From Flavobacterium ginsengisoli (GTDB lineage: Bacteria > Bacteroidota > Bacteroidia > Flavobacteriales > Flavobacteriaceae): a stretch of DNA of 64,000 nucleotides. The notes below the pieces were generated by a model that searched no databases, was not told the DNA's origin, and saw nothing but the letters and a program-made list of their open reading frames with translations. A program made the position numbers and the translations under genes. Positions 1 through 64,000 of this stretch are shown in pieces (position 1 is the first letter of the stretch; each line of letters opens with the position of its first letter). The stretch covers positions 4,368,501 to 4,432,500 of the forward strand of contig NZ_CP121110.1 of the NCBI RefSeq assembly GCF_029625315.1, given 5' to 3'.

Positions 1-1
1 T

Positions 2-581
2 CCTACTTTAAAAGACAATCCGCCTTTGCTTTTACATTCTTATGATTTTGAATCGCTGAATTTAAAATCTGTTGCAGAAGAAATAGAAGAACTTCAAGAT
101 CCAGAAGATTATCGAAATATAAATCCAGAATTTAAATTTATTCCGTTTGCTAAAAGTGGCGGTGGCGATCATTATTGTTTCTTTTTAAACGAAGAAAACA
201 ATGGAGATGTGCCGATTGTTTTTGTTTGGCACGACTCTAATGAAGTTAATTATTTGGCAAAAAACCTTCAGGATTTTATTTTCAAAGTTTTATTGATTGA
301 TATGTCGAAACAAGATGTCTATAATGAACTTACTGATGAGGAATTTAGAGACGATATAGAATCAGTATTTAAATCGCACAAAAAGTATCTGACTGAGCAG
401 ACAAAACGCAATTCTATCAGCTATTTTAGAACGAGATATAATTGATTACGAAATACATGTTTCGCCAAAAATAGTTGAATCTGCTAGAGGATTATTAACA
501 GATCATGAATTAGAATCGATTGTTAATGAAGTGATTCCTTTTGATAAAATGAATCAGAGTTTTAAATATTCTAACGATTAG
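2..581 (+). pseudogene. SUKH (SMI1/KNR4-like) family protein, 5' end off-window, frameshifted
   Basis: The frame is open from base 2, so the gene begins before the window; the TTG at 26 is only an internal leucine codon. Visible features are an acidic helical stretch (EEIEELQDPEDYRNI) followed by FIPFAKSGGGDHYCFFLNE and IVFVWHDSNEV, the glycine-rich/aromatic strand pattern typical of SUKH (SMI1/KNR4) domains. The frame stops at 445, but the next frame continues smoothly from about 405 (AILERDIIDYEIHVSPK) to a stop at 579-581. One extra A in the CAAAAC run near 403-406 would explain the break. SUKH proteins are known as immunity proteins in polymorphic toxin systems and also occur as orphan genes. 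With the acidic gene downstream, an immunity role is an inference; no toxin lies inside the window. Confidence 0.7.
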
Positions 582-601
582 TTTTAATACCAGTAATTGT
601 A

Positions 602-1675
602 ATGAGCTTTTTCTCAAACATATTTGGACGCAATAGCGACCCAAAATCTATCATTTCTTTTGATGTTATTGATCCTATTTACTCCTATTTATATAATGAG
701 CAGTCAAGTCTTGAATTTAAAGTAAAGGGAATTCAGGAAGATGTGATGGTGAATTTATTTTTCTTTCCAAGTTCATTTGATCATGAAGAAGGAAATGAAG
801 AAATTAAAAAAGCAGGTTTCAATAATGCTTATGAAGTTTTGAATGAACTTTATAAAAAAATGAATATTTCGACTCTTTCTGATGAGCAGATTCAAGAAGG
901 TTTAGAGTACGATTTTATACACATTCAATTTTATTCGGAGCCAACCCCAGAAGAAAAAAAGTTCTTTAAGCGTTCTATAAAAAACTTCGTGATCTTTTTC
1001 TGTCGCACGAATAGTTTAGAAATAAACGATTTTAAAATATTGTATTCAGGAAGACATTTCTTTGATTATACAAAAGGATTGCTGGAAAGCGAACTTTTAG
1101 ATGTAAATAATCCGAAGAATGAAAGTGAAGAAATCGGAATTAGAGATTTTAAATTGGTTTTGCAGGGAATCTGCCAATATTTAAATATTGAAATTCCTAA
1201 AACAGTAGAACTTTCTTCTCAAGAAAATTTAGTGCAAAATGAAGAAGCGACTGTAGAAACATTTAAAGAATTTCTACAATTAGTTTCTAGAGGAGAAATC
1301 GACGAAGAACTATTACAAAGTCAATCCCAAGAACTTTTTGATAAGAGAAATCAAAATGATGATGAATTTGATTATGATTTTGACTTTTTTGAAGGTATGA
1401 ATTCATGGCATAGCGACTGGAAATTTGATCCAGAAGATGCAGAATATTTTATTTCTGAAATGCTTGGTGAAGATTTCAGGTTTGATTATCCAGAAGAAAC
1501 CTATAGTCATGATTTGTTTCCATACATTCAATCTGAATTAGAAAAAAGGAATTTGGAATTAATGACGTATGAAACGTATGGCGATAGTTATTTGTTTTTT
1601 CTAGCCAATAAAAATGAAGTGAATAGGATTCTAGAATTGTCTGAATTGACAAAAATGGAAGTCGTTAAATTATGA
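602..1675 (+). CDS. Hypothetical acidic protein (possibly DUF6630-like C-terminus)
   Basis: This is a 357-residue soluble protein with no signal peptide or membrane segment, very rich in Glu, Asp and Phe. It starts 20 bases after the reconstructed end of the SUKH gene, so the two are probably co-transcribed. The last 90 residues (from FDPEDAEYFISEMLGEDF to a GDSYLFFLANK strand) look like a small alpha/beta domain that I associate tentatively with DUF6630. The N-terminal 200 residues resemble nothing I can name. Acidic proteins next to SUKH genes are often immunity proteins, but nothing in this sequence proves that. The ATG is preceded only by an A/T-rich leader, as is usual in this phylum. 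Confidence 0.6.
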   Translation: MSFFSNIFGRNSDPKSIISFDVIDPIYSYLYNEQSSLEFKVKGIQEDVMVNLFFFPSSFDHEEGNEEIKKAGFNNAYEVLNELYKKMNISTLSDEQIQEGLEYDFIHIQFYSEPTPEEKKFFKRSIKNFVIFFCRTNSLEINDFKILYSGRHFFDYTKGLLESELLDVNNPKNESEEIGIRDFKLVLQGICQYLNIEIPKTVELSSQENLVQNEEATVETFKEFLQLVSRGEIDEELLQSQSQELFDKRNQNDDEFDYDFDFFEGMNSWHSDWKFDPEDAEYFISEMLGEDFRFDYPEETYSHDLFPYIQSELEKRNLELMTYETYGDSYLFFLANKNEVNRILELSELTKMEVVKL

Positions 1676-1678
1676 TGT

Positions 1679-1768
1679 TTTGCCACGAATTACACCAATT
1701 CTCACGAATTAAATTTAAAACCAAAAATAAAAATTAGTGAAAATTGGTGTAATTCGTGGCAAAAAAAA
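1679..1768. repeat. Intergenic imperfect palindrome, TGCCACGAATT family
   Basis: The left arm (TTTGCCACGAATTACACC at about 1679-1697) and the right arm (GGTGTAATTCGTGGCA at about 1746-1761) are inverted copies around an AT-rich centre that also contains inner TCACGAATT/TTAGTGAAAATT pieces. It fills the space between two convergent genes. Related arms occur at 46122-46213 and 63569-63629, and a CCACAGATT variant at 2812-2898 and 38531-38722. It could act as a bidirectional terminator. Confidence 0.75.
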
Positions 1769-2728
1769 TTAAGGAATCAAAATAATTTTTCCAGTGCTTT
1801 TTCTGCTTTCTAGAAAATCGTGCGCTAATTTTCCTTCTGATAATTTAAAAGATGTTGGTTCTGAAAGTTTGATTTTTCCTTCGGTAATCCAACTAAATAA
1901 TTGAGTTGCTCTTTTAATTCTTTCTTCTTTAGAATTTAAATAACTCCATAAGTCACCTCCCGTTAAAGTTTTAGAACCATCCATTAGCATTCTTGGGTCT
2001 ACAGGTGCTGGATCTCCGCCCGCCATTCCGAAGAAAACTACTTGTCCACATTCTTTGGTGACTTCAAAACTTTCCATCAAAGTACTTCCTATACTATCAT
2101 AAACAGCATCGACACCATTGGGAACAACTTTAAAAACTTGCGATTTCCAATCGTCATTATAAAGAAAAACATGATCTGCACCTTGTTCAAATCCAGTTTT
2201 TGCTTTTTCAGCCGATGAAGTTAATCCAATGACAGTTGCGCCTAAAAGTTTACTGATCTGAGTTAGTATTTGACCAACTCCACCTGCAACGGCATGTATC
2301 AAAACAGTTTCTCCTTTAACAGTTTTATGACTATCTGTTGCAAGATAATGAGCTGTTAAACCTTGAAGCAAAACAGAAGCTGCGGTTTCAAAAGAAATAT
2401 TTTCAGATAACGGAATAATGTGATTTACATTTACGGCAACCAATTCTGCATTGGCAAACGGAGCATCGGCAAAAGCCACACGATCGCCAATTTTAAATTC
2501 TGAGTGATTATTTGCATCAACAACAATTCCTGCTCCTTCATAACCGGCAATAAAAGGCGGATTTCCTTTTAAGTGATAATTTCCCTTGCGTCGGTAAACA
2601 TCTGCAAAATTTAATCCGATGGCTTTCATTTCGACTAAAATTTCGTCTTTTTTTAATTGCGGATTAGGGATTTCTATATATTCTAAAACATCTGATTCTC
2701 CAAAAGAAGAAAAGGTAAGTGCTTTCAT
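1769..2728 (-). CDS. NADPH:quinone oxidoreductase / zinc-type alcohol dehydrogenase-like (MDR family)
   Basis: This 319-residue cytosolic medium-chain dehydrogenase/reductase is of the quinone reductase type. The N-terminal GroES-like half contains GLNFADVYRRKGNY and GYEGAGIV, and the Rossmann half contains the nucleotide-binding turn HAVAGGVGQ (about residue 144-152) followed by SKLLGATVIGLTSS. The usual catalytic-zinc and structural-zinc cysteines are absent, as expected for quinone reductases rather than alcohol dehydrogenases. Length matches the family. The likely reaction is NADPH-dependent reduction of quinones or enones; the physiological substrate cannot be read from the sequence. It is a single gene, convergent with the acidic gene at 602-1675. 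Confidence 0.85.
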   Translation of the reverse strand: MKALTFSSFGESDVLEYIEIPNPQLKKDEILVEMKAIGLNFADVYRRKGNYHLKGNPPFIAGYEGAGIVVDANNHSEFKIGDRVAFADAPFANAELVAVNVNHIIPLSENISFETAASVLLQGLTAHYLATDSHKTVKGETVLIHAVAGGVGQILTQISKLLGATVIGLTSSAEKAKTGFEQGADHVFLYNDDWKSQVFKVVPNGVDAVYDSIGSTLMESFEVTKECGQVVFFGMAGGDPAPVDPRMLMDGSKTLTGGDLWSYLNSKEERIKRATQLFSWITEGKIKLSEPTSFKLSEGKLAHDFLESRKSTGKIILIP

Positions 2729-2771
2729 TTTTAATTGATTTAAGAATGTAAAGTTCGGGAAAATTCAAAAG

Positions 2772-2805
2772 AAAAAGCCTCAAATTATTTTGAGGCTTTT
2801 TTTAT
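2772..2805. terminator. Bidirectional rho-independent terminator
   Basis: A perfect AAAAGCCTCAAA/TTTTGAGGCTTTT hairpin with T-runs on both sides lies upstream of the quinone oxidoreductase start and downstream of the pepP stop. It probably ends pepP transcription (minus strand). Confidence 0.75.
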
Positions 2806-2811
2806 TTTTTC

Positions 2812-2898
2812 TTGGCCACAGATTAAAAGGATTTTCACAGATTTTTTTAAGTTTTTAATTTAAAAATTTTAATAATCCATTTAATCTGTGGCAAAAAA
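2812..2898. repeat. Intergenic imperfect palindrome, CCACAGATT variant
   Basis: The left arm GGCCACAGATTAAAAGGATT and the right arm AATCCATTTAATCTGTGGC are inverted, with an inner TTTTCACAGATTT. It is the same kind of element as at 1679 and 38531, placed just downstream of pepP. Confidence 0.7.
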
Positions 2899-2903
2899 AC
2901 TAA

Positions 2904-4307
2904 TTAGATCTTAGGGAATTTCATGTCATTAAAAGTACTTTTTTGTTTGGCTAAAGCTTCAATGTCTTGCCATTTTCTAGGAGAATCTGCAGAAAGATTT
3001 TCATAAGAATCTTTAAGCATTAAAATATCATCTTCGATACGAACGCCAATATTCCACCATTTTTTATCGCATTTGCTATTTGCAGGAATATAAATTCCTG
3101 GTTCAACAGTAAGAATCATGTTTTCTTTTAGAGTTCCCATATAATTTCCTTTATCATGAACATCTAAACCAAGAAAATGCGAACATCCGTGCGGATAATA
3201 AATTCGGACATCTTTAGGATCTGTAATAATTCCTAATTTAATTAACCCAGCAGTTATAACTTCTTTTGCTTTTTTATTTAAATCCTGAATAGGAGTTCCT
3301 TCTTTACAGATTTTAAAAACTTCTTCCTGTGCATCATAAACAATTTGGTAAATTGCTTTTTGCTCTTCAGTAAATTTTCCGTTTGCAGGAATTGTTCTAG
3401 TAACGTCTGCAGAATAACCGTGATATTCAGAACCAACATCCATTAATAATAATTGATTGTCGATTTTTGTAGCGTTATTGTCTCCATAATGCAAAATACA
3501 TCCGTTTGCTCCAGCGCCAACAATTGGAGGATAACCTTCGCCTTCTGCACCGTAATGTCTGTGAATGTAGGCATGAATTCCGTCTGCTTCATTTTCGCTC
3601 ATATCTGGGCCAACTGCTTTCATAACCTCATTATGTGCAACGCAAGAAAGTTTTACCGTTTTGCGCATTAAAACAAGCTCTTCAGGAGTTTTGATTTCGC
3701 GAAGAGAATTGGTGATTTTGTCAAACAAATCTGTAGAAGCTTCATTTGCTGTTGTAATTCCTGCTTTAGATTTAAATGATTTTAGTAATGCATATAAATT
3801 ATCAGGACTGTTGTTTTCTGCAACATCTGTTGGAATTTCGTCATAAATAACTTTGTCAAATTTTGCAAAATCAATTGCAAAGGCATTAAAGTCTTTTCCG
3901 TTGTAAACAGTTGTAAAACCTAATTTAGATTTAGCTCCTTCAATTCCTAAACGTCTTCCAGTCCATGTTTCGCGAGACGCATTTCTTTCTCTTACAAAAA
4001 GAACTTCGTTGTATTTTTCTGTTCCTTGAGGTTCTTTAAAAAGCACTAAAATAGCATCGGGTTCTTTGTATCCTGTTAAGTAATACATATCAGGATTTGG
4101 ATGATAATTGTAGTTAATGTCTTTAGAGAAAACTTTTTCTGGATAAGAAAAAACAACGGCGACAGAATTAGCAGGCATTAAAGCTCTAAAAGCTTCACGT
4201 CGTCCTTGATGGAATTCTTTTGTTAGGTAATCTGTTGGAAGGTTTTCTTGCGATTGAACAAACGGAGCTGTCAATGCAAATACAAACAAAAATAGAAATT
4301 GTTTCAT
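2904..4307 (-). CDS. pepP: Secreted Xaa-Pro aminopeptidase (aminopeptidase P, M24B)
   Basis: This 467-residue enzyme removes N-terminal residues that precede proline. Residues 1-19 form a signal peptide (hydrophobic FLFLFVFALTAPF, then QSQ), so it acts in the periplasm or outside the cell. An aminopeptidase P N-terminal domain (about 25-170) is followed by the M24 pita-bread fold. The dinuclear-metal ligands are visible in order: Asp in LLMDVGSEY, Asp in SADVTRTIP, His in GCSHFLGLDVHD, Glu in VEPGIYIP and Glu in VRIEDDIL. The length fits bacterial PepP. The gene stands alone with a terminator downstream. Confidence 0.92.
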   Translation of the reverse strand: MKQFLFLFVFALTAPFVQSQENLPTDYLTKEFHQGRREAFRALMPANSVAVVFSYPEKVFSKDINYNYHPNPDMYYLTGYKEPDAILVLFKEPQGTEKYNEVLFVRERNASRETWTGRRLGIEGAKSKLGFTTVYNGKDFNAFAIDFAKFDKVIYDEIPTDVAENNSPDNLYALLKSFKSKAGITTANEASTDLFDKITNSLREIKTPEELVLMRKTVKLSCVAHNEVMKAVGPDMSENEADGIHAYIHRHYGAEGEGYPPIVGAGANGCILHYGDNNATKIDNQLLLMDVGSEYHGYSADVTRTIPANGKFTEEQKAIYQIVYDAQEEVFKICKEGTPIQDLNKKAKEVITAGLIKLGIITDPKDVRIYYPHGCSHFLGLDVHDKGNYMGTLKENMILTVEPGIYIPANSKCDKKWWNIGVRIEDDILMLKDSYENLSADSPRKWQDIEALAKQKSTFNDMKFPKI

Positions 4308-4569
4308 TTTTTGGTTTTTTTGTTGATGATTTGGCTTTTTGATTGATGCAAATTACAAAAAAAATAGTGTTACTTGTTTTATTTTAAACATCTGGGCGAT
4401 AAAACTTTAAATAATTTGTAGTAACTTAGAGACAGAAAATAACAGCGTTGAGTTAAATTTAAACTTAAGAAAAGCTGTAACTGGGCATGAATATTGAGAA
4501 TAGGATTTTTATAGAATTATTTTAGTTCAAAAAAAGAAAACAAATTATAAATCTTTAAAAAACATTTTT

Positions 4570-5007
4570 ATGAAAAAATACACATTTGCAGTCCTTTCAG
4601 TTTTAACGCTATTATTTGCTTCATGCAAGACATCAAAAACAGATAAAAGCGCCAGCGATCTATTTGACACAACTTGGGAACTTGAGTATATTTCTGGACC
4701 AAGAATTGCTTTTGAAGGATTGTATCCGCATAAAAAGCCACAACTTACTTTCGATCAAAAAGAAACAAAAGTATACGGAAATAATGGATGTAACGGTTAC
4801 AGTGCGCCTTATACTTTAAAAGGTAAATCTTTGACTTTTGGAGAAGCAGGGCCAACTACAATGATGTTTTGTGAAGGTGGTGGAGAACAGGAGTTTTTAA
4901 AACAAATTAAATTAGTTACGAGTTATTCTGTTGATAAAGACGGAAAACTAAATTTAATTCATGATAATGTACCAGTGATGCGATTTAAAAAAGTAGCTAA
5001 ACAATAG
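4570..5007 (+). CDS. META-domain lipoprotein (HslJ-like)
   Basis: This 145-residue protein has a lipoprotein signal (LTLLFASC, acylated Cys about 19) and a single META/HslJ domain. The domain begins with DTTWELEYISG, has the conserved YGNNGCNGYSAPY segment (about residue 74-87) and the later TMMFCEGGGEQEFLK. E. coli HslJ is a heat-inducible outer-membrane lipoprotein; the molecular role of the domain is poorly defined. The residues after the lipid Cys (KTSKTDK) are not the acidic surface-export type, so a periplasm-facing location is likely. Single-gene unit with its own terminator. Confidence 0.85.
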   Translation: MKKYTFAVLSVLTLLFASCKTSKTDKSASDLFDTTWELEYISGPRIAFEGLYPHKKPQLTFDQKETKVYGNNGCNGYSAPYTLKGKSLTFGEAGPTTMMFCEGGGEQEFLKQIKLVTSYSVDKDGKLNLIHDNVPVMRFKKVAKQ

Positions 5008-5029
5008 TACTCAAAATCAATATACAAGA

Positions 5030-5062
5030 AAGGTGAAATGAAATTTATCATTTCACTTTTTT
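5030..5062 (+). terminator. Rho-independent terminator
   Basis: The stem AAGGTGAAATGA/TCATTTCACTTTT is followed by a T-run, 23 bases after the META gene stop and directly before the convergent sigma factor gene. Confidence 0.7.
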
Positions 5063-5071
5063 ATGCTAAAT

Positions 5072-6316
5072 CTAATTTGTCTTTAATTTCAAGTGTTCAA
5101 TGTTTTTGCTGATGATATTTTTGTCGGATGCTGTTTTAGCTAAACCAAGAGCTGTTTCAAAATTCTGTAGTGCCTTTTTTGTGTCAATTCCAGAATAGAG
5201 ATTTCCTAGTAGAGAATAATAAAAATGATTATCGGTTAAATTCAATTTTTCAGCTTCTTTGATTGCTTCTTCTTTGCCTTTTACTTTAGATAGAGCATAA
5301 GTTCTGTTTAAGGCAACAATTGGCGAATATTCTAAAATGATTAGATTGTTATAGAGTTCCAGAATATTTTTCCATTTTTCTAAAGTTTCTGTTTTTATGG
5401 TGTGCCAATAGGCTATTCCAGCTTCTAAGTGATATTTTGAAAGTGTATTTCCGGTCGAAGACTGACTAAGAAAATAAGTTCCTCTATCAATTAATTCCTG
5501 ATTCCAAAGCGATTGATCCTGATCTTCATATAAAATAATTTCACCATTTAAGCCAGTTCGAGCATCAAATCTTGAAGAATGAAAACACATTAACGCCATT
5601 AGAGCATTTGTCTGTGGCAAATTTGTGCTTTCATTTTGAATCAATAAATAAGTCAGACGGATGGCTTCGGAACAAAGATCTTTTCGTAAAGTGGTGTTTT
5701 GCGAAATAGAGTAGTAGCCTTCAGAATAAAGCAGGTAAATGGTTTTGAGAACCGTTTGTATCCTGTCTTTTATTTCAGTATTGTTCGGATGCTGAATTTT
5801 TATGTTTTCTTCTTTTAGCTTTTCTTTGGCGCGATTAATTCTTTTGTAAATGACTTCCCTGTTAGATAAAAAAGCATCTGAAATTTCATTTACTCCAAAA
5901 CCACATAATAAATTTAAGGCAAGGGCTATTTGAGCTTCTTCGGAATTACACGGATTGCAAACCGTAAATATCATCGCCAGTTGGCTATCGGCAATATTTT
6001 GATCAGACAAATCAATGTCGATTTCAGGATTGTTTAATGGAGTGTTGTGTTTTATTTCGGAAACGATTTTGGTCTCAAAAACGTTGTTTCTTTTCAGATA
6101 GTTTTTGGTTTTATTTTTGGCAACGGTATAAAGCCAAGCTGAAGGGTTTTCGGGAATGCCTTTAATTGCCCAAGTTTCTGAAGCGGTCAAAAAAGTATCA
6201 CTTACAATATCTTCTGCAATTTCGATATGCTGAATTCCGAATAAGCTGCAGAGAACTGAAACTATTTTTTGATATTCGGTTCTGAATAAGTTTGGTAAAA
6301 GTTCTTTGTGCTCCAT
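5072..6316 (-). CDS. ECF RNA polymerase sigma factor with C-terminal TPR-like extension (ECF42-like)
   Basis: This 414-residue sigma factor is much longer than a normal ECF (about 180). Region 2 is at about 10-85 (EIAEDIVSDTFLTASETW, then NPSAWLYTVAKNKTKNYLK) and region 4 at about 115-170 (LNLLCGFGVNEISDAFLS as the helix-turn-helix). About 230 helical residues of TPR/DUF6596 type follow. This architecture is that of the ECF42 group, which is known to be linked to DGPF-domain proteins and lacks a classical anti-sigma partner. That fits here: a DGPF gene lies immediately upstream and an AhpD-like gene before it on the same strand. The C-terminal extension is required for activity in studied ECF42 members; regulation here is inferred. 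Confidence 0.88.
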   Translation of the reverse strand: MEHKELLPNLFRTEYQKIVSVLCSLFGIQHIEIAEDIVSDTFLTASETWAIKGIPENPSAWLYTVAKNKTKNYLKRNNVFETKIVSEIKHNTPLNNPEIDIDLSDQNIADSQLAMIFTVCNPCNSEEAQIALALNLLCGFGVNEISDAFLSNREVIYKRINRAKEKLKEENIKIQHPNNTEIKDRIQTVLKTIYLLYSEGYYSISQNTTLRKDLCSEAIRLTYLLIQNESTNLPQTNALMALMCFHSSRFDARTGLNGEIILYEDQDQSLWNQELIDRGTYFLSQSSTGNTLSKYHLEAGIAYWHTIKTETLEKWKNILELYNNLIILEYSPIVALNRTYALSKVKGKEEAIKEAEKLNLTDNHFYYSLLGNLYSGIDTKKALQNFETALGLAKTASDKNIISKNIEHLKLKTN

Positions 6317-6377
6317 GTTTTAAGAGAAAAATGCCTTAGTAAAGATACAAGGCATTTTGTTTAAGTTGATTTAAAAT

Positions 6378-6716
6378 CTAAACGGCCATTCTAATTTCGA
6401 CATTTCCGCCAAAATTTAAAACTGGACATCCTTGCGCAATTTCGGTCGCTTCGTCATAATCTTTGGCTTTAATTATAATCAATCCGCCAATAGATTCTTT
6501 AATTTCAACAAAAGGCCCGTCGGTAATTCCCTTATTTGAATTTACAAGTTTTCCCTCGCCGTCCCATTTCTGTAAAGGTCTTGCCAGTTTATCTTGAGCC
6601 GCAAGACTTCCAAACCAGTTTTGCCACTGCTGTAAATGCTGCCGCAATTCTTCTGGAGACGGCTGTGTTTCTTTTGTTTTAAAATCTCTTCTGAAAATCA
6701 ATAAAAACTCATTCAT
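6378..6716 (-). CDS. YCII-related DGPF-domain protein
   Basis: This 112-residue soluble protein with ferredoxin-like YCII fold carries the diagnostic DGPF motif in ITDGPFVEIKESIGG (about residue 66-80), followed by IIIKAKDYDEATEIAQGCP. DGPF proteins are encoded next to ECF42 sigma factors in many phyla and are the usual predicted targets of that sigma factor. Spacing to the sigma gene is 61 bases and contains a hairpin (about 6327-6357) with a TATCTTTA box, so sigma may have its own promoter. The biochemical function of the family is not established. Confidence 0.88.
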   Translation of the reverse strand: MNEFLLIFRRDFKTKETQPSPEELRQHLQQWQNWFGSLAAQDKLARPLQKWDGEGKLVNSNKGITDGPFVEIKESIGGLIIIKAKDYDEATEIAQGCPVLNFGGNVEIRMAV

Positions 6717-6795
6717 TTTTTATGTTTTTAAATTGAATAATTTGCTTTGAGTTGTATAAAGTTAATTGTTTTTACAAAATAAAATCAATTACTGT

Positions 6796-7248
6796 TTATC
6801 CGAACTGTCCAACTCTATAAGTTCCAGGCACATTGGAAAAAGTGATGTTAAGACGGTTCCAAGCGTTGATGGCAGCAACTGCAAGCGTAAGATCTATTAA
6901 TTCTTGTTCTGTAAATTCAGCTTTTGCGATTTCGTAAATTTCGTCTGGAACATCACAAGCATTTACAGCTTCTGCTAAAGCAAGAGCGACTCTTTCTCTT
7001 TGTGTAAAATACGGAGTTTCTCTCCACACACTTAATCCAAATAAACGTTGTGTTGTTTCTCCAGCGGCTAAAGCTTCTTTTGAATGCATGTCTAAACAAT
7101 AACCGCAGTTGTTGATTTGAGAGATTCTGAAATTTATTAATTCCATAAGAGATGCTTCAATTGTTCCTTTTTTCAAATAACCGCTAATTCCAAATAATGT
7201 GCTAACTGCTTTTTGACCTTGTTCGAATAAATTAAGTCTAGTTTCCAT
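6796..7248 (-). CDS. AhpD-like carboxymuconolactone decarboxylase family protein
   Basis: A 150-residue all-helical protein of the alkylhydroperoxidase AhpD/CMD superfamily. The CxxC-x3-H redox centre is visible as NNCGYCLDMHSKEAL (about residue 47-61), preceded by ELINFRISQI. Family members use the two cysteines to reduce peroxides or related substrates. It is the first gene of a minus-strand run with the DGPF and ECF genes, 79 bases upstream of DGPF. This supports a small oxidative or xenobiotic stress regulon, although the inducing signal is unknown. Confidence 0.87.
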   Translation of the reverse strand: METRLNLFEQGQKAVSTLFGISGYLKKGTIEASLMELINFRISQINNCGYCLDMHSKEALAAGETTQRLFGLSVWRETPYFTQRERVALALAEAVNACDVPDEIYEIAKAEFTEQELIDLTLAVAAINAWNRLNITFSNVPGTYRVGQFG

Positions 7249-7377
7249 GATGTATAATTTTTTAATTGTTTATACCCTAATAACAATCGAACTTTCAGGA
7301 TTGGACAAAAAAGAGAAAAAAATTAAAATATTTTTTCAATTAAAAGAAAAACCCATTGTTTACAAGGTTTGGTGAAA

Positions 7378-7410
7378 TAAAAAAAACCGTCCATTTTTGT
7401 GGACGGTTGA
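7378..7410 (-). terminator. Rho-independent terminator of msrA
   Basis: Read on the minus strand: AACCGTCCA, loop CAAAAA, TGGACGGTT, then a run of T. It begins 15 bases past the msrA stop. Confidence 0.8.
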
Positions 7411-7425
7411 TAATAATAAGTTGTA

Positions 7426-8037
7426 TTAGCCTTGTTTCTTTTTCAGTTTATCTTTAAAAACCTTTTCAAACTTTTCTATTTTAGGCTGAATCACCATTTT
7501 GCAATACGGCTGGTTTTTATTGTTCGCATAATAGTTTTGATGATAATCTTCGGCTTTATAAAAAACTTTAAAAGGTTCCACCTTGGTCACAATCGGACTA
7601 TTGTAGACTTTTGCTTTGTTTAGTTCGGTAATAATACTTTGAGCCGCTTTTTTCTGTTCGTCATTTCTATAGAAAATAACGGAGCGGTATTGTGTGCCAA
7701 CATCTGCACCTTGGCGGTTTAAAGTAGTTGGATCGTGAACGGTAAAGAAAACTTTGAAGATCTCGTTAATATCAGTTACAGTTTTGTCATAAGTAATCTG
7801 AACCACTTCGGCGTGGCCCGTTTCTCCTGTGCAAACTTCTTCGTAAGTAGGGTTAGCAACATTTCCTCCTGAAAATCCAGAAACAACAGATTTTACTCCG
7901 TCCAGATTTTCGTAAACGGCTTCAACGCACCAGTAGCAACCTCCGCCAAGCGTAATAGTTTCGAGATTGGATTTTTTATTTTGAGAAATGCCATTTAGCG
8001 AAAGCGTAAAAAGACATATTAAAAGTATATTTTTCAT
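7426..8037 (-). CDS. msrA: Peptide-methionine (S)-S-oxide reductase MsrA, exported
   Basis: Reduces the S-epimer of methionine sulfoxide. I chose the ATG at 8037 (protein MKNILLICLFTLSLNG), because the longer frame would overlap msrB and lacks a signal; this start gives a clean signal peptide ending near GISQ. The active site GGGCYWCVEAVYENLDGV (about residue 32-49) is intact, followed by GYSGG-like GFSGGNVANPTYEEVC, HAEVVQITYD and the C-terminal YHQNYY. It lies 7 bases downstream of msrB and is surely co-transcribed with it. Both proteins are exported, so the pair probably repairs oxidised periplasmic or surface proteins. Confidence 0.93.
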   Translation of the reverse strand: MKNILLICLFTLSLNGISQNKKSNLETITLGGGCYWCVEAVYENLDGVKSVVSGFSGGNVANPTYEEVCTGETGHAEVVQITYDKTVTDINEIFKVFFTVHDPTTLNRQGADVGTQYRSVIFYRNDEQKKAAQSIITELNKAKVYNSPIVTKVEPFKVFYKAEDYHQNYYANNKNQPYCKMVIQPKIEKFEKVFKDKLKKKQG

Positions 8038-8044
8038 TTTTAGT

Positions 8045-8599
8045 TTATTTATTATCGGGAATAAAATCAAGAGCAATCGAATTCATGCAATAACGTTTTC
8101 CAGTAGGAGCAGGACCGTCATCAAAAATGTGGCCTAAATGTCCACCGCAACGCCCGCAAAGCGCTTCGGTTCTTTCCATTCCAAGTGAGTTGTCTTCTTT
8201 AAAAACTATGCTTTTTTTGTTTTCCTGTTCAAAGAAGCTTGGCCATCCGCAACTGCTTGAAAACTTAGCTGTAGATCTAAAAAGTAAGTTTCCGCAAGAA
8301 GCGCAGTAATAAGTTCCTTTTTCATCAGAATTCCAATACTTTCCAGTAAAAGGTCTTTCAGTGTCGGCTTCGCGCATTACGGCATAAACATCCTCAGGCA
8401 AAACCTTTTTCCATTCGGCGTTGCTTACATTTAATTTTGTTGTATCGGTATTCGAATAATAAGGATTTCCGGGTTTACTGATTTTATTTTCCATAACAGC
8501 AGTTTGTGTAGTTTGTTTTTTAGTGTTTTGTCCGCAAGCTTGTAAAATAAAGAGCGGAAGTATAAAACAAAGGCTGAAAATTAGATTTTTAGATTTCAT
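8045..8599 (-). CDS. msrB: Peptide-methionine (R)-S-oxide reductase MsrB, lipoprotein
   Basis: Reduces the R-epimer of methionine sulfoxide. Residues 1-22 are a lipoprotein signal (LPLFILQAC, Cys about 22). The MsrB fold shows both zinc CxxC pairs (YYCASCGNLLF and ALCGRCGGHLGHIF), the GWPSFFE segment and the catalytic Cys in RYCMNSIALDF. It is the first gene of the msrB-msrA operon, under the promoter at 8628-8635. A lipid-anchored MsrB plus a soluble exported MsrA replaces the fused periplasmic enzymes of other bacteria. Confidence 0.93.
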   Translation of the reverse strand: MKSKNLIFSLCFILPLFILQACGQNTKKQTTQTAVMENKISKPGNPYYSNTDTTKLNVSNAEWKKVLPEDVYAVMREADTERPFTGKYWNSDEKGTYYCASCGNLLFRSTAKFSSSCGWPSFFEQENKKSIVFKEDNSLGMERTEALCGRCGGHLGHIFDDGPAPTGKRYCMNSIALDFIPDNK

Positions 8600-8627
8600 A
8601 AGTTCTTGGGTGCTATAATCTGTATTT

Positions 8628-8635
8628 CAAAGATA
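8628..8635 (-). promoter_or_regulatory. Bacteroidetes-type -7 box for msrBA
   Basis: On the minus strand the box is TATCTTTG, about 30 bases before the msrB ATG, with TTTG about 19 bases further upstream as the -33 element. Confidence 0.6.
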
Positions 8636-8867
8636 CGCCAAGATTTAGCTTCAAATTACAGACAAGGTTATTATTGAGATTTTTTTAAGTGTGTTTTAAC
8701 TTTTTATTAGTTACGTAAAATGAGACAATCTAGTTTTTATGTCTTAATTTTAACAGCTTTTAATTTTTAGCAGAATTATAGAGTTGTAAATCAGGGAAAT
8801 AGGAATTTAGTTAAAAGCAAAGCTTTTGACAAACTGAATTAGGATTTTTAAGCCATTTCTTTTTTCG

Positions 8868-8875
8868 TATTTTTG
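8868..8875 (+). promoter_or_regulatory. -7 box for idi
   Basis: TATTTTTG, 17 bases before the idi ATG, matches TAnnTTTG. The 293-base spacer 8600-8892 otherwise holds only the divergent msrB promoter and AT-rich DNA. Confidence 0.5.
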
Positions 8876-8892
8876 TTTGCTTAAGAAGCCTT

Positions 8893-9420
8893 ATGACAGA
8901 AGAAAACGTAATACTAGTTAATCAGAACGATGAACAGATTGGCTTAATGCCAAAATTAGAAGCACATGAAAAAGCGCTTTTGCACCGTGCCTTTTCGGTT
9001 TTTATTCTAAATAGTAAAAACGAAATTATGCCGCAACAGCGTGCTCATCATAAATACCATTCTCCTTTACTTTGGACAAACACTTGTTGCAGTCATCAGA
9101 GAGAAGGAGAATCAAACATCGAGGCAGGAAGCCGAAGATTATTTGAAGAAATGGGTTTTAAGGCTGAATTGAAAGAGCTGTTTCATTTTATTTATAAAGC
9201 GCCTTTTGATAATGGTTTGACAGAGCATGAATTGGATCATGTTATGATTGGTTATTATAATGAGGAACCAAATATAAATCCAGACGAAGTCGAAGATTGG
9301 AAATGGATGAGTATTGAAGATGTGAAAGCAGATATTGAAAAACAGCCCGAAATTTATACCGTTTGGTTTAAGATAATTTTTGATGAATTTGATCATTATC
9401 TTGAAGACCATAAATTATAG
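8893..9420 (+). CDS. idi: Isopentenyl-diphosphate delta-isomerase, type I
   Basis: Interconverts isopentenyl and dimethylallyl diphosphate. This 175-residue Nudix-fold protein has the catalytic Cys in LLWTNTCCSHQREGES (about 57-72), the metal-binding histidines, the Nudix-like helix EAGSRRLFEEMGF and the second catalytic Glu in PDEVEDWKWMS. A type I enzyme fits the mevalonate pathway used by Flavobacteriaceae. It heads a tight plus-strand run, idi-queD-bcp, with 20 and 3 bases between genes and manA 57 bases on, so the genes are probably one transcript, although their functions are unrelated. Confidence 0.93.
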   Translation: MTEENVILVNQNDEQIGLMPKLEAHEKALLHRAFSVFILNSKNEIMPQQRAHHKYHSPLLWTNTCCSHQREGESNIEAGSRRLFEEMGFKAELKELFHFIYKAPFDNGLTEHELDHVMIGYYNEEPNINPDEVEDWKWMSIEDVKADIEKQPEIYTVWFKIIFDEFDHYLEDHKL

Positions 9421-9440
9421 CCAACTAACCAGAAACATAA

Positions 9441-9851
9441 ATGAGAGTAACCATATCAAGAAAAGCACATTTTAATGCCGCACATCGACTGCATCGAAAG
9501 GATTGGTCATTTGAAAAAAACGACGCTGTTTTTGGAAAATGCAATAATCCGAACTTTCATGGTCATAATTATGGTTTAACAGTAAGTGTTACAGGAAAGA
9601 TTGACCCGGAAACTGGTTTTGTTTTAGATGTGAAAGTATTAGCGGACATTATACGAGAAGAAGTAGAAATTCCGTTTGATCACAAAAATCTTAATCTGGA
9701 TGTTCCAGAATTTGCAGATTTGAATCCGACTGCAGAAAATATTGCTGTTGTGATATGGAATAAAATTAGACAACGAATTCATGCCGACTTTGATCTTGAA
9801 GTTGTGCTGAACGAAACGGACCGAAATTTTGTAACTTATAAAGGAGAATAA
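9441..9851 (+). CDS. queD: 6-pyruvoyl-tetrahydropterin synthase / 6-carboxytetrahydropterin synthase (QueD family)
   Basis: A 136-residue T-fold enzyme acting on dihydroneopterin triphosphate. The zinc histidines are in HFNAAHRLHR and FHGHNYG, the catalytic Cys is in FGKCNNPNFHGHNY (about 31-44), and the substrate-binding part is in FDHKNLNLD with a late NETDRN Glu. The C-x3-HGH spacing agrees with QueD or PTPS; the two activities cannot be separated from sequence alone. Its product would feed queuosine (preQ0) or a pterin. No other que genes lie in the window. It is 20 bases after idi and 3 bases before bcp. Confidence 0.85.
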   Translation: MRVTISRKAHFNAAHRLHRKDWSFEKNDAVFGKCNNPNFHGHNYGLTVSVTGKIDPETGFVLDVKVLADIIREEVEIPFDHKNLNLDVPEFADLNPTAENIAVVIWNKIRQRIHADFDLEVVLNETDRNFVTYKGE

Positions 9852-9854
9852 AAA

Positions 9855-10313
9855 ATGTCATTAAAAATAGGAGATATAGTTCCGAATTTTACTGCGAAAG
9901 ACAACAATGGTGAACTTTTTGAAAGCCAAAGTGTTTTAGGAAGAAAGCCACTGGTGATTTATTTTTACCCAAAAGATAATACACCAGGATGTACAACCGA
10001 AGCTTGCAGTTTTCGGGATCAATACGAAGATTTTAAAGATTTGGGAGCTGAGGTAATTGGTATTAGCGACGATAGTGTAAAGTCACATCATAAATTTGCT
10101 TCTAAATATAAATTGCCTTTTATTTTGCTTTCAGATCAAGATAAAAGATTAAGAAAACTTTTTGGTGTTCGTAATAATTTGTTCGGGCTTTTGCCAGGAC
10201 GCGTTACTTATATAATTGATAAGAATGGTTTATTGATTTCGATATTTGATAGTGCAAATGCTGCCAAACATATACCGAAAGCCTTAGAAATTGTTCAAGA
10301 ATTAGTATCATAG
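9855..10313 (+). CDS. bcp: Thiol peroxidase, Bcp-type peroxiredoxin
   Basis: A 152-residue AhpC/TSA-family peroxiredoxin. The segment NTPGCTTEACSFRDQY (about 42-57) holds the peroxidatic Cys and, five residues later, the resolving Cys that marks Bcp/PrxQ as an atypical 2-Cys enzyme. The active-site Pro and Thr are in YPKDNTPGC, and the distal Arg is in GRVTYIIDK. No signal peptide, so it works in the cytoplasm against lipid and alkyl hydroperoxides. It sits in the idi-queD-bcp operon. Confidence 0.93.
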   Translation: MSLKIGDIVPNFTAKDNNGELFESQSVLGRKPLVIYFYPKDNTPGCTTEACSFRDQYEDFKDLGAEVIGISDDSVKSHHKFASKYKLPFILLSDQDKRLRKLFGVRNNLFGLLPGRVTYIIDKNGLLISIFDSANAAKHIPKALEIVQELVS

Positions 10314-10370
10314 ATTACCAAAATAGTATCAAATTAGAATTAATTAAACAAATATATTAGCCTAAAAAAC

Positions 10371-11339
10371 ATGAGTCAGAATTTATACCCTTTGCAATTT
10401 GAACCGATTTTGAAAGAAAGAATCTGGGGAGGAGAAAAACTAAAAACTATTCTAAACAAACCAATCGTTTCTAAAATTACTGGCGAAAGCTGGGAATTGT
10501 CTACTGTACAAGGTGATATAAGTGTCGTTGCAAATGGAATTTTAAAAGGAAAATCTTTAATGGATTTGATTGATGAAACACCAGATGCTATTTTAGGAAC
10601 TAAAGTTTATGAGCGTTTTGGAAAGCAATTTCCGTTACTTTTTAAATATCTAGATGCAAGAGAAGATCTTTCTATTCAAGTGCATCCAAATGACAAGTTG
10701 GCAAAAGAACGTCATAATTCATTCGGAAAAACTGAAATGTGGTACGTAATGCAAGCCGATGCTGATGCGAGAATTATTGTTGGTTTTAAAGAAGATTCTA
10801 GTAAAGAAGAATATTTGAAACATTTACACGATAATACTTTGGTGTCTATCTTAGATGATGTAAAAGCAAAAGCTGGAGATGTTTTCTTTTTAGAAACTGG
10901 AACAGTTCACGCAATTGGAGCTGGTTTGGTTGTTGCCGAAATTCAGCAGACTTCTGATATTACATATAGGTTATATGATTTTGATCGTGTAGATGCGCAA
11001 GGAAATAAAAGAGAATTGCACGTAGATCTTGCACTAGATGCAATTAACTATAATAAAGTAGATACACAGAAAAAATACGAAACAAAGGTTAATACCTCAA
11101 ATACTGTTGTAGACTGTCCATATTTTACAACGAATTTCCTTCCGTTAGAAAATAAATTAGAAGTTGCCAAAAATGGAGAAACATTTACAGTATATATGTG
11201 TATTGAAGGTGATTTTGAAATTGAATATGACGGATTCAAGCAAGCTTATAAAAAAGGAGATACTGTTTTGGTTCCTGTTGCTATAAATGCATTTAATTTG
11301 AGCGGAAAAGCTTCAATTTTAGAAATTTACATTTCTTAG
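10371..11339 (+). CDS. manA: Mannose-6-phosphate isomerase, class I
   Basis: Interconverts fructose-6-phosphate and mannose-6-phosphate for sugar-nucleotide synthesis. The 322-residue cupin protein is of the short Firmicutes/Bacteroidetes type. Metal-site residues appear in SIQVHPNDKLAKERHN (about 100-115), KTEMWYVM and ETGTVHAIGAGL (about 179-190), followed by the catalytic-loop region QTSDITYRLYDFDR. It is 57 bases after bcp and probably part of that operon; the next gene has its own promoter. Confidence 0.92.
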   Translation: MSQNLYPLQFEPILKERIWGGEKLKTILNKPIVSKITGESWELSTVQGDISVVANGILKGKSLMDLIDETPDAILGTKVYERFGKQFPLLFKYLDAREDLSIQVHPNDKLAKERHNSFGKTEMWYVMQADADARIIVGFKEDSSKEEYLKHLHDNTLVSILDDVKAKAGDVFFLETGTVHAIGAGLVVAEIQQTSDITYRLYDFDRVDAQGNKRELHVDLALDAINYNKVDTQKKYETKVNTSNTVVDCPYFTTNFLPLENKLEVAKNGETFTVYMCIEGDFEIEYDGFKQAYKKGDTVLVPVAINAFNLSGKASILEIYIS

Positions 11340-11361
11340 CATTAAATTTAAAGATAATATG

Positions 11362-11369
11362 TACTTTTG
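11362..11369 (+). promoter_or_regulatory. -7 box for the 88-residue gene
   Basis: TACTTTTG, 26 bases before the ATG at 11396, matches TAnnTTTG. Confidence 0.55.
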
Positions 11370-11395
11370 CAGACGCAAATTAAAATAAAAAGAAA

Positions 11396-11662
11396 ATGGC
11401 AAACGTTAAGAATTTAAAGAAAGACATCAACTTCGTATTAGGAGATATTATTGAGGCAGTTTACTTGTTTGAGATGTCAACAACAGGAAATCCTACTCCA
11501 GAAACGAATGCTTTGGTCGATGAAGCTATCGCTGCATTCGATACTTTGATTACAAAAGTGAACGCAAAGAACGTTGAAAATAAAAAAGCACATTTCAAAC
11601 AAATTAATGTTGAATTAGAACAAGCTGCTAATCAATTGATTGAAAAAATCAACGCATTATAA
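11396..11662 (+). CDS. Conserved small helical protein, unknown function
   Basis: An 88-residue soluble protein, almost entirely predicted helix (KNLKKDINFVLGDIIEAVY, then amphipathic repeats to the C-terminus). There is no signal, Cys or motif I can assign. The strong -7 box and the clean start and stop argue for a real gene. Its pattern of two or three helices recalls small flavobacterial conserved proteins, but I cannot name a family. Confidence 0.75.
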   Translation: MANVKNLKKDINFVLGDIIEAVYLFEMSTTGNPTPETNALVDEAIAAFDTLITKVNAKNVENKKAHFKQINVELEQAANQLIEKINAL

Positions 11663-11716
11663 GAAAAAAAAGTGTAAAAAAGTGCAAATTTATTTTGGGA
11701 AATTGAAAAACCGCTT

Positions 11717-11724
11717 TATATTTG
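11717..11724 (+). promoter_or_regulatory. -7 box for first tRNA-Thr
   Basis: TATATTTG, 13 bases before the tRNA, with a TTTTGGG -33-like element about 21 bases further upstream. Confidence 0.65.
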
Positions 11725-11737
11725 CACCCGTAATGAG

Positions 11738-11811
11738 GCCGATGTAGCTCAGCTGGCTAGAGCAGCTGATTTGTAATCAGCAGGTCGTGGGTTCGAGTCC
11801 CTCTATCGGCT
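11738..11811 (+). tRNA. tRNA-Thr (anticodon UGU), copy 1
   Basis: A 74-base cloverleaf. The acceptor stem GCCGATG pairs with TATCGGC (one G-T), the D-arm is AGCTCAGCTGGCTAGAGC, the anticodon arm GCTGA-TTTGTAA-TCAGC gives TGT at positions 34-36, and the T-arm has GGTTCGAGTCC. The discriminator is T and CCA is not encoded. It decodes ACN threonine codons, mainly ACA and ACG. Confidence 0.95.
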
Positions 11812-11821
11812 CAAAAAAACG

Positions 11822-11852
11822 GAAACCATCACAGAAATGTGGTGGTTTTTTT
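11822..11852 (+). terminator. Terminator of tRNA-Thr copy 1
   Basis: AACCATCACA-GAAA-TGTGGTGGTT followed by T-run. The hairpin is identical to the one after the second copy. Confidence 0.8.
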
Positions 11853-11902
11853 AATTATAGAGAGAGGTGTGAAATTTTTTTTGGAATATTAAAAAACATT
11901 TA

Positions 11903-11910
11903 TATCTTTG
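11903..11910 (+). promoter_or_regulatory. -7 box for second tRNA-Thr
   Basis: TATCTTTG, 14 bases before the tRNA, with TTTGGAA about 19 bases further upstream. Confidence 0.65.
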
Positions 11911-11924
11911 CACTCGCAAAATAG

Positions 11925-11998
11925 GCCGATGTAGCTCAGCTGGCTAGAGCAGCTGATTTGTAATCAGCAGGTCGTGGGTTCGAGTCCCTCTATCGGCT
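11925..11998 (+). tRNA. tRNA-Thr (anticodon UGU), copy 2
   Basis: Base-for-base identical to the copy at 11738-11811, with its own promoter and terminator. The two units look like a tandem duplication in which the tRNA and terminator were conserved while the promoter DNA diverged. Confidence 0.95.
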
Positions 11999-12000
11999 CA

Positions 12001-12032
12001 AAAACCATCACAGAAATGTGGTGGTTTTTTTT
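12001..12032 (+). terminator. Terminator of tRNA-Thr copy 2
   Basis: The same AACCATCACA-GAAA-TGTGGTGGTT hairpin as after copy 1, with a T8 tail. Confidence 0.8.
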
Positions 12033-12194
12033 ATGCCTAAAATCAAACTCCAGTTTTAGAGTTTGTGTTTTTCGTTTAATTAAAATCGATTTAAGTTGTT
12101 TTTATTTTGATGATATAATTGCCTTTTAACGCTTGAAAATATTAATAGCGAGCATGAATATCTTCTTGTTAAAATTTGTTGATTTAAGATATAA

Positions 12195-12226
12195 AAAAAG
12201 CCCTGAATATTTCAGGGCTTTTTTGT
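12195..12226 (-). terminator. Bidirectional terminator downstream of DUF4369-like gene
   Basis: AAAAAGCCCTGAA-TAT-TTCAGGGCTTTTTT, with A and T runs on both sides, 16 bases past the minus-strand stop at 12242. The rest of 12033-12194 is AT-rich and shows no feature. Confidence 0.75.
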
Positions 12227-12241
12227 TTTTATAAAATGAAA

Positions 12242-13009
12242 TTATTTTTTTGCTTCAGTTGCCGCAGCTTCTGTTTTAGTTTCTGCAGGAGCCTTTTGTT
12301 CTTCTTTTTTGATTTCAGATACATATTTTGTTAGTTTCTTTCCATAAAAAGATTGAGCTACTTTTGGCGTCATCGATTTTTGGATTGTATCAAGAAATTT
12401 TAAATTGATATCGTAAATTTCTGCTAAAGCAATATAAGGTGCTACTTCGTGATCTTTATTGTTTATAGCAAAGTTTGTAGCGTATAAATATTTTCTTTTG
12501 ATATTTGACTGCTGTTTTGCATCTATGCTGTCAATTGCTTTTTGATCTTGTCTTTTTAAGGCTTTGAATTTTGATTCTACCATAGAAAGATTTTCATCTC
12601 TAAAACGAACATTTATTTTTTGATACTCTTCGTATAATTCTTGGTTTTTAGATCCGGTAATTTTTGCGCCGGTGATGAAGTTGTCCAAATTGGTCTCGAT
12701 ATTCATGTTTCCTGGCTCAGCAAAAAATAAGATGTTGTTATCTAAAGAATTTGTTACACCGCGATCTAGAAACAAATAAAGCATCTCTGGAGATTCTAAT
12801 TTGATATCTCTTTCAAAAGTTGAATTTCCGTCGATTTTAATACTGTCGATGGCAACAAGAGAAGTATCCACAACTCTTTGGATATATAAAGTTCCGGTTT
12901 TTAAACCTTTAATGTTTCCTGTAAGGTGTAGGTTGTCAGCAGCAGATTCTTTTTTGCCGCAAGATGCTAATACTGCAAGAGTAACAAAAGCAATTAGTGT
13001 TTTTTTCAT
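12242..13009 (-). CDS. DUF4369-type lipoprotein without thioredoxin domain
   Basis: A 255-residue lipoprotein (LAVLASC, Cys about 18). The N-terminal 130 residues (LHLTGNIKGLKTGTLYIQRV, then a beta-rich DSIKIDGNSTFERDI) resemble DUF4369, the domain that normally precedes a TlpA-like thioredoxin in Bacteroidetes. Here a helical region and an Ala/Glu/Lys-rich tail (APAETKTEAAATEAKK) follow instead, with no CxxC. It is therefore either a truncated relative or a dedicated stand-alone form. Role unknown; a periplasmic membrane-anchored location is expected. Confidence 0.75.
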   Translation of the reverse strand: MKKTLIAFVTLAVLASCGKKESAADNLHLTGNIKGLKTGTLYIQRVVDTSLVAIDSIKIDGNSTFERDIKLESPEMLYLFLDRGVTNSLDNNILFFAEPGNMNIETNLDNFITGAKITGSKNQELYEEYQKINVRFRDENLSMVESKFKALKRQDQKAIDSIDAKQQSNIKRKYLYATNFAINNKDHEVAPYIALAEIYDINLKFLDTIQKSMTPKVAQSFYGKKLTKYVSEIKKEEQKAPAETKTEAAATEAKK

Positions 13010-13085
13010 TAGTTTTTGAGATTTTGGTGCAAAATAAAGAAAATAGTTTAAATGTAATGAGGCTGTTGTTTTATTTTTATAAAAA

Positions 13086-13120
13086 AATAAATCCCAATCT
13101 ATTTCTAAATTGGGATTTTA
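13086..13120 (-). terminator. Terminator downstream of the 278-residue lipoprotein gene
   Basis: On the minus strand AAATCCCAAT...ATTGGGATTT is followed by ATTTTTTT, 20 bases after the stop at 13141. Confidence 0.65.
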
Positions 13121-13140
13121 AAGTAATGCAAGAAAAGGTC

Positions 13141-13977
13141 TTACATTGATAATTGATATGAAGCGCCATTTTCTTGTGTGTAGGTGTAAATCGCATCACA
13201 GTCGTTGTTTCCGTAATCTATTACTCCGTTTAAAATTTCTCCTTGTACTTTCAATTGTCCTTTAGAAATAAATAAACAAGAATATTTTTTAGTCAATGGC
13301 TCTTTTATTGTTAAGGTAATTGATTCGCCATTTGCAGATGTCACTTTATGTGAGCCTTCTGTTATTTCGTATACATTGTCAGATAAAACCAAAGGAGTAT
13401 CTACGCCTGCAATTTGTTTAGTGGTATAAAATCCAGAATTAATGTAAACTCCTCCCTGTATATCTGTAAGTTTGCCATTTATTACTTTTCTAGTCCATTG
13501 TGGTGTAGCGGCAACAGTTGTGGTGTTAGTGTATTCAATAGTGCCTTCTAGCTTGGTATAGTTTATTGAGTAGTCAATTCTTTCAATTGTCATTTTACTT
13601 CCAGTTTCCATAATTGGCCCCGTAAGAGTTACTTTTAATTGTCCTTTTCGAGTAAGGTTGTTTATGTCTTTACATCCTGCTGTTCCAAAATCTGCTAAAA
13701 ATACTTTAGGATATTCTTCGCCGTTTGGAGTACTTATTGTTACAGTTGCGCAAAGTCCTGCAGGCGTTTCTGTAGTTTTTGCAGTAGTTGAAGTGGCTGT
13801 AGTAATTAAAAGCCCCGTGTTAAGATCCATTTCGTTGGAAGTATCAACAAAAATCGATGCTCCAACGTTTGTTAGATTTGTTGAATTTCCTGGTTCGTCG
13901 TGATTGTCGCTAGAGCAAGAAATATATAAAAATGCTGTAGCGCAAATAGTTGATAATAAAATGACAGTTTTTTTCAT
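13141..13977 (-). CDS. Hypothetical surface lipoprotein
   Basis: A 278-residue lipoprotein with the start FLYISCSSDNHDEPGNS. The Ser/Asp-rich residues after the lipid Cys resemble the lipoprotein export signal of Bacteroidetes, so surface exposure is predicted. The rest is beta-rich with several Thr-rich strands and four later cysteines, including CKDINN and NDCDAIYTYTQ, that could form disulfides. I do not recognise a family; it resembles generic Bacteroidetes lipoproteins of unknown role. Confidence 0.7.
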   Translation of the reverse strand: MKKTVILLSTICATAFLYISCSSDNHDEPGNSTNLTNVGASIFVDTSNEMDLNTGLLITTATSTTAKTTETPAGLCATVTISTPNGEEYPKVFLADFGTAGCKDINNLTRKGQLKVTLTGPIMETGSKMTIERIDYSINYTKLEGTIEYTNTTTVAATPQWTRKVINGKLTDIQGGVYINSGFYTTKQIAGVDTPLVLSDNVYEITEGSHKVTSANGESITLTIKEPLTKKYSCLFISKGQLKVQGEILNGVIDYGNNDCDAIYTYTQENGASYQLSM

Positions 13978-14160
13978 GGTTTTTTTGTTTTGGATTAGAT
14001 TAATAAGGCAGTCAAATGTAATAAAAAAATAAGTTACAATTTAAAAATCCTATAGTGGTTAATTTATAAGATATCCTAACGATTTTTTGAACAAAAAATT
14101 ATAATAATTGCTAATTAATGAGATGATTTTAAACAATCTAAAACCGGTTTTGGTTTAAAC

Positions 14161-14191
14161 AACAAAAGCTGCCCAATCGGACAGCTTTTGT
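14161..14191 (-). terminator. htpG terminator
   Basis: AACAAAAGCTG(TCC)GATTGGG CAGCTTTTGTT hairpin on the minus strand, 20 bases beyond the htpG stop. It lies in the 233-base spacer 13978-14210, which otherwise shows nothing. Confidence 0.7.
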
Positions 14192-14210
14192 TAGGAAAGC
14201 AATTTTATGC

Positions 14211-16091
14211 TTATTTGATCATTTCAAAACTTCTTTTTACGAAAGCAGTAAGTGCTTCACCTTTTAATAGGTTTTGAGATAATTTAGCTAAATCTAATGC
14301 TTGTTTAACCAAATGCTCTTGGTGCGTTTTGTCTTCTGTGTTTAAGATGCTTGAAGCAAGATCAGAATTTGTATTTACCACCAAATTGTACATTTCTGGC
14401 ATATTACCCATTCCGAACATTCCGCCGCCTGTTTGGCTCATTTCTTTCATTCTACGCATAAATTCTGGTTGCGTAATAAGGAATGGAGCGACTTGAGAAT
14501 CCATAGCTTCCAATTGAACGCTGTATGCTTTTGGAATATAAGCTTCTAAAGAAGTTTTTAAAGTCGCTTTTTCGTCATCAGATAATTTAGAGATCGTATT
14601 TTCTTCTTTTTTGATTAAGTTGTCAATATGATCAGAGTCAACACGTACAAAAGTTAATCCGCTGTTATCGTTTTCAATCTTTTGGATTAAGTGCGAAATA
14701 ATCGGAGAATCTAAAAGCAATACTTCGTAACCTTTGTCTTTTGTCGCTTCGATATAAGAGTGCTGTGCATCTTTGTTTCCAGCATAAAGAACTACAAGTT
14801 TACCATCTTTATCAGTTTGGTTTTCTTTTAGTTTTTCTTTTAATTCTTCTAAAGTAAAGTAAGTGTCATCTACAGTTGGGTACAAAACAAATGCACCTGC
14901 TTTTTCGTAGAACTTATCTTCAGAAAGCATTCCGTATTCTAAAACGATTTTAATATCGTTCCATTTTGCTTCAAAATCAGCGCGGTTTTCGTTAAATAAA
15001 GCTTTTAATTTATCTGCTACTTTACGAGTAATGTAGTTTGAGATTTTCTTAACTGCACCGTCAGCCTGTAAACCAGAACGAGAAACGTTTAATGGGATAT
15101 CTGGAGAATCGATAACTCCTTTTAACATTGTCAAGAATTCAGGAACAATTCCTTCTACGTTATCTGTAACGTAAACTTGGTTTTGGTACAACTGAATTTT
15201 GTCTTTCTGGATCTGCATGTCGCTTCCTAATTTCGGGAAATACAAAATACCAGTTAAGTTAAACGGATAGTCTACATTTAAATGAATGTGGAATAAAGGA
15301 TCCTCAAACTGCATTGGATACAATTCTCTGTAGAAGTTTTTGTAATCTTCATCAGTTAATTCAGAAGGCTGTTTTGTCCAAGCTGGATTTGGGTTGTTAA
15401 TAATGTTGTCAATTTCAACAGTTTCATTAACGTAATCTTCCGGAGCATCTTCTGGTTTTGGAAGCGTTTCAGTTCTTGTTCCGAATTTAATCGGAATAGG
15501 CATGAATTTATTGTATTTGTTTAATAAACCACTGATTTTAGAATCGTCTAAGAACTCTAAAGAATCTTCTGCGATATGCAGAATGATTTCTGTTCCGCGT
15601 GAAGTTTTGTCAGCTGGTTCTAAAGTGAACTCAGGACTTCCGTCACATGTCCAGTGTGCAGCTGGTTCATCTTTGTACGATTTTGTAATGATTTCAACTT
15701 TTTCAGCTACCATAAAAGCAGAGTAGAAACCAAGACCAAAATGTCCAATAATTCCAGAATCTTTAGCAGAATCTTTGTATTTGTCTAAGAATTCTTCAGC
15801 ACCAGAAAAAGCTACTTGATTGATGTATTTTTCAACTTCATCAGCAGTCATACCTAAACCTTGATCGATAATGTGGATTTTTTTACCTTCTTTATCTACT
15901 TTAACTTCAATAATAGGGTTTCCGTATTCTACTTTAGCTTCACCAATGCTAATAAGATGTTTTAATTTTAAAGTAGCATCAGTACCATTAGAAACAAGCT
16001 CGCGCAAGAAAATTTCGTGGTCGCTGTATAAGAACTTTTTAATTAAGGGAAAAATGTTTTCTACTGAAACATTAATTTTACCTGTTGCCAT
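14211..16091 (-). CDS. htpG: Chaperone HtpG (Hsp90)
   Basis: A 626-residue cytosolic Hsp90 ATPase that helps client proteins fold under stress; the full length matches the bacterial family. The N-terminal GHKL ATPase shows LRELVSNGTDA (here Thr replaces the common Ser/Ala), DQGLGMTADEV, IGHFGLGFYSAFMVA and the later GTEIILH. The middle domain has the catalytic Arg region (LNVSRSGLQAD), and the C-terminal dimerisation domain has MRRMKEM. Monocistronic, with its own terminator. Confidence 0.96.
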   Translation of the reverse strand: MATGKINVSVENIFPLIKKFLYSDHEIFLRELVSNGTDATLKLKHLISIGEAKVEYGNPIIEVKVDKEGKKIHIIDQGLGMTADEVEKYINQVAFSGAEEFLDKYKDSAKDSGIIGHFGLGFYSAFMVAEKVEIITKSYKDEPAAHWTCDGSPEFTLEPADKTSRGTEIILHIAEDSLEFLDDSKISGLLNKYNKFMPIPIKFGTRTETLPKPEDAPEDYVNETVEIDNIINNPNPAWTKQPSELTDEDYKNFYRELYPMQFEDPLFHIHLNVDYPFNLTGILYFPKLGSDMQIQKDKIQLYQNQVYVTDNVEGIVPEFLTMLKGVIDSPDIPLNVSRSGLQADGAVKKISNYITRKVADKLKALFNENRADFEAKWNDIKIVLEYGMLSEDKFYEKAGAFVLYPTVDDTYFTLEELKEKLKENQTDKDGKLVVLYAGNKDAQHSYIEATKDKGYEVLLLDSPIISHLIQKIENDNSGLTFVRVDSDHIDNLIKKEENTISKLSDDEKATLKTSLEAYIPKAYSVQLEAMDSQVAPFLITQPEFMRRMKEMSQTGGGMFGMGNMPEMYNLVVNTNSDLASSILNTEDKTHQEHLVKQALDLAKLSQNLLKGEALTAFVKRSFEMIK

Positions 16092-16235
16092 ATTTTTTAA
16101 TTTTTGAGTTTTAATTTGATGATTTTCATTTGTTCAAATAAAATACCAATTCTATTTTGGGTGACAAAATGGCGGAAATGTTAATTTTGAAAGAAAATAA
16201 ATAGATTCTAAAACGAAAAATATCTCAATGAATCG

Positions 16236-16243
16236 TATATTTG
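16236..16243 (+). promoter_or_regulatory. -7 box for the lipocalin-like/OmpA pair
   Basis: TATATTTG, 43 bases before the ATG at 16287, with the pyrimidine-poor leader typical of the phylum. Confidence 0.55.
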
Positions 16244-16286
16244 TGGTACAATAATTGTTAAAAAGGCAAGTATTAATCTAAAAAAA

Positions 16287-16799
16287 TTGTACAAAATGAA
16301 GAAGAGTATTTTTATATGCTTGATTGCCGCTATGTTTTTTGCGTGTAAATCAGCTTCGTCAACAGCTTCATCTTCTGAGGCTACTACGCTTTCAACAAAA
16401 CTTGACAAATCGACTCAAGTAGCGTTAAAAGGAAATTGGGTGCTTACCAATGTTTCTTACCCAGGTTCTGATTATATCAAAGTAAATTCATTTGATCTTG
16501 CAGATTCAAAATGTTTTATTGGAAGTACTTGGAGCTTTATTTCAAACAACAATAAAGGAAATATGGCTTTAACTTCTCCAAGTTGTACTGGATTTTCTTC
16601 GCCAATTGTATGGAGCATTAACAATCAAGGCTTATTTGTATTAAAGATTCTTAATGCAGGTGAAAAAGCAAAGAAAGTAAGAGATGGCTATTTGCTTAAA
16701 GTTGCAGGTGTAACTGAAAGTTCTTTTCAGTTAGTTGATAATATCAATGTTGGAGGTCAGGTAAAAGATGTAGTTTACCAATTTCAAAGAGCTAATTAA
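16287..16799 (+). CDS. Lipocalin-like lipoprotein
   Basis: A 170-residue lipoprotein (AAMFFACKSA, Cys about 15) with a Ser/Thr-rich linker and one small beta-barrel-like domain: GNWVLTNVSYPG, CFIGSTWSFISNNNKG, CTGFSSPIVWSI, ending YQFQRAN. The GxW start of the domain and its alternating strands resemble the lipocalin-like domain common in Flavobacteriaceae. It lies 19 bases before an OmpA-type lipoprotein and is probably co-transcribed. A ligand cannot be predicted. Confidence 0.75.
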   Translation: MYKMKKSIFICLIAAMFFACKSASSTASSSEATTLSTKLDKSTQVALKGNWVLTNVSYPGSDYIKVNSFDLADSKCFIGSTWSFISNNNKGNMALTSPSCTGFSSPIVWSINNQGLFVLKILNAGEKAKKVRDGYLLKVAGVTESSFQLVDNINVGGQVKDVVYQFQRAN

Positions 16800-16818
16800 T
16801 ATTTTAAAGATATAGAAA

Positions 16819-17514
16819 ATGAGAAAGATAACGGTTTTAGGTTTAAGTAGTTTAATGGTTATAGCTAATTTTTTTACAAGCTGTGATTCGGTAAAAAACG
16901 CAAATAATACACAAAAAGGAGCCGGAATTGGTGCAGTTGCAGGAGGTGTAATTGGTGCTGTATTGGGAAATAATATCGGTCGAGGCGGAAACGCTGCTTT
17001 AGGTGCTGCAATTGGAGCTGCTGTAGGTGGTGGAACTGGAGCATTGATCGGAAACAAAATGGATAAACAAGCTCGTGAAATTGATCAAGCTTTGCCAGGT
17101 GCTTCTGTTGAAAGAGTTGGAGAAGGAATTCACTTGACATTGAATGAAAATGCAGTGCGTTTTGATACTAACAAATCAACTTTGACATCTCAAGCAAAAG
17201 CTAATTTGGATAAACTGGTTCCTGTATTTAATGAGTATGGAGATACAGATATTCAAATTTTTGGTTACACAGATAACACTGGAAAACCAGAGTATAACTT
17301 AACGCTTTCAGGACAAAGAGCTGCTTCTGTGCAAGCGTATTTAGTTTCAAAAGGATTAAAAGCAAGCCGTTTCAAAACTTCAGGTTTAGGAATAGCTGAC
17401 CCAATTGCAACAAATGATACTCCAGAGGGAAGAGCGCAAAACCGTCGTGTTGAATTCTCAATTACAGCAAACGACAAAATGGTAAACGATGCTAAAGCAG
17501 AAGCTGGAAAATAA
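16819..17514 (+). CDS. OmpA-family lipoprotein with glycine zipper
   Basis: A 231-residue outer-membrane lipoprotein (IANFFTSCDS). Residues about 33-77 are a glycine-zipper segment (GAGIGAVAGGVIGAVLG repeated as AALGAAIGAAVGGGTGALIG), which could insert in or associate with membrane. The C-terminal OmpA/Pal peptidoglycan-binding domain runs from VRFDTNKSTL through GYTDNTGKPEYNLTLSGQRA to RAQNRRVEFSI, with the conserved Asp and Arg that grip diaminopimelate. It probably links the outer membrane to peptidoglycan, like E. coli YiaD. Second gene of the pair starting at 16287. Confidence 0.92.
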   Translation: MRKITVLGLSSLMVIANFFTSCDSVKNANNTQKGAGIGAVAGGVIGAVLGNNIGRGGNAALGAAIGAAVGGGTGALIGNKMDKQAREIDQALPGASVERVGEGIHLTLNENAVRFDTNKSTLTSQAKANLDKLVPVFNEYGDTDIQIFGYTDNTGKPEYNLTLSGQRAASVQAYLVSKGLKASRFKTSGLGIADPIATNDTPEGRAQNRRVEFSITANDKMVNDAKAEAGK

Positions 17515-17537
17515 GTTTCTAAATAAAATAAATCATA

Positions 17538-17576
17538 AAAAAAGCTGTTTCAATAATTGAAGCAGACTTTTTTTTG
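17538..17576 (+). terminator. Terminator after the OmpA lipoprotein gene
   Basis: Imperfect hairpin GCTGTTTCAATAATTGAAGCAG followed by ACTTTTTTTT, 24 bases after the stop. Confidence 0.6.
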
Positions 17577-17596
17577 ACTTTAGAAATTAAACATTG

Positions 17597-17604
17597 TAAA
17601 TTTG
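17597..17604 (+). promoter_or_regulatory. -7 box for the ABC ATPase gene
   Basis: TAAATTTG, 19 bases before the ATG at 17624. Confidence 0.5.
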
Positions 17605-17623
17605 ACGTCTCATATTACAACTC

Positions 17624-18574
17624 ATGCTTGACATTCAAAATATATCTTTTTCGTACACCGAAAGCCCCGTTATAAAAAATATTTCCTTTTCTATTGAAAA
17701 AGGTCAGAACGTAGCCATTATTGGCGAGAGTGGTTGCGGAAAAAGCACACTGCTCAAGCTTATATATGGACTATATGATTTGAACGAGGGAAACATTTTT
17801 TATGGTGATAAACCTATCTTGGGACCAAAATTTAATTTGATTCCAGGAATGCCTTATATGAAATATTTGGCACAAGATTTTGATTTGTCTCCATATGAAA
17901 CGGTTGCAGAAAACGTGGGCAAGTTTTTATCTAATGGTTTTGCAAACATGAAAAAACTTCGTGTTCAGGAATTGCTAGAGATGGTAGAAATGGATCAGTT
18001 TGCCAATGTTAAGACCAAATTCTTAAGCGGAGGACAGCAACAAAGAGTTGCTTTGGTTCGAGTTTTGGCTTTAGAGCCAGAAGTGATTTTGTTAGACGAG
18101 CCATTTAGTCAGATTGATGCTTTTAGAAAAAATGCTTTGCGCCGTAATTTATTCCGTTACCTAAAGCAAAAAGGAATTACTTGTATTATTGCAACGCACG
18201 ATAGTACAGATGCTTTGTCTTTTGCAGATCAAGCAATAGTAATGAGAAATGGAGAAGTATTGGTAAAAGATGATCCTTCAAAAATATACGAAGATCCAAA
18301 GGTTAAGTACGTGGCTTCTTTGTTTGGAGAAGTAAATGAAATTCCGACTCATTTATTATTGTCTTATCCGGACGAGACTCATAAAACGCTAGTTTATCCG
18401 CATCAATTTAAAATGGTTTCGGAGTCAAAATTAATGGTAAAAATTAGGAGAACGTATTTTAGAGGAAGCCATTATTTAATTGAAACTGTTTATAAAAGAC
18501 AGTTGATTTTCTTTGAAAGCGAAATAGATTTGCCGCTTGAACAAGAAGTTTTTCTAGCACTAAATTATTTATAA
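17624..18574 (+). CDS. ABC transporter ATP-binding protein
   Basis: A 316-residue cytoplasmic ATPase. Walker A GESGCGKST (about 33-41), Q-loop YLAQDFDLSPYETV, signature LSGGQQQR (about 137-144), Walker B VILLDEPFSQ and the H-loop IATHDSTD are all present, so it should hydrolyse ATP. About 90 residues follow the ATPase core, which recalls the C-terminal regulatory (TOBE-like) part of polyamine or sulfate import ATPases. No permease or binding protein is encoded nearby, so the substrate is unknown. It is flanked by terminators and is probably a single-gene unit. Confidence 0.85.
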   Translation: MLDIQNISFSYTESPVIKNISFSIEKGQNVAIIGESGCGKSTLLKLIYGLYDLNEGNIFYGDKPILGPKFNLIPGMPYMKYLAQDFDLSPYETVAENVGKFLSNGFANMKKLRVQELLEMVEMDQFANVKTKFLSGGQQQRVALVRVLALEPEVILLDEPFSQIDAFRKNALRRNLFRYLKQKGITCIIATHDSTDALSFADQAIVMRNGEVLVKDDPSKIYEDPKVKYVASLFGEVNEIPTHLLLSYPDETHKTLVYPHQFKMVSESKLMVKIRRTYFRGSHYLIETVYKRQLIFFESEIDLPLEQEVFLALNYL

Positions 18575-18626
18575 TTAGAGGATGTGTCAATTAGAAAATT
18601 ATATGATTTCTAATTGTTAAAATAAT

Positions 18627-18661
18627 AAACCCGACAGGTTTTAAAAATCTGTCGGGTTTAC
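18627..18661. terminator. Bidirectional terminator / GACAGGTTTT palindrome
   Basis: AAACCCGACAGG-TTTTAAAAAT-CTGTCGGGTTTA between the convergent ABC and S9 genes. A related GACCTG-TAGGTTTT palindrome lies at 41374-41404. Confidence 0.7.
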
Positions 18662-18682
18662 TTTTGGAATCAAATTATGAAT

Positions 18683-21094
18683 TTAGTTTTTTAGATACTT
18701 TTCTAAGAATTGATCTTGTTCCCAAAGCAAATGAAGAATGTTTTCTTTAGCAACATAGCTATGAGATTCTTTTGGCAAAATAACCATTCTAGCAGGCGCT
18801 CCTAAACCTTTTAATGCTTGAAAATAACGTTCTGTCTGCAAAGTAAAAGTTCCGGGATTGTTATCTGCTTCTCCGTGAACCAATAAAATCGGAGTTTTCA
18901 TTTTTTCTGCATTCATAAATGGAGACATTGCATTGTAAACTTCTGGAGCTTCCCAATAATTTCGTTGTTCAGATTGGAATCCGAATGGTGTTAGAGTTCT
19001 GTTGTAAGCACCACTTCTTGCAATTCCGCAAGCAAAAAGATCAGAATGCGTTAGTAAGTTTGCTGTCATAAAGGCTCCATACGAATGTCCTCCTACAGCT
19101 ACTTTTTTACGATTGATATAGCCTAAAGCGTCAACAGCGTCAATAGCCGCTGCTGCATTATCGACTAATTGCGAAATAAAGTTGTCGTTCGGTTCTGTAG
19201 TTCCCTCTCCAATAATCGGAAAAGCGGCATCGTCTAAAACCACATAGCCTTTTGTAACCCAATACACAAATGATCCGTAATAAGGAAAAGTGAATTCGTT
19301 TGAATTTTGAGTCGATTGAGAAGCGCTATTTCTATCTTTATATTCTGCTGGATAAGCCCAGATCAATAGCGGCAATTTTTCTTTTTTAGCTTTATCGTAA
19401 CCAGCAGGTAGATATAAAGTTCCTGAAAGTTCCAATCCATCCTTACGTTTGTATTTAATAACTTCTTTGCTAACGTCTTTAATGCTTTCAAACGGATTCT
19501 TGAAATCAGTAACTTGTGTTAAGCTGTTTTGTTTTTTAATATTTCTGAAATAGTAATTCGGATATTCTGTTTTTGACTGAATCATAACTAAGACTTTTCC
19601 AGACTTAAAATCTTCAATTTCTAAAATATCTTCTTTTTTATCTTTGTATGGAGAAGTATAAATGCGCTTTGATTTTAAAGTTTCCAGATTGAATTCGTCA
19701 ACAAAAGGGAATTGTCCATTTTTGGTATAACCCTCGCCAATTCTGTAAAGGTTATTTTTTTCGATAGCTAAAACATATTTGTTGTAGGCATTTTTTCTTG
19801 TTTCAAAAACTCCAGGATCAGAATAAACATCTTGAGAATTTCTGTCTGTGATTAATTTTGGCTGTTGATTTGGATTTGAAGGATTAATCAAAAATGTTTT
19901 GGTGTTTCTCGTATCATACCATTCTTCTGAAAGGACTGCTAAATTATCATTTCCCCAAGTAATGTCACTAAAACGTTGTGGTGTTTTTGCCAATGATGTT
20001 GCTTCTTTGTCAAAAGGTGCATCCCAAAGAAAAACTTCATCTCTAAAATCAACTTTGTTGGCAGGATCTCCTTCGTCTAAAGCTACAACATACGATAATG
20101 TCGCAGGTTTATCGTTTCTCCAAGCCATTTCTCTTTTTCCTTTTCGAACAGCCATAAAACCTTTTGGCATAATTTCGTTTAAAGGAACCTCGTTTACCGT
20201 TTTAATTTCTCTTCCGCTTAAATCGTAAACAACGGTTTTGAATGGAAATCTATTCAGAGGAACTACATAAGAAAATGGTTTTTGAATGGTAGTAAGCATA
20301 ATGTAATTACCATCTGGTGAGATTCTTTCTCCAGCAAACATAGCGGCATCTTTATACAAAACAGCATCACCATTTAGTTTTACTTTGTATAATTCAGAAG
20401 TTATGCAGTTTTCAAAATTAGTTTCGTCGTTTTTGTTTTTCAACATATCTGGATACGTTCTGTTTTGAGATTTTTCTCCCGAAGTATTTGAAATAATTGG
20501 CCCAGTAGGCAAATCTTTTTTAGAATCCAAAAGTGGCTGTCTGTTTTTAGGAAGCATTTTTACTAATATAGTTTCACTATCCAAAAACCAGTTAAACGGA
20601 TTTCCAAGGTTTGCATTTACTCTAGCCTCTGTAAGTTTTGTTGCTTGGGCAGTTGCCACATCCAAAACCCAAAGTTCAACACCCGAATTTGTAGTATGAG
20701 AGAATAAGATTTTTTTGTCGTTTGGTGACCAAAGAATATTTGTTATTTTCGGATTCTCAGGTAAGCCTTTAACTTGAATTTCTTCCTTTCCACTTATTTT
20801 TCTTAGTTTAAGATTGATCAAGTAAGTTGCTGTGCTTGAAATATTAGTAACAGGATTAATTCTTAAACCTGCCAGTTTAACTTCGTCTTGATTTAGATCT
20901 TCTAGCGTTTTATAAGTATTGCGATACATTAAGAGCATGTTCTCTTTTTTTGTATCCATAGATACCGAAGGAGGCCTTTGGTAATCTGCCAAATCTAAAA
21001 TAGATTTCGAAGGTTTTTGATAAACTAGATTCTCTTGAGCAAAAGAGAAAAAGCTTATGTTTAAAAATAAAAACAGCGTAACCTTTAATTTCAT
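18683..21094 (-). CDS. Secreted S9-family prolyl-oligopeptidase-like peptidase
   Basis: An 803-residue serine peptidase with a signal peptide (LFLFLNISFFSFAQ). The first roughly 550 residues form the beta-propeller with WSPNDKKILFSHT-type blades. The alpha/beta-hydrolase domain carries the nucleophile in GGHSYGAFMTANLL (Ser about 670), the acid in HGEADNNPGTF and the His in LPKESHSYVAKEN. The arrangement is that of the dipeptidyl/glutamyl-endopeptidase-like S9 proteins widespread in Bacteroidetes, which cleave peptides outside the cytoplasm. Exact P1 preference is not predictable. Monocistronic. Confidence 0.9.
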   Translation of the reverse strand: MKLKVTLFLFLNISFFSFAQENLVYQKPSKSILDLADYQRPPSVSMDTKKENMLLMYRNTYKTLEDLNQDEVKLAGLRINPVTNISSTATYLINLKLRKISGKEEIQVKGLPENPKITNILWSPNDKKILFSHTTNSGVELWVLDVATAQATKLTEARVNANLGNPFNWFLDSETILVKMLPKNRQPLLDSKKDLPTGPIISNTSGEKSQNRTYPDMLKNKNDETNFENCITSELYKVKLNGDAVLYKDAAMFAGERISPDGNYIMLTTIQKPFSYVVPLNRFPFKTVVYDLSGREIKTVNEVPLNEIMPKGFMAVRKGKREMAWRNDKPATLSYVVALDEGDPANKVDFRDEVFLWDAPFDKEATSLAKTPQRFSDITWGNDNLAVLSEEWYDTRNTKTFLINPSNPNQQPKLITDRNSQDVYSDPGVFETRKNAYNKYVLAIEKNNLYRIGEGYTKNGQFPFVDEFNLETLKSKRIYTSPYKDKKEDILEIEDFKSGKVLVMIQSKTEYPNYYFRNIKKQNSLTQVTDFKNPFESIKDVSKEVIKYKRKDGLELSGTLYLPAGYDKAKKEKLPLLIWAYPAEYKDRNSASQSTQNSNEFTFPYYGSFVYWVTKGYVVLDDAAFPIIGEGTTEPNDNFISQLVDNAAAAIDAVDALGYINRKKVAVGGHSYGAFMTANLLTHSDLFACGIARSGAYNRTLTPFGFQSEQRNYWEAPEVYNAMSPFMNAEKMKTPILLVHGEADNNPGTFTLQTERYFQALKGLGAPARMVILPKESHSYVAKENILHLLWEQDQFLEKYLKN

Positions 21095-21317
21095 AGTTTT
21101 AATTTTATGAGTTTATAAAATGGTATTCAAAATGTTTGTCTAATATACTTTTGTCTTGTTACAACTTGTATCTGATTTTTCATTTTTTTCAATATTTATG
21201 TCCGAAAATTGCCTTTTCAAGAAGTAAATGATTATAAGTTGCTTTAGAATTAAAATATATTAAATTGCTAATAACGAAAAAAATAGTATTTTGTGTACGT
21301 ATATTTTAAAGTATGCG

Positions 21318-21325
21318 TAAATTTG
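21318..21325 (+). promoter_or_regulatory. -7 box for fabH
   Basis: TAAATTTG, 32 bases before the ATG at 21358. The 263-base spacer 21095-21357 otherwise shows nothing but AT-rich sequence. Confidence 0.55.
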
Positions 21326-21357
21326 CAATCCAATTTTTTAATAAATAATAATAGATT

Positions 21358-22365
21358 ATGTATCATTCAAAAATAGCTGGTTTAGGATATTATGTTCCTT
21401 CTAATGTGGTGACTAACGATGATTTGTCTAAGATCATGGATACTAATGACGAGTGGATTCAGGAAAGAACAGGAATTCAAGAAAGAAGACACATTATCCG
21501 TGGAGAAGACACTACGACTTCAATGGGAGTAAAAGCGACTAAAATTGCAATCGAGCGTTCTGGTGTAGCCAAAGAAGATATTGATTTTGTAGTTTTTGCT
21601 ACCTTAAGCCCAGATTATTATTTTCCAGGCCCAGGTGTTTTGGTTCAAAGAGATTTAGGTCTAAGAACAGTTGGTGCATTAGATGTTAGAAATCAATGCT
21701 CAGGATTTGTTTACGCAATTTCTGTTGCAGATCAATATATCAAAACCGGAATGTATAAAAATATTTTGGTAATTGGTTCTGAGGTTCATTCTACAGGATT
21801 AGACATGACAACTCGCGGACGTGGAGTTTCTGTAATTTTTGGTGATGGAGCAGGAGCAGCAGTTTTAAGCCGTGAAGAAGATGTAACAAAAGGAATTTTA
21901 TCTACACATTTACATTCTGAAGGCCAGCATGCTGAAGAATTAGCATTGCAAGCACCAGGAATGGGAGCGCGTTGGGTAACAGACATTATTGCAGATAATG
22001 ATCCGAATGACGAAAGTTATTATCCTTATATGAATGGGCAGTTTGTATTTAAAAATGCTGTAGTTCGTTTTGCAGAAGTAATCAATGAAGGATTAGAAGC
22101 AAATGGTCTTCAGGTTTCAGATATCGATATGTTGATTCCGCATCAAGCAAACTTGAGAATTTCGCAGTTTATTCAAAATAAATTCAAATTGACAGACGAT
22201 CAAGTTCATAATAATATTCAGAAATACGGAAATACAACAGCTGCATCTATTCCGATTGCTTTAACTGAAGCTTGGGAAGAAGGAAAAATCAAATCTGGCG
22301 ATACTGTAGTTTTAGCAACCTTCGGAAGTGGATTTACTTGGGCAAGCGCTATTATTAAATGGTAA
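21358..22365 (+). CDS. fabH: 3-oxoacyl-ACP synthase III (FabH)
   Basis: A 335-residue thiolase-fold condensing enzyme that starts fatty-acid synthesis from acyl-CoA and malonyl-ACP. The catalytic triad is visible: Cys in DVRNQCSGFVYAI (about 119), His in IPHQANLRI (about 260) and Asn in YGNTTAASIPIAL (about 290). The GSGFTWASAII tail is typical. No other fab gene is adjacent. A strong terminator follows, so it is probably transcribed alone. Bacteroidetes often carry several KASIII paralogues with different acyl-CoA preference; which one this is cannot be told. Confidence 0.93.
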   Translation: MYHSKIAGLGYYVPSNVVTNDDLSKIMDTNDEWIQERTGIQERRHIIRGEDTTTSMGVKATKIAIERSGVAKEDIDFVVFATLSPDYYFPGPGVLVQRDLGLRTVGALDVRNQCSGFVYAISVADQYIKTGMYKNILVIGSEVHSTGLDMTTRGRGVSVIFGDGAGAAVLSREEDVTKGILSTHLHSEGQHAEELALQAPGMGARWVTDIIADNDPNDESYYPYMNGQFVFKNAVVRFAEVINEGLEANGLQVSDIDMLIPHQANLRISQFIQNKFKLTDDQVHNNIQKYGNTTAASIPIALTEAWEEGKIKSGDTVVLATFGSGFTWASAIIKW

Positions 22366-22388
22366 ATTAATTCATCTTACATTATATT

Positions 22389-22420
22389 TAGAACCTGCTT
22401 CTTATTGGGAGCAGGTTTTT
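22389..22420 (+). terminator. fabH terminator
   Basis: AACCTGCT-TCTTATTGGG-AGCAGGTT followed by TTTTT, 26 bases after the stop. Confidence 0.8.
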
Positions 22421-22432
22421 TTATACATATAT

Positions 22433-22498
22433 GTTAGGCTGAGCGGAGTCGAAGCTTACTTTCCGGTAGGAACGCCCTTCGACTCTGCTCAGTGGGAC
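22433..22498. repeat. Palindromic repeat A (GCGGAGTCGAAG family)
   Basis: Arms of about 16-18 bases, GGCTGAGCGGAGTCGAAG and CTTCGACTCTGCTCAG, flank a 22-base centre that holds an inner TTTCC-GGTA-GGAAC hairpin. The local GC content is far above that of the flanking DNA. It is the first of four related copies around the GIY-YIG gene. Confidence 0.85.
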
Positions 22499-22534
22499 AA
22501 AACTTTGACGATTGTATGTGATGGATTTCTATTT

Positions 22535-22576
22535 GTCAGGCTGGGCGGAGTCGAAGCCCACATTCCAATTGGCACG
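22535..22576 (+). repeat. Palindromic repeat B, right arm missing
   Basis: GTCAGGCTGGGCGGAGTCG, then the AAGCCCA and ATTCCAATTGGCACG centre as in copies A and C. The expected CTTCGACTCC right arm is replaced by the AT-rich leader of the GIY-YIG gene. Confidence 0.8.
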
Positions 22577-22637
22577 TTCTTTTATTTAATGATTTGAATT
22601 AAATTTCTTACTTTTATTTTTTTTGAAAATAAAAACT

Positions 22638-22961
22638 ATGAAAAGATATTACGTTTATATTTTGAAATGCTCCGATGGAAGTTATTACACAGGAATGACA
22701 AATGATATAAATAGGAGACTAAATGAACATAATTATGGCTTGAATAAAGAAAGTTACACTTTTGAAAAAAGACCTTTAGAGTTAGTGTTTTGCACTGAGT
22801 TTAATGATGTTATCCAAGCTATCGCATTTGAAAAGCAAGTAAAAGGCTGGAGCAGAAAAAAGAAAGAAGCTATAATAAAAGATAAATGGGAGGACTTGAA
22901 AAAACTTTCTCAATGTTTGAATAAAACAACTCATGAAAATTTTAATAAAAAGGATGTTTAA
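22638..22961 (+). CDS. Solitary GIY-YIG domain nuclease
   Basis: A 107-residue single-domain protein. I chose the ATG at 22638 (MKRYYVYILKCSDG) over the TTG at 22623, because the GIY-YIG strand starts there. The signature is YYVYIL...YYTGMT (about 4-21), the catalytic Arg lies in INRRLNEHNYG, and the metal-binding Glu in AFEKQVKGWSRKKKEAI (about 69-85). This is the UvrC-N/UPF0213-like class, shorter than homing endonucleases. It is framed by palindromic repeats, two on each side (22433, 22535; 23007, 23102), and nothing else lies between them. That placement resembles repeat-associated transposase loci, but a mobility role is inference. Confidence 0.9.
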   Translation: MKRYYVYILKCSDGSYYTGMTNDINRRLNEHNYGLNKESYTFEKRPLELVFCTEFNDVIQAIAFEKQVKGWSRKKKEAIIKDKWEDLKKLSQCLNKTTHENFNKKDV

Positions 22962-23006
22962 TAGTAAATTAGCAGTCGATTTTGCTCAGTAGAATACAAG
23001 CGACTT

Positions 23007-23072
23007 GTCAGGCTGAGCGGAGTCGAAGCCCACGTTCCAATAGGAGCGCCCTTCGACTCCGCTCAGGGTGAC
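23007..23072. repeat. Palindromic repeat C (best-preserved copy)
   Basis: The arms are 22 bases each: GTCA-GG-CTGAGCGGAGTCGAAG and its inverse ending CTCAG-GG-TGAC, differing only at the GG/CC step. The centre holds CGTTCC-AATA-GGAGCG as an inner hairpin. It is followed 30 bases later by a degenerate half copy. Confidence 0.9.
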
Positions 23073-23101
23073 AAAGATTGAACTTAATTGTTTTAAAGTT
23101 T

Positions 23102-23125
23102 GTGAGGCTGAGTGAAATAGAAGCC
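23102..23125 (+). repeat. Degenerate half repeat D
   Basis: GTGAGGCTGAGTGAAATAGAAG is a decayed left arm of the same family, 18 bases before cutC. Confidence 0.6.
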
Positions 23126-23142
23126 CTTTTAATAAAATCAAA

Positions 23143-23815
23143 ATGAAAAAAAATCAACTAGAAATAGCTTGTTTTAATTATGAATCGGCATTGATTGCTC
23201 AGGCAAACGGTGCAGATAGAATTGAGCTATGTGAAAATATGAAACTGGGAGGAACTACTCCAAATTCTATTTTGGTAGTAAAAGTTCGCGAAAGCATAAA
23301 TATAAAAATGCATGTTATCATTAGGCCTCGTGGCGGAGATTTTGTTTATTCTGATGAAGAACTCACAGAAATGAAACAAGACATAAAACAATATAAAAAA
23401 CTAGGTGTTGACGGTTTTGTTTTCGGAATTCTAAAAGAAAACGGAAAAATAAATAAAAAGCAGAATAAAGAATTGGTTCATTTAGCGCATCCGCTTTCAT
23501 GTACTTTTCATCGTGCTTTTGATGTGGTTAAAAATCCAGAAAAGTCACTAGAATCTGTTATAGACTGTGGTTTTAAAACTATTTTGACTTCCGGTCAAGG
23601 AGTAAATGTCGAAGAAGGAATTCTCGCTTTAGAAAGACTTCAGGAATTGGCAGGAGATAGAATTGAGATTATGCCAGGTGGTGGTTTACGGTCTTCCAAC
23701 ATCAAATTGCTCGCAAGAAAAATTAGATCTTACTTTTTATCATTCTTCAGCAATTACAGATAATTCTGAAACTGCAAATCCAGAAGAAATAAAAGAACTG
23801 TGTAATTTTTTATAA
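23143..23815 (+). pseudogene. cutC: Copper homeostasis protein CutC, frameshifted near the 3' end
   Basis: A TIM-barrel protein of the CutC family: IACFNYESALIAQANGADR, ELCENMKLGGTTPN, IRPRGGDFVYS, FHRAFDVVKNPEKSLE, ILTSGQG and MPGGGLRSSNIK are all present. The ATG frame stops at 23763 after non-homologous residues (SYFLSFFSNYR). Removing one A from the A5 run at 23718-23722 restores the family's C-terminus, FYHSSAITDNSETANPEEIK, to a stop at 23813-23815. CutC was linked to copper tolerance in E. coli, but its exact role is disputed. The indel is probably a sequence error, since everything else is intact. The start lies 18 bases after repeat D. Confidence 0.88.
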
Positions 23816-23828
23816 GTTTAATAAAACA

Positions 23829-23866
23829 AAAAAAGTCTGGAGGTGGCAATCTCCAGACTTTTTTTC
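23829..23866. terminator. Bidirectional terminator
   Basis: AAAAAGTCTGGAG-GTGGCAAT-CTCCAGACTTTTTTT between the convergent cutC and outer-membrane receptor genes. Confidence 0.85.
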
Positions 23867-23915
23867 TACAAGAAATTATTCAAAAATTATTTAAAAAAAA
23901 TCTTTTTAGGTAAGA

Positions 23916-26333
23916 TTAGAACATTCCACCCCCACCTTTATTAGTATTATCTTCTCTTTGTTTACGCTGTAAGTTTTTGATTTTTCCTCCTCCAAAGTTG
24001 TAAGTCAAACCTAAATAAACCGTTCTGCTTTCCCAAGAAAACTGACCTGTTTGAGGATAAGGATAAATTCCATCAAAAGCATATTTCATTGTCTTGAAAA
24101 CATCATTAAAACGTACGCTAATGTTCATTTTGTTGTCTAGCAATGTGTAACGTGAACCAATATCCATTTTGTACATTTCATGTCGATTTTGCTGAACATC
24201 TTCAACAGGTCCTCTGTAAAAACCAAATAGCAAGAAACTTAAGCGTTTTGTAGGTTTAAAGTTAGAGTTCATACGAGCGTTAAAAGCTGTAGTTGTTACG
24301 CTACGTTCAAGAGGTGAACTTGTGCTAGTTGCTGGATCAAATTCAAATACAATACCTTGTTGTTTAATGCTCGAAAAGTCGATAGACGGTTGAATATCCC
24401 ACCATTTTGTCAATTTATAATTTAACGAAACATCAAAACCATAAGCACTATTGTGATCATAATTTGTATAGCTCAAGATTTGTTTGTATCCAGACGGATC
24501 ATTTGGATCTGGACTCAATGTTCTGCTTATTTGATCATTAATGCTTCTTACATAAACACCTGCAGTAACACTTCCTTTTTCAAGTGTTTTAGTATAATTA
24601 ACCTCTACCGAATTTGTAAACTGAGGTCTTAATTCAGGATTTCCATATGAAGTTACTAATGGAGTTGAGAATTCACGAATTGGCTTAGTTTGCTCTATAC
24701 TTGGACGGTCAACACGACGGCTATAGCTAAATTGAAGAACATTTTTTTCATTCAAATTATATGTCAAATAAGCAGATGGATATAAAGTAATATAATCATC
24801 ATTAAACTTATCTTGGCCGTGGTTTAAATTAGCTTGAACTTTATAGCTCTCAAAACGAGTTCCTAATTGGTAACTGAATTTCTTGAATTTTTGACCAAAA
24901 GTCACATAAGCCGAATAAATATCAGTATCGTAAGTATAATTTGAAACTCGTTCGTCAATAGGAACTAAAGGATTACCGGTATTATAATCATTATTTGTTC
25001 TAGTAATTCTAGCTTCTGCACCAGCTTCAAGCGTGGTTTTGTCATTTAATGGATTTACATAATCAACATTTATTGTGCTCAATTTTCTTTGATCACCAAT
25101 TTGATCGCTATAAATTACACTATTTGAAGTGTTATCAGGTCTTGTTGTATTAGTATCAAAACTTGCATTTTGGTCTGATTTCGTATCACTGTAATTACCT
25201 TCAAAATCTAAAGTATGTCCTTCTTTTTTGAAAATATGTTTGTATGCCAAATTGTAAGTTCCAGTTTTTGTTGGCCCTTTGTAAAGTGAATTTTGGTAAA
25301 TGTTTAAAATATCTGGATCGCCATTGTTGTAATCGATATTAGTAATTACATTTCCGTTTCCAGTTGATTTATTTTGATTGGTATAGAAAGACAAAGTGTT
25401 TTTGTCATTAATTAAATAATCCATTCCTAACTTATATAAGTAATTATCATTTTCGTTAGAAATTTTCAAATTTTGTTCTACATCCTGATCCAATCTTAAG
25501 ATTCTACCTTTGTTATAATACGTTCCAAAGTTTTGTCCTCCATTTCCAAAGAAGTTTACTTTTCCAGTTTTGTAGTTCAAATCAAGCGATTGATTGTATT
25601 TTGCCGTTTCGCCAAAAGTAATACCTCCGCTATAGCTTCCGTTAAAACCAGTGTTTGCACTTTTATGCAATACAATATTAATAATTCCAGACATTCCTTC
25701 TGGATTGTATTTTGCACTTGGGTTTGTAATTAACTCAATTTTTTTGATAGAAGTTGATGGAATTTGTTTCAATAATTGAGCTGGATCAATGTTCGATGGA
25801 CGGCCGTCAATTAATACACGTACATTGTCATTTCCGCGAAGCGAAAGTTTTCCGTCCTGATCTACATTTACAGATGGAATATTGCTCATAATGTCAGATG
25901 CAGAAGCTCCAGCAGTTGTTAAATCTTTACCAACAGTAATTACTTTACGATCAATTTTTTGTTCAATTGTTGAACGTTCAGCAACTATATTTACACCTTT
26001 TAACTGAGTCGCTTCTTCTTCAAGAGCAACATTTACGGTTGCTGTTTTTCTGTTTTCGCTTAAAATTACAGAACCAATATATTTCTTGAATCCGATATAT
26101 TGAATTTCTATTGTGTAATTTTTTAAAGCAATGTTTTTAAATGAAAAGTCTCCGTTGTCATCTGTATTTACTCCAGAAACTACTTTTCCATTTTCTTTAA
26201 GCGAAACAGTTGCATAAGAAATCGGCGCGTTGTTCGACTTTTCTGTAATTTTTCCAGAAATACTTCCAGTATTCTGGGCTTGTGCAGTTGCGATTATACC
26301 TAATAACGCAAACAGAAAGAATTTTAATTTCAT
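23916..26333 (-). CDS. TonB-dependent-receptor-like outer-membrane beta-barrel protein
   Basis: An 805-residue outer-membrane protein with a signal peptide (LFALLGIIATAQAQ). Residues about 22-105 are a carboxypeptidase-regulatory-like domain (SGKITEKSNNAPISYATVSL, GDFSFKNIALKNYTIEIQY). A plug domain of about 115-220 follows (ASASDIMSNIPSVNVD, LIDGRPSNID, PSAKYNPEGMSGIINIVL), then an OMP_b-brl_3-type barrel. The C-terminus is Gly/Lys/Asn-rich instead of ending in an aromatic. The substrate is unknown and no SusD partner is adjacent. Monocistronic, with a long AT-rich leader before it. Confidence 0.88.
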   Translation of the reverse strand: MKLKFFLFALLGIIATAQAQNTGSISGKITEKSNNAPISYATVSLKENGKVVSGVNTDDNGDFSFKNIALKNYTIEIQYIGFKKYIGSVILSENRKTATVNVALEEEATQLKGVNIVAERSTIEQKIDRKVITVGKDLTTAGASASDIMSNIPSVNVDQDGKLSLRGNDNVRVLIDGRPSNIDPAQLLKQIPSTSIKKIELITNPSAKYNPEGMSGIINIVLHKSANTGFNGSYSGGITFGETAKYNQSLDLNYKTGKVNFFGNGGQNFGTYYNKGRILRLDQDVEQNLKISNENDNYLYKLGMDYLINDKNTLSFYTNQNKSTGNGNVITNIDYNNGDPDILNIYQNSLYKGPTKTGTYNLAYKHIFKKEGHTLDFEGNYSDTKSDQNASFDTNTTRPDNTSNSVIYSDQIGDQRKLSTINVDYVNPLNDKTTLEAGAEARITRTNNDYNTGNPLVPIDERVSNYTYDTDIYSAYVTFGQKFKKFSYQLGTRFESYKVQANLNHGQDKFNDDYITLYPSAYLTYNLNEKNVLQFSYSRRVDRPSIEQTKPIREFSTPLVTSYGNPELRPQFTNSVEVNYTKTLEKGSVTAGVYVRSINDQISRTLSPDPNDPSGYKQILSYTNYDHNSAYGFDVSLNYKLTKWWDIQPSIDFSSIKQQGIVFEFDPATSTSSPLERSVTTTAFNARMNSNFKPTKRLSFLLFGFYRGPVEDVQQNRHEMYKMDIGSRYTLLDNKMNISVRFNDVFKTMKYAFDGIYPYPQTGQFSWESRTVYLGLTYNFGGGKIKNLQRKQREDNTNKGGGGMF

Positions 26334-26636
26334 GATTTTTTTACTGATTATTTTTTGATTTGATTGATGATGATTTTCGTTTTGTTAGTTTTTCTTTTTT
26401 GTTTTTTTCTGGCTTCAATAAAAATTGAAATCACTATGTAAGACTCTTTTGCATTTGATATGTTACAAGAAATTGAAGAAAAAAAAATATTTTTTTCTCA
26501 TAGGCTGTTTTGTAAGAGATTACGCTTTTGATTTTTTGATAATTTTAACAATTAAAAAATGTGCTTTTTTGTCAAATCGAAACTCTTTTCTTGAATTTAA
26601 TATGTTTTTGATTTTCTCTAATTGATGAATAAGCAG

Positions 26637-26644
26637 TATCTTTG
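26637..26644 (+). promoter_or_regulatory. -7 box for argS
   Basis: TATCTTTG, 22 bases before the ATG at 26667, with TTG about 15 bases upstream. It lies in the 333-base spacer 26334-26666, which is AT-rich and otherwise shows nothing. Confidence 0.6.
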
Positions 26645-26666
26645 CTCACTTAAAAAATAAGTTTAC

Positions 26667-28447
26667 ATGTCATTATCACAAATTCTTACACCTTCTATAC
26701 AAAAAGCAATACAAGTATTATTTGATGTTACTGTTGATAAAATCGAGTTTCAAACTACTAGAAAAGAGTTTGAAGGAGATATTACAATGGTAATTTTTCC
26801 TTTATTGAAAGTCATCAAAATCAATCCGGCTGAATTGGGAAATAAAATTGGAAATTATCTAGTTGAGAATGTTTCTGAGGTTGCTCGCTTTAATGTAGTT
26901 TCTGGTTTCTTGAATATTGTTATTTCGGACAGTTATTATGTAAATTTCTTTAACGGAATAAAAGATCAAAAACAATTCGGATTTGTAGTCGCAAACCCAG
27001 AAGAAAAGGCAATTATGGTAGAGTATTCTTCTCCAAACACCAATAAACCTTTACACTTAGGACACGTTCGTAACAACTTATTAGGATATTCTGTTGCAGA
27101 AATTCTAAAAGCTTCTGGTAAAAAAGTTTATAAAACACAAATTATCAACGATCGCGGAATTCATATCTGTAAATCAATGTTAGCTTGGGAGAAATTTGGT
27201 AACGGAGAAACTCCTGAGACTTCTGGTTTAAAAGGAGATAAGCTAGTTGGTAAATATTATGTAGAGTTTGATAAAGCTTACAAAAACGAAATTAACGGTT
27301 TGGTAGAAGCTGGTAAAACGGAAGAAGAAGCAAAAAAACAAGCACCTATTATTATCGAAGCGCAAGATATGCTTAAGAAATGGGAAGCTGGCGATGAAAA
27401 AGTGATTGCTCTTTGGAAAAAAATGAACGAATGGGTTTATGACGGTTTCGCAACAACTTACAGCAATCTTGGAGTTAATTTTGATAAATATTACTACGAA
27501 AGCAACACCTATCTTTTAGGTAAAGATGTTGTGCAAGTAGGTTTAGATAAAGGTGTTTTTGAAAAAGATCCAGACGGTTCTGTTTGGATTGATTTGACCG
27601 ACGAAGGTTTAGATCGTAAAGTTGTTTTACGTTCTGATGGAACAGCGGTTTATATGACACAAGATATCGGAACAGCAATTCAGCGTGTAAAAGATATGCC
27701 AGATGTTGGAGGAATGATTTATACGGTAGGAAATGAGCAAGATCATCACTTCAAAGTGTTATTCTTAATCTTGAAGAAATTAGGTTTTGATTGGGCTTCA
27801 AGTTTATATCACTTATCATACGGAATGGTAGATTTACCTTCTGGAAAAATGAAAAGCCGTGAAGGAACTGTTGTAGATGCTGATGATTTGATGCAAGATA
27901 TGACCGATACGGCAAAACAAATTTCAGAAGATTTAGGAAAATTAGACAGCTATTCTGCCGAAGAAAAAGCAAAATTGTACAAAACGATTGGTTTAGGAGC
28001 TCTGAAATATTACATTTTAAAAATAGATCCGAAAAAACGTATTTTGTTCAACCCAGAAGAATCGGTAGATTTTGCAGGAAATACAGGTCCGTTTATTCAA
28101 TATACATACGCAAGAATTCAGTCAATCATCCGTAAAGCCGATTTTGATTTTTCTAATAAAATTGAAATTGAAGAATTACATGAAAAAGAGAAAGAATTGG
28201 TAAAACAAATCGAACTTTTCCCAGAAGTAATTCAGAATGCTTGCCCAAAATCATAGTCCAGCATTAATTGCTAATTATACGTACGATTTAGTAAAAGAAT
28301 ATAACTCTTTTTACCAATCAGTTCATATTTTAGGTGAAGTTGATTTGACGAAAAAAATATTCAGAGTGCAGACTTTCTCAAAAAGTTGCAGAAGTAATTA
28401 AATCTGCATTTCAATTGTTAGGAATTGAAGTTCCTGAAAGAATGTAA
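26667..28447 (+). pseudogene. argS: Arginyl-tRNA synthetase, two frameshifts near the 3' end
   Basis: A class I aminoacyl-tRNA synthetase that charges tRNA-Arg. The N-terminal additional domain (about 1-105) is followed by VEYSSPNTNKPLHLGHVRNN with the HIGH-type HLGHVR, YMTQDIGTA, and KMKSREGTVVDADDLM as the KMSKS-type loop. The ATG frame stops at 28254-28256. One extra T at 28241-28242 shifts it from AAQNHSPALIANYTYDLVKE, which continues in the next frame. A second extra base near 28372 separates that from LSQKVAEVIKSAF and GIEVPERM, ending at 28445-28447. The family's C-terminal PERM end confirms the reconstruction. An essential gene broken twice points to sequence errors. Confidence 0.9.
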
Positions 28448-28469
28448 AAAAAATAGAGTTAAGAATAAG

Positions 28470-28503
28470 AAAGCCAATAGTTTAAAACTATTGGCTTTTT
28501 TTA
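28470..28503 (+). terminator. argS terminator
   Basis: AAGCCAATAGTTT-AAAACTATTGGCTTTTTTT, 23 bases after the reconstructed argS stop. Confidence 0.8.
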
Positions 28504-28643
28504 TTGCTTTTTGGGCTTATAGGGCGCATGTTTGGCGGAATTCCTAAATAATTTTGTTATGTTTTTTATCAGTGTTACAATGTAATTATATAAGTTTTAC
28601 ATCAGTCTTGTTTTCATAATATTCATTTTATATAATAAACGCT

Positions 28644-28856
28644 AATATGGGAGATGTTTTGACGTTTTCTTACATGGGTTTTAAAGATGACGATTAACCA
28701 TTAACTAGTTCTGTTTTGAATGTTAAAATGCAAGAAAGTGGAAAAGAATTGAGGTTGTGGTTGTAGCTTACGGTAAGCAAAATTTTCTTAAAAATACCTC
28801 AGGCTGAAATTGACGCAAACCCATTAATACCGAAAGATATAAACAATAATAGATAG
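28644..28856 (+). pseudogene. Fused remnant of a deleted susC-susD pair
   Basis: No open gene exists here, but translated pieces are recognisable. MGDVLTFSYMGFK at 28647-28685 and SSVLNVKMQESGKEL at about 28707-28751, then EVVVVAYGKQ one frame over, match the end of the carboxypeptidase-regulatory domain and the TonB-box entrance of SusC-type receptors. The DNA then jumps directly to PQAEIDANPLIPKDINN at 28797-28850 with a stop at 28854, the typical C-terminal end of a SusD/RagB lipoprotein. More than 4 kb of receptor and lipoprotein coding DNA must be missing. A terminator of the old operon survives just after it. Both pieces contain further stops, so the locus is dead. Confidence 0.75.
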
Positions 28857-28860
28857 ATAA

Positions 28861-28900
28861 AAAAAAATCCGGAAGCTTTAAAAACTTCCGGATTTTTTTT
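28861..28900 (+). terminator. Terminator after the susC-susD remnant
   Basis: AATCCGGAAG-CTTTAAAAA-CTTCCGGATT with A7 before and T8 after. A nearly identical hairpin is at 29826-29862. Confidence 0.8.
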
Positions 28901-29100
28901 AAAAAGAATTTTCGTGTAAAAAAGTAGTAACGAGATTTGTATATGTCATTTTTATAAGTATGTTTACAGTAAGAAATAATTGGTTATTTTTCAGTTAAAA
29001 GTGCCAATAAACAAAAGAGAAAAATCGGCTTATGATCCTATAAAATAAATACGAGGAAGCCGAAAATCGCGAGAGTAGGCAAAATTTAAACCCAAAAACA

Positions 29101-29808
29101 ATGATTAAAAAATCTTTACTTTTAATGATGCTTCTTTTTGCACTTACAGCAACAAAAGCTCAAGATTTAATTAACCCATCTTATGGATTTTCACACAGTA
29201 AAACAGCTTACATTACACTAGCAGACGGAACAGAACTTAGCGGAACTATTCGCGATATTGACAGAGAAAAGGGACTAATTGAATTTATTAAGTTACAAGA
29301 TGCAGCTGGAAAAAAGCACAAACTAAAACCAGAGGATATTAAGTATATGTATTTACCACCTAGTGGACTTGATAATTTGACTAAAAAAATTGATTTTGGT
29401 ACAGATTTTCAAAAATGGAACGATGATAAACTTAACCAAGAGTACTTAAAAGAAGGTTACGCATACTTTGAAACTGCTGATGTGCAAATCAAAAAGAAAA
29501 AATCAAAATTATTAATGCAACTTTTAAACCCTGCATTCAGTAAAGAATTTAAAATATATTGTGATCCACATGCAAAAGAAACTACTTCTTTAGGAGTTGG
29601 AGGCGTTAAATTTGTAGGTGGAGATGCTAAATCTTACTATGTTGCTAAAAAAGATGCACCTGCATTTTTATTAAAGAAAAAAGAATACAAAAAAGAGTTT
29701 GCAACATTGTGGAGCGGATGTGACAAATTAATCACTGCATCTTCAGCAGATCCAAAATGGACAGATTTATCAAGACACGCTGTTACCTATTCAGAGTGCG
29801 CTCAGTAA
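29101..29808 (+). CDS. Hypothetical secreted protein
   Basis: A 235-residue protein with a clear signal peptide (LLLMMLLFALTATKAQ). A beta-rich N-terminal part (AYITLADGTELSGTIRDIDREK) looks like an SH3-like or small barrel segment, followed by a Lys-rich middle and a C-terminus with Cys in LWSGCDK and YSECAQ. I do not recognise a family. The 5' leader (from 28921) contains an inverted TCGGCTT/AAGCCGA pair at 29025-29031 and 29057-29063. The gene is enclosed by two nearly identical terminators. Confidence 0.7.
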   Translation: MIKKSLLLMMLLFALTATKAQDLINPSYGFSHSKTAYITLADGTELSGTIRDIDREKGLIEFIKLQDAAGKKHKLKPEDIKYMYLPPSGLDNLTKKIDFGTDFQKWNDDKLNQEYLKEGYAYFETADVQIKKKKSKLLMQLLNPAFSKEFKIYCDPHAKETTSLGVGGVKFVGGDAKSYYVAKKDAPAFLLKKKEYKKEFATLWSGCDKLITASSADPKWTDLSRHAVTYSECAQ

Positions 29809-29825
29809 TTAGATAAAAACTAATA

Positions 29826-29862
29826 AAAAAATCCGGAAGCTTTTTAAACTTCCGGATTTCTT
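29826..29862. terminator. Bidirectional terminator, near copy of the one at 28861
   Basis: AATCCGGAAG-CTTTTTAAA-CTTCCGGATT between convergent genes, 17 bases after the stop of the secreted-protein gene. Confidence 0.8.
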
Positions 29863-29882
29863 ATTTTAACAACTAATTCTAA

Positions 29883-30785
29883 TTACTTAACAAATTTGTC
29901 AATAATAGCATCTGATTCTGCTTTTGCAGTATCTGGTTTTAAATCAAATAATAAAGAGTAAAGTGCTTTTCTGTCTACTTTAGCTTCTAAGTTAAGATCT
30001 TTATGTCTGTCAAAAAGAGTTTGCCATTTATCACGAACGTTTTTCCAAAGAGCGTTATTTGCTACCCACCATTTTTGAGTCGCGATACATTTTACATCTG
30101 GAACTTTAGTATACACATCAAATCCTTTTTCTTGCGCCAATAAAACATCTTTTCCAGCATCGTCACGAACCAATTTATCATTGTCTTGCTCATGATTCCA
30201 ACCTGTAGCAGTGATTTCGTGAATATTTCTTCTTTTTAAAACATTGTAATCGTTACGTTTTGTTTGCTCTCTTCTAGGAAGCGGTGCATCAGCAACGTTT
30301 GCCCAATAATCTTGTCCATCAACGTGAACCCATGTTGAAGATCCTTCATATCTCGGGCTGTCATCTACTTGATATACTTTTTGAGTCCATTGGCCTTTAA
30401 CCGCTTTTTTGTCTAATTTTTTATATTTCCAAGAATTTCCTTTATCAAATGTATATAAGTCTGTGTTTTCGTAAAGCCAATCTTGTCTCCAGTGTTTGAT
30501 AATCATATCGTCACTTACAATCAATAAATGTCGCATTACGATTTTGTTAGGAGTATCTTCTAATAACTCTACCCATTCTAAAGCAGATTCATGTTTAGTT
30601 TCGGAAGGTTTATAAGTAAGAGAATCTTTTGGGTATGAGAAAGTTTCAGTAAAATTGAACTTTACCTCATAACAACCACACATAGATTTAATAGATTTTA
30701 TGTCTTGTTGTTTTTTATCCTGACTAAAACCAAGACTGCATGTTAAAGCCATAGTGGCTGACAAAAAAAGGTTTTTTGAAATCAT
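29883..30785 (-). CDS. DUF6607-like secreted protein of the haem-uptake locus
   Basis: A 300-residue exported protein (signal MALTCSLGFSQ). Conserved-looking features include SMCGCYEVKFNFTETFSYP near the N-terminus, many Trp residues (HWRQDWLYE, YEGSSTWVHVDGQDYWANV), RREQTKRNDYNVL and NHEQDNDKLV. The pattern agrees with DUF6607 proteins, which I know only as Bacteroidetes proteins of unknown function. It is transcribed divergently from the TonB receptor and HmuY genes, with a 105-base shared promoter region, so shared iron or haem control is likely. Confidence 0.75.
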   Translation of the reverse strand: MISKNLFLSATMALTCSLGFSQDKKQQDIKSIKSMCGCYEVKFNFTETFSYPKDSLTYKPSETKHESALEWVELLEDTPNKIVMRHLLIVSDDMIIKHWRQDWLYENTDLYTFDKGNSWKYKKLDKKAVKGQWTQKVYQVDDSPRYEGSSTWVHVDGQDYWANVADAPLPRREQTKRNDYNVLKRRNIHEITATGWNHEQDNDKLVRDDAGKDVLLAQEKGFDVYTKVPDVKCIATQKWWVANNALWKNVRDKWQTLFDRHKDLNLEAKVDRKALYSLLFDLKPDTAKAESDAIIDKFVK

Positions 30786-30814
30786 AACTTATTGTTTTGT
30801 TTTTAAATTTTTCG

Positions 30815-30822
30815 CAAATATA
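30815..30822 (-). promoter_or_regulatory. -7 box for the DUF6607-like gene
   Basis: TATATTTG on the minus strand, about 30 bases before the ATG at 30785. It is back-to-back with the plus-strand box at 30855. Confidence 0.6.
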
Positions 30823-30854
30823 TAAATTTAATTTAGAACAATTAAAAATAATCA

Positions 30855-30862
30855 TATATTTG
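30855..30862 (+). promoter_or_regulatory. -7 box for the haem receptor-hmuY operon
   Basis: TATATTTG, 29 bases before the ATG at 30891. Only about 32 bases separate it from the divergent box, so one regulator bound between them could control both. Confidence 0.6.
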
Positions 30863-30890
30863 CACCGATTATTAAGACTCAATAAAAATA

Positions 30891-32957
30891 ATGAAAATTA
30901 AAATTACTCTTTTTGCAGTTGTGCTTTTTTGTCAAATTTCTGTTTGTCAAGAAGTTAAAAAAGATAGTGTAGAAACAAATGAATTATCGGAAGTTAAAGT
31001 TACTACTGCAACAAGAACAGAAAGAGTGCTTTCATCATTGCCTTTACCAATGACAATTATTACATCTGAAGCAATTATTAAGTCTGGTGTTACAAGATTG
31101 AATGAAATTTTAAGTGAACAAACGGGGATTATTTTGATTCCAGATGAAAGTGGTTTTGAAGGAATTCAAATGCAAGGATTAGATGCCGCATATACAATGA
31201 TTTTAATTGATGGAGTACCGTTAGTAGGGAGAAGTGCTGGTGTTTTGGACCTATCAAGAGTTTCTGTTGGAAATATAGAAAGAATTGAAATTGTTAAAGG
31301 AGCTTCTTCAGCATTGTATGGTTCTGAAGCAATGGGTGGAGTAATAAATGTAATTACAAAAAGACCTAAAAAAGATACGTTTACGGGAAGTCTTTCTTAT
31401 CGATATGCGACTTTTAATACTAGCGATGCTAATACCAATTTGTTGTGGAAAAAGAAGAAGTTCTCGGCTAATCTTTTTGCTAATTTTTATTCTACAGATG
31501 GTTATGATTTAGATAAAAGTACACCTTTAAAAAATGTAGAGCCATTTTATAATTTTACTATTCAGCCTAAGATATATTACGACTTTTCGGAGAACCTGAA
31601 GTTAATTGTAAATAACCGTTTTTATGATATGAAAATGGATAACAGAGCGATAATAGATGCTGAAAATTATAGTGGAGATGCAAAAGAAAAAGAATGGAAT
31701 TCGCAACTAAAATTAGAACATAAATGGAGTTCGAAAGTATATTCTGAATATGAATTTTATGCTACAAATTATAAAAATGATTCCTTTTTAAAAGATGAGA
31801 ATAATGTTCTTTTTGAAAGTGCTTATTATAACCAATGGTTAATTCGACCAGAGGTTAGAACGACACTTTCATTAAAAAATGATAAACTAACAGGTGGGGT
31901 TGGGGTAAGTTATGAGACTTTAGACAGAACTTATTTTGAAAAACAAGTAAACTTTAATTCACAATATGTTTATCTGCAATATGATTACAACCCAACGGAA
32001 AAATGGAATGTTCTTGCTGGATTTAGATACGATAATCATAGTGTGTATGCTTCGCAATTTAGTCCAAAATTAGCGGTCAATTTTAAGGTTAGCGAAAATT
32101 TCTCTTTAAAGTCTTCTGTAGGTTATGGATATAAAGCGCCAGATTTCCGTCAGTTGTATTTTGACTTTACAAATCCATCGGTTGGGTATACCGTTTTGGG
32201 ATACAATGTTGCCGAAGATCGTTTAAATCAATTAGACGAACAGGGACAGCTTTTATCTAGAGTAGATGGAGTAAATTTTAGTGAACCATTAAAGCCAGAA
32301 AGCTCAATAAATGTGAATCTTGGAACTTTTTACAAGAAAAATAAATTAAGATTAGACGTAAATGCTTTTTATAATTCAATAGAAAATTTAATTGATACCC
32401 GTGTTGTAGCTCAAAAAACGAATGGACAGAATGTCTTCAGTTATTTTAACATTAGTAAAATTTTTACTTACGGTTTAGAATTTAATTCAACTTACGATTT
32501 CACAAAAGAATTATCGGTATCATTTGGATATCAGTTTTTAACAGCAAAAGACAAATCTGTTCTAGATAATTTCGAAAACTATCAATACGTACGTAACTCA
32601 GATTTACAAACCATTCAAATTAAAAAATCTGATTATTTTGGATTGTTTAACAGATCAAAACATACGGCCAATGTTAAGTTAGCCTACACTATACCTAAAA
32701 TAAAAACAGATATCAATTTGCGTGTTTTCTATAGAAGCAAATACGGAATGTTCGATACCAATGGTAACCAGATTCTAGACAAATATGACACATTTGTCGA
32801 TGGCTACTTCTTAACAAACTTATCTATATCAAAATATATCGGAGATAAATTTATGCTTCAGGCAGGAGCAAATAATTTATTTGATTTTACAGATCCATCT
32901 CAAATTAGCAATCTAGCAGGTAGACAGCTTTTTGCACGAATTCAATATAATTTTTAA
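30891..32957 (+). CDS. TonB-dependent haem receptor (HmuR-like)
   Basis: A 688-residue outer-membrane receptor with a signal peptide (LFAVVLFCQISVCQ). The TonB-box-like ELSEVKVTTATRTERVLSSL (about 30-49) leads into the plug: PMTIITSEAIIKSGVTRLNE, LIDGVPLVGRSAGVLDLSRV, IERIEIVKGASSALYGSEAM and GGVINVITKRP. The barrel ends with LFARIQYNF, the C-terminal Phe needed for outer-membrane assembly. The next gene encodes an HmuY-family haemophore-like lipoprotein, so haem is the likely substrate; this is inferred from the pairing. Confidence 0.9.
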   Translation: MKIKITLFAVVLFCQISVCQEVKKDSVETNELSEVKVTTATRTERVLSSLPLPMTIITSEAIIKSGVTRLNEILSEQTGIILIPDESGFEGIQMQGLDAAYTMILIDGVPLVGRSAGVLDLSRVSVGNIERIEIVKGASSALYGSEAMGGVINVITKRPKKDTFTGSLSYRYATFNTSDANTNLLWKKKKFSANLFANFYSTDGYDLDKSTPLKNVEPFYNFTIQPKIYYDFSENLKLIVNNRFYDMKMDNRAIIDAENYSGDAKEKEWNSQLKLEHKWSSKVYSEYEFYATNYKNDSFLKDENNVLFESAYYNQWLIRPEVRTTLSLKNDKLTGGVGVSYETLDRTYFEKQVNFNSQYVYLQYDYNPTEKWNVLAGFRYDNHSVYASQFSPKLAVNFKVSENFSLKSSVGYGYKAPDFRQLYFDFTNPSVGYTVLGYNVAEDRLNQLDEQGQLLSRVDGVNFSEPLKPESSINVNLGTFYKKNKLRLDVNAFYNSIENLIDTRVVAQKTNGQNVFSYFNISKIFTYGLEFNSTYDFTKELSVSFGYQFLTAKDKSVLDNFENYQYVRNSDLQTIQIKKSDYFGLFNRSKHTANVKLAYTIPKIKTDINLRVFYRSKYGMFDTNGNQILDKYDTFVDGYFLTNLSISKYIGDKFMLQAGANNLFDFTDPSQISNLAGRQLFARIQYNF

Positions 32958-32985
32958 TCAACATTTATTTAACACCTTTCACAAA

Positions 32986-33615
32986 ATGAAAACAAAAATT
33001 TTAAAACTTTCGCTTTTAGCATTATTTATTTCTACAGCATCTTGCAGTAGCGATGACAACAAAAATGAAGTAACACCAGTGGTAACAACAAAAGTTTCTA
33101 ATGTTTATGCTCCGCAAACAGGAGGACAAGGACAACCAGTTGGTGGTGAATTTACAAAATTCAGTTTTTCTCAAAATAAAATTGTAACTGACGATAGTTG
33201 GGATATCGCTTTCCGCGGTACATCAGTTATTGTTAATGGAGGAGCAAAAATTAGCGCTACTGATACAGGAGAGCCAGAAAGAAAAGGACAAGGAGCAGTA
33301 AGTGTTGTTTCAGGTATTTTTGCAAACGTAACAGCTTTTCCAGCAGCATCGAGTTTTGCTCAGGATGCTAGCGGTGCTTCTGCATTCCCTTCTTCAGGAG
33401 ATAATGCTTGGTACGATTATAATGGAGCAACTCATATTATTTCTGCAAAAGCAGGAAGAGTATTTGTTATCAAAACTCATGATGGAAAATATGCAAAAGT
33501 AGAATTCTTAAGCTATTATAAAGATGCACCTGCAACACCAGACCCAAATACTGCTGTAGCAAGATATTATACTTTTAATTTTGCATACCAAGCAAATAGC
33601 ACTACTACATTTTAA
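32986..33615 (+). CDS. hmuY: HmuY-family haem-binding surface lipoprotein
   Basis: A 209-residue lipoprotein. I chose the ATG at 32986 (MKTKILKLSLLALFISTASC) because the longer frame would overlap the receptor gene and lose the signal. The residues after the lipid Cys (SSDDNKNE) fit the acidic surface-export signal. The mature domain shows FSFSQNKIVTDDSWDIAFRG and SVIVNGGAKI, the hallmark HmuY strand pattern, and DGKYAKVEFLSYYKD near the end. In Porphyromonas HmuY captures haem and passes it to HmuR. The haem-ligating residues cannot be assigned confidently here. Confidence 0.88.
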   Translation: MKTKILKLSLLALFISTASCSSDDNKNEVTPVVTTKVSNVYAPQTGGQGQPVGGEFTKFSFSQNKIVTDDSWDIAFRGTSVIVNGGAKISATDTGEPERKGQGAVSVVSGIFANVTAFPAASSFAQDASGASAFPSSGDNAWYDYNGATHIISAKAGRVFVIKTHDGKYAKVEFLSYYKDAPATPDPNTAVARYYTFNFAYQANSTTTF

Positions 33616-33719
33616 ATAAAGAGTTAATCTCGAATATTTTTATTTTATACAGGTATTTTTAAATAAAAACATCAAAAATCTAGTTAATCATTAGCTTTGT
33701 TTTTTTTATTTTTTGATTC

Positions 33720-33750
33720 AAGAGGTTAGAAATTCTAACCTCTTTTTTTG
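33720..33750 (+). terminator. hmuY operon terminator
   Basis: AGAGGTTAGAAATTCTAACCTCTTTTTTT, a near-perfect hairpin about 105 bases after hmuY. Confidence 0.8.
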
Positions 33751-33793
33751 TTCTACTTTCTTGTTAAAATTAAATAGAAACAAAATGTTATTC

Positions 33794-33801
33794 TATCTTT
33801 G
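33794..33801 (+). promoter_or_regulatory. -7 box for the O-acetylation operon
   Basis: TATCTTTG, 84 bases before the GTG start at 33885. The leader is long and AT-rich. Confidence 0.55.
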
Positions 33802-33884
33802 CACAAATTTTTTCTGCAATAAGTTAACAATTATTTAATTGGTTTAATTTTTGAATGCAGTTCTTCATATTTTATAATTATTAG

Positions 33885-35363
33885 GTGAATACAAAATCTT
33901 ATTTTTTTCAGTCTTTTGCAATCGTTGCTTTAGCGCTAGTTGCTTTTATTGGGTTTAAACAAATCCTTCCAGACAAAATATTTTCTGAGAGTAAGTTAGA
34001 TTCTAAAAATATATTAATCGACAGTTTGCTTTTAGAATCTGTTGCTGAAGATTCCTTATCGTTAGACAAAGACAGTATTGCGAAAAGTGAAGAAGCATTA
34101 AACGGACAGAAAATTGTTTTTGATCAAACAGAAGGAATCGAGTTTCCTTCAGAAACATTTGAAAATTACAAAGGTTATCAGTATCTAATTTCTTTTTATG
34201 AGAAATTGTATCAGTTAGAAAAAAATCCGCAGAACAAAGTGAGAATCGCTTATTACGGAGATTCTATGACCGATGGAGATTTAATCGTTCAGGACGTTCG
34301 TACCAATTATCAGGAACGTTTTGGCGGTAATGGTGTTGGTTTTGTTTCTATTACTTCAGAATCTGCTGCGTCTAGAGGTTCTGTAAAATCAACGTATTCT
34401 AAAAACTGGAAAACGCAATCTTACTTAAATGTGAAAAGACCGACGTGTCCTTTTGGAGTTAACGGACACGTATTCTTCGCAAATGATAAGTCCAATTCAA
34501 CTTGGGTTCAGTATGAAGCTGGATTGAATAAATATTCTACCTCTTTAGATAATGCAACCTTATTTTACGGCCGTTCGTCTAAAACTGGAAAAGTTAATTT
34601 CATTATCGGAAAAGATACAATCAAGAAAAGCCTTTCTCCAAATGGTTTGGTTAATACGCTTAAAGTTTCATCAGGAAGTTTAAAATCGTTTAAAGCAAAT
34701 TTCGTTCAAGCAGATTCTATTCCGATTTATGGATTTAATTTTGATAACGGCGCAGGAGTTCACGTAGATAATTTCTCGCAGAGAGGAAATTCTGGACTAC
34801 CGATTTCGATGTTTAATGCAGACGTAATGAGAGCATTTAATAATAGCTTGAAATATGATTTGATTATCTTGCATTACGGAACCAACGTTTTAAATTACGG
34901 AACAAAAAATTATTCTTGGTATGAAAAAGGAATGACAAAAACCGTAAATAAAATTAAAGAATCTTTTCCTGGTGTTTCAATTTTAATTGTTTCTACTGCA
35001 GATAAATCAACTAAATATGATTTAGAAATGAAAACCGATTCTGCTGTAGTTCCGTTAATGAAAGCGCAAAAACATTACGCGCTTGAAGCACAGGCAGGTT
35101 TTGTGAATTTATATACTCTAATGGGAGGAGACGGTTCTATGATTAAATGGGTAGATGAGACTCCTGCAAAAGCAAATAAAGATTATACCCATTTTAACCA
35201 ACGTGGAGCAAAAGCAATTGGAAATTTGCTATACGGGCAATTAAATAAAGGATACGAAGAATATAAAGTGCTCAGAGAAAAAAGAGATGCTGAGGGAACT
35301 AAGCCAAAACCAGTACGAAAAGCCAGACCAGATTCCGTTTCAGTAACAAAAGACAGTGTATGA
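33885..35363 (+). CDS. SGNH/GDSL-type protein of a surface O-acetylation system
   Basis: 492 residues, starting with GTG. An N-terminal membrane anchor (FAIVALALVAFIGF, about 10-24) puts the rest outside the cytoplasm. SGNH blocks are RIAYYGDSMTDGDLIV (Ser about 130), the Gly/Asn block LHYGTNVLNYG, and the late DYTHFNQRGAKA with Asp and His. About 30 Ser/Asp/Leu-rich residues link anchor and domain. The gene overlaps the next one by 4 bases, and an MBOAT gene follows. Such SGNH/MBOAT sets transfer acetyl groups to exported polysaccharides (as in AlgI/AlgJ/AlgX), so this is probably the extracytoplasmic transferase or esterase. Confidence 0.85.
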   Translation: MNTKSYFFQSFAIVALALVAFIGFKQILPDKIFSESKLDSKNILIDSLLLESVAEDSLSLDKDSIAKSEEALNGQKIVFDQTEGIEFPSETFENYKGYQYLISFYEKLYQLEKNPQNKVRIAYYGDSMTDGDLIVQDVRTNYQERFGGNGVGFVSITSESAASRGSVKSTYSKNWKTQSYLNVKRPTCPFGVNGHVFFANDKSNSTWVQYEAGLNKYSTSLDNATLFYGRSSKTGKVNFIIGKDTIKKSLSPNGLVNTLKVSSGSLKSFKANFVQADSIPIYGFNFDNGAGVHVDNFSQRGNSGLPISMFNADVMRAFNNSLKYDLIILHYGTNVLNYGTKNYSWYEKGMTKTVNKIKESFPGVSILIVSTADKSTKYDLEMKTDSAVVPLMKAQKHYALEAQAGFVNLYTLMGGDGSMIKWVDETPAKANKDYTHFNQRGAKAIGNLLYGQLNKGYEEYKVLREKRDAEGTKPKPVRKARPDSVSVTKDSV

Positions 35364-36781
35364 TAAACAAACTTATTCTTTCTTTTTGTTGTCTTTTTTT
35401 TGCAACAAATGAAAAAACTTCAAAAACACCCGTACATCCAACACCAAAAAGTATGATTCAAAAAGCAGATACAGCAGCAATTGGTGCTCCTTCTGAGGGT
35501 CAAATTTACAATGCAAAAGTATTAAATGATTTTTTTCAGAAACTGGAAAAAAACGAAGATCAGAAGAATCAAAAAATCAATATTGTACATATTGGCGATT
35601 CGCATATTCAAGGTGATTTGATGACCAATGAAATTAGAAAAAAACTGCAACAGAAGTTTGGTAATGGAGGGCGAGGTTTAGTGTTTCCATATCAATTGGC
35701 TAAAACAAATGGCTCTTATAACGAACGTTTTAGATCAAACAGAACTTGGGAAAGCTATAGAAATATTCATCCTGTTAAGAATTGTCCGATTGGGTTAAGC
35801 GGAATAGGACTTTGGAGAGATTCTGGTGGATTCGTAATAGAAATGAATGTAAAAGATCTAGCTTACAAATTCAATACGATAAAAATTATTACGCCTCAGA
35901 ATCAAGATATGTTCGATTTGGCAATTTCATCTAAGATCAATTCTATTCAGACCACAGAGCCCAAAATAATTACACACAAAATTAAAAAAGGAGAAGTACT
36001 TGGTTCAATTGCAGATAAGTATAATGTTTCGATTATAGAAATTAAAAGAGAGAATCATTTAAAGTCTAATAATATTCGAGCAGGAAGAATTTTGAAAATT
36101 CCCACAAAGGAAACGAAACCAAAGACAATCTCAATGTCAGAATTTGTTCCTTTAGCAATAAAAACAGATTCGTATTCGCATTATTATAATTCAGAAAATG
36201 CTTTGAGTCGAATTTTCTTAATTCCGAACAAAGAAGCAAAAGATTATGAATTAAACGGAATTGTTTTAGAAAAAGATGCTCCAGGATTAATCTACAGTAG
36301 TATTGGAGTAAATGGCGCTAAATATTCAGATTACAATAAATATCCGTTATTCTTTGAGCAATTAAAATCATTGCAAGCAGATTTACTGGTTTTTTCGTTA
36401 GGAACAAATGAAAGCTACGATCATTTAGATGTAGAAAAATATATTCGTGAGCTAAAAGAATTTATCAGCAATATAAGAGCACAAAAAATAGATGCGCCAA
36501 TAATTGTAATGACACCGCCGCCATCTTTGCTAAGAAGAAAACCAAATACTTATATTGATGATTATGCTAGACAAATTATTGATATAGCTCAGAAAGAAGG
36601 TTTTGCCGTTTGGGATCTGTACGATGAGTTTGGCGGAATGAGCGGAATAAGACAATTAAAAATACAAGGATTAATTGGACCAGATTGGGTTCATTACTCA
36701 AAAAAAGGATACGAGAAACAAGGAGATTTGTTTACTCAGGCATTTTTAAAATCATACGATAATTTTAAATTAAAGAATTAA
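35360..36781 (+). CDS. SGNH/GDSL-type protein with inserted LysM domain
   Basis: 473 residues, exported (signal KLILSFCCLFFATN). The SGNH first block is IVHIGDSHIQGDLMTNEIR (Ser about 79). A LysM domain is inserted at about 205-252 (THKIKKGEVLGSIADKYNVS to AGRILKIPTK). The later blocks are LLVFSLGTNESYD and GPDWVHYSKKGYEKQGD with the Asp-x-x-His pair. The LysM insertion suggests that the enzyme is held on peptidoglycan or another GlcNAc polymer. It overlaps the upstream SGNH gene by 4 bases and is followed 1 base later by the MBOAT gene. It could be the acetyl-esterase or second transferase of the system. Confidence 0.87.
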   Translation: MINKLILSFCCLFFATNEKTSKTPVHPTPKSMIQKADTAAIGAPSEGQIYNAKVLNDFFQKLEKNEDQKNQKINIVHIGDSHIQGDLMTNEIRKKLQQKFGNGGRGLVFPYQLAKTNGSYNERFRSNRTWESYRNIHPVKNCPIGLSGIGLWRDSGGFVIEMNVKDLAYKFNTIKIITPQNQDMFDLAISSKINSIQTTEPKIITHKIKKGEVLGSIADKYNVSIIEIKRENHLKSNNIRAGRILKIPTKETKPKTISMSEFVPLAIKTDSYSHYYNSENALSRIFLIPNKEAKDYELNGIVLEKDAPGLIYSSIGVNGAKYSDYNKYPLFFEQLKSLQADLLVFSLGTNESYDHLDVEKYIRELKEFISNIRAQKIDAPIIVMTPPPSLLRRKPNTYIDDYARQIIDIAQKEGFAVWDLYDEFGGMSGIRQLKIQGLIGPDWVHYSKKGYEKQGDLFTQAFLKSYDNFKLKN

Positions 36782-36782
36782 A

Positions 36783-38465
36783 TTGACAACAATAGATAGC
36801 ATTAATAATTGGTTTATTCAAAACTTTGGTGCAATTACGATAGAACAAGTTAAGAGTTGGTTCGTTTACGATCCAGACGAAAAACTTTTATTCAATACTG
36901 GTTTATTCTTAGGTTTATTTCTGGTTTTCTATTTTGTGTATGGTTTTTTACGCAAAACATTTTATTTGAGATTAACGTATGTTATTCTCTTCTCACTTTT
37001 CTTTTACTATAAATCAAGTGGAATTTACTTTCTGCTGTTATTGCTTTCATCTGTTGTAGATTATGGTTTGAGCCAGATTATTTATAGAGAAAGCAGAGAT
37101 GGCGTAAAGAAGTTATATTTGGTTATAAGTGTTATTTTGAACTTAGCACTTTTAGGCTATTTTAAATACATGAACTTCTTGATTGTGACTTACAATGATA
37201 TGTTTCATGGTAACTTCGCACTTCATAATGTTTTCCTTCCGGTTGGAATTTCGTTCTATACTTTCCAATCGATGAGTTATATTATTGAGATTTACAGGGA
37301 AGAAATTAAACCGACAAAAAATTATATCGAATATTTATTCTTCGTTTCTTTTTTCCCACAGTTAGTTGCTGGACCAATTGTGCGCGCAAAAGATTTCTTG
37401 CCTCAGATTTATCAAAAATTAAACTTGACGAAGCAAGATGTAAATAATGCTTTGTTTTTAATTATCGGAGGTTTAATTAAGAAGACAGTAATCTCAAATT
37501 ATATATCAGTAAACTTCGTAGACCGTGTTTTTGATACGCCGATGAGTTATACTTCGTTTGAAAACTTAATGGCTTCGTACGGATATGCAATTCAGATTTA
37601 CTGTGATTTTTCTGGATATTCAGATATGGCAATTGGTATTGCATTATTGCTTGGGTTTAAATTGCCAGTTAACTTTAGAACACCATACAAATCGACTTCT
37701 ATTACCGATTTTTGGAGAAGATGGCATATTTCGCTTTCAACTTGGTTAAAAGACTTTTTATATATTTCAATTGGAGGAAACAGAGAAGGTTCTTTCGCAG
37801 GATATTTATTTCCGAGTTTATTCTTCTTCGGATTATTACTTTGGGGAATGTCTTGTTACAACGAAAGTGTAATTCCGCTAATAATTGCAGGAATAAGTAT
37901 TTTGATTTTTGCTTTGTCATTTCTGCTTTCAAGTAAAATAAAACAGACATTGGTAACCAATTTCAATCTGTTTACTACAATGCTTTTAGGTGGTTTGTGG
38001 CACGGAGCAGGAGCACAGTTTATTGTTTGGGGAGCGCTTCACGGATTAGCTTTGGCTGTTCATAAAATATTTATGGAATTCTTTCCTTCTAAAAAAGATA
38101 AAAGCCCAAATTTCTTATGGAGATTTTTCTCAATCGTAATCACATTTCACTTTGTGGTTTTCTGTTGGATTTTCTTCCGAGCAAGAGATTTCGAAACTGC
38201 TTTGCAAGTAATTAATAATATTGGCCAATTAACATTCGAACCAGAACTTTGGAAAACAATTGTATTAGGTTACAAAAATGTTTTCGGATTAATGTTATTC
38301 GGTTACGTTTGGCATTTCTTACCAGAATCATTCACAAACGGAATGAAATCTGTTTTCGACAAAACACCTTTACTTATTAAAGCAATAATCTTAGGATTTG
38401 TTTATTGGATTGTTTACGCAACAGCGGTAGCAGGTTCACAGCCATTTATATACTTCCAGTTTTAA
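36783..38465 (+). CDS. MBOAT-family O-acyltransferase (AlgI/DltB-like)
   Basis: 560 residues, with about a dozen membrane segments, beginning with TTG one base after the upstream stop. The family core is present: FLPVGISFYTFQSMSYIIE, FFPQLVAGPIVRAKDFLPQ, YGYAIQIYCDFSGYSDMAIG, FWRRWHISLSTWLKDF and the catalytic-His segment GGLWHGAGAQFIVWGALHG (about 400-418). It should pass acyl (probably acetyl) groups across the inner membrane to the two SGNH proteins encoded upstream. The polymer is unknown: alginate-like, capsular or peptidoglycan are all possible. The operon carries no polysaccharide synthase. Confidence 0.92.
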   Translation: MTTIDSINNWFIQNFGAITIEQVKSWFVYDPDEKLLFNTGLFLGLFLVFYFVYGFLRKTFYLRLTYVILFSLFFYYKSSGIYFLLLLLSSVVDYGLSQIIYRESRDGVKKLYLVISVILNLALLGYFKYMNFLIVTYNDMFHGNFALHNVFLPVGISFYTFQSMSYIIEIYREEIKPTKNYIEYLFFVSFFPQLVAGPIVRAKDFLPQIYQKLNLTKQDVNNALFLIIGGLIKKTVISNYISVNFVDRVFDTPMSYTSFENLMASYGYAIQIYCDFSGYSDMAIGIALLLGFKLPVNFRTPYKSTSITDFWRRWHISLSTWLKDFLYISIGGNREGSFAGYLFPSLFFFGLLLWGMSCYNESVIPLIIAGISILIFALSFLLSSKIKQTLVTNFNLFTTMLLGGLWHGAGAQFIVWGALHGLALAVHKIFMEFFPSKKDKSPNFLWRFFSIVITFHFVVFCWIFFRARDFETALQVINNIGQLTFEPELWKTIVLGYKNVFGLMLFGYVWHFLPESFTNGMKSVFDKTPLLIKAIILGFVYWIVYATAVAGSQPFIYFQF

Positions 38466-38493
38466 TTCTGGAGGTTCAAAGGTTCATAGCAAC

Positions 38494-38528
38494 AAAGGCA
38501 CAAAGATTTTATTCTTTGTGCCTTTTTT
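38494..38528 (+). terminator. Terminator of the O-acetylation operon
   Basis: AAAGGCACAAAGA-TTTTA-TTCTTTGTGCCTTTTTT, 29 bases after the MBOAT stop. Confidence 0.8.
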
Positions 38529-38530
38529 CT

Positions 38531-38722
38531 TTTGCCACAGATTAGATGGGTTAAAATGATTTTTTTCTCTCGCAGATTCTGCAGATTTAGGAGATTTTTA
38601 TTCTCAATCAAAAAATAATCTGTTCGATCTGCGAGAGAAAAATATTTGTTTCAGTAATTCGAGAAATTAGCGTAATTCGTGGCAAAAAACTTTGCGCCTT
38701 TGTGCCTTCGTGGCAAAAAATT
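38531..38722. repeat. Composite intergenic repeat cluster
   Basis: Several repeat pieces are joined: TTTGCCACAGATTAGATGGG, then TTTCTCTCGCAGATTCTGC paired with GATCTGCGAGAGAAA, then TAGCGTAATTCGTGGCAAA, and TTTGTGCCTTCGTGGCAAA. They share words with the repeats at 1679, 2812, 46122 and 62419. This fills most of the 325-base spacer before ffh. Confidence 0.7.
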
Positions 38723-38760
38723 GCGTACAAATAAAAATTGCCTGAAATATCTAATTAGAT

Positions 38761-38768
38761 TATCTTTG
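38761..38768 (+). promoter_or_regulatory. -7 box for ffh
   Basis: TATCTTTG, 22 bases before the ATG at 38791. Confidence 0.6.
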
Positions 38769-38790
38769 CACTTCAAATAAAGAAAATGAT

Positions 38791-40155
38791 ATGTTTGATA
38801 ATTTAAGTGATAAGTTAGATAAAGCGTTCCATATATTAAAAGGACACGGTAAAATTACAGAAGTAAACGTTGCAGATACTTTAAAAGAAGTTCGTCGTGC
38901 GTTACTTGATGCCGATGTTAACTTTAAAATTGCTAAAGATTTTACAGCAAGAGTAAAAGATAAAGCAATTGGTCAGGATGTATTAACAACATTACAGCCA
39001 GGACAATTGTTGGTTAAGTTAGTAAAAGACGAACTTACCGAATTAATGGGTGGAGATGTTGCAGGCGTTAACCTTTCAGGAAATCCAACAGTGATTTTGA
39101 TGTCAGGTTTGCAAGGTTCTGGTAAAACTACTTTCTCTGGAAAATTAGCAAACTACTTAAAAACAAAGAAAAATAAAAAACCACTTCTTGTAGCGTGTGA
39201 TATCTATCGTCCAGCGGCGATTAATCAGCTTCATGTTGTGGGAGACCAAATAGGTGTTGAGGTTTACTCAGAACCAGAAAATAAAAATCCTGTAGAGATT
39301 GCTCAAAACGCAATTAAACATGCCAAATCAAACGGATTCAATGTTGTTATCGTCGATACAGCAGGACGTTTGGCAGTAGATCAGGAAATGATGGACGAAA
39401 TTGCTCGCGTACACAAAGCAATTCAGCCACAAGAAACATTGTTCGTTGTAGACTCTATGACAGGACAAGATGCTGTAAATACAGCAAAAGCTTTCAACGA
39501 TATCTTAAACTTTGATGGAGTTATCTTAACGAAATTAGATGGTGATACTCGTGGTGGAGCAGCGCTTTCAATCAAATCGATTGTAAATAAACCAATCAAA
39601 TTTGTTGGTACTGGAGAAAAAATGGAAGCAATTGATGTTTTCTATCCAGAACGTATGGCTGAGCGTATATTAGGAATGGGAGACGTTGTGTCTCTTGTTG
39701 AAAGAGCTCAGGAACAATTTGATGAAGAAGAAGCAAGAAAACTTCAAAAGAAAATCGCTAAAAACGAATTCGGTTTTGACGACTTCTTAACGCAGATTCA
39801 GCAAGTAAAGAAAATGGGTAACATGAAAGATTTAGTCGGAATGATACCAGGTGCTTCAAAAGCGATGAAAGATGTTGAAATCGAAGACGACGCTTTCAAA
39901 CATATCGAAGCGATCATTTATTCGATGACTCCAGGAGAAAGAAGCAAACCAGCCATTATCGATGTAAAAAGAAAAGCTAGAATTGCAAAAGGTTCGGGAA
40001 CAAAAATCGAGCAAGTAAATCAGCTGATGAAGCAGTTTGACCAAATGAGCAAGATGATGAAGATGATGCAAGGTCCAGGCGGAAAGAATCTGATGAAAAT
40101 GATGGGTGGTATGAAAGGAATGCCAGGTGGTATGCCAGGCGGAATGCCAAAATAA
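38791..40155 (+). CDS. ffh: Signal recognition particle protein Ffh
   Basis: 454 residues; the GTPase of the signal recognition particle, which binds signal sequences at the ribosome and delivers them to FtsY. It has an N-domain (about 1-90), a G-domain with GLQGSGKTTFSGKLA (about 106-120), DTAGRLAVDQEMMDE, TKLDGDTRGGAAL, and an M-domain from about 300 with SMTPGER and the Met-rich signal-binding helices, ending in a GMPGGMPGGMP repeat. The full length matches bacterial Ffh. It is transcribed alone, as the terminator and a spacer precede folD. No 4.5S RNA gene was recognised in the window. Confidence 0.96.
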   Translation: MFDNLSDKLDKAFHILKGHGKITEVNVADTLKEVRRALLDADVNFKIAKDFTARVKDKAIGQDVLTTLQPGQLLVKLVKDELTELMGGDVAGVNLSGNPTVILMSGLQGSGKTTFSGKLANYLKTKKNKKPLLVACDIYRPAAINQLHVVGDQIGVEVYSEPENKNPVEIAQNAIKHAKSNGFNVVIVDTAGRLAVDQEMMDEIARVHKAIQPQETLFVVDSMTGQDAVNTAKAFNDILNFDGVILTKLDGDTRGGAALSIKSIVNKPIKFVGTGEKMEAIDVFYPERMAERILGMGDVVSLVERAQEQFDEEEARKLQKKIAKNEFGFDDFLTQIQQVKKMGNMKDLVGMIPGASKAMKDVEIEDDAFKHIEAIIYSMTPGERSKPAIIDVKRKARIAKGSGTKIEQVNQLMKQFDQMSKMMKMMQGPGGKNLMKMMGGMKGMPGGMPGGMPK

Positions 40156-40161
40156 TAAAAA

Positions 40162-40213
40162 GAGTTTCAAGTTTAAGGTTTCAATTTTAGAAACCAAAAC
40201 TTGAAACTTTTTC
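40162..40213 (+). terminator. ffh terminator made of TTTCAAG-type repeat
   Basis: AGTTTCAAGTTT...AAACTTGAAACTTTTT, with an inner GGTTTC/GAAACC pair. Further TTTCAAG, TGAAACCTGAAG and GCTTGAAAC words follow to about 40283. The same words recur at 48137-48186. Confidence 0.7.
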
Positions 40214-40290
40214 ACTTAATATATTAAGAGTTTCGTTTTAACATGAAACCTGAAGCTTGAAACAAAAATTAAAACCTGAAACAACACACA

Positions 40291-41178
40291 ATGCAGCTAC
40301 TAGACGGTAAAAAAACATCTAATGACATTAAAAACGAAATTGCAGTCGAAGTTCAATCTATAAAAGCAGCTGGAGGAAAAGTGCCTCATTTAGCGACTGT
40401 TTTAGTTGGAAATAACGGAGCAAGTTTAACTTACGTAGGAAGTAAAGTAAAATCATGTCAAGAAATTGGTTTCGATTCAACTTTAGTTGCTTTACCAGAA
40501 ACAATTACAGAAGACGAGCTTTTAGCAAAAATTAAAGAATTGAACGAAGATGACAATCTAGATGGATACATCGTTCAGTTGCCTTTGCCAAAACACATCG
40601 ACGAGCAAAAAATTCTATTAGCAATCGATCCTGACAAAGATGTAGATGGATTTCACCCAACTAACTTTGGTAGAATGGCTCTTGAAATGGAAAGTTTTAT
40701 TCCAGCAACGCCATTCGGAATTATGGAATTGTTAGAACGTTACAAAGTAGAAACCGCAGGAAAACATACAGTTGTAATAGGAAGAAGCCATATCGTAGGA
40801 CGTCCGATGAGTATTTTAATGAGCCGAAAAGGAAATCCTGGAGACTCAACCGTTACACTTACTCACAGCCGAACTAAAGATTTAGCAGAATTCACTAAAA
40901 ATGCTGATATTATTATTACAGCTTTAGGAGTTCCAGAATTCTTAAAAGCAGATATGGTAAAAGAAGGAGTAACAGTTATCGACGTTGGAATTACACGCGT
41001 AGAAGATGCATCAAATGCAAAAGGATATGTTATTAAAGGTGACGTTGATTTTGATGGTGTAAGCAAAAAAGCATCATTTATTACGCCAGTTCCAGGTGGA
41101 GTAGGACCAATGACAATTGCAATGTTGCTTAAAAATACACTTCTGGCAAGAAAAATGAGAAGCGCAAAAAATAAATAA
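40291..41178 (+). CDS. folD: Bifunctional methylene-THF dehydrogenase / methenyl-THF cyclohydrolase FolD
   Basis: 295 residues; makes 10-formyl-tetrahydrofolate from methylene-tetrahydrofolate. The catalytic Lys lies in [17 protein letters not shown] (about 50-66), followed by [28 protein letters not shown], the NADP site [17 protein letters not shown] and the C-terminal [20 protein letters not shown]. Length and motif order are standard. Monocistronic between repeat-rich spacers. Confidence 0.96.
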
Positions 41179-41199
41179 TATTGTGTCAAAATAAAAAGA

Positions 41200-41234
41200 A
41201 AAAGCCTGTTCATTAAAAGAATGGGCTTTTTTGT
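41200..41234 (+). terminator. folD terminator (weak)
   Basis: AAAAGCCTGTTC-ATTAAAA-GAATGGGCTTTTTTG; the stem has two imperfect pairs. Confidence 0.5.
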
Positions 41235-41243
41235 TTTTATCAT

Positions 41244-41361
41244 TTGGGCGTGACCATATTTTGCGAATGGCGCGCCAATCTTTACGCATATGCGCGCCAT
41301 TCGCAAAATACGGTCGGGCTATCCGCGCTACTTCGGTAGCCAGCTTCTATCCCTCACGCGG
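41244..41361. repeat. GC-rich palindromic intergenic element
   Basis: About 118 bases of far higher GC than the surroundings. The arms CATATTTTGCGAATGGCGCG (about 41253-41274) and GCGCGCCATTCGCAAAATAC (about 41292-41311) form a long inverted repeat, and ATCCGCGCTACTTCGGTAGC plus TTCTATCCCTCACGC follow. I recognise the latter words as recurrent in flavobacterial spacers. No gene is encoded. Confidence 0.75.
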
Positions 41362-41373
41362 TTTGTACAAATA

Positions 41374-41404
41374 GACCTGATAGGTTTTTAAAACCTGTCA
41401 GGTC
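41374..41404. repeat. GACCTG...CAGGTC palindrome
   Basis: GACCTGATAGGTTTT-TAAAACCTGTCAGGTC is nearly a perfect inverted repeat, similar to the one at 18627-18661. It could be a terminator read in either direction, although it lacks a strong T-run. Confidence 0.6.
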
Positions 41405-41454
41405 TTGTTGAAATAAAAAATCACTTTTTTATTTGCCAATTAAAAATAAATAAT

Positions 41455-41478
41455 AACTTTGTAACGCAAAGTACTTTA
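41455..41478 (+). promoter_or_regulatory. Operator 1 and -7 box of the winged-helix cassette
   Basis: The TAACTTTG -7 box (41454-41461) overlaps the inverted repeat ACTTTG-TAACG-CAAAGT, which runs into the 10-base palindrome AAAGTACTTT. An almost identical site lies at 42414-42437. The position over the start of transcription fits a repressor operator, and the regulator encoded at 42101 is the obvious candidate. Confidence 0.65.
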
Positions 41479-41481
41479 ATT

Positions 41482-42096
41482 ATGAATCAAAAGCACCAAG
41501 AAGATTTAGCACATATACGTTCCATGATGGAGCGCTCTTCAAGAGTTTTATCATTAAGCGGACTTTCAGGAGTTTTCGCGGGTCTTTCGGCTTTAATTGG
41601 CGGAATCTATGTTTACGAGCTTTTCAAAGCAAACGGAATGGATTATCTAAGCGATGAGCATAGATTATATTCTGCCAATTTGGTTTCAGAATTATTCTGG
41701 ATTGGAATTACGATTTTGGTATTTGCATTTTTATTCGGAATCTTTTTTACCATAAGAAAAAGCCGAAAATATAATTTGCCAATCTGGACTTCAGTAACAA
41801 AAAAATTATTGTTTAATTTGGCTGTTCCGCTTGTAACCGGTGGTGTATTTTGTCTAGCTTTAATGTATCATGGACACTTTGGTTTAGTAGCGCCAGCAAC
41901 ATTAATTTTTTATGGACTAGCACTTATAAATGCAGAAAAATATACATTTTCAGATATAAAATATCTAGGTTTTTCGGAACTGATTTTAGGATGTATTGCA
42001 CTTTTTAATATAGGATATGGATTGATTTTCTGGGTTTTAGGATTCGGAATCTTACATATCGTGTATGGATTAGTGATGTTCAAAAAATACAAATAA
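41482..42096 (+). CDS. Multi-pass membrane protein of the winged-helix cassette
   Basis: 204 residues. After a short hydrophilic start (HQEDLAHIRSMMERSSRVLSL) come five to six membrane helices, among them GVFAGLSALIGGIYVYELF, FWIGITILVFAFLFGIFFTI, FNLAVPLVTGGVFCLALMY and LILGCIALFNIGYGLIFWVLG. No catalytic motif is visible and I do not know the family. It is 4 bases upstream of a winged-helix regulator gene and directly behind operator 1, so it is co-regulated with that gene. A role as a sensor or a membrane-stress protein is only a guess. Confidence 0.75.
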   Translation: MNQKHQEDLAHIRSMMERSSRVLSLSGLSGVFAGLSALIGGIYVYELFKANGMDYLSDEHRLYSANLVSELFWIGITILVFAFLFGIFFTIRKSRKYNLPIWTSVTKKLLFNLAVPLVTGGVFCLALMYHGHFGLVAPATLIFYGLALINAEKYTFSDIKYLGFSELILGCIALFNIGYGLIFWVLGFGILHIVYGLVMFKKYK

Positions 42097-42100
42097 TCCA

Positions 42101-42391
42101 ATGGGAATTATTGATAAACTAAATAAAGATTTTGAAAGCCGTGTCAGACTGGGTATTATGTCCGTTCTGATGGTTAACGACTGGGTAGATTTTACCGAGA
42201 TGAAAGCGCTTTTAAATATCACTGATGGTAATTTAGCAAGTCATTCCTCTGCGCTTGAAAAAGCGGGTTATATCGAAGTGAAGAAAGAATTCGTGGGCAA
42301 AAAGCCAAAAACCTCTTATCAGGTGACCGATTTGGGGCGTGCAGCTTTTAAAGAACACTTATCGTACCTTGAAAAATTAATGAAATCCTAA
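42101..42391 (+). CDS. Winged-helix transcriptional regulator (MarR/ArsR-like, HTH_34 type)
   Basis: A 96-residue DNA-binding protein. Helix-turn-helix: FTEMKALLNITDGNLASHSSALEKAGYIEV in two parts (ALLNITDGNLASHSSALEK is the core, about 40-58), followed by the wing VKKEFVGKKPKTSYQVTDLG and a C-terminal helix. This is the compact stand-alone regulator type common in Bacteroidetes. It is co-transcribed with the membrane protein upstream (4-base gap) and followed by a DUF4173 gene that has a matching operator, so it probably represses both transcripts and itself. Confidence 0.87.
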   Translation: MGIIDKLNKDFESRVRLGIMSVLMVNDWVDFTEMKALLNITDGNLASHSSALEKAGYIEVKKEFVGKKPKTSYQVTDLGRAAFKEHLSYLEKLMKS

Positions 42392-42413
42392 TACCCCTAT
42401 TTTTTTATCTATA

Positions 42414-42437
42414 AACTTTGAAATACAAAGTACTTTT
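42414..42437 (+). promoter_or_regulatory. Operator 2, upstream of the DUF4173 gene
   Basis: ACTTTG-AAATA-CAAAGT followed by ACTTTT, 13 bases before the ATG at 42450. About 20 of 24 bases match operator 1, including the outer AA and the AAAGTACTTT palindrome. Confidence 0.65.
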
Positions 42438-42449
42438 AAATTTAAAACA

Positions 42450-43845
42450 ATGAAAAAACATCAATTTATTTTAGCTTGCACAGCGGTTTTTTTACTGCTT
42501 TTTTACAACGAATCTGTTGGAATCAATATTTCTATTTTCGGTGTAGTTCTTACGCTCTTGATTAGTTATTTCTATCAGGAAAAGATGGTCGACAGATCAC
42601 ATTTGGTTCTTGTAATGACCTCTATTTTATCTTGTTTTGCTTTTGCGTGGTACGGAGATGCAAGCATCATTCTTTGCTTTAGCCTTATCAATTGTATTTT
42701 TGCAATTCAAAACTCAAAATGAGGAACTCAAGATGATTCAGGTTTTTCCACTAATATTCTTAAACGGATTTGCTTCTGTAGGTAGAATATTTATGTTTCA
42801 CCAATGGCTTCCAGAGCGAAAAATCCATAATGATTTTGCTAAAAAACTAGTGGCGTTTGTTTTGATTCCAATTGTTTTTCTCGGATTGTTTTTTATTGTG
42901 TATTCTTTTGGAAGTGATCATTTCTCTTCATTATTTACGGATTACGAATTAGATATCGATTTACCGCAATTAATCGGAATCAGTATTTTAGGATTTTACA
43001 TTTCATTCAGTTTTTGGAATTATTGGGTTCCAGATGCCTGTTATGAATACAATCCGAAATTAAACAATGATTTTAGCAATATTTCTGAAGTGAAAAATCA
43101 AAGTACTTTTTCTTTTTTAGATTTGGACTTCGAAAGAAAAAGCGGTGTAATTACCCTGTTTCTGTTAAATATTATGCTTTTAGTTTTTATCGGAACGTAT
43201 AATTATGAGCAGTTTTTTGAAGTAGTGACAGCACAGGCTTCTAAACTTAGTTCTGATACACATGAAAGAGTAAATTCTGTTATCTTTTCGATTCTCATGG
43301 CAGTTGGTGTAATTATGTTTTATTTCAAAGGTGGATTCAATTTTGATAAAAAAGCAACACTTCTTAAAACACTTGCTAAAATCTGGATTTTTCTAAATGG
43401 AATTTTGATTGTAAGTACCATCATCAAAAATTCAGAGTATGTTTCATTTTTTGGTTTAACCTATAAACGTTTGGGAGTTTACGCTTTTCTTATTTTGGCA
43501 ATTATTGGTTTGGTATACACTTTTTTGAAAATTACAAAACAAAAAACCAATGTTTATTTAGTAAATCAGATGGTTTGGTGTTTTTACGGGACTGTACTTT
43601 TATGCAGTTATGTAAATTGGGGAAACATAATTACCAATTATAATATCTCAGTAAATAAGGGAGTTTCGCCTATTTTTTTAAGCGGTTTAAATTTTAATGA
43701 TGAGGCTCGAAGAGAATACTTCCAAAAGAACAATTTAGACGGGAAATATGCAGAATCAGTCAGAGAAGAAATGATTTTAAATTATCAAGAGGCTAGTTTT
43801 TTATCTAAAGCATTATACTATGATTTTTTAGATAAAAAGAAATAA
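42450..43845 (+). pseudogene. DUF4173/DUF4153-like membrane protein, frameshifted
   Basis: The ATG frame (MKKHQFILACTAVFLLLFYN) runs to a stop at 42722, while the next frame, open from 42637, continues without a break to 43845. Joining at about 42662 (GDA to SFFALALSIVFLQF) by removing one A gives one protein of about 465 residues with roughly 10 membrane helices. FLLLFYNESVGINISIFGVVL at the start and ICFH-like FHQWLPERK after helix 4 fit the DUF4173 type. Function is unknown. It sits behind operator 2 of the winged-helix cassette. I treat the indel as a probable sequence error. Confidence 0.78.
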
Positions 43846-43847
43846 TA

Positions 43848-43878
43848 AAAAAATCCCATTCAAACGAATGGGATTTTT
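43848..43878. terminator. Bidirectional terminator
   Basis: AAAAATCCCATT-CAAACG-AATGGGATTTTTTT between the convergent DUF4173 and pseudouridine synthase genes. Confidence 0.8.
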
Positions 43879-44715
43879 TTATTTATTATCTCCTCTTTTT
43901 TTAAATCTAGGATCGTGTTTTGAAATAAATGCTTTTCTTCTGGTTGGAGTTGCAGCGTTTGAAGTTGAACTTTCAGTTTTAGGAAAGCTTGCTTCTTCCG
44001 TTTTGCTAGAAGGCTCAATTAACTGATTTAATTCTTTTATTTCAGCATCTGTCAAATCTCTATATCTTCCAACAGGAACATCCAAAGAGATGTTAATGAT
44101 TCTAATACGTTTTAAGGCAGTAACTTCATAACCCAAGTATTCAGACATTCTTCTAATCTGACGGTTTAATCCTTGCGTTAAAATGATCTTGAAAGTGAAT
44201 TTGCTAATTTGTTCGACTTTACATTTTTTGGTAACCGTATCAAGAATAGGAACACCATTTCCCATTCTCTGAATAAAACGATCTGTAATTGGTTTGTTTA
44301 CCGTAACGGTATATTCTTTTTCGTGATTATTTCTAGCACGCAGAATCTTGTTGACGATATCACCATCATTAGTCATAAAAATTAATCCTTCACTGGCTTT
44401 ATCCAATCGTCCAATTGGGAAAATACGTTTTGGATAATTAATATAATCAACAATATTATTTTTAACTTCAAGGTTAGTCGTGCATTCAATTCCGACAGGC
44501 TTATTGAAAGCTAAATAAACCAATTTTTCGTTTTTCTCTACGATTAATTTACCATTAATACGTATTTCGTCATCTGGCGAAACTTTAGTTCCCATTTCCG
44601 CCACCGCACCATTTATAGTTACGCGTCCTTCTTCAATTAATTTATCAGCTTCACGACGAGAACAATATCCCGTTTCACCAATAAATTTATTAAGACGTTT
44701 TAAATTTTCTTCCAT
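43879..44715 (-). CDS. rluF: RsuA/RluF-family rRNA pseudouridine synthase
   Basis: 278 residues. An S4 RNA-binding domain (about 5-60: [27 protein letters not shown]) is followed by the synthase domain with [20 protein letters not shown] (catalytic Asp about 101), EKEYTVTV and [18 protein letters not shown]. Arg-Ser-Lys-rich tail. The RLDKASEGL form and the [17 protein letters not shown] end favour RluF (23S rRNA U2604) over RsuA or RluB, but I am not certain of the target. Promoter box TACTTTTG at 44720-44727. Confidence 0.87.
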
Positions 44716-44719
44716 ACTG

Positions 44720-44727
44720 CAAAAGTA
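44720..44727 (-). promoter_or_regulatory. -7 box for the pseudouridine synthase gene
   Basis: TACTTTTG on the minus strand, 5-12 bases before the ATG. The transcript would have a very short leader. Confidence 0.5.
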
Positions 44728-44747
44728 GACAAAAGTTTAGACATCTT

Positions 44748-44829
44748 TGAATTTTAGATTTCAGACTTTAGATTTCAGATCTTTGAAAAAAACTTAGAAC
44801 CTTAGTAGCTTAGAATCTTAGCACCTTTT
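44748..44829. repeat. Phrase-like repeats (TTTAGATTTCAGA and CTTAG words)
   Basis: TTTTAGATTTCAGAC is repeated twice, followed by four CTTAG words spaced every 9-10 bases (CTTAGAACCTTAGTAGCTTAG, then AATCTTAGCACC). The CTTAG words recur at 45205-45238 and 49240-49258. Confidence 0.65.
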
Positions 44830-44830
44830 T

Positions 44831-45178
44831 TTAAGATTCATGAAAAACAGAACTGTCTTCTGGAGTTTCTTTTCTATCGAACATTCCGTAATCACGGACT
44901 ACAGATGCAATTCTTAAATGATAATCTTTGAAAACTTCATTTCTGCCTTTTGCCTGAGCTGCACGATGCATCTCTAGATTTCTCCACTGCTGAATGCTTT
45001 CTTCATCTTTCCAAAAAGATAAAGACAGCACTTTTGAAGGATCAGTAAAACTTTGAAATCGCTCTATCGAAATAAATCCTTCAATATGGTCTAATTCTGG
45101 ACGCAGACTCGCTGCGATATCCAGATATTCTTCTTTTTTTCCTTCGTTAGGGATTACTTCAAAAATTACGGCAATCAT
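44831..45178 (-). CDS. Antibiotic biosynthesis monooxygenase (ABM) domain protein
   Basis: A 115-residue ferredoxin-like alpha/beta protein of the ABM family: MIAVIFEVIPNEGKKEEYLD, FISIERFQSFTDPSKVLSLS, FWKDEESIQQWRNLEMHRAA. ABM proteins are dimers that act as cofactor-free monooxygenases or haem degraders; this one lacks a clear haem-degrading Asn-Trp-His pattern, so it is probably a generic member. It is in the same direction as the alpha/beta hydrolase gene upstream, separated by CTTAG repeats. Confidence 0.82.
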   Translation of the reverse strand: MIAVIFEVIPNEGKKEEYLDIAASLRPELDHIEGFISIERFQSFTDPSKVLSLSFWKDEESIQQWRNLEMHRAAQAKGRNEVFKDYHLRIASVVRDYGMFDRKETPEDSSVFHES

Positions 45179-45216
45179 TTTGATTTGTGGATTTTAGATT
45201 AAAAAAGCTTAGAGTC

Positions 45217-46089
45217 TTAGCGACTTAGTGGCTTAGAAACTTCGGAAAACAGAAACTCAATCACTTTATCATACAATTCATCATCATGCATTCCGTGACC
45301 TAAGCCGCTGGTTTCAATAAACTGGCTGTTTTTCCAATTACTGGCTATTTTTTTTCCTTCTTCAAAAGCTACAATCTTATCTGTCGTATCATGAGCAATA
45401 AAACCAGGAATAGTAAATTGAGAGGCAAATTTTTGTCCCGAAAAATCTTCCAGTTTAAAATTGAAACGATTAACAAATTTGTTTTCTAATAGAGACAACA
45501 TTCTTCTATTCAAACTCAGCATTGAGATATAATTATCGATCAAAGTTTTTAAATCAGAAGGAGCGCCAAGAACAACCATTTTGTTAATGCTCGTGTTCGG
45601 AAATAAATATTGATGATAAACACAAGCTGCGCCGCCAATAGAATGCCCAATTATAATTTCTGGCTGATATTTTTCTACAGCTTTATTGATGAATTCAGCG
45701 TAAAGTGGCACATTGAATTCTTTTCCGCTACTTTGTCCGTGTGCAGGCGCATCAATTGCAATAATGGTGCTTCCAGATTTTTGAAGATGTGGTAAGGTTT
45801 TTTTCCATCGTGCAGCATTGCTTTCCCAGCCATGCACTAAGAGAATTTTGGTTTCATTTCCTTTCCAGATGTAGGTTTGAAAATGATGTTCATTATGATG
45901 AAACATTTCTGTTTCTGTATGTCGTAAAACTTTTGGAAGTTCCTCTTTTTTTAATCGGCCAATTCGAGGCTGGCTAAAAAGAGCATAAGAAAGTTCCATA
46001 GCTTTTTGCGGACGAACATAACTCAAAAAGTTAATGTAAGATCCAACTGATTTTAATGTGATGAACCGAATTCCTTTTTTAATTCCCAA
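45217..46089 (-). CDS. Alpha/beta hydrolase
   Basis: 290 residues, cytosolic. ILLVHGWESNAARWKK (oxyanion region, about 81-96), APAHGQSSG, the nucleophile in IIGHSIGGAACVYH (Ser about 151) and the acid/His region HDTTDKIV and GLGHGMHDDELYD are all present, so the enzyme should be active. Substrate unknown; it resembles serine aminopeptidase/lysophospholipase-like hydrolases. The final residues (SKPLSR) are encoded by CTTAG repeat DNA, so the 3' end has been remodelled or the repeat lies within the gene. Confidence 0.85.
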   Translation of the reverse strand: MGIKKGIRFITLKSVGSYINFLSYVRPQKAMELSYALFSQPRIGRLKKEELPKVLRHTETEMFHHNEHHFQTYIWKGNETKILLVHGWESNAARWKKTLPHLQKSGSTIIAIDAPAHGQSSGKEFNVPLYAEFINKAVEKYQPEIIIGHSIGGAACVYHQYLFPNTSINKMVVLGAPSDLKTLIDNYISMLSLNRRMLSLLENKFVNRFNFKLEDFSGQKFASQFTIPGFIAHDTTDKIVAFEEGKKIASNWKNSQFIETSGLGHGMHDDELYDKVIEFLFSEVSKPLSR

Positions 46090-46121
46090 AACTTAAATTT
46101 TTTCTAAAGATAAAAAAAGGT

Positions 46122-46213
46122 CTGCCACGAATTACACAAATTGGAGCGAATTTTTTATTCTCAAAGGAGTAGATTAAAAAAATAATTTGTGAAAATTCGT
46201 GGAATTCGTGGCA
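46122..46213. repeat. Intergenic imperfect palindrome, TGCCACGAATT family
   Basis: TGCCACGAATTACACAAATT at the left and GTGGAATTCGTGGCA at the right, with an inner AATTTGTGAAAATTCGTGG. Same family as 1679-1768. Confidence 0.75.
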
Positions 46214-46221
46214 AAATAAAC

Positions 46222-46252
46222 GTAAAAAAAAAGTCCCGATTTAATCGGGACT
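46222..46252 (-). terminator. Terminator of the Nif3/zinc-ribbon-like operon
   Basis: On the minus strand AAGTCCCGATT-AAATCGGGACTT is followed by T8, 6 bases past the stop at 46259. Confidence 0.8.
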
Positions 46253-46258
46253 TGATAT

Positions 46259-47038
46259 TTAGAATTTTGTGAACAATTGTTCCATTTTTTCTTTTTCTTC
46301 TTCAGCTAATTGTGTATCAACTAAGATTCTTCCAGAGTGCTCATCAGTGATGATTTTCTTTCTTGAAGCAATTTCAACCTGAGTTTGAGGTGGAATTGTA
46401 AAGAAAGATCCAGCAGAAGCTCCTCTTTCGATAGAAACTACAGCTAATCCGTTACGAACACTGCTTCTGATTCTGTTGTAAGCGACCAATAATCTGTCTT
46501 CGATTTGTGCAGCAAATTCAGCAGATTTCTCAGTTAAGAAAGTTTCTTCTTTTTGAGTTTCAGCCATAATAGCATCTAATTCAGATTTTTTATGTTTTAA
46601 ATGAGAGCTTTTAGCATCAAGTTTTTCTTTTAAATTAGAAATAACTTCTTTTTTGTGCTCGATAGAAGCTTTCATTTCTTTGATTTGCTTTTCAGCCAAT
46701 TGAATTTCTAATTCTTGAAATTCAACCTCTTTTGTCAAAGAATTAAATTCTCTGTTGTTACGTACTGATTCTTGTTGTTTTGTGTACTTCTTGATCACTT
46801 CTTTATGCTCCTCAATAGCAATTTTCTTTGCTTTGATTTGCTCCTCAATCACTTCAAGTTCACCTTTCAGTTTTTCTGAACGAGTGCTTAAACCTGCAAC
46901 TTCATCTTCTAAATCTTCAACCTCTAAAGGAAGTTCTCCTCTAACGTTTCTGATTTCGTCAATTCTAGAGTCAATAAGCTGTAAATCATATATTGCTCTT
47001 AACTTGTCCTCAACACTTAATTCTTTCGTATTCGTCAT
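46259..47038 (-). CDS. Coiled-coil protein of the C4 zinc-ribbon (zf-RING_7) family lacking the cysteines
   Basis: 259 residues. About 170 residues of heptad-rich coiled coil (LYLVDSRIDEI-like start LQLIDSRIDEIRNVRGELP) are followed by the end domain. In the family that domain has two CxxC pairs (GACGGCF and CEHCGRIL type). Here the same positions read GASAGSFFTIPPQTQ and DEHSGRILVD, so all four zinc ligands are Ala, Ser or Asp and the ribbon cannot bind zinc. The gene starts 3 bases after the Nif3 gene, an arrangement found in many bacteria. The role is unknown; RNA or nucleic-acid binding has been proposed for relatives. Loss of zinc may be lineage-wide. Confidence 0.87.
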   Translation of the reverse strand: MTNTKELSVEDKLRAIYDLQLIDSRIDEIRNVRGELPLEVEDLEDEVAGLSTRSEKLKGELEVIEEQIKAKKIAIEEHKEVIKKYTKQQESVRNNREFNSLTKEVEFQELEIQLAEKQIKEMKASIEHKKEVISNLKEKLDAKSSHLKHKKSELDAIMAETQKEETFLTEKSAEFAAQIEDRLLVAYNRIRSSVRNGLAVVSIERGASAGSFFTIPPQTQVEIASRKKIITDEHSGRILVDTQLAEEEKEKMEQLFTKF

Positions 47039-47041
47039 ATT

Positions 47042-48136
47042 CTATAAGTACTTAACTGGATTTGTATTTTCTTCCGATAAAATGATTGCAAAATTAAGAA
47101 TTTTTTTTCGAAGATAATCAACAATATAATTTTTTGTATAGCGTTCGCTCTCAAAATGACCAATATCTGCCAAAAGTAACTTGTTTTCGGCTTCATAAAA
47201 CTGATGATACTTCAAATCGGCAGTCAAAAATGCATCTGCTCCAGAACTTATTGCATTTCTAATTGCAAAACTTCCTGAACCTCCTAGCACAGCGACTTTT
47301 TTGATTTTTTTTCCTAAAAAAGCAGAATGGCGAATTCCGTCGGCAATCATTTTTTCTTTTACAAACTGAAGAAAGTCTTTCTCATCCATTTCAACTTCAA
47401 ATTCGCCAATCATTCCTAAACCAATATTCTGATGAGAATTTTCAAGATTGTAAATTTCATAAGCTACTTCTTCGTAAATGTGATTTGCAAAAAGAGCTTT
47501 TAAAATTCGGGATTGCAAGTGCTTTTCAAACGTAACTTCGATTTTTATTTCTTGCGTTTCGGTTAAGTTGTGGCGTTCTCCGATTACAGGATTGCTTTCA
47601 GAATTTCCTTTGTATGTTCCAACTCCTTCAGAGTTAAAACTGCAATTGTCGTAATTGCCAATTGTTCCTGCGCCCGCTTCAAATAATGCTTTGCGAACTT
47701 TATCTGCATTATCAGGAATTGTATAAGTAACTAATTTTTGGATGAAATTATTTTTAGGAACTAATATCTTAGTATTTGTCAGACCCAAAGCATCACAAAA
47801 TATTTTATTAACTCCTGCCGAGTGATTGTCTAAAGCTGTGTGAACGGCATAAATAGCTATATCATTTTTAATTGCTTTTAAAATGGCGCGTTCCACATAA
47901 TTTTTACCTGTGATTTTTTTAATTCCAGAAAACAATATCGGGTGAAAGCAAACGACTAGATTAGAGTTTTTAGAAATAGCTTCGTCAATTACATTTTCTA
48001 ATGCATCGTGACAAACTAAAACTCCAGTACATTCGGTTTCAGAATCTCCGACTAAAAGTCCAACATTGTCAAAATCTTCGGCATAGGCCAAAGGAGCCAT
48101 TTCTTCAAGAACCGATATAATATTTTTGATTTTCAT
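47042..48136 (-). CDS. Nif3-like dinuclear metal centre protein (YbgI/YqfO type)
   Basis: 364 residues. The conserved Nif3 core is present: LAYAEDFDNVGLLVGDSE, VVCFHPILFSGIKKITG (metal His), IYAVHTALDNHSAGVNKI and, at the C-terminus, SGADAFLTADLKYHQFYEA with LADIGHFESERY (metal His and Glu). About 120 residues between the two halves form the inserted PII-like domain of the long YqfO type. Members form hexameric toroids; GTP cyclohydrolase activity has been claimed for some, but the role is not settled. Translated just ahead of the coiled-coil gene (3-base gap). Confidence 0.9.
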   Translation of the reverse strand: MKIKNIISVLEEMAPLAYAEDFDNVGLLVGDSETECTGVLVCHDALENVIDEAISKNSNLVVCFHPILFSGIKKITGKNYVERAILKAIKNDIAIYAVHTALDNHSAGVNKIFCDALGLTNTKILVPKNNFIQKLVTYTIPDNADKVRKALFEAGAGTIGNYDNCSFNSEGVGTYKGNSESNPVIGERHNLTETQEIKIEVTFEKHLQSRILKALFANHIYEEVAYEIYNLENSHQNIGLGMIGEFEVEMDEKDFLQFVKEKMIADGIRHSAFLGKKIKKVAVLGGSGSFAIRNAISSGADAFLTADLKYHQFYEAENKLLLADIGHFESERYTKNYIVDYLRKKILNFAIILSEENTNPVKYL

Positions 48137-48186
48137 TTTAAGATTTGTTTCAAGTTTTAGGTTTCAAGTTTCAAGTTCTTCGACTT
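48137..48186. repeat. TTTCAAG-type phrase repeat
   Basis: TTTGTTTCAAGTTTTAGG, then TTTCAAGTTTCAAGTTCTTCG, directly after the Nif3 start codon region and ahead of lpxK. The same words form the ffh terminator at 40162. Confidence 0.55.
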
Positions 48187-48234
48187 GTGGCAAAACCTCA
48201 AACAAATTAACGAAAAAAATTATACTTTCGTAAA

Positions 48235-49257
48235 ATGAACTTACCTCGAAAATTACTTTTCCCTTTCGCCATTTTATACGGATTCATTACTTCAATCCGC
48301 AATTTTCTTTTTGATAAAGGAATTTTAAAATCAACTTCATTTGATCTTCCTGTTATTGCAGTTGGAAATTTAAGCGTTGGCGGAACTGGGAAAACTCCTC
48401 AAATAGAATATTTGATTCGATTATTATCTGATAAATATAAAGTGGCAACTTTAAGTCGCGGTTATAAAAGAAAATCGGAAGGTTTTGTTTTGGCTGATGA
48501 AAATTCGAATGCTGAAATTTTGGGCGACGAACCTTTTCAGTTTTATCAAAAATTTCCAAATGTAATGGTTGCTGTTGACGCCAATCGTACAAATGGAATT
48601 CAGCAACTGCTTTCGCAAAAAGAAAAACCTGAAATTGTTTTGCTCGATGATGCCTATCAGCATCGAAAAGTAAAAGCAGGTTTTTACATTTTGCTTACTT
48701 CTTATGGAGATTTATTTGCAGATGATTTTATGTCGCTGACAGGAAATTTGAGAGAAAGTAGGAGTGGAGCAGAAAGAGCCAGTATCGTGGTCGTTACAAA
48801 ATGTCCAAGTATTTTAACTGAAGAAGAACAAACTGCGATTAGATCAAGATTGAAGCTTAATTACAAGCAAAAGCTATTTTTTAGTTTTATTGATTATGAT
48901 AATGTGATTTACGGTAAAAATGAAAAAATTTCCGTTAACGAAATTAAATCAGAATCAAAAATTCTTTTAGCCGGAATTGCGAAACCAAAACCATTTTTTG
49001 ATTATTTAAAGAATGAAAACGATGAATGTTTGACTTTTCCAGATCATCATCATTTTTCTGATGCGGATCTAGATTCAATTCAAGTTAAAGCAAACGGCAG
49101 AAAAATAGTTACAACCGAGAAAGATTATGTGCGTTTAAAAGATTCAAAATTGGTTTCTCAATTGTATTATCTTCCAATAAAAAGTTCATTCATCAACCAT
49201 CAGCAAGACTTCGATGCTACGATTTTAGAGTATGTAAAAGAAAACTTAGAATCTTAG
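48235..49257 (+). CDS. lpxK: Tetraacyldisaccharide 4'-kinase LpxK
   Basis: 340 residues; phosphorylates the lipid A disaccharide at the 4' position, a late step of lipid A synthesis at the inner membrane. The N-terminal hydrophobic hairpin (KLLFPFAILYGFITSIRNFL) precedes the Walker A AVGNLSVGGTGKTPQIEYL (about 42-60). Then follow LSRGYKRKSEGFV, LLDDAYQHRKV (catalytic Asp and His) and FPDHHHFSDADL. Only the C-terminal residues ENLES come from CTTAG repeat DNA. It stands alone between divergent Nif3 and the convergent histidine kinase. Confidence 0.94.
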   Translation: MNLPRKLLFPFAILYGFITSIRNFLFDKGILKSTSFDLPVIAVGNLSVGGTGKTPQIEYLIRLLSDKYKVATLSRGYKRKSEGFVLADENSNAEILGDEPFQFYQKFPNVMVAVDANRTNGIQQLLSQKEKPEIVLLDDAYQHRKVKAGFYILLTSYGDLFADDFMSLTGNLRESRSGAERASIVVVTKCPSILTEEEQTAIRSRLKLNYKQKLFFSFIDYDNVIYGKNEKISVNEIKSESKILLAGIAKPKPFFDYLKNENDECLTFPDHHHFSDADLDSIQVKANGRKIVTTEKDYVRLKDSKLVSQLYYLPIKSSFINHQQDFDATILEYVKENLES

Positions 49258-49276
49258 TATCTCATAAGAACCTTTG

Positions 49277-51457
49277 TTAATCAAAAAACTTAGCAATAGT
49301 GCTGTAGAATTCGTCTGGTACAAAAGGTTTGGTAATAACATCATCCATTCCAAAAGAAAGAAGCATATCTCGGTTTTCGTCAAGCGAAATTGCTGTTAAG
49401 GCAATAATTGGAGTTGCTTTGTCAAATTCACGAATCAATTTAGTTGCTGTAGTTCCGTTAATACCAGGAAGATGAACATCCATTAAAATCATATCGAAGC
49501 GCTTGATTTTTAAAAGTTCGACAGCATCTTCTCCATTGTCAACAATCTCGCAGGTAATGTTTTTGTTTTCTAGCATTTTGCGAGTGATCATTTGATTGAT
49601 CTTGTTGTCCTCAATCAATAAAATAGATTTGTTTTTCAATTGTTTGTCGTTATAAGGTTTTACTTCTTCAATTACTTCCAATGGTTCGTTGTTAATTTTA
49701 AAATTTAGTTTAAAGGTGAATGTAGAACCTTTGCCCACTTCACTTTTTAGTTTTATTTCGCCTCCTAAGAGTTCGATTAATTTTTTTACGATAGTTAATC
49801 CAAGGCCAGTTCCTCCGTATTTTCTATTTACTTCTATAGAGCCTTGAGAAAAACTTTCAAAAACAGTTTGGAGTTTATCCTCAGGAATTCCAATACCAGT
49901 ATCCACAATTTCAAAGTAAACTGTTGCTTCTTCTCCTTCTTGCGAATACAATTTTGCAATAACATTTACATGTCCGTTTTGAGTAAATTTTAAAGCATTG
50001 TTGATTAAGTTTAATATAATCTGAGATAATTTGGTCGGATCACCAATTAGATTGTCTGGAATTGCTTTGTCTATTTCTAGATTGAAATAATTTTTGTTGG
50101 CAGTTGCTAGTTCTTTTAATGAACTTTGAATATTAAAAAGTAGTTCTTTCAAATTAAAGCTGATATTTTCAACTTCAACTTTAGTCGAATCAATTTTATT
50201 AATTTCTAAAATTTCATTGATAAAAGTAGTTAGATAATTACCAGAGAATTTTAAAGATTCTAAGTACTTTAATTGCTTTTTCTTTGGTTTGTCTTCAAGT
50301 AGAATATGGGTTATTCCGTTAATGGCGTTCAATGGCGTCCGGAGTTCATGGCTTACTGTAGATAAAAATTCAGATCTGGCTTTTGATGCTTTTTCTGCTT
50401 TGTTTTTAGCCAAAATCAATTCTTTGTTCTTTTCTCGAAGCAATAAATTATTCTGATTTCTAATGATATTGTTTTTGTACAATGCTAAACTCAAAAGAGA
50501 TAAAATTGAAATTAAAGCAATTGCCAGAATACTAACCAACTTAGAATAGCGATATGTTTTGAGCTGAAATTTTTCTTCGCTTTCTTTTTTAATGGTGTTG
50601 TTTAAAGATTGATTTTTTTTGAATTTTGAGAATTCATCCAAATCAATTTTGGCATTCTTTAATTTTAAAATATAATTTTCAAGCTGGTAATGTTCGTCTA
50701 AATACGAATACGCTAGATCATAATTTTTATTTTGTTTGTAATATTGGCTAATTGCTAGAACGATTTTAGATTTCTTGGTAAAATCATTTATTTTGGTATT
50801 GTAATCTAATGCTTTGTCAAAATAAATCATTGCCGAATCATTTCGTTTAAGCTGTCCCTCAATTAGTCCAAGCTGATAATATGCATCTATTTTGGTTTTT
50901 ATAATTGCATTGTTATCCGGCTTTTTGGTGATGGCTTTAAGAGTTTTTACTGCCGATTTAAGATCATTATTAGTCTTAAATGCCAAAGCTTTCTGATAAT
51001 CTAAAACTGCGGCATTATCATTAATGTTTAGTTGTTTTAGTAAATCTGTGGCTTTCGTATAATAGACACTAGCCGTTTTGTAATCGCCTTTTGCTGTATT
51101 GGCTACTCCAATATAATGCAATGCCAAAACTTTTGTACAGCTTGGTTTTAAAGTGTCAAATAAAGAAACTGTTTTATGGAAGTTTTTTAAAGCTTCTTCA
51201 AATTTTCCTTGGTTATAATAAATTTTACCAAGCTTAAAAGTCTGATTTGCAAGATTCTCTTTTTTGCCATTTTCTTCACAAAAATTAATCGATTTTTCAG
51301 TGTAGTAAACTGCTTGATTGAACTTTTTATTGTTAAGATTAGAATTAGCGAGCTTGTTATAATACATGACGCTATCCGTATTCTTTTTGGCTTGAGAATA
51401 CAAAAACGAGTTAAAAAAACAAACAACAATAAAAAGATAGTATTTCATGTATGGCAA
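49277..51457 (-). CDS. Hybrid sensor histidine kinase with TPR sensor region
   Basis: 726 residues. A signal peptide (YYLFIVVCFFNSFLYSQ) is followed by five or six TPR-like repeats (about 35-280) in the periplasm and a membrane helix (ILAIALISILSLLSLALY, about 310). The kinase core comprises HisKA with ARSEFLSTVSHELRTPLNAI (His about 366), an N-box LINNALKFT, G-boxes DTGIGIPEDKL and GGTGLGLTIVKK. A C-terminal receiver has LLIEDNKINQMI, the phospho-Asp in MILMDVHLPGING and ALTAIS. MKYYLF at 51448 is an alternative start. It begins 17 bases after gapA and could share its transcript. No separate output regulator is nearby. Confidence 0.92.
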   Translation of the reverse strand: MPYMKYYLFIVVCFFNSFLYSQAKKNTDSVMYYNKLANSNLNNKKFNQAVYYTEKSINFCEENGKKENLANQTFKLGKIYYNQGKFEEALKNFHKTVSLFDTLKPSCTKVLALHYIGVANTAKGDYKTASVYYTKATDLLKQLNINDNAAVLDYQKALAFKTNNDLKSAVKTLKAITKKPDNNAIIKTKIDAYYQLGLIEGQLKRNDSAMIYFDKALDYNTKINDFTKKSKIVLAISQYYKQNKNYDLAYSYLDEHYQLENYILKLKNAKIDLDEFSKFKKNQSLNNTIKKESEEKFQLKTYRYSKLVSILAIALISILSLLSLALYKNNIIRNQNNLLLREKNKELILAKNKAEKASKARSEFLSTVSHELRTPLNAINGITHILLEDKPKKKQLKYLESLKFSGNYLTTFINEILEINKIDSTKVEVENISFNLKELLFNIQSSLKELATANKNYFNLEIDKAIPDNLIGDPTKLSQIILNLINNALKFTQNGHVNVIAKLYSQEGEEATVYFEIVDTGIGIPEDKLQTVFESFSQGSIEVNRKYGGTGLGLTIVKKLIELLGGEIKLKSEVGKGSTFTFKLNFKINNEPLEVIEEVKPYNDKQLKNKSILLIEDNKINQMITRKMLENKNITCEIVDNGEDAVELLKIKRFDMILMDVHLPGINGTTATKLIREFDKATPIIALTAISLDENRDMLLSFGMDDVITKPFVPDEFYSTIAKFFD

Positions 51458-51474
51458 TGCTATTACAATGAATC

Positions 51475-52472
51475 TTATTTTTTTCTTATCAGTAAAATTA
51501 AATCGATCAACCTTGATGAATAGCCAATTTCGTTATCGTACCAGCCTACAACTTTTACCATTTTATCGATAACTGAAGTTAGCTGAGCATCAAATAAACA
51601 AGAATGTGTGTTGCCAATTACATCTACCGAAACAATCGGATCTTCGGTATAATCTAATATTCCTTTTAAATTTGTTTTTGAGGCTTGTTTGAATGCTTTA
51701 TTTATTTCTTCAATGCTCACAGCACGTTTTACATTGAAGGTTATGTCTGTTAATGAGCCGTCTGGAACAGGTACTCTAATACCACATCCACCCATTTTGT
51801 TGTGCAATTTAGGAAAAATTTTCGTTAATGCCTTAGCTGCACCCGTAGTTGTTGGAACAATCGACTGGCTGGCACCTCTTGCACGGCGTAAATCCTTATG
51901 GGGCTGGTCATGAAGACTTTGGTCTGTTGTGAAAGAATGTATAGTTGTAATGTATGCTTGTTCAATTCCGCACAACTCTTCGATAATTTTAATCATAGGA
52001 GCGGCGTTGTTTGTGGTACAGCTCGCATTAGAAACTATATCTTCATTTCCTTCCAGAATATTTTGGTTTACACCTAGAACAACCGTTTTTATGGTGTCAA
52101 CTTCTGATGGAGCAGAAAGAATTACTTTTTTTGCTCCAGCTTCTAGGTGCGCATTTAATTCTTCATGCGTTTTGTATTTACCTGTCGATTCGATTACAAT
52201 ATCAATCGAATGCGATTTCCAGTCTATGTTTGCAATATTTTTTTCGTGAAAAAAGAAAAATGCCTTCCATCTACAATGATACTATTTTCGTCATGACTTA
52301 CTTCAGCAGGCAAAACTCCATGTATACTGTCGTATTTAATTAAATGCGACATGGTTTTATTGTCTGCAATATCATTTATAGCTACGACTTCGATTTCGGG
52401 GTGATTTAAAAGCAATCGGAATAAATTTCTTCCAATTCTTCCAAACCCATTAATAGCAATTCTTGTTTTCAA
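51475..52472 (-). pseudogene. gapA: Glyceraldehyde-3-phosphate dehydrogenase, frameshifted
   Basis: Central glycolytic NAD-dependent enzyme. The ATG frame gives MKTRIAINGFGRIGRNLFRL and ends at 52224 after SFFTKKILQT. Restoring one base in the A6 run at 52249-52254 (T on the coding strand) connects to FHEKNIANIDW and IVIESTGKYKTHEEL. From there the frame runs intact through the active site SNASCTTNNAAPMIK (Cys about 152), SIVPTTTGAAKAL and GWYDNEIGYSSRLIDL to a stop at 51475. Total length about 332 residues, as in the family. The indel is probably a sequence error. Its 3' end is close to the hybrid kinase start. Confidence 0.9.
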
Positions 52473-52485
52473 TGTTTTGTTTATT

Positions 52486-52548
52486 CGTTTAACTGTTTAA
52501 TCGTTTAATCGGTTTTACAATTAAACGATTAAACGATTAAACTTTTTT
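52486..52548. repeat. TTAATCG simple inverted repeat / possible bidirectional terminator
   Basis: The words CGTTTAACTGTTTAATCG and TTTAATCGG are inverted as TTAAACGATTAAACG and ATTAAAC, followed by T7. It lies between gapA and lipA, which are both on the minus strand, and could end lipA transcription. Confidence 0.6.
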
Positions 52549-53414
52549 TATAAAATATGTTTTTGTGCTTTATAAGAAGAACGAACAAGAGGTCCGCTTT
52601 CTACATGTCTAAAACCTAATTCAATACCAAATTGTTCATATTTGGCAAATTGCTCAGGCGTAATAAATTCTTTTACAGGAAGATGTTTTTTACTTGGCTG
52701 TAAATATTGTCCAATAGTAACCACATCAACATTTGCATTTCTCAAATCAGTCATAGTCTGGAAAACTTCTTCTTCTGTTTCGCCAAGCCCAAGCATAATT
52801 CCAGATTTTGTTCTATTGATTCCTTTTTCTTTTAAATAACGAAGGACTTCTAAACTTCTGTCATATTTTGCCTGAATACGAACTTCGCGAGTTAAGCGTC
52901 GTACCGTTTCCATGTTATGAGAAACAACTTCAGGATTTGCTTCTACAATACGATCAAGGTTTCTTTCAATTCCTTGGAAGTCTGGGATCAAAGTTTCAAG
53001 AGTAGTTTGAGGATTCATTCTTCTGATAGCTCTTACAGTTTCCATCCAAATGATAGAACCGCCATCTTTAATATCATCTCTATCAACACTGGTAATTACA
53101 GCGTGTTTAATGTTCATGATTTTAATAGAACGAGCTACTTTTTCAGGTTCATCCCAATCTACTGTTTCTGGTCTTCCGGTTTTTACACCGCAGAAACCGC
53201 AAGAACGAGTACAAACATTTCCTAAAATCATGAAAGTTGCAGTTCCTTCACCCCAGCATTCGCCCATGTTAGGACAGCTTCCAGAAGTGCAAATGGTATT
53301 TAAACTATATTTATCAACTAAACCTCTAAGCTCAGTATATTTTTGTCCGATAGGTAATTTTACTTTTAACCACTTTGGTTTTGTGGTTTGTATATTTTCA
53401 GTGACTGTTTCCAT
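52548..53414 (-). CDS. lipA: Lipoyl synthase
   Basis: 288 residues; a radical-SAM enzyme that inserts two sulfurs into octanoyl groups on E2 and GcvH domains. The auxiliary cluster motif is in [13 protein letters not shown] (C-x4-C-x5-C, about 43-53), the SAM cluster motif in [15 protein letters not shown] (C-x3-C-x2-C, about 67-76). [33 protein letters not shown] and the C-terminal [12 protein letters not shown]er ligand are also intact. Promoter box at 53433-53440. Confidence 0.96.
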
Positions 53415-53432
53415 ATATCAATGTTCAAAGTA

Positions 53433-53440
53433 CAAAGATA
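53433..53440 (-). promoter_or_regulatory. -7 box for lipA
   Basis: TATCTTTG on the minus strand, about 19 bases before the ATG at 53414. Confidence 0.55.
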
Positions 53441-53682
53441 CGGAATGTAGTTTATTTAGAGATGTTTATTTGCTTTTCGTTTGCTTTTGTTGAAAGAACA
53501 GACATTTTTGCAATAAATAAGTTTTAATGTTAATACTTTGATTTAAAATGTTTTTTTGACTTTGTTTTCCTTGCTTATTGTTTCTTCTTCTGACGTTTTG
53601 GCTATTTTATTGCAAAATAAGAATATAACCTTAATCTGTTACAAATTTGACTTCTTCAGATATTGTAAAATTTATGCTGTAC

Positions 53683-53690
53683 TAATTTTG
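53683..53690 (+). promoter_or_regulatory. -7 box for first M48 protease gene
   Basis: TAATTTTG, 24 bases before the ATG at 53715. The 300-base spacer 53415-53714 otherwise holds only the lipA promoter and AT-rich DNA. Confidence 0.5.
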
Positions 53691-53714
53691 CTGTTAATTT
53701 AACAGTTTAAAAAC

Positions 53715-54578
53715 ATGAAAAAGAAATTTATTCTAGTAGGAATGTTGTTTGCGGCTCTTGGCTTTGGTAAAATAGAGGCACAAATACTTTCGGATAAATC
53801 AATGGGAGCTTTGAGCAAAGGTGTTTCAGGATTTACTTTTAGTGATGCGGATGCGGCGGCTCTAGCAAAAAAATCTATCGATGAAATGGATGCAAATAAT
53901 CCTGTTGCAAAACCCACAGATGGCTACTCAATTCGCTTAGATCGTGTGTTTGGAAAACACACAACCAGCGAAGGAGTAACTTTAAATTATAAAGTATATC
54001 TGGTAAAAGATATTAATGCTTTTGCTTGTGCTGACGGTAGTGTTCGCGTGTTTGCAGGTTTGATGGATATTATGGATGATAATCAATTGCTTGCTGTTAT
54101 AGGGCATGAAATTGGGCATGTTGTTAATCATGATACAAGAGACGCAATAAAAGCGGCTTATAAAAAAGAAGCCCTGATGGATGCCGCATCATCACAATCT
54201 GGAAAAATGGAAACGCTAACCAATTCTCAATTAGGACAAATAGGAAGTGCCATGATTGATAGCAAACACAGCCGAAAACAAGAATCTGAGGCAGATGCTT
54301 TCTCTTATAATTTCATGAAAAAAAATGGCTATGATGTGAATGCTGTAGAATCTGCTTTTAGAATTCTGCAAAATTTAAGCGAAGGAGCTGAGTCGTCTTT
54401 TATGACCAAAATGATGAGTTCTCACCCAGATTCTGGAAAAAGAGCCGATGATGCTAAGAAAAAGGCAACAAAAGACGGTTTGTATCATGCTTATGTGCAA
54501 CAGAAAATTGATAACACAGCGCCTGTAAAAGCAAAAACAACGACAACGGCTAAAAAAACGACTGCAAAAAAGAAATAA
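53715..54578 (+). CDS. Secreted M48-family metalloprotease, copy 1
   Basis: 287 residues with a signal peptide (ILVGMLFAALGFGKIEAQ). The zinc site HEIGH is in LAVIGHEIGHVVNHDT (about 131-146), with the third ligand Glu in QESEADAFSYNFMKKNGYD (about 191) and SSHPDSGKRADDA as the C-terminal family block. There is no membrane segment, so this is a soluble LoiP/YcaL-type peptidase rather than an HtpX type. The tail is Lys/Thr-rich (KAKTTTTAKKTTAKKK). The next gene is a close paralogue, and each has its own promoter and terminator. A role in periplasmic protein turnover is likely. Confidence 0.9.
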   Translation: MKKKFILVGMLFAALGFGKIEAQILSDKSMGALSKGVSGFTFSDADAAALAKKSIDEMDANNPVAKPTDGYSIRLDRVFGKHTTSEGVTLNYKVYLVKDINAFACADGSVRVFAGLMDIMDDNQLLAVIGHEIGHVVNHDTRDAIKAAYKKEALMDAASSQSGKMETLTNSQLGQIGSAMIDSKHSRKQESEADAFSYNFMKKNGYDVNAVESAFRILQNLSEGAESSFMTKMMSSHPDSGKRADDAKKKATKDGLYHAYVQQKIDNTAPVKAKTTTTAKKTTAKKK

Positions 54579-54596
54579 TTTTTTTGATATAAAGGT

Positions 54597-54629
54597 AAAA
54601 GGCAAATTCATTAGAGTTTGCCTTTTTTT
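54597..54629 (+). terminator. Terminator of M48 copy 1
   Basis: AAAGGCAAA(TTCATTAGAG)TTTGCCTTTTTTT hairpin, 19 bases after the stop. Confidence 0.8.
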
Positions 54630-54748
54630 GTTTTAAAATATTGTTAGATAATATTTTAAGCGACTGTGCAGTATAGCTAGTTTAAAAATTATACCTTTAA
54701 ATGTTAAAAAACTAGATTTCTAATAGAAATGTGAAAATGTTATTATAG

Positions 54749-54756
54749 TATATTTG
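54749..54756 (+). promoter_or_regulatory. -7 box for second M48 protease gene
   Basis: TATATTTG, 24 bases before the ATG at 54781; the spacing is the same as for copy 1. Confidence 0.55.
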
Positions 54757-54780
54757 TTGTTAAATTAATAAAAGTAAAAA

Positions 54781-55659
54781 ATGAAAAAGAAATTTATTGT
54801 ATTGGGAGTTTTATTGGCCGCTTTTAGTTTTACTAAAACAAATGCACAGATTAATCTGGGAGATAAAGCAATTGGGGCAGTTCAAAAAGGAGTTACTGGT
54901 TTTACTTTTAGTAATGCTGATGCAGCAAAACTATCTAAAGAAGCCGTTGATAAATTAGACGCTGAACATGAAATTGCTGGACCGACAGATGGTTATACTT
55001 TAAGATTAAATCGTGTTTTTGGCAAACATGCATCTGGAGAAGGATTTACTTTAAATTATAAAGTGTATAAATTGAAAGAAGTAAATGCTTTTGCAACTGC
55101 AGACGGAAGCGTTCGTGTGTATTCTGGATTAATGGATATCATGGATGATAACGAATTAGTTGCTGTAATTGGACACGAAATCGGACACGTTGCAAACAAC
55201 GATTCTAGAGATGCTGTTCGTGCAGCTTATCAAAAAGAAGCTTTAATGGATGGAGTTGCTTCTCAGTCGGCAACTGTGGCAACAGTTACAGATAGTCAGC
55301 TTGGAAAAATTGGAAGCGCGATTATTGATAGCAAATACAGTCGTAAGCAAGAATCTGAAGCCGATTTATTTGCTTATAATTTCATGAAGAAAAATGGTTA
55401 TGACGTAAATGCTGAAGAATCTGCTTTTAGAATTTTGGCAAAAATGAGCGAAGGATCTGAAGCGTCATTTATTGATCAAATGATGAGTTCGCATCCAGAT
55501 TCTAAAAAGAGAGCAGATGACGCTAAGAAAAGAGCAGAAAAAGATGGTTTGTACAAACCATATGTACAGCAGAAAATTGTAAATACAGTTCCTGTAACAA
55601 CCACTAAAAAGACAACTACAACAACCAAAAAGAAAACGACAACAACCAAAAAGAAATAA
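54781..55659 (+). CDS. Secreted M48-family metalloprotease, copy 2
   Basis: 292 residues, a paralogue of the gene at 53715 over its whole length (shared YTLRLNRVFGKHASGEGF, LMDIMDDNELVAVIGHEIGH, IDSKYSRKQESEADLFAYN and SSHPDSKKRADDA). The zinc motif HEIGH and the third ligand Glu are intact. The tail is even more repetitive: TTT and KKK units (VTTTKKTTTTTKKKTTTTKK), which come from tandem ACAACCAAAAAG-type codons. The tail could bind anionic polymers; this is a guess. It is followed by a convergent terminator. Confidence 0.9.
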   Translation: MKKKFIVLGVLLAAFSFTKTNAQINLGDKAIGAVQKGVTGFTFSNADAAKLSKEAVDKLDAEHEIAGPTDGYTLRLNRVFGKHASGEGFTLNYKVYKLKEVNAFATADGSVRVYSGLMDIMDDNELVAVIGHEIGHVANNDSRDAVRAAYQKEALMDGVASQSATVATVTDSQLGKIGSAIIDSKYSRKQESEADLFAYNFMKKNGYDVNAEESAFRILAKMSEGSEASFIDQMMSSHPDSKKRADDAKKRAEKDGLYKPYVQQKIVNTVPVTTTKKTTTTTKKKTTTTKKK

Positions 55660-55679
55660 GAGTTGTTCTTTAGAATTAT

Positions 55680-55709
55680 AAACCCCAGCAATGCTGGGGT
55701 TATTTTTTT
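55680..55709. terminator. Bidirectional terminator
   Basis: AACCCCAGCA-ATGCTGGGGTTATTTTTTT between convergent M48 copy 2 and the PH-domain gene. Confidence 0.85.
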
Positions 55710-56088
55710 ATCCTAATACATGAAAAGCAAGAACTTTTTGCACTTCATAAACATTAACCGATTTGTTGAATTGTTTTACAATACTTGGTTGCTGTTCGCT
55801 TGAGATCCAGATTTTTAATTCGGCATCAAGATCAAAAGTTCCTGCAGTTTCTACACTGAATCTTGTAATATTTTTGTAAGCAATAGATTTGTATTCTGTT
55901 TTGCTTCCTGTAATTCCTTGCACATCAACTAAGATTAATCTTTTGTTGGTAAAAATAAAAGTGTCGCGAATAAGTTTAAAACCCATTTCGATTTCTTCAT
56001 TTGTAGTTAAAAGCTGTCCATACTTCTTGATTAAATCTTCTGAACTTACAGAACCTGCATTACCAAGAATGGCTGAAAATATTCCCAT
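55708..56088 (-). CDS. PH-domain protein (bacterial PH, YxxE/helix type)
   Basis: 126 residues from the ATG at 56088 (MGIFSAILGNAGSV). The longer frame back to 56202 would add a Lys/Phe-rich stretch without any start signal. After SSEDLIKKYGQLLTTNEEIE comes the beta-rich core FKLIRDTFIFTNKRLILVDVQ and GSKTEYKSIAYKNITRFSVE, ending in the C-terminal helix. This is the bacterial PH (bPH_1) pattern, with the helix-strand TNKRLILVD block. Cytosolic, function unknown. Confidence 0.85.
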   Translation of the reverse strand: MGIFSAILGNAGSVSSEDLIKKYGQLLTTNEEIEMGFKLIRDTFIFTNKRLILVDVQGITGSKTEYKSIAYKNITRFSVETAGTFDLDAELKIWISSEQQPSIVKQFNKSVNVYEVQKVLAFHVLG

Positions 56089-56164
56089 TATTTTGTTTTT
56101 AATTAGTTGAAATGAATTCCGTTTTGAAGAGGTAAATGTAGTGGATTTTAAACGAATATAAACA

Positions 56165-56194
56165 AAAAAGCAGAACCTAAAGTTCTGCTTTTTA
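56165..56194 (-). terminator. Terminator of tonB
   Basis: AAAAGCAGAAC-TTTA-GGTTCTGCTTTT on the minus strand, 20 bases after the tonB stop. Confidence 0.75.
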
Positions 56195-56213
56195 CTTTTC
56201 AAAATATCTATAA

Positions 56214-57035
56214 TTAGTCAACTTCTGTTTTTATTGTAATAGGAAGATTGTATGCAGTTCGTACTGCTTGTCCGTTAAGAACTCCTGGAGTCCATTTTGT
56301 TTTTAATGATTTTAAAACTCTAATAGCTTCTTTGCCCATTCCGTAGCCAGGATCATTTTTTACCATAATGTCAGTAAGTGATCCGTCTTTTTCAACTACA
56401 AACGATACATACACTTTTAATGTTTTTTCTACATCAAGTTCTGGTCTGCGGAAATTATTTCCAACATATTTGTAGAACTGTGCAATTCCGCCTGGGAATT
56501 CTGGAAGCTTATCCAAAACAGCAATAGAGACAGGCTCATTAGTTGGTGGTGCAACCGAAGCAACTTCACCATTTCCTCCAGAAGAAGGCATTGTATTAAT
56601 TGCAGGTCCATTTCCAGTTGTATTGTCTGAAACAGGCACATTTTCTGTATTTACTGCAATGTTTTCCACTGCATCTTGTGTTCTACTAACAACAGGATTT
56701 GTCAACTGAACCGCATCCGTTTTTGGAGCTGTGCTATGTTCAACCATAGGCGCAGGCGGAGCTGGCGGTGGCGGCACAACAATTGGATCCACAGGTATAA
56801 CTGTAGGTTTGTAGATTGTTGGTTCTGGCTCTACTTCAACGGGTGAAGTCCTAAATAGTTTGCTAATAAGTACTGGTGTACTTCCTAAAGCCGTTATTAA
56901 CAATAAACCCATAAAGAGAGCTGTAACAGAATTTTTGGAATTCTCCTGGCGTAATTGATACGCGCCGTATTCTTTGTTTTTGTTCTCGAAAACAAGATCG
57001 GTCCACTTGTTTTCATAAATGCTTAATTTAGACAT
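56214..57035 (-). CDS. tonB: Energy transducer TonB
   Basis: 273 residues. Cytoplasmic start, then one membrane helix (VTALFMGLLLITALGSTPVL, about 32-51), then a Pro/Val-rich periplasmic linker (PVDPIVVPPPPAPPAPM) and a TonB C-terminal domain: VYVSFVVEKDGSLTDIMVKN, GYGMGKEAIRVLKSL, KWTPGVLNGQAVRTAYNLP. It transmits proton-motive force to outer-membrane receptors such as those at 23916 and 30891. No exbB/exbD genes are in the window. Bacteroidetes usually have several tonB genes, so its partner receptors are unknown. Confidence 0.92.
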   Translation of the reverse strand: MSKLSIYENKWTDLVFENKNKEYGAYQLRQENSKNSVTALFMGLLLITALGSTPVLISKLFRTSPVEVEPEPTIYKPTVIPVDPIVVPPPPAPPAPMVEHSTAPKTDAVQLTNPVVSRTQDAVENIAVNTENVPVSDNTTGNGPAINTMPSSGGNGEVASVAPPTNEPVSIAVLDKLPEFPGGIAQFYKYVGNNFRRPELDVEKTLKVYVSFVVEKDGSLTDIMVKNDPGYGMGKEAIRVLKSLKTKWTPGVLNGQAVRTAYNLPITIKTEVD

Positions 57036-57192
57036 AATTTTTGGGTTTTAAGGTTAAGTAACTTTAAATCATACGCAGAAAAGGTTTAGGGTTGAGCTAA
57101 CAACGTAGAAGTTGTAGTTTTAATGTTGTGAAAATATATTTATTTTAAGAATAAAGGTAAGAATTGTTTATTCTTTGACTAAAGATAATAAA

Positions 57193-57744
57193 TTATCTGT
57201 TGCGTTCAATGATTTCTGCTAATAATTTTTTAGCACGTAAAAGTTTTACTTTGACGCTACTTAAAGGTTCGTCAATCTTAGCCGCAATTTCCTGATAAGA
57301 CATTTCTTGGAAATAACGAAGCTGAATTACTTCTTGATAATGTGGTTTAAGTTCTTTGATGCATAAGAGCAGACGAGAGAGATTCTGTTCTTTAATTAAA
57401 GCATCTTCTGCAGATGGAGTAGGGTCTGCAATGTTGTATGCCTGTTGGTCTTCATTGTCTGTGATTTCTATAAAAAGATTGGTTTTCTTTTTTCGAAGTA
57501 AATCAATATAGACATTTTTTGCAATTGCAATAAGCCAGGTATTAAATTGAAATTCTGGATTATAAGAAGCTATTTTGTCAAAAGCTTTAGAGAACGTTTC
57601 TATGGTAATATCTTCTGCAGTGGTTTCATTTTCGGTTCGTTTGAGCATAAACGAATACACCTCATTCCAATAATGATCTAATAAAAAAGTAAAGGCGATC
57701 TGATCGCCTTTTTTTGCTTTTTCTATTTTAGAATTTATTTCCAA
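57193..57744 (-). CDS. ECF-family RNA polymerase sigma factor
   Basis: 183 residues, standard ECF length. Region 2: ITTEDITIETFSKAFDKI-like (AEDITIETFSKAFDKIASY), FNTWLIAIAKNVYIDLLRKK. Region 4: YQEVIQLRYFQEMSYQEIAA with the helix-turn-helix, then VKVKLLRAKKLLAEII. It overlaps the 3' end of the glycosyltransferase gene by 10 bases and is probably co-transcribed with it; there is no anti-sigma gene beside it. The 157-base spacer before tonB carries no other gene. Confidence 0.9.
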   Translation of the reverse strand: MEINSKIEKAKKGDQIAFTFLLDHYWNEVYSFMLKRTENETTAEDITIETFSKAFDKIASYNPEFQFNTWLIAIAKNVYIDLLRKKKTNLFIEITDNEDQQAYNIADPTPSAEDALIKEQNLSRLLLCIKELKPHYQEVIQLRYFQEMSYQEIAAKIDEPLSSVKVKLLRAKKLLAEIIERNR

Positions 57745-58841
57745 TATACTGGTTTTGAAAAGATATTAGTTATAAAGATATTAATTTGCGTTAATATAAG
57801 CGCTATCTCAACAACTGGAAACCAAATTTTAATATCTTTTTCTTTTAGTTTTCCTGCTGAAAATCCGATTACTGTCCATACAACAGTGTAACGTGTTGCT
57901 AAAATTGCTAATACGGCGATCCATTGAAATTGAAACGCTAACAATATTATAACTGACAAAAAGAAAAATAATTGCGAAAGAAAGAACAAACCTAACTGCA
58001 TTTTGTCAAAAAACTTGTAATGTTCTGCAGTAGAAACATGTCTTCTTTTTTGAGTAAACCATTCCTTATAAGTTGTCTTAGGTCTTGAATATGTAAAACT
58101 TTCAGGTGTATAAGAAATAGTGGTATTTGTTTTATTCGCCGCTTGGTTAATGAACAAATCGTCATCGCCAGAACGAATCTGAATATGGTCAATAAAACCA
58201 TTTACATTAAAAAATTCTTCTTTTTTATAAGCAAGATTTCTGCCGACTCCCATGTATGGAAGTCCCATTTTTGCCCAAGAAAAATATTGCATTGCCGTTA
58301 AAACAGTTTCAAAACGAATAATTTTGTTTAAAAACGAACGCTCTACTTTCTCATAGCCACCATAACCCAAAACGATAGTTTTGTTCATAGTAAAATGAGA
58401 AGACATGGAAGAAATCCAATCTTTAGAATTTGGGAAACAATCTGCATCTGTAAAAAGTAAATAATCTTTCTTTGTTGCTTTTATTCCAAGCGTTAAAGCG
58501 TATTTTTTATTTCCCCAAAAAGCCTCATTGTTTTCGACTTTAACCAAACGGATATTAGAGAATTCTTTTTCAAATTCTTCAAAAACTTCAAGAGTTTCAT
58601 CGCTAGATGCGTCGTCAATTAGAACAACTTCGAAATCTGGATAATCTTGCTGTGCCAAAAGCGGAATGTATTTTTTTACATTCTCTTCTTCGTTTTTAGC
58701 GCATACAATTACAGAAACCGGAAGATTTTTAGGTTTCACATGTTGAGGTTTGGCAAAAGCAAATTTTCCAAAAACTCCTAAATAATAAAATAATTGAACT
58801 ACGACAATAGCAATAAAAAAGTAAAATATGTATATAAGCAT
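57735..58841 (-). CDS. Membrane glycosyltransferase family 2
   Basis: 368 residues. An N-terminal membrane helix (MLIYIFYFFIAIVVVQLFYYLG) is followed by the GT-A domain: PVSVIVCAKNEEENVKKYI, VVLIDDASSDETLEVF, YLLFTDADCFPNSKDW (DxD-type), SGDDDLFINQAANK, QKRRHVSTAEHYKF (QxxRW-like) and two or three C-terminal membrane helices. The order fits processive or lipid-linked sugar transferases. The acceptor is unknown. It overlaps the ECF sigma gene by 10 bases. Confidence 0.9.
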   Translation of the reverse strand: MLIYIFYFFIAIVVVQLFYYLGVFGKFAFAKPQHVKPKNLPVSVIVCAKNEEENVKKYIPLLAQQDYPDFEVVLIDDASSDETLEVFEEFEKEFSNIRLVKVENNEAFWGNKKYALTLGIKATKKDYLLFTDADCFPNSKDWISSMSSHFTMNKTIVLGYGGYEKVERSFLNKIIRFETVLTAMQYFSWAKMGLPYMGVGRNLAYKKEEFFNVNGFIDHIQIRSGDDDLFINQAANKTNTTISYTPESFTYSRPKTTYKEWFTQKRRHVSTAEHYKFFDKMQLGLFFLSQLFFFLSVIILLAFQFQWIAVLAILATRYTVVWTVIGFSAGKLKEKDIKIWFPVVEIALILTQINIFITNIFSKPVYWK

Positions 58842-58925
58842 CTGATTTATTTGGTTCTATTAATTTCACGTTCTGCGACTGCAAATGTACTTATCAATTC
58901 GCTAAATTCAATAACCAAAACCGAT

Positions 58926-59541
58926 TTACTTTCGGCATTTTGACATTTCTTTTGCAACAGCAATAGACTGAGGGTTTTCGGTTTTTTCCAGTTCCGAAAT
59001 TATATTTTTGTAATTGTGATCGTCGCGGTTTTGGGACAGTTTTTTTGTAGCTTGAATTTCTTCAATTTCGATTTCAAAACCAAAAATTCCACGGGCTTCC
59101 CGCATAGTTTTTTCAGATAAATCTTCAACACGAATAGGGTTCTTAGAATTCGCTTCGTATTTGTCTACAAGTTTTTTCAGTTGTTCTACAGAAGTTTCAT
59201 AATCTACAATCTTGATTTTTCCGTAAACATGTACGGCTATGTAATTCCATGTTGGAACATTTTCGTGATCATACCAAGACGATGAAATATAACTGTGTGG
59301 TCCTGTAAAAATAGCTAGAACCTGATCGTTTGCTCGCAAAACCTTCTGCTTGTGGATTCAGTTTTGAAATATGCCCTTGTAAAATTTCCTTTCCATCAGA
59401 ATTTAATTCTAATTCTATCGGAATATGAGTTGCGCACAACTTCCCGTTAGTCTGATTAACTAGAATTCCAAAGCTGTTTTCTTTTAAAAAAGCTCTAATT
59501 TCTTCAGGATTTTCGTTTTTATATAGGTCAGGTGTGTACAT
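58926..59541 (-). pseudogene. paiB: PaiB-family FMN-binding negative transcriptional regulator, frameshifted
   Basis: The ATG frame (MYTPDLYKNENPEEIRAFLK) runs through CATHIPIELELNSDGKEIL and GHISKLNPQAEGF, then departs from the family and stops at 59269. The other frame carries on from about 59339 (RANDQVLAIFTGPHSYISSSWY) to TWNYIAVHVYGKI and the C-terminal REARGIFGFEIEIEEIQATKKLSQNR. One extra base near 59335-59340 explains it. Together they give a complete PaiB protein of about 205 residues. The family has an FMN-binding split-barrel fold and regulates sporulation-protease genes in Bacillus; the role here is unknown. Probable sequence error. Confidence 0.88.
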
Positions 59542-59582
59542 TATTTGTGGTTTAAGAAAGATTTACAAATAAATTTTTATGT

Positions 59583-60092
59583 TTAATTTTCAGCAACTTC
59601 TTTATCTAAATTAAACAATTTTGAATTTACGCTAAAATAAATAAGGAAAAGTCCAATGATCGTAAAAACAATTCCTTCGACTAAACATTGTATGGCAAAA
59701 TCATCTGAAAGCATTACTCTGATTGGTCTAAAAAGAAGTGAAAATATTTCTTTTCTAAAAAACTTTAATCTTAAAAGAACATACAAGGCGATTGCAAGCA
59801 AAATAGTGTTTATAGAAGAAAGTTTACGTTTCCAGTTAAGAAATGCAACGTAGAAAATGCCCATTAAAAGAGCAAAAAAGATCCATATAAAAACACTTGG
59901 CCAGAAATTGGAAACATCTTCATTTGTAGGGAATAGTCTGTTCCAATTTTCGGGTTTTTGAAACTGAAATTGATTTTTCATGCAAATGACTTTTTCTGCA
60001 ACAGTAAATAAACGCAACTGAAAAATGCCATTAATTAGGAAAATCATTCCTAGAAATTGAACTAAAAGAATTCCTATGTTTAGTTTTTTCAT
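59583..60092 (-). CDS. Small integral membrane protein, unknown function
   Basis: 169 residues with four predicted membrane helices: IGILLVQFLGMIFLINGIF, VFIWIFFALLMGIFYVAFL, SINTILLAIALYVLLRL and CLVEGIVFTIIGLFLIYFS. The loops contain NQFQFQKPENWNRLFPTNED, with no motif that I recognise. It lies between PaiB and MurB, all minus strand, but with 27-41 bases between genes, so co-transcription is possible. Confidence 0.65.
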   Translation of the reverse strand: MKKLNIGILLVQFLGMIFLINGIFQLRLFTVAEKVICMKNQFQFQKPENWNRLFPTNEDVSNFWPSVFIWIFFALLMGIFYVAFLNWKRKLSSINTILLAIALYVLLRLKFFRKEIFSLLFRPIRVMLSDDFAIQCLVEGIVFTIIGLFLIYFSVNSKLFNLDKEVAEN

Positions 60093-60119
60093 TAAAGATT
60101 TAAAAAATGAAGATTATAT

Positions 60120-61132
60120 TTAAATCACATTAACTTCCGCCTCGATCTGAATGCCGAAAGTTTCAAAAACCGTTTTCTGAACTTCTTTCGAAACCTCTAA
60201 AATTTCTTGACCTGTCGCGTTTCCGTAATTTACCAAAACTAAAGCTTGATTTTTATGAACTCCGGCATCGCCAAAACGTTTTCCTTTAAAACCTGCTTGC
60301 TCAATTAGCCATCCTGCTGGAACTTTTACTTCTGTTTCTGAAACTTCGTAAAATTTCATTTCTGGGAATTTTTGGTGTATTTTTTCAAAATCAGATTTCA
60401 ATAAAATTGGATTTTTAAAGAAACTTCCGCTATTGCCCAATTCTTTTGGATCTGGCAATTTACTTTGTCTAATGGCAATTACAGCATTGCTCACATCTTT
60501 TAAAGTTGGTTCTGTAATGTTGTTTTTAGCCAATTCAGCCAAAATATCTCCGTAAGATGTATTGATTTTATGATTGCGTTTGGTCAGTTTAAAAATAACC
60601 GAAGTAATGATATATTGGTCTTTAGCTTCATGTTTGAAAATACTTTCGCGGTAGCCAAAATTACATTCGGCGTTCTCAAAAGTTTTTATTTCCTGAGTTG
60701 CAATATTCATGGCTTCACAAGAAACAAAAGTGTCTTTAATTTCCGTTCCATAAGCGCCAATATTTTGCACTGGAGTTGTGCCGACATTTCCAGGAATTAG
60801 TGACATGTTTTCTAATCCGCCGAAATTGTTGTCGATTGTCCAAAGAACGAAATCGTGCCAAGTTTCTCCTGCTTGACTTTCGACCCAAACAAAATCGTCG
60901 TCTTCTTTTGTGATTTTTTTCCTTTTAAATCGATGTGAATAACCAGCGCCTCAATATCTTTTGTCAAAAGCATATTGCTTCCGCCGCCCAAAATGAATTT
61001 TTTCTCGTTTTTGTTTTCTGCTAAAACTGTTTTTAATTCATCAATAGAATGAACCGCAACAAATTGTTTAGCACTGGCTTCAATGCCGAAAGTATTATAT
61101 TTTTTTAAAGAAAAATTGGATTGGATTTCCAT
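60120..61132 (-). pseudogene. murB: UDP-N-acetylenolpyruvoylglucosamine reductase MurB, frameshifted
   Basis: Second enzyme of UDP-MurNAc synthesis, an FAD protein. The N-terminal frame is MEIQSNFSLKKYNTFGIEA to LGGGSNMLLTKDIEALVIHI and stops at 60812. Restoring one base in the T7 run at 60914-60920 (A on the coding strand) continues as ITKEDDDFVWVESQAGETWH, FVLWTIDNNFGGLENM and SLIPGNVGTTPVQNIGAYG (FAD and catalytic regions). The rest, with NFGYRESIFK, NSGSFFKNPI, PAGWLIEQAGFKG and ALVLVN, is intact to the stop at 60120. The length (about 338) matches the type I enzyme. Essential gene, so the indel is probably a sequence error. Confidence 0.92.
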
Positions 61133-61240
61133 AAATAAAAGGCTTTTTAAGTTCCGAAACTTCGGAAAAATTCTGAGATCAAAAGTAACGATTATAATTT
61201 ATTTGAGTAGATTTTCTGTAAAAAGACTTTTTTCAAAATT

Positions 61241-62344
61241 TTACTTTATGGCTTCAATAAATCGCCGCATTTCTTTCATTGTGCCAATAGTAATTCTGGT
61301 CCATTTTCCGTTTTCTTCGTAGATTTTTGTTCCTTGTATATTATTGGCTTCTAATTGCTTGAAAAAATCTTTTTTATAATTGTCTAAAGAAAAATAAATA
61401 AAGTTTGCGTGTGAAGGAATGCATGTTAAATTTAGTTTAGTAAGCTGGTCGATAGTGTATTTTTTTACTTCTTCATTTGCCGTGTGTACTTGCTGAATAA
61501 ATTTATCGTCATTTAGCGATGCTATCGCCGCAGCTGTAGATACCACACTAACAGACAAATTTGGAGAAGATTTTAAAATGCTAAGTTCTTCAATTGTTGA
61601 CGAAGATGCAACGGCGTAGCCTATACGAGCACCGGCTAGACCATACATTTTTGAAAAAGTTTTTGTAACGATTAAGTTTTTATTTTCGATTACAAGATTA
61701 CTTAATGATTTTTCTTTTGTGAAATCAAGATATGCTTCGTCTACAAAAACAATTGCTTTTTTAGAAGCTTCTTTTACAAAAGAAATTAGTTGCTCATAAT
61801 CGCAAATTGTTCCTGTCGGATTATTGGGATTACAGATATAAATCATTTTTGTATCAGAATCAATTGCTTTTAGCATTGCAGTTAAATCATGTTTTTTATC
61901 AGCAGTTAGCGGAACTGTGATTTTTTTTAACCCTAATTTCTCAGAAGGAAATGTCCAATAATTAAAGGTTGTTTCGGCCAGTATAAAATTGCCTTTTTGT
62001 AAAGCAGTATATTGAAGAACCAAGTCTAGAATTTCTGTTGAGCCAGCGCCAAGTAAAATATTCTGGTTTGAAACATTGTTTTTTGTAGCAATAAGTGCAA
62101 TTAATTCGTCTGAAAGATTCCAGCCATATCGATTACTATTATTAATGCTTTTTTGCATGGCAGCACGAGCAAGTGGAGAAGGTCCGTAAGGATTTTCATT
62201 TGATCGTAATAATATGAGCGACTGGTCTACATCTGGAAGTATATATGTTTCTGGTGGAGTGTTTGCGAATGTTTCAAATTGGCAGAGGCCTAATCCAACT
62301 GCACCTAAACCTATTTGTTTTAACCAGTTTCTTCTATTGCTCAT
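61241..62344 (-). CDS. HisC-like aminotransferase with twin-arginine signal
   Basis: 367 residues, class I/II PLP-dependent aminotransferase. The first 28 residues (SNRRNWLKQIGLGAVGLGL) are a twin-arginine export signal, followed by the enzyme from about 38. RSNENPYGPSPLARAAM, GAGSTEILDLVLQY, CNPNNPTGTICDYEQL, VFVDEAYLDFT and the PLP Lys in TKTFSKMYGLAGARIGYAV (about 230) are present, so it should be active. Cytosolic HisC lacks a signal. Flavobacteria have other periplasmic aminotransferases of this type whose role is not known to me. No his genes are near. Confidence 0.87.
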   Translation of the reverse strand: MSNRRNWLKQIGLGAVGLGLCQFETFANTPPETYILPDVDQSLILLRSNENPYGPSPLARAAMQKSINNSNRYGWNLSDELIALIATKNNVSNQNILLGAGSTEILDLVLQYTALQKGNFILAETTFNYWTFPSEKLGLKKITVPLTADKKHDLTAMLKAIDSDTKMIYICNPNNPTGTICDYEQLISFVKEASKKAIVFVDEAYLDFTKEKSLSNLVIENKNLIVTKTFSKMYGLAGARIGYAVASSSTIEELSILKSSPNLSVSVVSTAAAIASLNDDKFIQQVHTANEEVKKYTIDQLTKLNLTCIPSHANFIYFSLDNYKKDFFKQLEANNIQGTKIYEENGKWTRITIGTMKEMRRFIEAIK

Positions 62345-62418
62345 ATTACTAAAGAATTAAATTAGACAATTTGTTTTAGTAATATGTCGTTGAGTTTTAA
62401 TAAAAGTTACGATGTAGT

Positions 62419-62503
62419 TTTTACCGCAAAGACACAAAGTTTGCGCAAGGAGCGCTAAGCTTTGTGTTCTTTGCGCAGATCTTAGCGAACTTTGCGGTTA
62501 AAT
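62419..62503. repeat. Intergenic palindrome, ACCGCAAAGACACAAAG family
   Basis: Left arm TTTACCGCAAAGACACAAAG with TTTGCGCAAGGAGCGCTAAG, right arm CTTAGCGAACTTTGCGGTTA with TTTGTGTTCTTTGCGCAG. Nested inverted copies over 85 bases between the aminotransferase and GT4 genes. Confidence 0.75.
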
Positions 62504-63550
62504 TATTTTCTAGAATCAATCAATTTGTGATATTGATCAGCGATAACCTTCATATTAATATCATAATTTGCATTTTCCTCCACAAATTTTCTATTTCGAA
62601 TAAGTGTTTCATTTCTTAATTCAGGATTTTCTAAAGACCAGATTAATTCATTGGCTAACATTTCAATATTATCAATTGTAATTAATTGACCATTTTCTCG
62701 ATGCGTAATCCAACTTTGGTTTCCTGGAATGTCTGAAACAACTGGAAAACAATTAGAGGCCATTGCCTCAAACAGAGATGCAGAAACACCTTCGGTAATA
62801 GGCATGCTGATGTAGATATTCGATTGTTGTAGTAATTTTGGAAGTTCTGTATTCGGGATTCTTCCTGTAAAAATTACTTTATTTTCGATTTGAAGTTCTT
62901 TAGATAAATCTTTTAAATACTGCAATCTTGTTCCGTCGCCAACAATTGTCAAAGAAAAATCAATTCCCTTTTGATGTAAAATTCCAAATGCTTTTAATAT
63001 ACAATCGTGTCGATATTCAGGCATTAAAGAACGCGTTACAATAGCTTCAATTTTATTTGAGTTGTTTGTGGATGGAGTAAAAAGCGATAAGTCAATTCCT
63101 TTTGGAAGTATTAAAACTTTATCCATGTCAACGCCAGTTGCTTTCATGTGAATTGCCATAACTGGTCCCCAGGCATGAATTAAATGCGCTTTTTTGAAAG
63201 CATATTTCTGAATGAATTTTTTAAAAGGGTATAATTTAGATTCCTCTGGCCATAAATCGGTACGGCCTTGCTGTGCGATTGCAATGGTTTTTGATCCAGA
63301 TAATGCTCGCAAGAAAACCATAGCTGGTAGTTCTTTCTGCAATAACCATATCTGGTTTTTCTTTTTTAATGATTTTTCGAATAGAAAGAGGAGAGAAGAA
63401 ATACTCTAAAATACGCTTGAATCTATGATTGTTAGATGTTTGAAGTTCCCAAGTGACAATTTCAAAATCGCCAAATTCTTTGAGGCCTTTCATCCAAGTG
63501 ATAGCATCGGCGCGGTAAGATTCTCCAAGAAAAAGTATTTTCCTTTTCAT
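62503..63550 (-). pseudogene. Glycosyltransferase family 4-like protein, frameshifted
   Basis: The ATG frame encodes MKRKILFLGESYRADAITWM to ERTTSYGFLAS and then leaves the family fold; the other frame from about 63342 resumes as RALSGSKTIAIAQQGRTDLW and is open to 62503. One extra base near 63306-63318 explains the break. The GT-B enzyme of about 349 residues has the C-terminal donor domain with TIVGDGTRLQYLKDL, FTGRIPNTELPKLLQQSNIY and the EX7E motif ITEGVSASLFEAMASN. Probable role: a cell-envelope sugar transferase; donor and acceptor are unknown. Probable sequence error. Confidence 0.87.
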
Positions 63551-63568
63551 TCAGTAAATGAGTTTTTG

Positions 63569-63629
63569 TCGCCGCGAATTTCACAAATTTTCACTAATTA
63601 ATTCGTGTCAATTCGTGAAATTCGTGGCG
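63569..63629. repeat. Intergenic imperfect palindrome, GAATT family
   Basis: TCGCCGCGAATTTCACAAATT and GTGAAATTCGTGGCG are inverted, with TTCACTAATTAATTCGTG in the middle. Same family as 1679-1768 and 46122-46213. Confidence 0.75.
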
Positions 63630-63641
63630 TTTTATCTTTTT

Positions 63642-64000
63642 CTAGAATTCTTCAGTGTCTAAAGCTCGGTTTATAAATTCGTTTAAAGGTTTTAGAGCAA
63701 TCAATTTCTGGCTTATCTTTTTTACAAAGTCTTTCTGAGTAACTTCGGAGATGTCATATTTTTGAGTTGCCGTAAAACTTTTCAGTTTCAAAAACTCAAT
63801 TGCTGGATGGTCTTTTTCGTAACCTCGAGGCATGCTTTTTAGTGAATTGTTTTCGTTTATATCTAAACTTCCAAACTCTTTTTTGAAGTTTTTGTCATTT
63901 AAGATTTCCTGTAAATCATCGTAGAAAAAAGCAATTTCTTTACGGACTTTTTTCAAATCTTCAGATTCGGGAGAATAAAATCCGCCGGCAATAAAACTTG
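63642..64000 (-). CDS. DUF2461-family protein, 5' end off-window
   Basis: The coding frame is open up to the last base of the window, so the gene starts beyond 64000. The TTG at 63956 is an internal leucine. The visible part reads SFIAGGFYSPESEDLKKVRK, EIAFFYDDLQEILND, MPRGYEKDHPAIEFLKLKSF and FVKKISQKLIALKPLNEFI, matching the C-terminal half of the DUF2461 (TIGR02453) family. The function of that family is unknown; the GGGFY and DHPAIEFLKLKSF blocks are its hallmarks. Confidence 0.8.
   Translation of the reverse strand, partial: SFIAGGFYSPESEDLKKVRKEIAFFYDDLQEILNDKNFKKEFGSLDINENNSLKSMPRGYEKDHPAIEFLKLKSFTATQKYDISEVTQKDFVKKISQKLIALKPLNEFINRALDTEEF

Follow-up and report, generated by a model that had tools for sequence, protein, structure and literature searches.

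The window studied here is a stretch of 64,000 nucleotides (positions 4368501-4432500 of contig C1) in the genome of Flavobacterium ginsengisoli (G000), a single contig of 5.41 Mb whose close relatives are other Flavobacterium. A small nuclease gene and a group of tagged palindromes form a block in the gap between two host genes. The features of this block and its neighbours, in window positions, are the following:

21358..22365, plus strand: left neighbour, a host gene, fabH-like 3-oxoacyl-ACP synthase III (open reading frame)
22432..22501, no strand: repeat A, a dimer of two TGTC-type half-sites with the tags outermost (palindrome listing)
22534..22556, plus strand: repeat B, a single half-site (palindrome listing and core match)
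22638..22961, plus strand: GIY-YIG nuclease gene, 107 aa, UPF0213-like (PF01541 match)
22973..22996, minus strand: worn half-site directly 3' of the GIY-YIG gene (by eye)
23006..23073, no strand: repeat C, an intact dimer with the tags outermost (palindrome listing and core match)
23101..23125, plus strand: repeat D, a worn half-site at the end of the block, 17 nt 5' of cutC (sequence)
23143..23763, plus strand: right neighbour, a host gene, cutC-like (open reading frame)

The left neighbour, which we take to be a fabH-like 3-oxoacyl-ACP synthase III gene, and the right neighbour, presumably cutC-like, were named from the preliminary description of this DNA. In the relatives the fabH orthologue borders filled and empty sites alike. 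The cutC relatives match over residues 1 to ~198 and have open frames of 223 to 241 aa; the window cutC (23143-23763) appears to be frameshifted near its end, with a stop at 206 and a tail unrelated to those of the relatives.

Each palindrome consists of two half-sites with the tags outermost, and in a half-site a short stem comes directly after the TGTC tag. Repeat A belongs to a unit of ~102 bp (22428-22529) that is missing from a genome of the same species (G088, locus L006). The arms of repeat C are 24 nt long, 92% complementary and spaced 22 nt apart. A half-site 15 to 19 nt 3' of the gene is matched in nine of 28 orthologous loci, where it is better kept than at 22973-22996 in the window; at the position of repeat D, too, several relatives carry a better-kept half-site (by eye). 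Searching with the core GGCTGAGCGGAGTCGAAG at up to three mismatches gave five matches in the window, all in the block, and none in 100 shuffles; repeat D is too worn to count among the five. This bears out the preliminary description, which had placed repeats A to D two on each side of the GIY-YIG gene and nowhere else in the window. Its list of copies is correct in all four entries and incomplete, as the worn minus-strand half-site at 22973-22996 was overlooked, and confinement to the block does not imply rarity, as there are 42 to 77 copies genome-wide. With the block included, 42 sites in G000 lie within two mismatches of the core and 77 within three mismatches of a longer pattern; the reversed pattern gave 0 in both searches. 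Elsewhere in G000, 32 of 49 half-sites fall outside any open frame of at least 80 codons. An Rfam search of 21000-24500 returned two weak matches, both outside the block and neither at the gathering score.

The 107-aa protein matches the GIY-YIG family (PF01541, E 6e-19) and a UPF0213 structure (PDB 1zg2, E 5e-16). Residues Y7, Y17, G19, R27, H31, E65, K69 and K76 are conserved (90 loci; 30 alignment rows), and the domain has the conserved catalytic Tyr, Arg and Glu of the GIY-YIG superfamily. The structure model has a pLDDT of 85.5, and after re-alignment of Foldseek's top chains the structural matches ranked 1 to 18 were GIY-YIG-type proteins. The median dN/dS is 0.06 over 137 gene pairs, indicating strong purifying selection; the 137 were kept from 231 pairs for a dS between 0.1 and 1.5, and the set excludes L017, L022, L028, L029, L030 and L046, as well as L027, which has an internal stop. 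NCBIfam and PADLOC gave no family for the locus, and we know of no function or repeats for the UPF0213 proteins of PDB 1zg2 and 1ywl. G000 has five GIY-YIG matches. Three paralogues carry three repeat types, and loci L004 and L005 are without such repeats. The minus-strand GIY-YIG match in L004 (1364-1794) is flanked by two identical 65-bp copies of an apparent tRNA end and terminator. Broken nuclease genes were found in L027 (5001-5321, internal stop) and as fragments in G060 (C20:113160-113475), a genome with few repeats (12 exact). Pairs of GIY-YIG genes with equal scores, within ~1.2 kb of each other, occur at G134:C46:8354-9404, G047:C63:96737-97942 and G139:C1:1774336-1775580; the pairs in G134 and G047 (L177 and L183) stand amid many repeats.

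A protein search gave 51 loci, 28 of which (L006-L032 and L046) are close orthologues, two of these being assigned only to Flavobacteriaceae. All 28 have a repeat within 200 bases of the gene and 27 have repeats (up to two mismatches) on both sides; in these loci of 5.8 to 10.3 kb no repeat lies farther than ~1 kb from the gene. The pairing first suspected from the window alone, with a GIY-YIG gene where a RAYT would stand amid REP-like palindromes, is thus supported as real and widespread. Close homologues without repeats nearby had been named beforehand as evidence against a link, and the 28 orthologues provide none; repeats in genomes lacking the gene had also been named, and these do exist in 16 genomes (see below), which weakens the original idea in part.

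More distant homologues adjoin other palindromes, mostly TGTC-tagged and spelled differently. Twenty or more recurring repeat bases lie no farther than 600 bases from the gene in 20/20, 16/20 and 22/23 loci of three sets, and windows of the same shape elsewhere in the same loci reached that level in 31/447, 56/509 and 110/792 cases; L002-L005 contributed no control windows because the loci are short. Each of the first two sets takes 20 regions in a row from the gene list of the genus Flavobacterium, with paired copies merged. The third (L033-L055) spans Flavobacteriia, Niabella and another member of Chitinophagaceae, Nitrospina, Nitrospinae, Poribacteria, Nitrospirae, Anaerolineales, Melioribacteraceae and a Rickettsia endosymbiont, and its sole miss is a Nitrospirae locus (L049). 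Since this set includes the orthologue L046, the further homologues with recurring repeats number 57 of 62. The five without an exact recurring 15-mer are L049, L192, L194, L198 and L199, and four of them bear two inexact tagged half-sites. In L055, L172, L187 and L195 some control windows equal the gene's own window. Among the recurring 15-mers the opening tetramer is most often TGTC, seen at this position in 50 of the 57 loci with such 15-mers (of 62 examined) against a background of 22.8; ranked by its excess over that background, TGTC comes after GTCA, a one-step shift of the same letters, in second place. Among the literature matches listed, no title or abstract start links a GIY-YIG gene to these repeats, and searching with the repeat letters returned no paper. 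The accessible part of a GIY-YIG phylogenomics study (PMC1564403) has no mention of COG2827, UPF0213 or 'palindrom'.

The anatomy of the repeat was derived from 175 half-sites (163 distinct) in the window and the 28 orthologous loci. TGTC is kept at 92 to 98% per base and the preceding T at 72%, and conservation fades further upstream. Behind the tag, the two letters before CT and the two after AG are Watson-Crick paired in 153/163 and 120/163 half-sites, compared with maxima of 84 and 94 in shuffles that ignore the kinship of repeat copies; G-C, C-G and T-A pairs are mixed, the letters changing together in compensating fashion. The third and fourth positions outward are paired in 28/163 and 39/163 half-sites, the same as shuffled. 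In the 31 other loci of G000 the same two pairs are Watson-Crick in 45/49 and 45/49 half-sites (maxima 32 and 30). The change can be seen directly at one shared site, where three genomes have CCCT..AGGG and G008 has GTTC..GAAC. Repeat C has GG..CC in its left half and CC..GG in its right half, so these letters are unpaired in the long hairpin, and they stay open in the computed fold. The letters covary inside each half-site. Dimers fold strongly: a 70-nt stretch with dimer C, folded as DNA, gave -27.6 kcal/mol (z -9.1). Most of ten single half-sites folded no better than shuffles and several adopted another register; a half-site of the window's family folds at about -2 kcal/mol, and a dRS3-like single half-site beats its shuffles at -8.9 kcal/mol (z -4.2). 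The stem thus rests on covariation.

When distinct half-sites were picked from all families, the tag was directly followed by a stem of 4 bp or more in 54 of 69 (7.8 expected). Because these picks required a TGTC or CGTC start, the tag was tested by the 15-mer tetramer count instead. The window family has an uninterrupted stem of ~4 bp and a loop of 12 nt, and stems of 7 to 9 bp were seen only in L055, L188, L192 and L194 among the 69 picks. The half-sites at the distant homologues L188, L192 and L194 look similar to dRS3. In the 31 other G000 loci, 14 have dimers with the tags outermost, two have the tags inside and 15 have no opposed pair within 80 bases.

Protein distances correlate with repeat distances (r 0.73 over 90 loci, 0.81 over 69 Flavobacterium-type loci and 0.65 over 42 loci with orthologues collapsed; 0/5000 permutations each). 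The three sets are nested and use 90 of 93 loci, L046 and L051 being left out for matches that were too short and L199 for having no recurring half-site. In six genomes, eight pairs of paralogues have half-sites that differ by an edit distance of 5 to 11. When the comparison is made with the nearest protein from a different genome, the half-site is identical in 6/13 cases, one of which (L006) is from the same species, and within three edits in 10/13; the exceptions are L003, L182 and L188 (edit distances 11, 8 and 5). It was concluded that repeat type varies with the protein rather than with the host genome. In G000 the second repeat type has three exact copies, all at the paralogue at 4747115, and four of the 17 copies of the repeat of the paralogue at 2152364 lie within 500 bases of it. 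One copy of the first type is located 243 bases before the third paralogue. At two to three mismatches the second type has 42 other sites, most of them an abundant variant with no nuclease found beside it; these ~40 TGTCATTTCGACGAAGGAGAAATCTC-like half-sites, e.g., at C1:285438-285536, make up a repeat family with no known partner in G000.

From these comparisons of sequence we think it quite probable that the small GIY-YIG endonuclease, UPF0213-like in type, forms a cognate pair with a TGTC-tagged family of REP half-sites of its own. A system of this type has reportedly been described in Neisseria by Chenal, Veyrier and colleagues, where the GIY-YIG nuclease Ssn is matched to dispersed NTS repeats. 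Ssn is said to recognise the repeat and to act on single-stranded DNA there, cutting one strand near it, and to have a role in limiting natural transformation. At the level of general features, the likeness lies in a small, lone GIY-YIG protein with dispersed cognate palindromic repeats. The window system differs in the stem and loop of its half-sites, in having arrays on both sides of the gene and in having three paralogue-repeat pairs in one genome. By analogy, the window pair is probably a matched nuclease/REP pair of the Ssn kind that cuts folded single strands, and it would be a further case of the Ssn/NTS kind, the closest one known to us. The prior Ssn work lowers the surprise of the finding because it probably established the kind.

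The following route may be envisaged. Where DNA becomes single-stranded (on the lagging strand, on uptake from outside or during repair), half-sites could fold into tagged hairpins. The enzyme would recognise the tag together with the hairpin and cut one strand near the tag, as is reported for Ssn. Cutting and repair would then allow the repeats to be copied, arrays would grow and shrink by units of ~102 bp, and recombination within the genes on either side could add or remove the whole gene-repeat block. Such a pair may serve the cell, through control of incoming DNA, or be selfish. Of these steps we infer the folding of single strands, the cutting at the tag and the copying of repeats; the association with the gene, the specificity, the covariation of the stem and the purifying selection are observed.

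The locus had initially been called unclassified. That label does not hold, as the repeats resemble CGTC/TGTC-tagged REPs and the pair resembles the Ssn/NTS system. CGTC-tagged REPs were described by Di Nocera and others (2013) and include dRS3 and the Rickettsia RPE, with Bacteroidetes among the hosts; according to that paper (PMC3733652) they have stems of 8-9 bp and loops of 4-5, a tag that is often TGTC and dimers mostly with the tags outside, and they are said to lack a dedicated transposase or enzyme. The window family shares with them the order of tag and stem-loop, the genome-wide dispersal and the prevalence of tags-outside dimers (14 vs. 2), but its stem is shorter and its loop longer than the 8-9 bp and 4-5 given there (PMC3733652), and it has a GIY-YIG gene as partner where none is named for those REPs. 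REPtrons, as presented in PMC8266576, combine a RAYT (TnpA-REP), an HuH tyrosine transposase, with GTAG-tagged REPs. Like the window system, they have a nuclease gene bordered by its own tagged, dispersed palindromes and co-evolving with them; the difference is HuH and a GTAG tag there vs. GIY-YIG and a TGTC tag here (PMC8266576). A RAYT or Y1 transposase was considered as the enzyme of the window repeats and rejected: the flanked gene is a GIY-YIG gene, and 0/5 Y1 transposase loci in G000 have repeats of families 1 to 3 in the 3.2-3.3 kb covered at each. A longer repeat (CCCC..GCTGGCGCGAGCGTCC-like) is present near a GIY-YIG match in L005 (2373-3038) and near a Y1 transposase match in L209 (1008-2977).

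The close gene (E 1e-45 or better) is found in 17 of 199 genomes of the genus, and each of the 17 has at least 23 exact copies of the 16-base core. Among the 182 genomes without a close gene, 16 have at least 12 exact cores, one has 10 and 117 have none. These 16 genomes, without an intact close gene, hold 12 to 142 exact copies. We had expected more repeats in gene-bearing genomes; this was rejected, as the 17 and the 16 genomes do not differ in copy number (medians 77 vs. 80.5, p 0.77) or in the intact share of repeats (0.62 vs. 0.62, p 0.61), both compared with relatedness uncorrected. That gene presence predicts neither count nor intactness may reflect recent loss of the gene, an enzyme dispensable for upkeep of the repeats or some other factor.

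Turnover was followed within the species in one genome, Flavobacterium sp. IB48 (G088), which contains L006. The ~102-bp unit beside the gene has been gained or lost, being present in G000 and missing in G088. G088 also has a second dimer that is identical over ~71 bp, starting just before the tag, to another dimer 3.7 kb off; the flanks differ. G000 lacks this second dimer and bears a different palindrome at the site, so that no clean insertion or target duplication is seen. In L214 (5990-6370) and L210 (8930-9170), a larger palindrome (GCCACAGATT...AATCTGTGGC) has TGTC-tagged dimers in its loop, and a related outer palindrome without a dimer is present at the same site in G000. Two other G088 repeats were picked as possible insertions within the species and rejected, since both are shared with G000. 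G006 has one of the two at the corresponding position, as does G008 in altered form, and G015 carries a dimer there. The differences between G088 and G000 look like signs of turnover, not proof of transposition. One alternative is RAYT-like dispersal, in which the nuclease drives, or once drove, the copying of dimers and the flanked gene is the source locus; it would be a second REP-spreading route besides RAYTs. The 42-77 genome copies, the tags-outermost dimers at 14 of 31 loci, the twin dimers of G088, the unit gained or lost within the species and the equal-score gene pairs in G134, G047 and G139 are all consistent with such copying. But copy number is independent of gene presence, the second G088 site offers no clean insertion, and the two supposed G088-specific repeats are shared with G000. 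We regard dispersal by the nuclease as possible and somewhat doubtful.

A service to the host can be entertained in similarly tentative terms. Here the genome-wide repeats would be landmarks, and the nuclease, by analogy with Ssn, would cut incoming single-stranded DNA and so limit or edit natural transformation. The low dN/dS of the gene and the stems kept by compensation genome-wide would fit such a role. That the whole block is often lost or exchanged speaks against a service of importance: a tree of fabH-cutC (27 filled and 16 empty rows) has 12 changes between the filled and the empty state, at least 10 of them forced by well-supported branches. On this tree filled and empty sites cluster no more than shuffled labels do (151/500 as low).

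All 27 filled fabH-cutC gaps have a core match at two mismatches. In each of the 16 gene-lacking, repeat-rich genomes fabH-cutC is retained with neither the gene nor a core match, at up to four mismatches, in the gap; empty sites were drawn only from genomes with at least 12 copies. Neighbourhoods without the insert, which the preliminary description had suggested looking for, therefore exist, and the repeats are missing from them together with the gene. At the empty sites L063, L064, L069 and L071 the gap holds other tagged palindromes, TGTCATTGCGAGGAACGAAGCAATCTC- and TGTCATTTCGACG-like (by eye). If the gene and its outer repeats were an autonomous IS-like transposon with the repeats as its ends, one could account for the coincidence of block edges with half-sites in many filled loci (by eye), for fabH-cutC sites both with and without the block, for the different location of the gene in L031 and L032, loci that have neither fabH nor cutC, and for the fragments in G060, which are on a different contig from cutC. 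We consider this improbable. Of the 29 gene loci that were compared, 27 share one position, the distances of gene and flanks are correlated (r 0.68, 0/2000 permutations), and the 16 empty gaps carry other sequence (by eye), not the clean empty site and target duplication of an insertion sequence. Because the empty sites share this other sequence, allele exchange by flanking recombination would fit better than clean excision. The L046 gene is at a distance of 0.128 from that of L029 while its flanks are at best 0.206 from any others, which suggests transfer of the block. These distances and the tree point to mainly vertical inheritance of the block, accompanied by repeated loss or allele exchange. 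The proposal of a short mobile unit is accordingly not supported in its original form: gene-lacking genomes have as many and equally intact repeats, inheritance is largely vertical and no clean insertion was seen. It is very improbable that the gene is a bystander among REPs that gather in intergenic space as terminators or mRNA stabilisers, since, although the dimers fold well and most half-sites in G000 (32/49) are outside long open frames, the repeats are missing from the same gap when the gene is missing (16/16), the repeat type tracks the protein rather than the genome and control windows seldom hold such repeats.

We thus return to a cognate nuclease and repeat pair as the preferred reading of the fabH-cutC block. 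A broader proposal, which we offer with reserve and would not call likely, is that GIY-YIG nucleases of this type are the missing enzymes of CGTC/TGTC-tagged REPs in many phyla, forming lineage-matched, co-evolving pairs, several per genome without crossing, in which the nuclease copies and maintains the repeats. If true, this would be a REP-spreading system independent of RAYTs. For a class of repeats that is widespread in bacteria, the pairing puts forward a candidate enzyme for each family. A single genome offers matched and mismatched protein-repeat pairs for comparison in vitro, and, if cutting is specific, the paralogue-repeat pairs would be a ready set of sequence-specific single-strand nucleases.
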